Below are positions 1 to 11,623 of a stretch of DNA of 11,623 nt, in pieces. Position 1 is the stretch's first letter; every line of letters starts with the position of its first letter. The position numbers were made by a program, and so were the translations under genes. Origin of the DNA: Flavobacteriales bacterium (GTDB lineage Bacteria > Bacteroidota > Bacteroidia > Flavobacteriales > Flavobacteriaceae); NCBI GenBank assembly GCA_002737105.1, contig NSHO01000046.1, forward strand, positions 1 to 11,623. Reading direction: 5' to 3'. Below the pieces are notes generated by a model that saw only the letters and a program-made list of their open reading frames with translations, made no database searches and was not told where the DNA came from.

Positions 1-332
1 AAACGGTTCAAATCTGGTGGTTTCGAAATATAATCAAAAGCGCCTAAACGCATCGTTTGAATTGCAGTTTCTAAATCGCCATGACCAGAAATCATGACCA
101 TTGGAATTTCAGATTTTATTTTTTTTATGGCTTCTAACACCTCAACGCCATCCATTTTTGGCATTTTAATATCACATAAAATCAAATCGAAATCTTCGTT
201 TTTTACCAATTCAATTCCTTGTAAACCGTCTTCGGCTTCTTGTACCGAATACGTATCATTTTCTTCCGATAAAATTTTAGTTAACACGCGTCTAATTTGC
301 GCTTCGTCTTCTATGATAAGGATTTTACTCAT
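1..332 (-). CDS. NtrC-type response regulator, receiver domain (partial, C-terminus outside window)
   Basis: The minus-strand frame opens with ATG at 332 and runs off the window after 110 complete codons. It reads as a CheY-like receiver: the acidic cluster E8-D9-E10, phospho-acceptor D54 in ILCDIKMPKMDG, switch residue S82 in MISGHG, and K104 in the YISKPP motif. The D54/82/K104 spacing is the same as in NtrC, and the phrase 'TAIQTMRLGAFDYISKP' is typical of sigma-54 activator receivers. The full protein is therefore probably a receiver + AAA+ sigma-54 interaction + Fis-type DNA-binding protein, but only the receiver is visible, so the output domain is an inference. It would be phosphorylated by a partner histidine kinase that is not in the window. 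The gene follows the ABC permease on the same strand after an 81-bp repeat-rich spacer; no clear TAnnTTTG box was found in that spacer. Confidence 0.9.
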   Translation of the reverse strand, partial: MSKILIIEDEAQIRRVLTKILSEENDTYSVQEAEDGLQGIELVKNEDFDLILCDIKMPKMDGVEVLEAIKKIKSEIPMVMISGHGDLETAIQTMRLGAFDYISKPPDLNR

Positions 333-348
333 TTTCTTAGGTAATGGG

Positions 349-406
349 TTAAGGGTAAAAGGCTAAAGGTTTAGTTCTAAACTCTTAAACAAATAAACTT
401 CTAAAC
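349..406. repeat. Phased short-repeat array in the permease/response-regulator spacer
   Basis: On the plus strand TAAAC occurs at 378, 386, 394 and 402, exactly every 8 bp, with variable triplets between. It is preceded by three 7-bp units ending in GG (TTAAGGG 349, TAAAAGG 356, CTAAAGG 363). The two blocks meet at a palindrome, GTTTAG (369-374) TT CTAAAC (377-382). The array almost fills the 81-bp spacer and ends just before the permease stop codon (414-416). Its function is unknown. It resembles in style the array in the next spacer (1725-1835). Confidence 0.65.
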
Positions 407-413
407 ACTTTTC

Positions 414-1718
414 TTAATATTTCAACCATTTATATAATTCTTTCCAAGTTGGTTTTTTGCCGTACATTAAAATTCCTACACGATAAATTTTACTAGCAAA
501 CCAAACTACTCCCACAAAAGTAGCAAATAATAAGACTAAAGAAACAATTATTTGCCAAGTTGGCACGCCAAACGGAATACGCATTAGCATTACTATTGGC
601 GATGTAAATGGAATCATTGAAAAAATCGTAGCAATATTTCCGTGCGGATCGTTAGCAACCGTAAAAAATCCGATATATACGCCCAACATTAAAGGCATAA
701 TAATAGGCAATAAAAATTGTTGCGAATCGGTTTCGTTATCAACAGCGGCACCAATGGCAGCGTATAAAGAACTATATAACAAATAACCACCAATGAAATA
801 AAATATAAATGAAATGATAATTGTAGCAATTGGCAAGTTTCCTAATTCATTTAAATACAAAGGTAATTTTGCCATTAATCCGCTGTTTTCAGTGGCTAAT
901 TTCACTGCCTGCGGATTAGTACTTGCAGCTGTTTCTGCACCAAAAAAGGTAGAAACTACAAAGAAAATAGAGGTTCCAACAATAGCCCAAATGGTAAATT
1001 GCAAAATTCCTGCTAAAGAATTTCCAATAATTTTTCCCATCATTAACTGAAATGGTTTTACAGATGAAATGACAATTTCAATAATACGATTGGTTTTTTC
1101 TTCAATCACACTTCGCATAACAAAGTTTCCGTAAATGATAATAAACATCATAATTAAGTAGCCAAAAACAAAACCTAATCCAATTTTAATTTCATTAATT
1201 CCTTTTAAACTTGCATCACCAGAATATTTACTTAATTGCAAAGTCGATTCCACTTTAGCCTTTTCAATTTTAGAAATATCTAAATTATTGGTTTTGAAAT
1301 TATCTTGAGTCAAAATAGAATCCACCACGGTTTCTATAATTGAAATAAATTCCGCACTGGCACTTTCATCAGAAATATATTGAACTTTAGACTTTAAATC
1401 TTGAATAGTTGCTGTTTTTGGAATAAACAACAATCCTTCATAACTTTTACTTGCTGTGTCTTTTGCGACTTTAAAAGGCATGGAAGACAGATCTGTAAAA
1501 TCGGTTTCTTTATCGGATTTTAAGCTACTTTTTAATATATTCCCTTCATCGTAAATGGCAATTTTAGTAGCTTCATCTTTGTTTAAACTAGATAAATAGC
1601 CAATTAAAAAAGTCATTCCCAAAAAAATTAGTGGACTTAAAAAAGTCATCACTATAAAAGATTTGTTGCGCACTTTGGCAATAAATTCTCTTTGTACGAT
1701 TAATAATAATTTGTTCAT
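414..1718 (-). CDS. ABC-2 type transporter permease, NatB/YhaP-like
   Basis: The 434-residue inner-membrane protein has the layout of NatB/YhaP permeases. There is one membrane segment near the N-terminus (about residues 21-41), then a large extracytoplasmic domain (about 45-175), then five further hydrophobic segments (about 179-199, 234-258, 298-322, 336-354, 388-409). The cytoplasmic stretch at 206-231, EEKTNRIIEIVISSVKP followed by LMMGKIIG, is the recognisable coupling motif of this family and probably contacts the ATPase. The partner ATPase is encoded immediately upstream on the same strand (113-bp gap), so the two should form one exporter. In the family, NatAB exports sodium, while other members export peptides or drugs; the substrate here cannot be told from sequence. 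The start follows the conserved MNKLLLIVQREF opening. The gene is complete, and the spacers on both sides carry 8-bp-phased repeats. Confidence 0.9.
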   Translation of the reverse strand: MNKLLLIVQREFIAKVRNKSFIVMTFLSPLIFLGMTFLIGYLSSLNKDEATKIAIYDEGNILKSSLKSDKETDFTDLSSMPFKVAKDTASKSYEGLLFIPKTATIQDLKSKVQYISDESASAEFISIIETVVDSILTQDNFKTNNLDISKIEKAKVESTLQLSKYSGDASLKGINEIKIGLGFVFGYLIMMFIIIYGNFVMRSVIEEKTNRIIEIVISSVKPFQLMMGKIIGNSLAGILQFTIWAIVGTSIFFVVSTFFGAETAASTNPQAVKLATENSGLMAKLPLYLNELGNLPIATIIISFIFYFIGGYLLYSSLYAAIGAAVDNETDSQQFLLPIIMPLMLGVYIGFFTVANDPHGNIATIFSMIPFTSPIVMLMRIPFGVPTWQIIVSLVLLFATFVGVVWFASKIYRVGILMYGKKPTWKELYKWLKY

Positions 1719-1724
1719 TTTGTT

Positions 1725-1835
1725 TTAGATTATTAGAAGATTAGACTCCTTAGATTCTTAGATTTATTTGACTTTTTGTTTATTAAAATTTCAGAAAATC
1801 TAACCTTCTAAAATTCTAATAGTCTAAAAGTCTAT
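1725..1835. repeat. Inverted pair of 8-bp-phased arrays, TTAGAnnn x5 and TCTAAnnn x5
   Basis: On the plus strand TTAGA begins at 1725, 1733, 1741, 1750 and 1758 (8-bp steps with one 9-bp step). After a 36-bp AT-rich centre, its complement TCTAA begins at 1799, 1807, 1815 and 1823, with a degenerate TCTAT at 1831, all in 8-bp steps. The last unit overlaps the stop codon of the ATPase gene (1832-1834). In the minus-strand mRNA the two arrays can pair into a long stem made of 5-bp helices separated by mostly unpaired triplets. The role is unknown: mRNA processing or differential expression of the ATPase and permease is possible, as is a dispersed repeat family. Confidence 0.7.
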
Positions 1836-2752
1836 TCTGTTACTGTTTGAATAAAAATGTCGTTCACACTTGGAATTTTTTCAGCAAAATGAGTTACTTG
1901 TCCGTTTTGTGATAAAATTGATAACAACTCATTAGATGTGTAATTGCCCAATTGAACTTCCAGTTTTAAATCGTCGTTTAACGATTTGAAATCGGTTTGC
2001 GCAATTGTAAACTTCTGAGTTAATTGGTACATCAACGCTTCCACATTTTGTGTCATTACGCCAACTTGAAATGTATTTGTTCGAAATTTACGTTTTACAT
2101 CTTCTAGTTTGCCTTCTATTAATTTATTCGATTTATGAATTAACGCAATATAATCGCACATTTCTTCTACACTTTCCATTCGGTGTGTAGAAAAAATTAT
2201 AGAAGTGCCTTTTTTGTTTAATTCGATAATTTCGTCCTTAATTAAATTGGCATTTACAGGATCAAATCCTGAAAAAGGTTCGTCTAAAATTAATAATTTT
2301 GGATTGTGAAGTACAGTTACAATAAATTGTACTTTTTGAGCCATTCCTTTCGAAAGTTCTTGTAGTTTTTTATCCCACCACGTTTCTATTTCAAACTTTT
2401 CAAACCAATATTTTAGTTGTTTTTTGGCTTCATGTTTGCTCATTCCTTTTAGTTGCGCCAAGTACAAACATTGTTCGCCTACTTTCATAGATTTGTACAA
2501 ACCACGTTCTTCTGGCATATAACCAATCATAGAAATATGATTAGGATTTAGTTTTTCACCATTTAAAATTATTTCACCAGCATCTGGCAAAGTAATTTGG
2601 TTAATAATTCGGATTAATGAGGTTTTTCCAGCACCATTAGGGCCTAATAATCCATAAATACTTCCTTCAGGAACAGTTAATGAAACGGCATTTAAAGCGG
2701 TATAATTGCCATATTGTTTCACTACATTTTTAACTTCTAAAATATTATTCAT
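1832..2752 (-). CDS. ABC transporter ATP-binding protein, NatA/YhaQ-like
   Basis: The 306-residue cytoplasmic ATPase energises the permease encoded next to it. Visible motifs in order are Walker A GPNGAGKT (37-44), signature LSKGM (133-137), Walker B LLILDEP (153-159), D-loop SGFDP (161-165) and the switch histidine H190 in STHRM. The Q-loop position reads GYMPEERGLY (77-86), with glutamate where most ABC ATPases have glutamine; from memory this is usual in the YhaQ-like subgroup. Residues after about 220 form a C-terminal accessory domain of the DUF4162 kind. The signature is LSKG rather than LSGGQ, again as in this subgroup. It lies upstream of the permease, probably as the first gene of a two-gene operon. 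Substrate is unknown; sodium, drug or peptide export are all family roles. Confidence 0.92.
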   Translation of the reverse strand: MNNILEVKNVVKQYGNYTALNAVSLTVPEGSIYGLLGPNGAGKTSLIRIINQITLPDAGEIILNGEKLNPNHISMIGYMPEERGLYKSMKVGEQCLYLAQLKGMSKHEAKKQLKYWFEKFEIETWWDKKLQELSKGMAQKVQFIVTVLHNPKLLILDEPFSGFDPVNANLIKDEIIELNKKGTSIIFSTHRMESVEEMCDYIALIHKSNKLIEGKLEDVKRKFRTNTFQVGVMTQNVEALMYQLTQKFTIAQTDFKSLNDDLKLEVQLGNYTSNELLSILSQNGQVTHFAEKIPSVNDIFIQTVTE

Positions 2753-2780
2753 ATGTAGTATTTCTTTTCTGAATTAGTGT

Positions 2781-2788
2781 CTAATATA
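2781..2788 (-). promoter_or_regulatory. Possible -7 box for the ABC transporter operon
   Basis: On the minus strand the sequence TATATTAG lies 28 bp upstream of the ATPase start. It differs from the Bacteroidota consensus TAnnTTTG at one position. No convincing -33 element was identified, so this is only a candidate. Confidence 0.3.
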
Positions 2789-2861
2789 AGGATTTTGTTA
2801 CATCATTCTGAAAAAAATAATATGCTTTTTTAAAAAGTACAACACTTTAAAATTTAGCATA

Positions 2862-2893
2862 AAAAATCCCAATCTGATTAGATTGAGATTTTT
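2862..2893 (-). terminator. Intrinsic terminator of the grpE-dnaJ operon
   Basis: A 14-bp inverted repeat (2862-2875 with 2880-2893) has one C/A mismatch and a GATT loop. Read on the minus strand it is followed by a run of six T (2866-2861). It lies 22 bp past the dnaJ stop codon and separates dnaJ from the ABC transporter genes. Confidence 0.85.
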
Positions 2894-2914
2894 AGTATTT
2901 ATTATTATTCCCGA

Positions 2915-4030
2915 TTACGAAAACATGTCTTTTACTTTTTCAAAAAACGATTTATCTGATTTTTCAGGATTTGGAATGAAATTTTCACTCGCAATCATAC
3001 TTTCAAAAAATTGTTTTTGTTCTTTATCCAACGTTTTTGGTGTCCATACATTTACATGAACAAGTAAGTCGCCATTTCCATAACTATTTAAACTCGGAAT
3101 TCCTTTTCCTTTTAAACGAAGTATTTTACCGGATTGAATGCCTTCTTCTAACTTAATACGAACTTTTCCTGAAACGGTTTCAATTTCTTTTGAAGTTCCT
3201 AAAGCTGCTTCTGGAAAACTAATATATAAATCGAAATGTAAATTTTCGCCTTCACGTTTTAAAAATTCATGTTCAATTTCTTCTATGGCAACAATTAAGT
3301 CGCCAGGAACGCTATTTCTGCCTGGTGCATCATTTCCTTTTCCAGAGACTTTTAATTGCATGCCATCTACAACTCCAGCAGGAATTTTAATTGAAACCGT
3401 ATCGTCATCAGTAACAAAACCTTGACTATCTGCATTGGCAGGTTTTCCATCAATCATTTGCCCTGCTCCACCACAATTAGGACAGGTTGCAGCAGTTTGC
3501 ATACGACCTAAAATAGTATTTGTTACTCGCATTACTTGTCCTTGCCCATTACAAGTTGAACACGTTTTGTAAGTTACACCAGCAGCTTGAACTTTTCGTT
3601 TTACTTTAACTTTTTTCTCTACACCATTGGCAATTTCTTCTAAAGTTAATTTGACTTTTATACGCAAATTGCTTCCTTTCATTCTACGTTGGCCGCCGCC
3701 ACCGCGGCTGCCAAAACCACCAAAACCACCACCAAAAATATCTCCAAATTGACTAAAGATATCATCCATATTCATGCCGCCTTGTCCGCCGCCAAAACCA
3801 CCGTTTCCATCAAAGGCTTGGTGCCCATATTGGTCGTACTTTGCTTTTTTGTTTGCGTCACTTAAAACTTCATATGCTTCTGCACAGGTTTTAAAATTTT
3901 CTTCAGCAGCAGCATCACCTGGATTTTTATCAGGATGGTATTGAATTGCTTTTTTTCGGTATGCTTTTTTTATTTCTTCAGGAGAAGCATTTTTGCTAAT
4001 CCCTAAAATTTCGTAAAAATCTTTTTTCAT
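2915..4030 (-). CDS. dnaJ: Chaperone protein DnaJ with a reduced zinc-finger domain
   Basis: The protein is an Hsp40 co-chaperone that delivers unfolded substrates to DnaK and stimulates its ATPase. It has 371 residues. The J domain lies at about 4-70 with HPD at 32-34, followed by a Gly/Phe-rich linker (about 75-115) with the DIFSQFGDIFGG segment. The C-terminal substrate-binding domains run from about 210 to 350, and the tail ends EKVKDMFS. The cysteine-rich domain has only two CxxCxGxG motifs, CSTCNGQG (157-164) and CPNCGGAG (183-190), instead of four. By position these match motifs 2 and 3, so zinc centre II is kept and centre I is missing. The cysteines of motifs 1 and 4 are replaced by unrelated sequence, not by a frameshift. 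From memory other flavobacterial DnaJ proteins look the same. grpE lies 42 bp upstream on the same strand and both are expected to be heat-inducible; dnaK is not in the window. Confidence 0.97.
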   Translation of the reverse strand: MKKDFYEILGISKNASPEEIKKAYRKKAIQYHPDKNPGDAAAEENFKTCAEAYEVLSDANKKAKYDQYGHQAFDGNGGFGGGQGGMNMDDIFSQFGDIFGGGFGGFGSRGGGGQRRMKGSNLRIKVKLTLEEIANGVEKKVKVKRKVQAAGVTYKTCSTCNGQGQVMRVTNTILGRMQTAATCPNCGGAGQMIDGKPANADSQGFVTDDDTVSIKIPAGVVDGMQLKVSGKGNDAPGRNSVPGDLIVAIEEIEHEFLKREGENLHFDLYISFPEAALGTSKEIETVSGKVRIKLEEGIQSGKILRLKGKGIPSLNSYGNGDLLVHVNVWTPKTLDKEQKQFFESMIASENFIPNPEKSDKSFFEKVKDMFS

Positions 4031-4072
4031 TTTATTTTATTAATACATTCTAAAAGAATAATTGTAAGAATA

Positions 4073-4609
4073 TTAATTACCTAATATTACTTTTGGAAAA
4101 CGAATGATTTTGTCGCCTAATTTGTAACCTTTTTCGATTACATCGACAATTTTTCCTTTTAATTTAGGAGTTGGAGCTGGAATTTGAGTAATAGCTTCAG
4201 CGAAATCTGCATCAAAAGGATCACCTGCTTTAATTTCAACCACTTCCAAACCTTTAGACATTAAAGTTGATTTTAGCTTTTCATGTATTAATTCCACACC
4301 TTTAACTAAAGCTTCATCATCAGATTGAGAAACCTGAGCCCAAGCTCTATCGAAATCATCTAAAACTGGTAACATTGCTTGTAAAATTTCTTGTCCAGCA
4401 GTTTTAAATAAATCTATACGTTCTTTTGAAGTTCTTTTTTTATAATTTTCAAATTCGGCATATAGTCTTATGAATTTATCTTTTTGTTCTTGCAATTGAT
4501 CTTCAACTGACACTTCTAGTTCATTATTTTCATGAACATCTTGATTTTCTGTAGTATTTTCATCCTGAAGGATCTCTTTTTCGATGTTTTCAGTATTTTC
4601 TTGACTCAT
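4073..4609 (-). CDS. grpE: Nucleotide exchange factor GrpE
   Basis: GrpE releases ADP from DnaK and so drives the DnaK-DnaJ folding cycle in the cytoplasm. The start chosen is ATG at 4609 (MSQENTENIEK), giving 178 residues. The frame stays open to a TTG at 4630, but the ATG is the stronger start and the acidic, low-complexity N-terminus it gives is typical. The visible layout is an acidic disordered tail (1-45), a long helix used for dimerisation (about 45-105, with KFIRLYAEFENYKKRTSKER), and the C-terminal beta domain with GDPFDADFAEAITQIP and the family signature around KIVDVIEKGYKLGDKIIRFPKVILG, cut here into overlapping parts. Its stop lies 42 bp before dnaJ, so the two form an operon. 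A 13-bp palindrome and a candidate promoter lie upstream. Confidence 0.97.
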   Translation of the reverse strand: MSQENTENIEKEILQDENTTENQDVHENNELEVSVEDQLQEQKDKFIRLYAEFENYKKRTSKERIDLFKTAGQEILQAMLPVLDDFDRAWAQVSQSDDEALVKGVELIHEKLKSTLMSKGLEVVEIKAGDPFDADFAEAITQIPAPTPKLKGKIVDVIEKGYKLGDKIIRFPKVILGN

Positions 4610-4640
4610 GATTGTATAATTTATTTTCAAAAGGAGATTG

Positions 4641-4648
4641 CAAAAGTG
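4641..4648 (-). promoter_or_regulatory. Candidate -7 box of the grpE-dnaJ promoter
   Basis: The minus strand reads CACTTTTG here, one base off the TAnnTTTG consensus, 31 bp upstream of the grpE ATG. The 13-bp palindrome at 4667-4679 sits about where the -33 element would be. Placement is by pattern only. Confidence 0.35.
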
Positions 4649-4666
4649 TTGCCATACTTTATTTTA

Positions 4667-4679
4667 TGACACATTGTCA
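4667..4679. promoter_or_regulatory. 13-bp palindrome TGACA-CAT-TGTCA upstream of grpE
   Basis: This is a perfect inverted repeat of TGACA with a 3-bp centre, 58 bp upstream of the grpE start and roughly one promoter length above the candidate -7 box. It is not the CIRCE element (TTAGCACTC-N9-GAGTGCTAA) bound by HrcA. It may be an operator or part of a heat-shock promoter; the binding protein is unknown. Confidence 0.4.
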
Positions 4680-4757
4680 GTAAAGAAAAGCATAAATAAA
4701 CTAACCCAAACAGAAAAAAATTTCGGATATTAATACAAAAAGAAAAAAATTAAAGTG

Positions 4758-5663
4758 TTATTTAAGTAAGTTTTGTAACGATTTAACAAGTGAAGCATTT
4801 TGAAACTGAAACCCTGCATCTAGAATTTTTCTGGAACTTACATGCTGACTGCTGGTTACAATTTCATGCATTTCACCCAAAAGCAAACTCAAAATAAATT
4901 TTGGAACTTTTGGTAAAAGCAAAGGTTTATGAATGGTTTTTGCTATTGCTTTGGTAAGTTCTTCGTTTGTAGTTGGATAAGGAGATACTGCATTGAAAAC
5001 ACCTTCCAAATTATTATCTATAACATATTTGAAAATAGCCACTAAATCGTCAATATGAATCCAAGAAACATATTGTTTTCCGGATACCAAAACAGCTCCA
5101 AATCCATATTTTATTGGTTTGGTCATTTCAACCAATGCACCAGATTCTTTTGCTAAAACAACACCAATTCTAATTGTGGTTACCAAAAGCGGTAAAGATT
5201 TAAATATATTTGTACTTTCTTCCCAGAGTTGCGTGACTTCGCCTAAAAAAGAATCATCAATTTTTGAATCATCTTCATGATAAATAGCAGTCAAATCGTC
5301 TGGGTAAATCCCAACAGCAGAAGCAGAGACAAACTGTTTCACTTTGTTTGGATGAGATTGTAGTGTTTTGAAAAGTAAATTAGCACTTTGAACCCTACTT
5401 TGTATAATTTCCTTTTTATATGAACTTGTCCATTTTTTTGATACAGAAGCACCCGCTAAATGAATGATGACTGAGACATCTTCAAATGCAGCTAAGTCGA
5501 TTTCACTTGTACTCGGATTCCAAAAAAAACCTTTTTCATTAGAAGATTGGTTAATTTTTGATTTTGAAGTTGTTAAATAATGGATTACGTGGTTGTCATT
5601 TTTAAATAAAGACACCATTTTTTTTCCAATTAAACCCGTAGCTCCTGTTATTAAAATCGTCAT
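4758..5663 (-). CDS. TIGR01777 family SDR protein (YfcH-like epimerase homologue)
   Basis: The 301-residue protein is an extended/atypical short-chain dehydrogenase. The N-terminal Rossmann motif GATGLIG (7-13) binds NAD(P). The family marks IIHLAGASVSKKWTSSYKKEI, split here as VIIHLAGA and KKWTSSYKKEI (about 65-86), FVSASAVGIY (about 111-120) and SWIHIDDLV (about 200-208) are visible. The C-terminal part (about 250-298), with the LP..P.FILSLLLGEM pattern and ending near SLVKSLQNLL, corresponds to the DUF1731 domain. E. coli YfcH is the familiar relative; databases often name the family 'nucleoside-diphosphate sugar epimerase' or 'cell division inhibitor', neither of which is experimentally secure. 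The substrate is unknown. The gene has its own TAnnTTTG box just upstream and seems monocistronic, with a 148-bp gap to grpE. Confidence 0.9.
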   Translation of the reverse strand: MTILITGATGLIGKKMVSLFKNDNHVIHYLTTSKSKINQSSNEKGFFWNPSTSEIDLAAFEDVSVIIHLAGASVSKKWTSSYKKEIIQSRVQSANLLFKTLQSHPNKVKQFVSASAVGIYPDDLTAIYHEDDSKIDDSFLGEVTQLWEESTNIFKSLPLLVTTIRIGVVLAKESGALVEMTKPIKYGFGAVLVSGKQYVSWIHIDDLVAIFKYVIDNNLEGVFNAVSPYPTTNEELTKAIAKTIHKPLLLPKVPKFILSLLLGEMHEIVTSSQHVSSRKILDAGFQFQNASLVKSLQNLLK

Positions 5664-5681
5664 TTATATTGTTTTATCTTC

Positions 5682-5689
5682 CAAATTTA
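5682..5689 (-). promoter_or_regulatory. -7 box (TAnnTTTG) for the TIGR01777 gene
   Basis: On the minus strand TAAATTTG matches the Bacteroidota -7 consensus exactly and lies 18 bp upstream of the start codon, predicting a short 5' leader of around 15 nt. The -33 element is not clear. Confidence 0.55.
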
Positions 5690-5744
5690 CAACTAGTTAT
5701 GCTTTAGGTTTAAACATTAACTAAGATTAACAAATGTATAAAAA

Positions 5745-6200
5745 TTATATTCTTGTTTTTATTGTCCATTGAAATTGCATTTCTGAAACTTGTTCGCCAT
5801 TTTCATTAATGCCTACTGACGTTAACCAAATCGTTTGTCCTTCATTTGTTTGTATGGCTTTTTCAATACATTCGGCAATTTCTTTTCCTTGATTACAAGT
5901 AAAACTAATTTTCCCTGTTGCTTTTTTTGTGAAAACAGCTTTATTCTGCGCAACCAGCATGGAAATATTTTGCTCACTCGCTTTGATATGAAACATAACT
6001 AAAGCACCCGTGGTAAATTCGGCTGCCATCGCTTGCACGGCAAAATACATAGACTTAAACGGATTTTGGTTGAACCAACCTAGTTTAACTTTTACCATAC
6101 AGGTTTCAGCCGATATAGATTTAACCCTAACCCCACACCAAAATGCAGCAGGTAATTTAAAAAAAGTATAAGTATTTAATTTTACAGGTGAGAACTCCAT
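5745..6200 (-). CDS. DUF4442 domain protein, hotdog fold (thioesterase-like)
   Basis: The 151-residue protein matches the DUF4442 pattern of single hotdog-fold proteins related to acyl-CoA thioesterases. The central helix carries NPFKSMYFAVQAMAAEFTTG (about 46-65), where the Asn and the Glu of MAAE fall at positions typical of hotdog active sites. Beta strands follow, such as FHIKASEQNISMLVAQNKAVFTKK cut at its middle, and the C-terminus is a further strand (MQFQWTIKTR). There is no signal peptide or membrane segment, so it is cytoplasmic. A role in acyl-thioester hydrolysis or binding follows from the fold; substrate and pathway are unknown. It is transcribed divergently from padR across a 198-bp region. 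Only a weak -7 candidate, TATTTTTA on the minus strand at 6219-6226, lies upstream. Confidence 0.8.
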   Translation of the reverse strand: MEFSPVKLNTYTFFKLPAAFWCGVRVKSISAETCMVKVKLGWFNQNPFKSMYFAVQAMAAEFTTGALVMFHIKASEQNISMLVAQNKAVFTKKATGKISFTCNQGKEIAECIEKAIQTNEGQTIWLTSVGINENGEQVSEMQFQWTIKTRI

Positions 6201-6284
6201 GTTTGGCTATATTTTATGTAAAAATAGCAAAAAAAAATTTGTAATCAAAAGAAGCTTAAACGTTAAAAAAATGTTAAATAATAG

Positions 6285-6303
6285 TACTGTGTAATACAAG
6301 GTA
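6285..6303. promoter_or_regulatory. 19-bp palindrome, candidate PadR operator
   Basis: The sequence has the symmetric form TAC-nn-TGTA-n-TACA-nn-GTA with a TGTA/TACA core. Winged-helix PadR repressors commonly bind dyads of this general kind. It covers the -33 region of the promoter whose -7 box is at 6318-6325, so a bound protein would block transcription of padR-pspC. Autoregulation is inferred. Confidence 0.5.
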
Positions 6304-6317
6304 TCTGCTTTTAGATA

Positions 6318-6325
6318 TATATTTG
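6318..6325 (+). promoter_or_regulatory. -7 box (TAnnTTTG) of the padR-pspC operon
   Basis: TATATTTG matches the Bacteroidota -7 consensus exactly. It predicts a transcription start near 6330 and a leader of about 70 nt before the padR ATG. No good -33 match was seen, but the palindrome at 6285-6303 occupies that place. Confidence 0.6.
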
Positions 6326-6339
6326 CATAAGAAAATAAT

Positions 6340-6355
6340 GTACTTAGTTAGGTAC
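6340..6355. promoter_or_regulatory. 16-bp dyad GTAC-n8-GTAC in the padR leader
   Basis: GTAC occurs at 6340-6343 and 6352-6355, with TA pairs placed symmetrically between them. GTACTT is also directly repeated (6340, 6352). It lies just downstream of the predicted transcription start and may be a second regulator site. No function is known. Confidence 0.35.
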
Positions 6356-6398
6356 TTCATTTTATATCGTTTTAACATGATTAAAAAAACAAGCTCAA

Positions 6399-6728
6399 AT
6401 GAATGTTGAAAATACAAAAGCACAAATGCGAAAAGGTGTTTTAGAGTTTTGTATCTTATCTGTATTAAAAGAAAAAGACGCCTATACTTCTGAAATTCTA
6501 AACACTCTAAAAACCGCGAAATTACTTGTTGTTGAGGGCACTGTATATCCTTTATTAACAAGATTAAAAAACGACAATTTATTAAAATATCGTTGGGAAG
6601 AATCCACATCTGGGCCACCAAGGAAATATTATGGTTTAACGGATGAAGGAAAAGAATTTTTAAAAGAATTAAACAACACTTGGAGTGAACTATCAGGTGC
6701 TGTAAACATAATAACTACCATAAAATAA
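6399..6728 (+). CDS. PadR family transcriptional regulator
   Basis: The protein is a small winged-helix DNA-binding protein of 109 residues, the short (PadR-s1) type. The N-terminal helix KAQMRKGVLEFCILSVLKEK leads into DAYTSEILNTLK, then the recognition segment VVEGTVYPLLTRLKNDNLL and the wing WEESTSGPPRKYYGLTDEG, all strongly diagnostic. The C-terminal helix (about 85-109) is the short dimerisation helix. In Bacteroidota genomes such PadR genes often precede PspC-domain genes, as here: pspC starts 6 bp after this stop codon, so the two are surely co-transcribed. It probably represses its own operon through the palindrome over the promoter, releasing it on envelope stress; the signal it senses is unknown. 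The start ATG at 6399 gives the usual N-terminal length. Confidence 0.93.
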   Translation: MNVENTKAQMRKGVLEFCILSVLKEKDAYTSEILNTLKTAKLLVVEGTVYPLLTRLKNDNLLKYRWEESTSGPPRKYYGLTDEGKEFLKELNNTWSELSGAVNIITTIK

Positions 6729-6734
6729 AAGGTT

Positions 6735-8477
6735 ATGAACAAAACAACAAGTATAAATTTAGGCGGCTATTTCTTTCACATTGACGAAGACGCTTTTAGA
6801 AAATTAAGCAACTACTTTGAGGCCTTAAGAAAATCATTATCTCCAGATGGAAGAGAAGAAATTATAAATGATATCGAAAGTAGAATTTCTGAACTTTTTA
6901 CAGAAAAATTAGGTACTACTAAACAAGTTATAGGCTTAAAAGAAGTAGATGATATTATAACGATAATGGGGCAACCAGAAGATTACAAAATTGAAGATGA
7001 AACATCAAATAATGAAAACTCATTTAGTAACTTTACTAAATCAATTTATATAAATAAAAAATTATACAGGGATAAGGAAAACTCATTTTTAGGAGGTGTA
7101 ATGTCCGGTTTAGGGCAATATTTAAGTGTTGACCCGTTATGGCTAAGAATTATAATGGTAATTTTATTCTTCGGCTTTGGTACAGGATTAGTATTGTATA
7201 TAATTTTATGGGTTTTAATTCCAGAAGCTTTAACTACTTCTCAAAAACTTGAGATGAAAGGAGAACCCATCAATATTTCAAACATTGAGAAAAAAGTAAA
7301 AGAAGGTTTTAATGAAATCTCTGATAAGTTTTCTAACTTAGATCACGACAAAATTACTTCCAATGCAAAAAATGGTGCCGAAAGAATTGGAAATACATTA
7401 AGTGAAATTGTTACTTCAATATTTAATATAATTTCAAAAATAATAGGCGTATTTATAGTGCTTTTTACTAGTATGACTTTAATTAGTGTGATTATTGGAG
7501 GAATTGCTATGATATTTTTCTCATCTATGCCAGATAATTTCCTATACAATCATATTCACACTCCTTTTAGTTTCGAAACGCCTATTTGGATTCAAGGAAT
7601 ATTATTAATTATAGTTGTTGGAATTCCTTTGTTTTTCTTATTAATCTTAGGGTTAAAATTACTTTCAACCAGAATGAAATCAATTGGAAATTCTATAAAT
7701 TATTCGCTATTAGCCATTTGGATTATCGGATTGGCGTCCTTGTTGTTTTTAATTATAAAAGAAATTAGTCAAAATGCATATTCCGCTAAAGATATAGATA
7801 AAGTAGCTATCAATATAAAACCAACAGATACCTTAACTATTAAATTTATTTCAAATAATTTATACGGCAAAGACAATTACGATTATGAAAATTTTGAAGT
7901 TATTCATGATGATACTGATAAAGAAATAATATTTTCAAATAATGTATTTATAAAAATAGTTGAAACCACTGAACCAAATGCTTTTCTTCAAATAGAAAAA
8001 TCAGCTGAAGGAAAAAGTATTAAAAATGCTAAACAAACTGCTGAAAAAATAAAATACAACGTTAAAATTGAAAACAAAAACTTAATTTTAGATAATTATT
8101 GGATTACAGAATTAACAAATAAAAAACATGACCAAGAAGTAGAGTTGTTTTTATATTTACCAAAAGGCACAATCTTTAAAGTGGACAAAAACTTCAAACA
8201 ATTTGACAGATCTGATAACGATTATTTTAATTTACATCATAGTTCAGATACTTATATTTACATAGTTGCAGAAAACAAAGTATTATGTACCAATTGCCCG
8301 CTTGATGAAGATGATGAAGAAACCAATGTTATAAACGTCTCAAGTGAAATTTTTGGAAATAACAGAGTAGAAACTACTACTATTGAAAATGATAGTATTG
8401 AAAAGGTTTCAGTAAAAGTAAACGTGAACGGAAATGAAATAATAAAAACTGAAACAAAAACCAGAACATTTAATTAA
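6735..8477 (+). CDS. PspC domain-containing membrane protein
   Basis: The 580-residue protein begins with a soluble N-terminal region (1-100), whose segment 40-85 (EEIINDIESRISELF ... VDDIITIMGQPEDY) resembles the HAAS/DUF1700 type of N-terminal domain. The PspC domain lies at about 107-165: KKLYRDKENSFLGGVMSGLG, then YLSVDPLWLRI and the hydrophobic stretch ending YIILWVLIPEA. Three more membrane segments follow, at about 229-262, 284-310 and 324-342. The C-terminal 235 residues are soluble and contain a CxxC pair (C518, C521) followed by an acidic run. E. coli PspC is a much smaller envelope-stress sensor, so only the PspC module is shared. It is co-transcribed with padR. A role in sensing or buffering membrane stress is inferred; which side the C-terminal domain faces is uncertain. 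Confidence 0.88.
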   Translation: MNKTTSINLGGYFFHIDEDAFRKLSNYFEALRKSLSPDGREEIINDIESRISELFTEKLGTTKQVIGLKEVDDIITIMGQPEDYKIEDETSNNENSFSNFTKSIYINKKLYRDKENSFLGGVMSGLGQYLSVDPLWLRIIMVILFFGFGTGLVLYIILWVLIPEALTTSQKLEMKGEPINISNIEKKVKEGFNEISDKFSNLDHDKITSNAKNGAERIGNTLSEIVTSIFNIISKIIGVFIVLFTSMTLISVIIGGIAMIFFSSMPDNFLYNHIHTPFSFETPIWIQGILLIIVVGIPLFFLLILGLKLLSTRMKSIGNSINYSLLAIWIIGLASLLFLIIKEISQNAYSAKDIDKVAINIKPTDTLTIKFISNNLYGKDNYDYENFEVIHDDTDKEIIFSNNVFIKIVETTEPNAFLQIEKSAEGKSIKNAKQTAEKIKYNVKIENKNLILDNYWITELTNKKHDQEVELFLYLPKGTIFKVDKNFKQFDRSDNDYFNLHHSSDTYIYIVAENKVLCTNCPLDEDDEETNVINVSSEIFGNNRVETTTIENDSIEKVSVKVNVNGNEIIKTETKTRTFN

Positions 8478-8506
8478 TTTTTAACATTCATTTCACTATT
8501 AATACT

Positions 8507-8514
8507 TAATTTTG
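8507..8514 (+). promoter_or_regulatory. -7 box (TAnnTTTG) in front of the 24-codon ORF
   Basis: TAATTTTG matches the consensus exactly and lies 31 bp upstream of the small ORF, inside the gap after pspC. A 12-bp palindrome, AGATT-TT-AATCT (8519-8530), lies at the predicted transcription start. This would give the small gene a promoter of its own as well as read-through from pspC. Confidence 0.5.
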
Positions 8515-8545
8515 CTTGAGATTTTAATCTATAAACCTATAAATC

Positions 8546-8620
8546 ATGATACAATTTATAATTAAAATAATAGATATTGCTGTGAAAATAGTAATACAAT
8601 TTATAGAAAGTATTTTTTAA
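8546..8620 (+). CDS. Small amphipathic helical peptide (24 aa), unrecognised
   Basis: ATG at 8546 opens a 24-codon frame ending in TAA at 8618. The peptide begins MIQFIIKII and ends VIQFIESIF. Polar residues fall at Q3, K7, D10, K14, Q18, E21 and S22; nearly everything else is Ile, Val, Phe or Ala. The 4-3-4-4-3 spacing puts all polar side chains on one narrow face of an alpha helix, the shape of membrane-surface peptides such as phenol-soluble modulins or type I toxin peptides. The IQFI motif and the DNA word ATACAATTTATA occur twice. It has a TAnnTTTG box 31 bp upstream and a strong terminator 42 bp downstream, giving a transcript of about 170 nt. I do not recognise a family. It is either a real membrane-active small protein linked to the PspC operon or a small RNA with a chance ORF; the regular helix pattern favours the former. 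Confidence 0.5.
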   Translation: MIQFIIKIIDIAVKIVIQFIESIF

Positions 8621-8661
8621 CATCTTTTTTTAAAGTTAAAAATTCTAATATCATAACATAG

Positions 8662-8689
8662 AAATCCCGATTTTTTCGGGATTTTTTTT
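8662..8689 (+). terminator. Intrinsic terminator after pspC and the small ORF
   Basis: A perfect 9-bp stem, AAATCCCGA with TCGGGATTT (8662-8670, 8676-8684), encloses a T5 loop and runs into eight T residues (8682-8689). It is oriented for the plus strand and closes the padR-pspC-small ORF unit. Confidence 0.9.
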
Positions 8690-8691
8690 AA

Positions 8692-8699
8692 TATATTTG
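8692..8699 (+). promoter_or_regulatory. -7 box (TAnnTTTG) for the DUF2807 gene
   Basis: TATATTTG matches the consensus exactly and lies directly after the terminator T-tract, 25 bp before the ATG at 8725. The predicted leader is about 20 nt. The -33 region would overlap the terminator stem and shows no clear TTTG. Confidence 0.6.
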
Positions 8700-8724
8700 T
8701 ACTTAAAATTTAAAAAACACAAAA

Positions 8725-9564
8725 ATGATAAAATCAATTACACTTTTCGTTATTACGTTGTTTAGCTTTTCAGTTGCAACAGCTCAAACTAAGTTAGAAA
8801 AAATTAAAGGTTCAAAAATTGTCACCATTTCTGTAAAAGAAGTGGAAGAATTTGAGCAGGTAGAAATTGAAGAATTTTTAGATGTCTATTTTGTAAAAGG
8901 TGCGAAAACATCTATAGAAATTGAAGCGGATGACAACTTGCACGATATTATTAGCTATAAAATAGTTGGAAAAACCCTTAAATTAACAGCATTAAAACAA
9001 CCAGTTGGCGAGAAAAAAATGGCTATTAGAGTAAATTATAACGATAGCTTAAAAACAATTGTAGCTCGACATGAAAGTAAAGTTAATGCCATTGCCGATA
9101 TCTCGTTAGCAAATATTACAGTTAAAAACTTTGACAAATCGCAATCTTATTTAAATGTAAAGTCTACAAATTTTACTTTAATTATGACAGATAAATCGAA
9201 AGCAGAAATCAATGTGCAAGCAGAAAAATCTGTTGTAGAATTAAGTAAAGACGCAAATTTAAAAGCATTAATTGCCTCACCAGAATCAAAAGTAGATTTA
9301 TATCAAAAATCGCAAGCAACTATTGAAGGTGATGCACAAATTGCCAAAATAAGATTGGACAATAATTCTAGTTTAGTGGCTAAAAAATTTACTGTTATTG
9401 ATATGGAATTAATTGCAGAAGGCTACACATCGTGTTCCGTTAATGCGCAAAAAACAATTGAAATTTCTGCTTCAGGAAACGCGCAAATTGACTTATTAGG
9501 TGAACCAAAAGTAGATTTAAAGATTTTTACAAACACTGCTACTATATCTAAAAAAGTGAAATAA
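8725..9564 (+). CDS. Secreted DUF2807 (head-GIN domain) protein
   Basis: The 279-residue protein has a signal peptide (MIKSITLFVITLFSFSVATAQ, split as a Lys-positive start, a hydrophobic core and an ATAQ cleavage region), so it is exported to the periplasm or envelope. The mature part (about 45-265) is built of short beta strands with recurring Asn/Lys/Ser turns, as in the DUF2807 'head GIN, putative auto-transporter adhesin' family. The opening around EFEQVEIEEFLDVYFVKGAKTSIEIEADDNL (about 44-74) matches the family's usual first strands. The rest is likely a right-handed parallel beta structure. Despite the family name, adhesion has not been shown. DUF2807 genes are often next to PadR/PspC genes in Bacteroidota, suggesting a shared envelope-stress role. 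Here it has its own promoter, and a 14-bp gap to the next gene suggests a two-gene unit. Confidence 0.85.
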   Translation: MIKSITLFVITLFSFSVATAQTKLEKIKGSKIVTISVKEVEEFEQVEIEEFLDVYFVKGAKTSIEIEADDNLHDIISYKIVGKTLKLTALKQPVGEKKMAIRVNYNDSLKTIVARHESKVNAIADISLANITVKNFDKSQSYLNVKSTNFTLIMTDKSKAEINVQAEKSVVELSKDANLKALIASPESKVDLYQKSQATIEGDAQIAKIRLDNNSSLVAKKFTVIDMELIAEGYTSCSVNAQKTIEISASGNAQIDLLGEPKVDLKIFTNTATISKKVK

Positions 9565-9578
9565 AGCAGTAGCTTCAA

Positions 9579-9986
9579 ATGAAAAAAGACATAATTATTC
9601 CAGAAGTAGAAAATGTATATGTTGTGGCTATTAAAGAATGGAATGAAGATTTTGGTGAAAACACTTGGTATGCCTACTTATTAAATAACACTTCAGAAAA
9701 ATTAGAAATGGCTATGGTGGTTTCTAGTGCCTCTGGAATAATTAATGGCGAAGAAAGAAAAACAGGAAATTTTCGTCACGCTTTTAATGAAGTGCTTCCT
9801 GAAACAGCTATAAAAATTGAATTATTAGAAAACAATGTTTTGCAATTAAACAATCATTTTATGCTTACTTATTTTCTAAACGAAAAATTATACGATAAAA
9901 ATTTCACTTTTGAAGCAAATTCCATAATAGAGGAAAATATTACCGAATTACATAAAATAAATCGTTTTGGAGTGATAGGAAAATAA
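9579..9986 (+). CDS. Conserved hypothetical protein, function unknown
   Basis: The 135-residue protein has no signal peptide or membrane segment and looks cytoplasmic, alpha/beta and acidic. It opens with MKKDIIIPEVENVYVVAIKE and contains WNEDFGENTWYAYLLNN, split here, then alternating strands rich in hydrophobics (LEMAMVVSSASGI, VLQLNNHFMLTYFL). It ends with FTFEANSIIEENITELHKIN. I recall similar proteins in Flavobacteriaceae, sometimes labelled 'phenylalanyl-tRNA synthetase subunit alpha'; nothing in this sequence supports that name, as it lacks class II synthetase motifs and is far too short. The gene starts 14 bp after the DUF2807 stop codon, so it is probably co-transcribed with it. No terminator was seen between it and the downstream mannosidase gene. 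Confidence 0.75.
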   Translation: MKKDIIIPEVENVYVVAIKEWNEDFGENTWYAYLLNNTSEKLEMAMVVSSASGIINGEERKTGNFRHAFNEVLPETAIKIELLENNVLQLNNHFMLTYFLNEKLYDKNFTFEANSIIEENITELHKINRFGVIGK

Positions 9987-10012
9987 ACTCCATCCAACCG
10001 ATTTAATTTCTT

Positions 10013-10089
10013 ATAAAATTGCTTTTTTCAAATAGTTTGTTGAAATTTACATCAACAATATTCTATCATCATGAAGAAAGCAATTTTAT
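10013..10089 (+). promoter_or_regulatory. Long inverted repeat enclosing the start codon of the GH92 gene
   Basis: The arm 10013-10030 (ATAAAATTGCTTTTTTCA) is complementary to 10072-10089 (TGAAGAAAGCAATTTTAT) at 17 of 18 positions, and the exception is a G-U pair in RNA. The second arm starts at the second base of the mannosidase ATG and covers its first codons. The loop contains another inverted repeat, TTGTTGA (10037-10043) with TCAACAA (10052-10058). RNA that begins upstream of 10013 could fold with the start codon buried; RNA starting inside the loop could not. Confidence 0.55.
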
Positions 10090-11623
10090 TTATACTACTA
10101 CCCACTTTACTATTCGCACAAGATTTTGCCAAACACGTTAATCCATTTATTGGAACAGGCGGACACGGTCACACATTTCCCGGTGCAACGGTGCCTTACG
10201 GAATGGTGCAACTTTCTCCAGATACTAGAATTGATGGTAGTTGGGATGGTTGTAGTGGTTATCATTATGATGATAGTACAATTTATGGATTTTCGCATAC
10301 GCATTTGAATGGAACCGGTGTTTCAGATTATGGCGATATTCTATTGATGCCAATTATGGGCGAATCTTCGTTTGATAATAAAGTATATGCTTCTACTTTT
10401 TCGCATGCCAATGAAAAAGCTTCCGCGGGATATTACGCCGTAAAATTAGATAAACACGATATTGATGTGCGCTTAACCACTTCAACCCGTGTTGGTTTTC
10501 ATGAATATACGTTTAATAAAGCTGGACAAGCCAATATTATTTTAGATTTGAATCATCGTGATAAATTATTGGAAGGAAAAATTCGAATTATCGATAATAA
10601 AACCATTGAAGTCTTAAGAAGAAGCGAAGCTTGGGCAAGAAATCAATATGTGTATGCTCGAATTGAGTTCAATGTGCCTTTGAAAGTGAATCTTGTTAAA
10701 GAAGAAAACAAGGAAAACACTAAATTAGACGGAATATACAAAGGAACTGAATTGGCTTTAAGTTTCTCCAAACAAGTAAAAAAAGGTGAAAAAATCCTCG
10801 TAAAAGTATCGCTTTCGCCTACGAGTTATAAAGGAGCTAAACTAAACAGTTCCGAAATCAAACATTGGGATTTTGAAAAAGTTAAGAAAGATGCGGAAAC
10901 TCTTTGGAACAAAGAATTATCGAAAATTGAAGTCACTTCTGAGGATAAAGACAAGTTAGCGATTTTCTACACCGCTTTGTATCACACGATGATGCAACCG
11001 AATATTGCACAAGATTTAGATGGGAAATATCGAGGTCGCGACAACCAAATTCATACCGCTGAAGGATTTGATTATTACACGGTTTTTTCACTTTGGGATA
11101 CTTTTAGAGGCGCGCATCCGTTATACACCTTAATCGATAAAAAACGAACTTCTGATTACATCAATACGTTCATCAAACAATACGAACAAGGCGGTAGATT
11201 ACCCGTTTGGGAATTGGCGTCTAATGAAACTGATTGCATGATTGGTTATCATTCGGTTTCCGTAATTGCAGATGCGATGGCAAAAGGCATTACAGGTTTT
11301 GATTACGAAAAAGCCTTTGAAGCGAGTAAAGCATCAGCCATGCGCGATGTTTTAGGATTAGAAGCATACAAGAAAAATGGTTTCATTTCAATGGATGACG
11401 AACACGAAAGCGTTTCTAAAACCTTGGAATATGCTTATGACGATTGGTGTATTGCTCAAATGGCTCAGATAATAAAAAACGGCAATGAAGTTGCTCATTT
11501 TTCAAAACGTTCTGAAAATTGGAGAAACACTTTTGATTGGGAAACCGGTTTTATGCGTCCGAAGAAAAACGGTGGTTGGGACAAACCTTTTGATCCAAGA
11601 GAAGTGAATAATAATTTTACAGA
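10071..11623 (+). CDS. GH92 family alpha-mannosidase, secreted (partial, C-terminus outside window)
   Basis: The frame opens at ATG 10071 and is still open at the window end (517 full codons; the family is usually about 730-780 residues). A signal peptide lies at about 1-16 (MKKAILFILLPTLLFA, then Q). GH92 marks are NPFIGTGG (24-31), HTFPGATVPYGMVQLSPDTR (34-53), FSHTHLNGTG (74-83), LWDTFRGAHP beginning near W342, and NETDCMIGYH from N385. Family enzymes are calcium-dependent exo-acting alpha-mannosidases, mostly alpha-1,2, that trim N-glycans or mannans in the periplasm or outside the cell. The window stops two bases (GA) into the codon after NNNFT. By the family pattern this should be the catalytic acid Glu of the FTEGN/FTEAN motif; the catalytic Asp motif lies further on. 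No SusC/SusD genes are visible, so this is not seen to be a polysaccharide utilisation locus. Exact linkage specificity cannot be told. Confidence 0.93.
   Translation, partial: MKKAILFILLPTLLFAQDFAKHVNPFIGTGGHGHTFPGATVPYGMVQLSPDTRIDGSWDGCSGYHYDDSTIYGFSHTHLNGTGVSDYGDILLMPIMGESSFDNKVYASTFSHANEKASAGYYAVKLDKHDIDVRLTTSTRVGFHEYTFNKAGQANIILDLNHRDKLLEGKIRIIDNKTIEVLRRSEAWARNQYVYARIEFNVPLKVNLVKEENKENTKLDGIYKGTELALSFSKQVKKGEKILVKVSLSPTSYKGAKLNSSEIKHWDFEKVKKDAETLWNKELSKIEVTSEDKDKLAIFYTALYHTMMQPNIAQDLDGKYRGRDNQIHTAEGFDYYTVFSLWDTFRGAHPLYTLIDKKRTSDYINTFIKQYEQGGRLPVWELASNETDCMIGYHSVSVIADAMAKGITGFDYEKAFEASKASAMRDVLGLEAYKKNGFISMDDEHESVSKTLEYAYDDWCIAQMAQIIKNGNEVAHFSKRSENWRNTFDWETGFMRPKKNGGWDKPFDPREVNNNFT

Follow-up and report, generated by a model that had tools for sequence, protein, structure and literature searches.

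A conserved 24-codon gene beside pspC in Flavobacterium that encodes a predicted amphipathic membrane helix

A survey of Enterobacteriaceae has described 67,297 clusters of intergenic ORFs under purifying selection, mainly hydrophobic (PMC11188072). The type I toxin TisB has 29 amino acids, with a hydrophilic face formed by D5, K12, D22, K26 and K29 together with Q19 and a net charge quoted as +1 (PMC11449926). At the level of envelope sensing, the HAAS-PadR dyad has been proposed as an alternative to two-component signalling (PMC11237479), and in F. psychrophilum a TAnnTTTG sequence at -12 to -5 is the -7 box of sigma-A promoters (PMC9723704).

The DNA analysed here, called the window, is a stretch of 11,623 nt from a Flavobacteriales bacterium (contig NSHO01000046.1). 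On its + strand, a padR-like regulator gene (6399-6728; PF03551, E = 5.4e-19), the expected partner of the HAAS domain, is followed by pspC (6735-8477), encoding a protein with HAAS, PspC, LiaI/LiaF-TM and Toastrack regions according to its Pfam matches. A 247-bp gap (8478-8724) separates pspC from a DUF2807 gene of the head GIN or Toastrack type (DUF2807b, 8725-9564, + strand; PF10988, E = 5.7e-23). By Pfam, the padR-pspC neighbourhood matches a HAAS-PadR / PspC / LiaI-LiaF-TM / Toastrack system. The gap contains a 24-codon ORF (8546-8620, + strand) for the peptide MIQFIIKIIDIAVKIVIQFIESIF, predicted to be an amphipathic membrane helix; the earlier note on this DNA gave the coordinates, the amino acid sequence and the extent of the gap correctly. 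Behind DUF2807b, positions 9579-9986 encode a 135-residue protein for which neither Pfam nor NCBIfam gives a match (E up to 1); it is present in L001-L006 and L023 and not in the DNA examined from L007-L019.

Relatives and coding evidence

Bacterial genomes were scanned with PspC, and the sequence following pspC was read in 30 of the best 80 of 121 loci. An ORF of the same kind, 24 codons long and placed before DUF2807b as in the window, is found in 22 of the 30. The other eight comprise L020, where pspC is followed by a different gene, together with L025-L030 and L032, which were read to 420 bases past pspC; among the remaining 50 of the 80 loci, the sequence ends inside pspC in L021, L031 and L071. 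The peptides form two sequence groups, MIQF..K..D and MIKL..Q..E, and the L120 peptide (MIQVIVKVIEYTIQLVVQFIESIF) has E at position 10 and is otherwise of the first type. A narrow profile (A1) missed the second group, whose members were recovered by reading upstream of DUF2807b. Twenty-six further profile rows were far weaker than the true ones (E 5e-4 to 2.8), and at the 13 loci inspected among them, two of which are one place, no 24-codon ORF with an ATG start matches the profile along its length.

In all 28 sequences (27 loci and the window) the frame runs for exactly 24 codons and then stops, and the relatives have neither the internal stop codons nor the frameshifts that the earlier note had named as evidence against the gene. 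Its proposed check for synonymous-biased substitution gives a mean pN/pS of 0.21 in the window's group (9 sequences, all distinct) and 0.23 in the second group (19 sequences, 17 of them distinct). We also compared 14 hand-chosen pairs, one sequence being used twice so that the pairs are not strictly independent, and counted 47 nonsynonymous and 81 synonymous differences in the peptide gene; random placement of the same changes gives an expected 92.4 nonsynonymous differences (SD 4.4), and none of 5000 simulations came as low as 47. Of 23 sites each, codon positions 1, 2 and 3 have 12, 2 and 20 variable ones in the first of the two groups compared and 14, 3 and 22 in the other. (One alignment of the peptide loci omits L008, L013 and L017, for display alone.) From these substitution patterns we firmly conclude that the ORF at 8546-8620 is a genuine protein-coding small gene under purifying selection at the protein level.

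With a profile built from 27 sequences, 22 of the 398 Flavobacterium genomes sampled prove to have the peptide, in one copy each, over all 24 positions and with no stop, and nothing further is found there at E up to 0.001. Among 395 genomes sampled across the order, the reference G007 alone matched. A tblastn search with the window's peptide at E up to 1 finds nothing among 72,556 plasmid and 50,697 phage records. At the same threshold there are no matches in Pfam (window's peptide and 27 members), in NCBIfam (window's peptide), or in PHROGs and PADLOC (two peptides), and the PDB sequences contain no match to the peptide. In these samples it was found in one part of Flavobacterium only, in single copy, and it lies beside pspC in all cases examined. 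Two of the loci, L001 and L002, come from MAGs titled Chryseobacterium gleum and cluster tightly with the window among Flavobacterium loci in three trees; judged by this placement, their species labels look wrong.

The tie to pspC, proposed in the earlier note from the window, extends to the relatives: all 22 profile-found peptide genes stand beside pspC, which lies within about 1.5 kb of upstream flank. A further DUF2807 gene (DUF2807a) is placed between pspC and the peptide in L003, L004, L007-L019, L022 and L024, and none is placed there in the window, L001, L002, L005, L006, L023 and L120. In G637 the peptide remains with pspC and DUF2807a, with DUF2807b 17.7 kb away. Since the link survives both the absence of DUF2807a and the distant DUF2807b of G637, PspC is the constant partner and neither DUF2807 gene is, DUF2807b being the usual, non-obligatory downstream neighbour.

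Flanking signals, gain and loss

The peptide gene has a predicted promoter of its own with the layout TTAACA-N20-TAATTTTG. The -7 box TAATTTTG (8507-8514, + strand), of the published sigma-A type TAnnTTTG, lies 31 bp before the ATG, as the earlier note had it; the -33 element TTAACA (8481-8486, + strand) is an addition to that description. All 28 loci have one TAnnTTT[A/G] box 21-43 bp upstream of the ATG, ending in G in 3 of them and in A in 25, and in 20 of the 28 a TTAACA precedes the box by exactly 20 nt, both counts being of AT-rich patterns without a chance control and in related, therefore non-independent, loci. With the box at 8507-8514, the F. psychrophilum position (PMC9723704) predicts a transcription start near 8519 and a transcript of about 172 nt, ending at an intrinsic terminator (8660-8691, + strand) that has an 11-pair stem at 8660-8686 followed by a T run. 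Terminator scoring found two terminator-like sites, which are one hairpin read on both strands, compared with 0.1 in shuffles. The stem begins 39 bp after the stop codon (the 42 bp given before counts from the G+C core), and a hairpin with a T run also follows the ORF in relatives, as judged by eye. Rfam gave no match at gathering thresholds. Directly after the terminator comes TATATTTG (8692-8699, + strand), a -7-like box for the next gene.

The sequence AGATTTTAATCT (8519-8530), described previously as a 12-bp palindrome, consists of two 5-bp arms and a 2-bp spacer and is kept by L001 alone among eight aligned relatives; we rejected it as a conserved element, and it is most likely a chance feature. 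A 28-bp inverted repeat, TTTAACAAA-N10-TTTGTTAAA, lies between pspC and the promoter-like site in L005 (5241-5268) and at the same place in L006 and L023. It was rejected as a general operator, being absent from the window, L001-L004 and L120, and it is a possible operator in the three loci that have it. Upstream of DUF2807b, nine loci (L007, L009, L012, L014, L016, L022, L024, L114 and L117) contain, with small variations, a TTTGGAA(C/T)AAA-(A/T)TTTGTGTA(A/T)GTTTGTG block. It differs from the simple TATATTTG box of the window and might represent a promoter for an alternative sigma factor.

In genomes that lack the peptide, the usual order is DUF2807a, a terminator close behind it, and then DUF2807b, and in many such loci the terminator is likewise followed by a -7-like box. 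The gap before DUF2807b is 217-311 bp with the peptide (27 loci) and 17-326 bp without it (median 73, in 17 of 19 measurable loci, a few of the 17 having a different upstream gene or a DUF2807b start that is probably placed too early). The gap sizes and the terminators of the peptide-less loci suggest that the promoter and the ORF were added ahead of an older terminator. The 326-bp gap belongs to L130 and contains an apparent degenerate remnant of DUF2807a, as seen by eye; in L173 the DUF2807b match has one internal stop.

A DUF2807b query from inside the peptide group matches 77 of the 398 genomes at E up to 1e-80, comprising the 22 peptide carriers and 55 non-carriers. Sixteen of the 30 best DUF2807b loci were read, of which 15 are peptide-less (one from a genome already examined) and one is the relocated copy of G637; for the remaining genomes, absence of the peptide rests on the profile search. 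Some close relatives, forming a group, have retained pspC and both DUF2807 genes but have no peptide. The peptide is consequently not universal at the pspC locus, and not universally required.

A single gain without loss fitted a 46-row tree with one change and was dropped once closer relatives were added. The DUF2807b tree of 61 rows needs two changes, with one change sufficing in 0% of 200 bootstrap trees, and DUF2807b alone does not rule against a single carrier clade (p-AU = 0.41). A tree of DUF2807b and the PspC C-terminus needs three changes and rejects one carrier clade (p-AU = 0.004); it joins two genes of possibly different history, uses 44 of 47 loci, and leaves out the peptide-less L126, L130, L131, L133, L135, L138-L142, L144, L145, L165 and L177, as well as L152. 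In this combined tree L019, on a long branch, is placed among peptide-less rows. A well-supported group (support 100/99) has 39 rows, 27 with the peptide and 12 without. The simplest reading of these trees would be one gain within the genus, at the base of the 39-row group, followed by one or two losses; transfer between lineages, or conflict between the DUF2807b and PspC histories, is possible. No source sequence for the peptide gene was found, and a de novo origin is possible. Related genomes with and without the gene, the carriers including named cultured strains such as Flavobacterium terrigena DSM 17934 (L023) and F. cucumis DSM 18830 (L010), offer a natural comparison for the gain and loss of a micropeptide at a stress sensor.

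Polar stripe and proposed role

The polar residues of the window's peptide are Q3, K7, D10, K14, Q18 and E21, as the earlier note stated. They cluster on one helix face (P = 0.0001) and give a high hydrophobic moment (P = 0.0005), each against 10,000 permutations of the same residues. The spacing is kept across the relatives: each of the 23 distinct peptides has polar residues at positions 3, 7, 10 and 14, position 21 is polar in 22 of them and position 18 in 21, and position 22 is Ser, Asn or Thr in 21. The remaining positions are non-polar except for Thr12 (two peptides), Thr17 (one) and Tyr11 (one). Position 10 is acidic in every peptide, Lys3 goes with Gln7 in 15 and Gln3 with Lys7 in 8, and 21 peptides have a net charge of -1, the other two, one of them the window's own, being neutral (0). 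Mean hydrophobicity on the Eisenberg scale is 0.51-0.71, and the hydrophobic moment is 0.44-0.55, with a permutation P of at most 0.001 for each of the 23. The membrane-binding helix proposed earlier is borne out as far as composition goes, and we infer that it sits in the cytoplasmic (inner) membrane.

Our tentative proposal, to which we would give slightly less than an even chance, is that this lineage-specific micropeptide sits in the inner membrane and acts as a modulator of the HAAS-PspC-LiaF-Toastrack sensor. Its polar stripe would pack against the transmembrane region of PspC, or the peptide would self-assemble beside PspC, and it would thereby tune the sensor, which is thought to signal via the PadR regulator. 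Expression from a separate promoter would allow the cell to adjust the peptide:PspC ratio independently of the pspC transcript. We favour this role because the gene keeps its position next to pspC, has a promoter-like site of its own and encodes a peptide whose polar stripe is conserved. Several points weigh on the other side. Adjacency to pspC may not mean shared function; relatives with pspC, DUF2807a and DUF2807b and no peptide indicate that PspC is able to work without it; the separate promoter and terminator mean that co-expression with pspC is not obligatory; and the stripe could equally serve self-assembly or lipid binding.

A bolder version is speculative and rather unlikely. It would have a genus-born peptide without traceable ancestor built into the PspC/HAAS-PadR sensor, with promoter and ORF arising in front of a terminator that was already there, and the peptide setting the sensor's threshold as an antiparallel polar-zipper helix of symmetric build. 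If true, such a peptide would be a natural counterpart of random-library peptides, which reportedly act on a membrane sensor kinase. The link to pspC is what makes the peptide worth specialist attention, and its fixed place there makes it a concrete and testable candidate for a small protein that regulates the PspA-free envelope-stress systems of Bacteroidota.

Possible, if on the unlikely side, is a peptide that acts as TisB does, its monomers assembling via the polar stripe and lowering the proton motive force under stress, with slow growth or tolerance as the outcome. Size, hydrophobicity and the single hydrophilic face resemble TisB, the polar positions lie almost symmetrically around the centre of the peptide (3/21, 7/18, 10/14), as an antiparallel dimer would want, and in 23 of 23 peptides positions 3 and 7 are occupied by one Lys and one Gln, in either order. 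The net charge of -1 or 0 departs, however, from the +1 quoted for TisB, and one copy per genome at one locus, with no plasmid or phage match to the window's peptide, is a pattern unlike that of many toxin modules. Between -170 and +230 of the ATG, an antisense TAnnTTTG box occurs in 0 of 9 sequences of the window's group and in 10 of the 19 second-group sequences, where six have it at -12 to -18 and four at -68 or +86; on these counts, an antisense antitoxin promoter box is not a general feature of the family, though an antisense antitoxin is possible in part of it, and an antitoxin RNA might also be encoded in trans or use another type of promoter.

The high hydrophobic moment and narrow polar face would also suit a lipid-packing or curvature-binding helix that lies in the membrane surface and stabilises the membrane without contact to PspC. 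We regard this as doubtful: the linkage to pspC would require a separate reason, and the hydrophobic face covers most of the helix, which would fit burial better than surface lying.

The order of ORF, terminator and DUF2807b recalls a leader peptide whose translation would control read-through into DUF2807b. Many peptide-less loci, however, also have a terminator before DUF2807b, then a TAnnTTTG-like box, so the terminator looks older than the ORF; G637 keeps the peptide with no DUF2807b behind it, and selection on a helix pattern would not be expected of a leader. Such a role appears very improbable. Hardly more can be said for the secreted modulin-like or antimicrobial peptide that the earlier note had entertained and that found no support here: a short amphipathic helix without a leader would suit it, against which stand the net charge of -1 or 0, the constant linkage to pspC, and the absence of a transporter gene adjoining the ORF in the window, the ABC-transporter-like pair at 414-2752 being 6 kb away on the other strand. 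A non-coding small RNA with an accidental ORF, or a chance ORF, is scarcely credible, for in spite of the predicted transcript of about 172 nt, its strong terminator and a fold z-score of -3.8 (terminator hairpin included), the substitutions concentrate at third codon positions and largely avoid second ones, and frame and length are kept in 28 of 28 sequences.

Comparison with described systems

In the titles and abstract openings that were searched, many subscription papers being outside this scope, no small Flavobacterium peptide or PspC-linked micropeptide was found. The genes neighbouring the peptide form a system of the HAAS-PadR / PspC / LiaI-LiaF-TM / Toastrack kind, and the available part of the report on such systems (PMC11237479) mentions no 24-residue peptide. 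De novo membrane peptides, in the available parts of their descriptions (PMC7005711, PMC6550523), are likewise short hydrophobic ORFs in AT-rich DNA with no detectable relatives elsewhere; the Flavobacterium peptide differs in its lasting conservation and purifying selection. With TisB, as far as the available text describes it (PMC11449926), it shares small size, hydrophobicity and a hydrophilic helix face of charged residues and Gln, a likeness of features and not of sequence, and it differs in its linkage to pspC, its net charge of -1 or 0, and the lack of any antitoxin RNA found.

The closest resemblance in kind is to the smORF microproteins of Enterobacteriaceae, as set out in the available text of Fesenko et al. 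(PMC11188072), with which the comparison is by description only. The gene has 24 codons, within the 15-70 of that class, lies in an intergenic gap of 247 bp, and is under purifying selection on its peptide; the product is hydrophobic and potentially transmembrane, and synteny serves as evidence in both cases, whereas the peptide comes from a different phylum. This work adds a well-supported 24-residue gene family that matches no model in four family libraries. Set beside the PMC11188072 catalogue by description, the peptide is a new family of a known kind, the intergenic hydrophobic microproteins.
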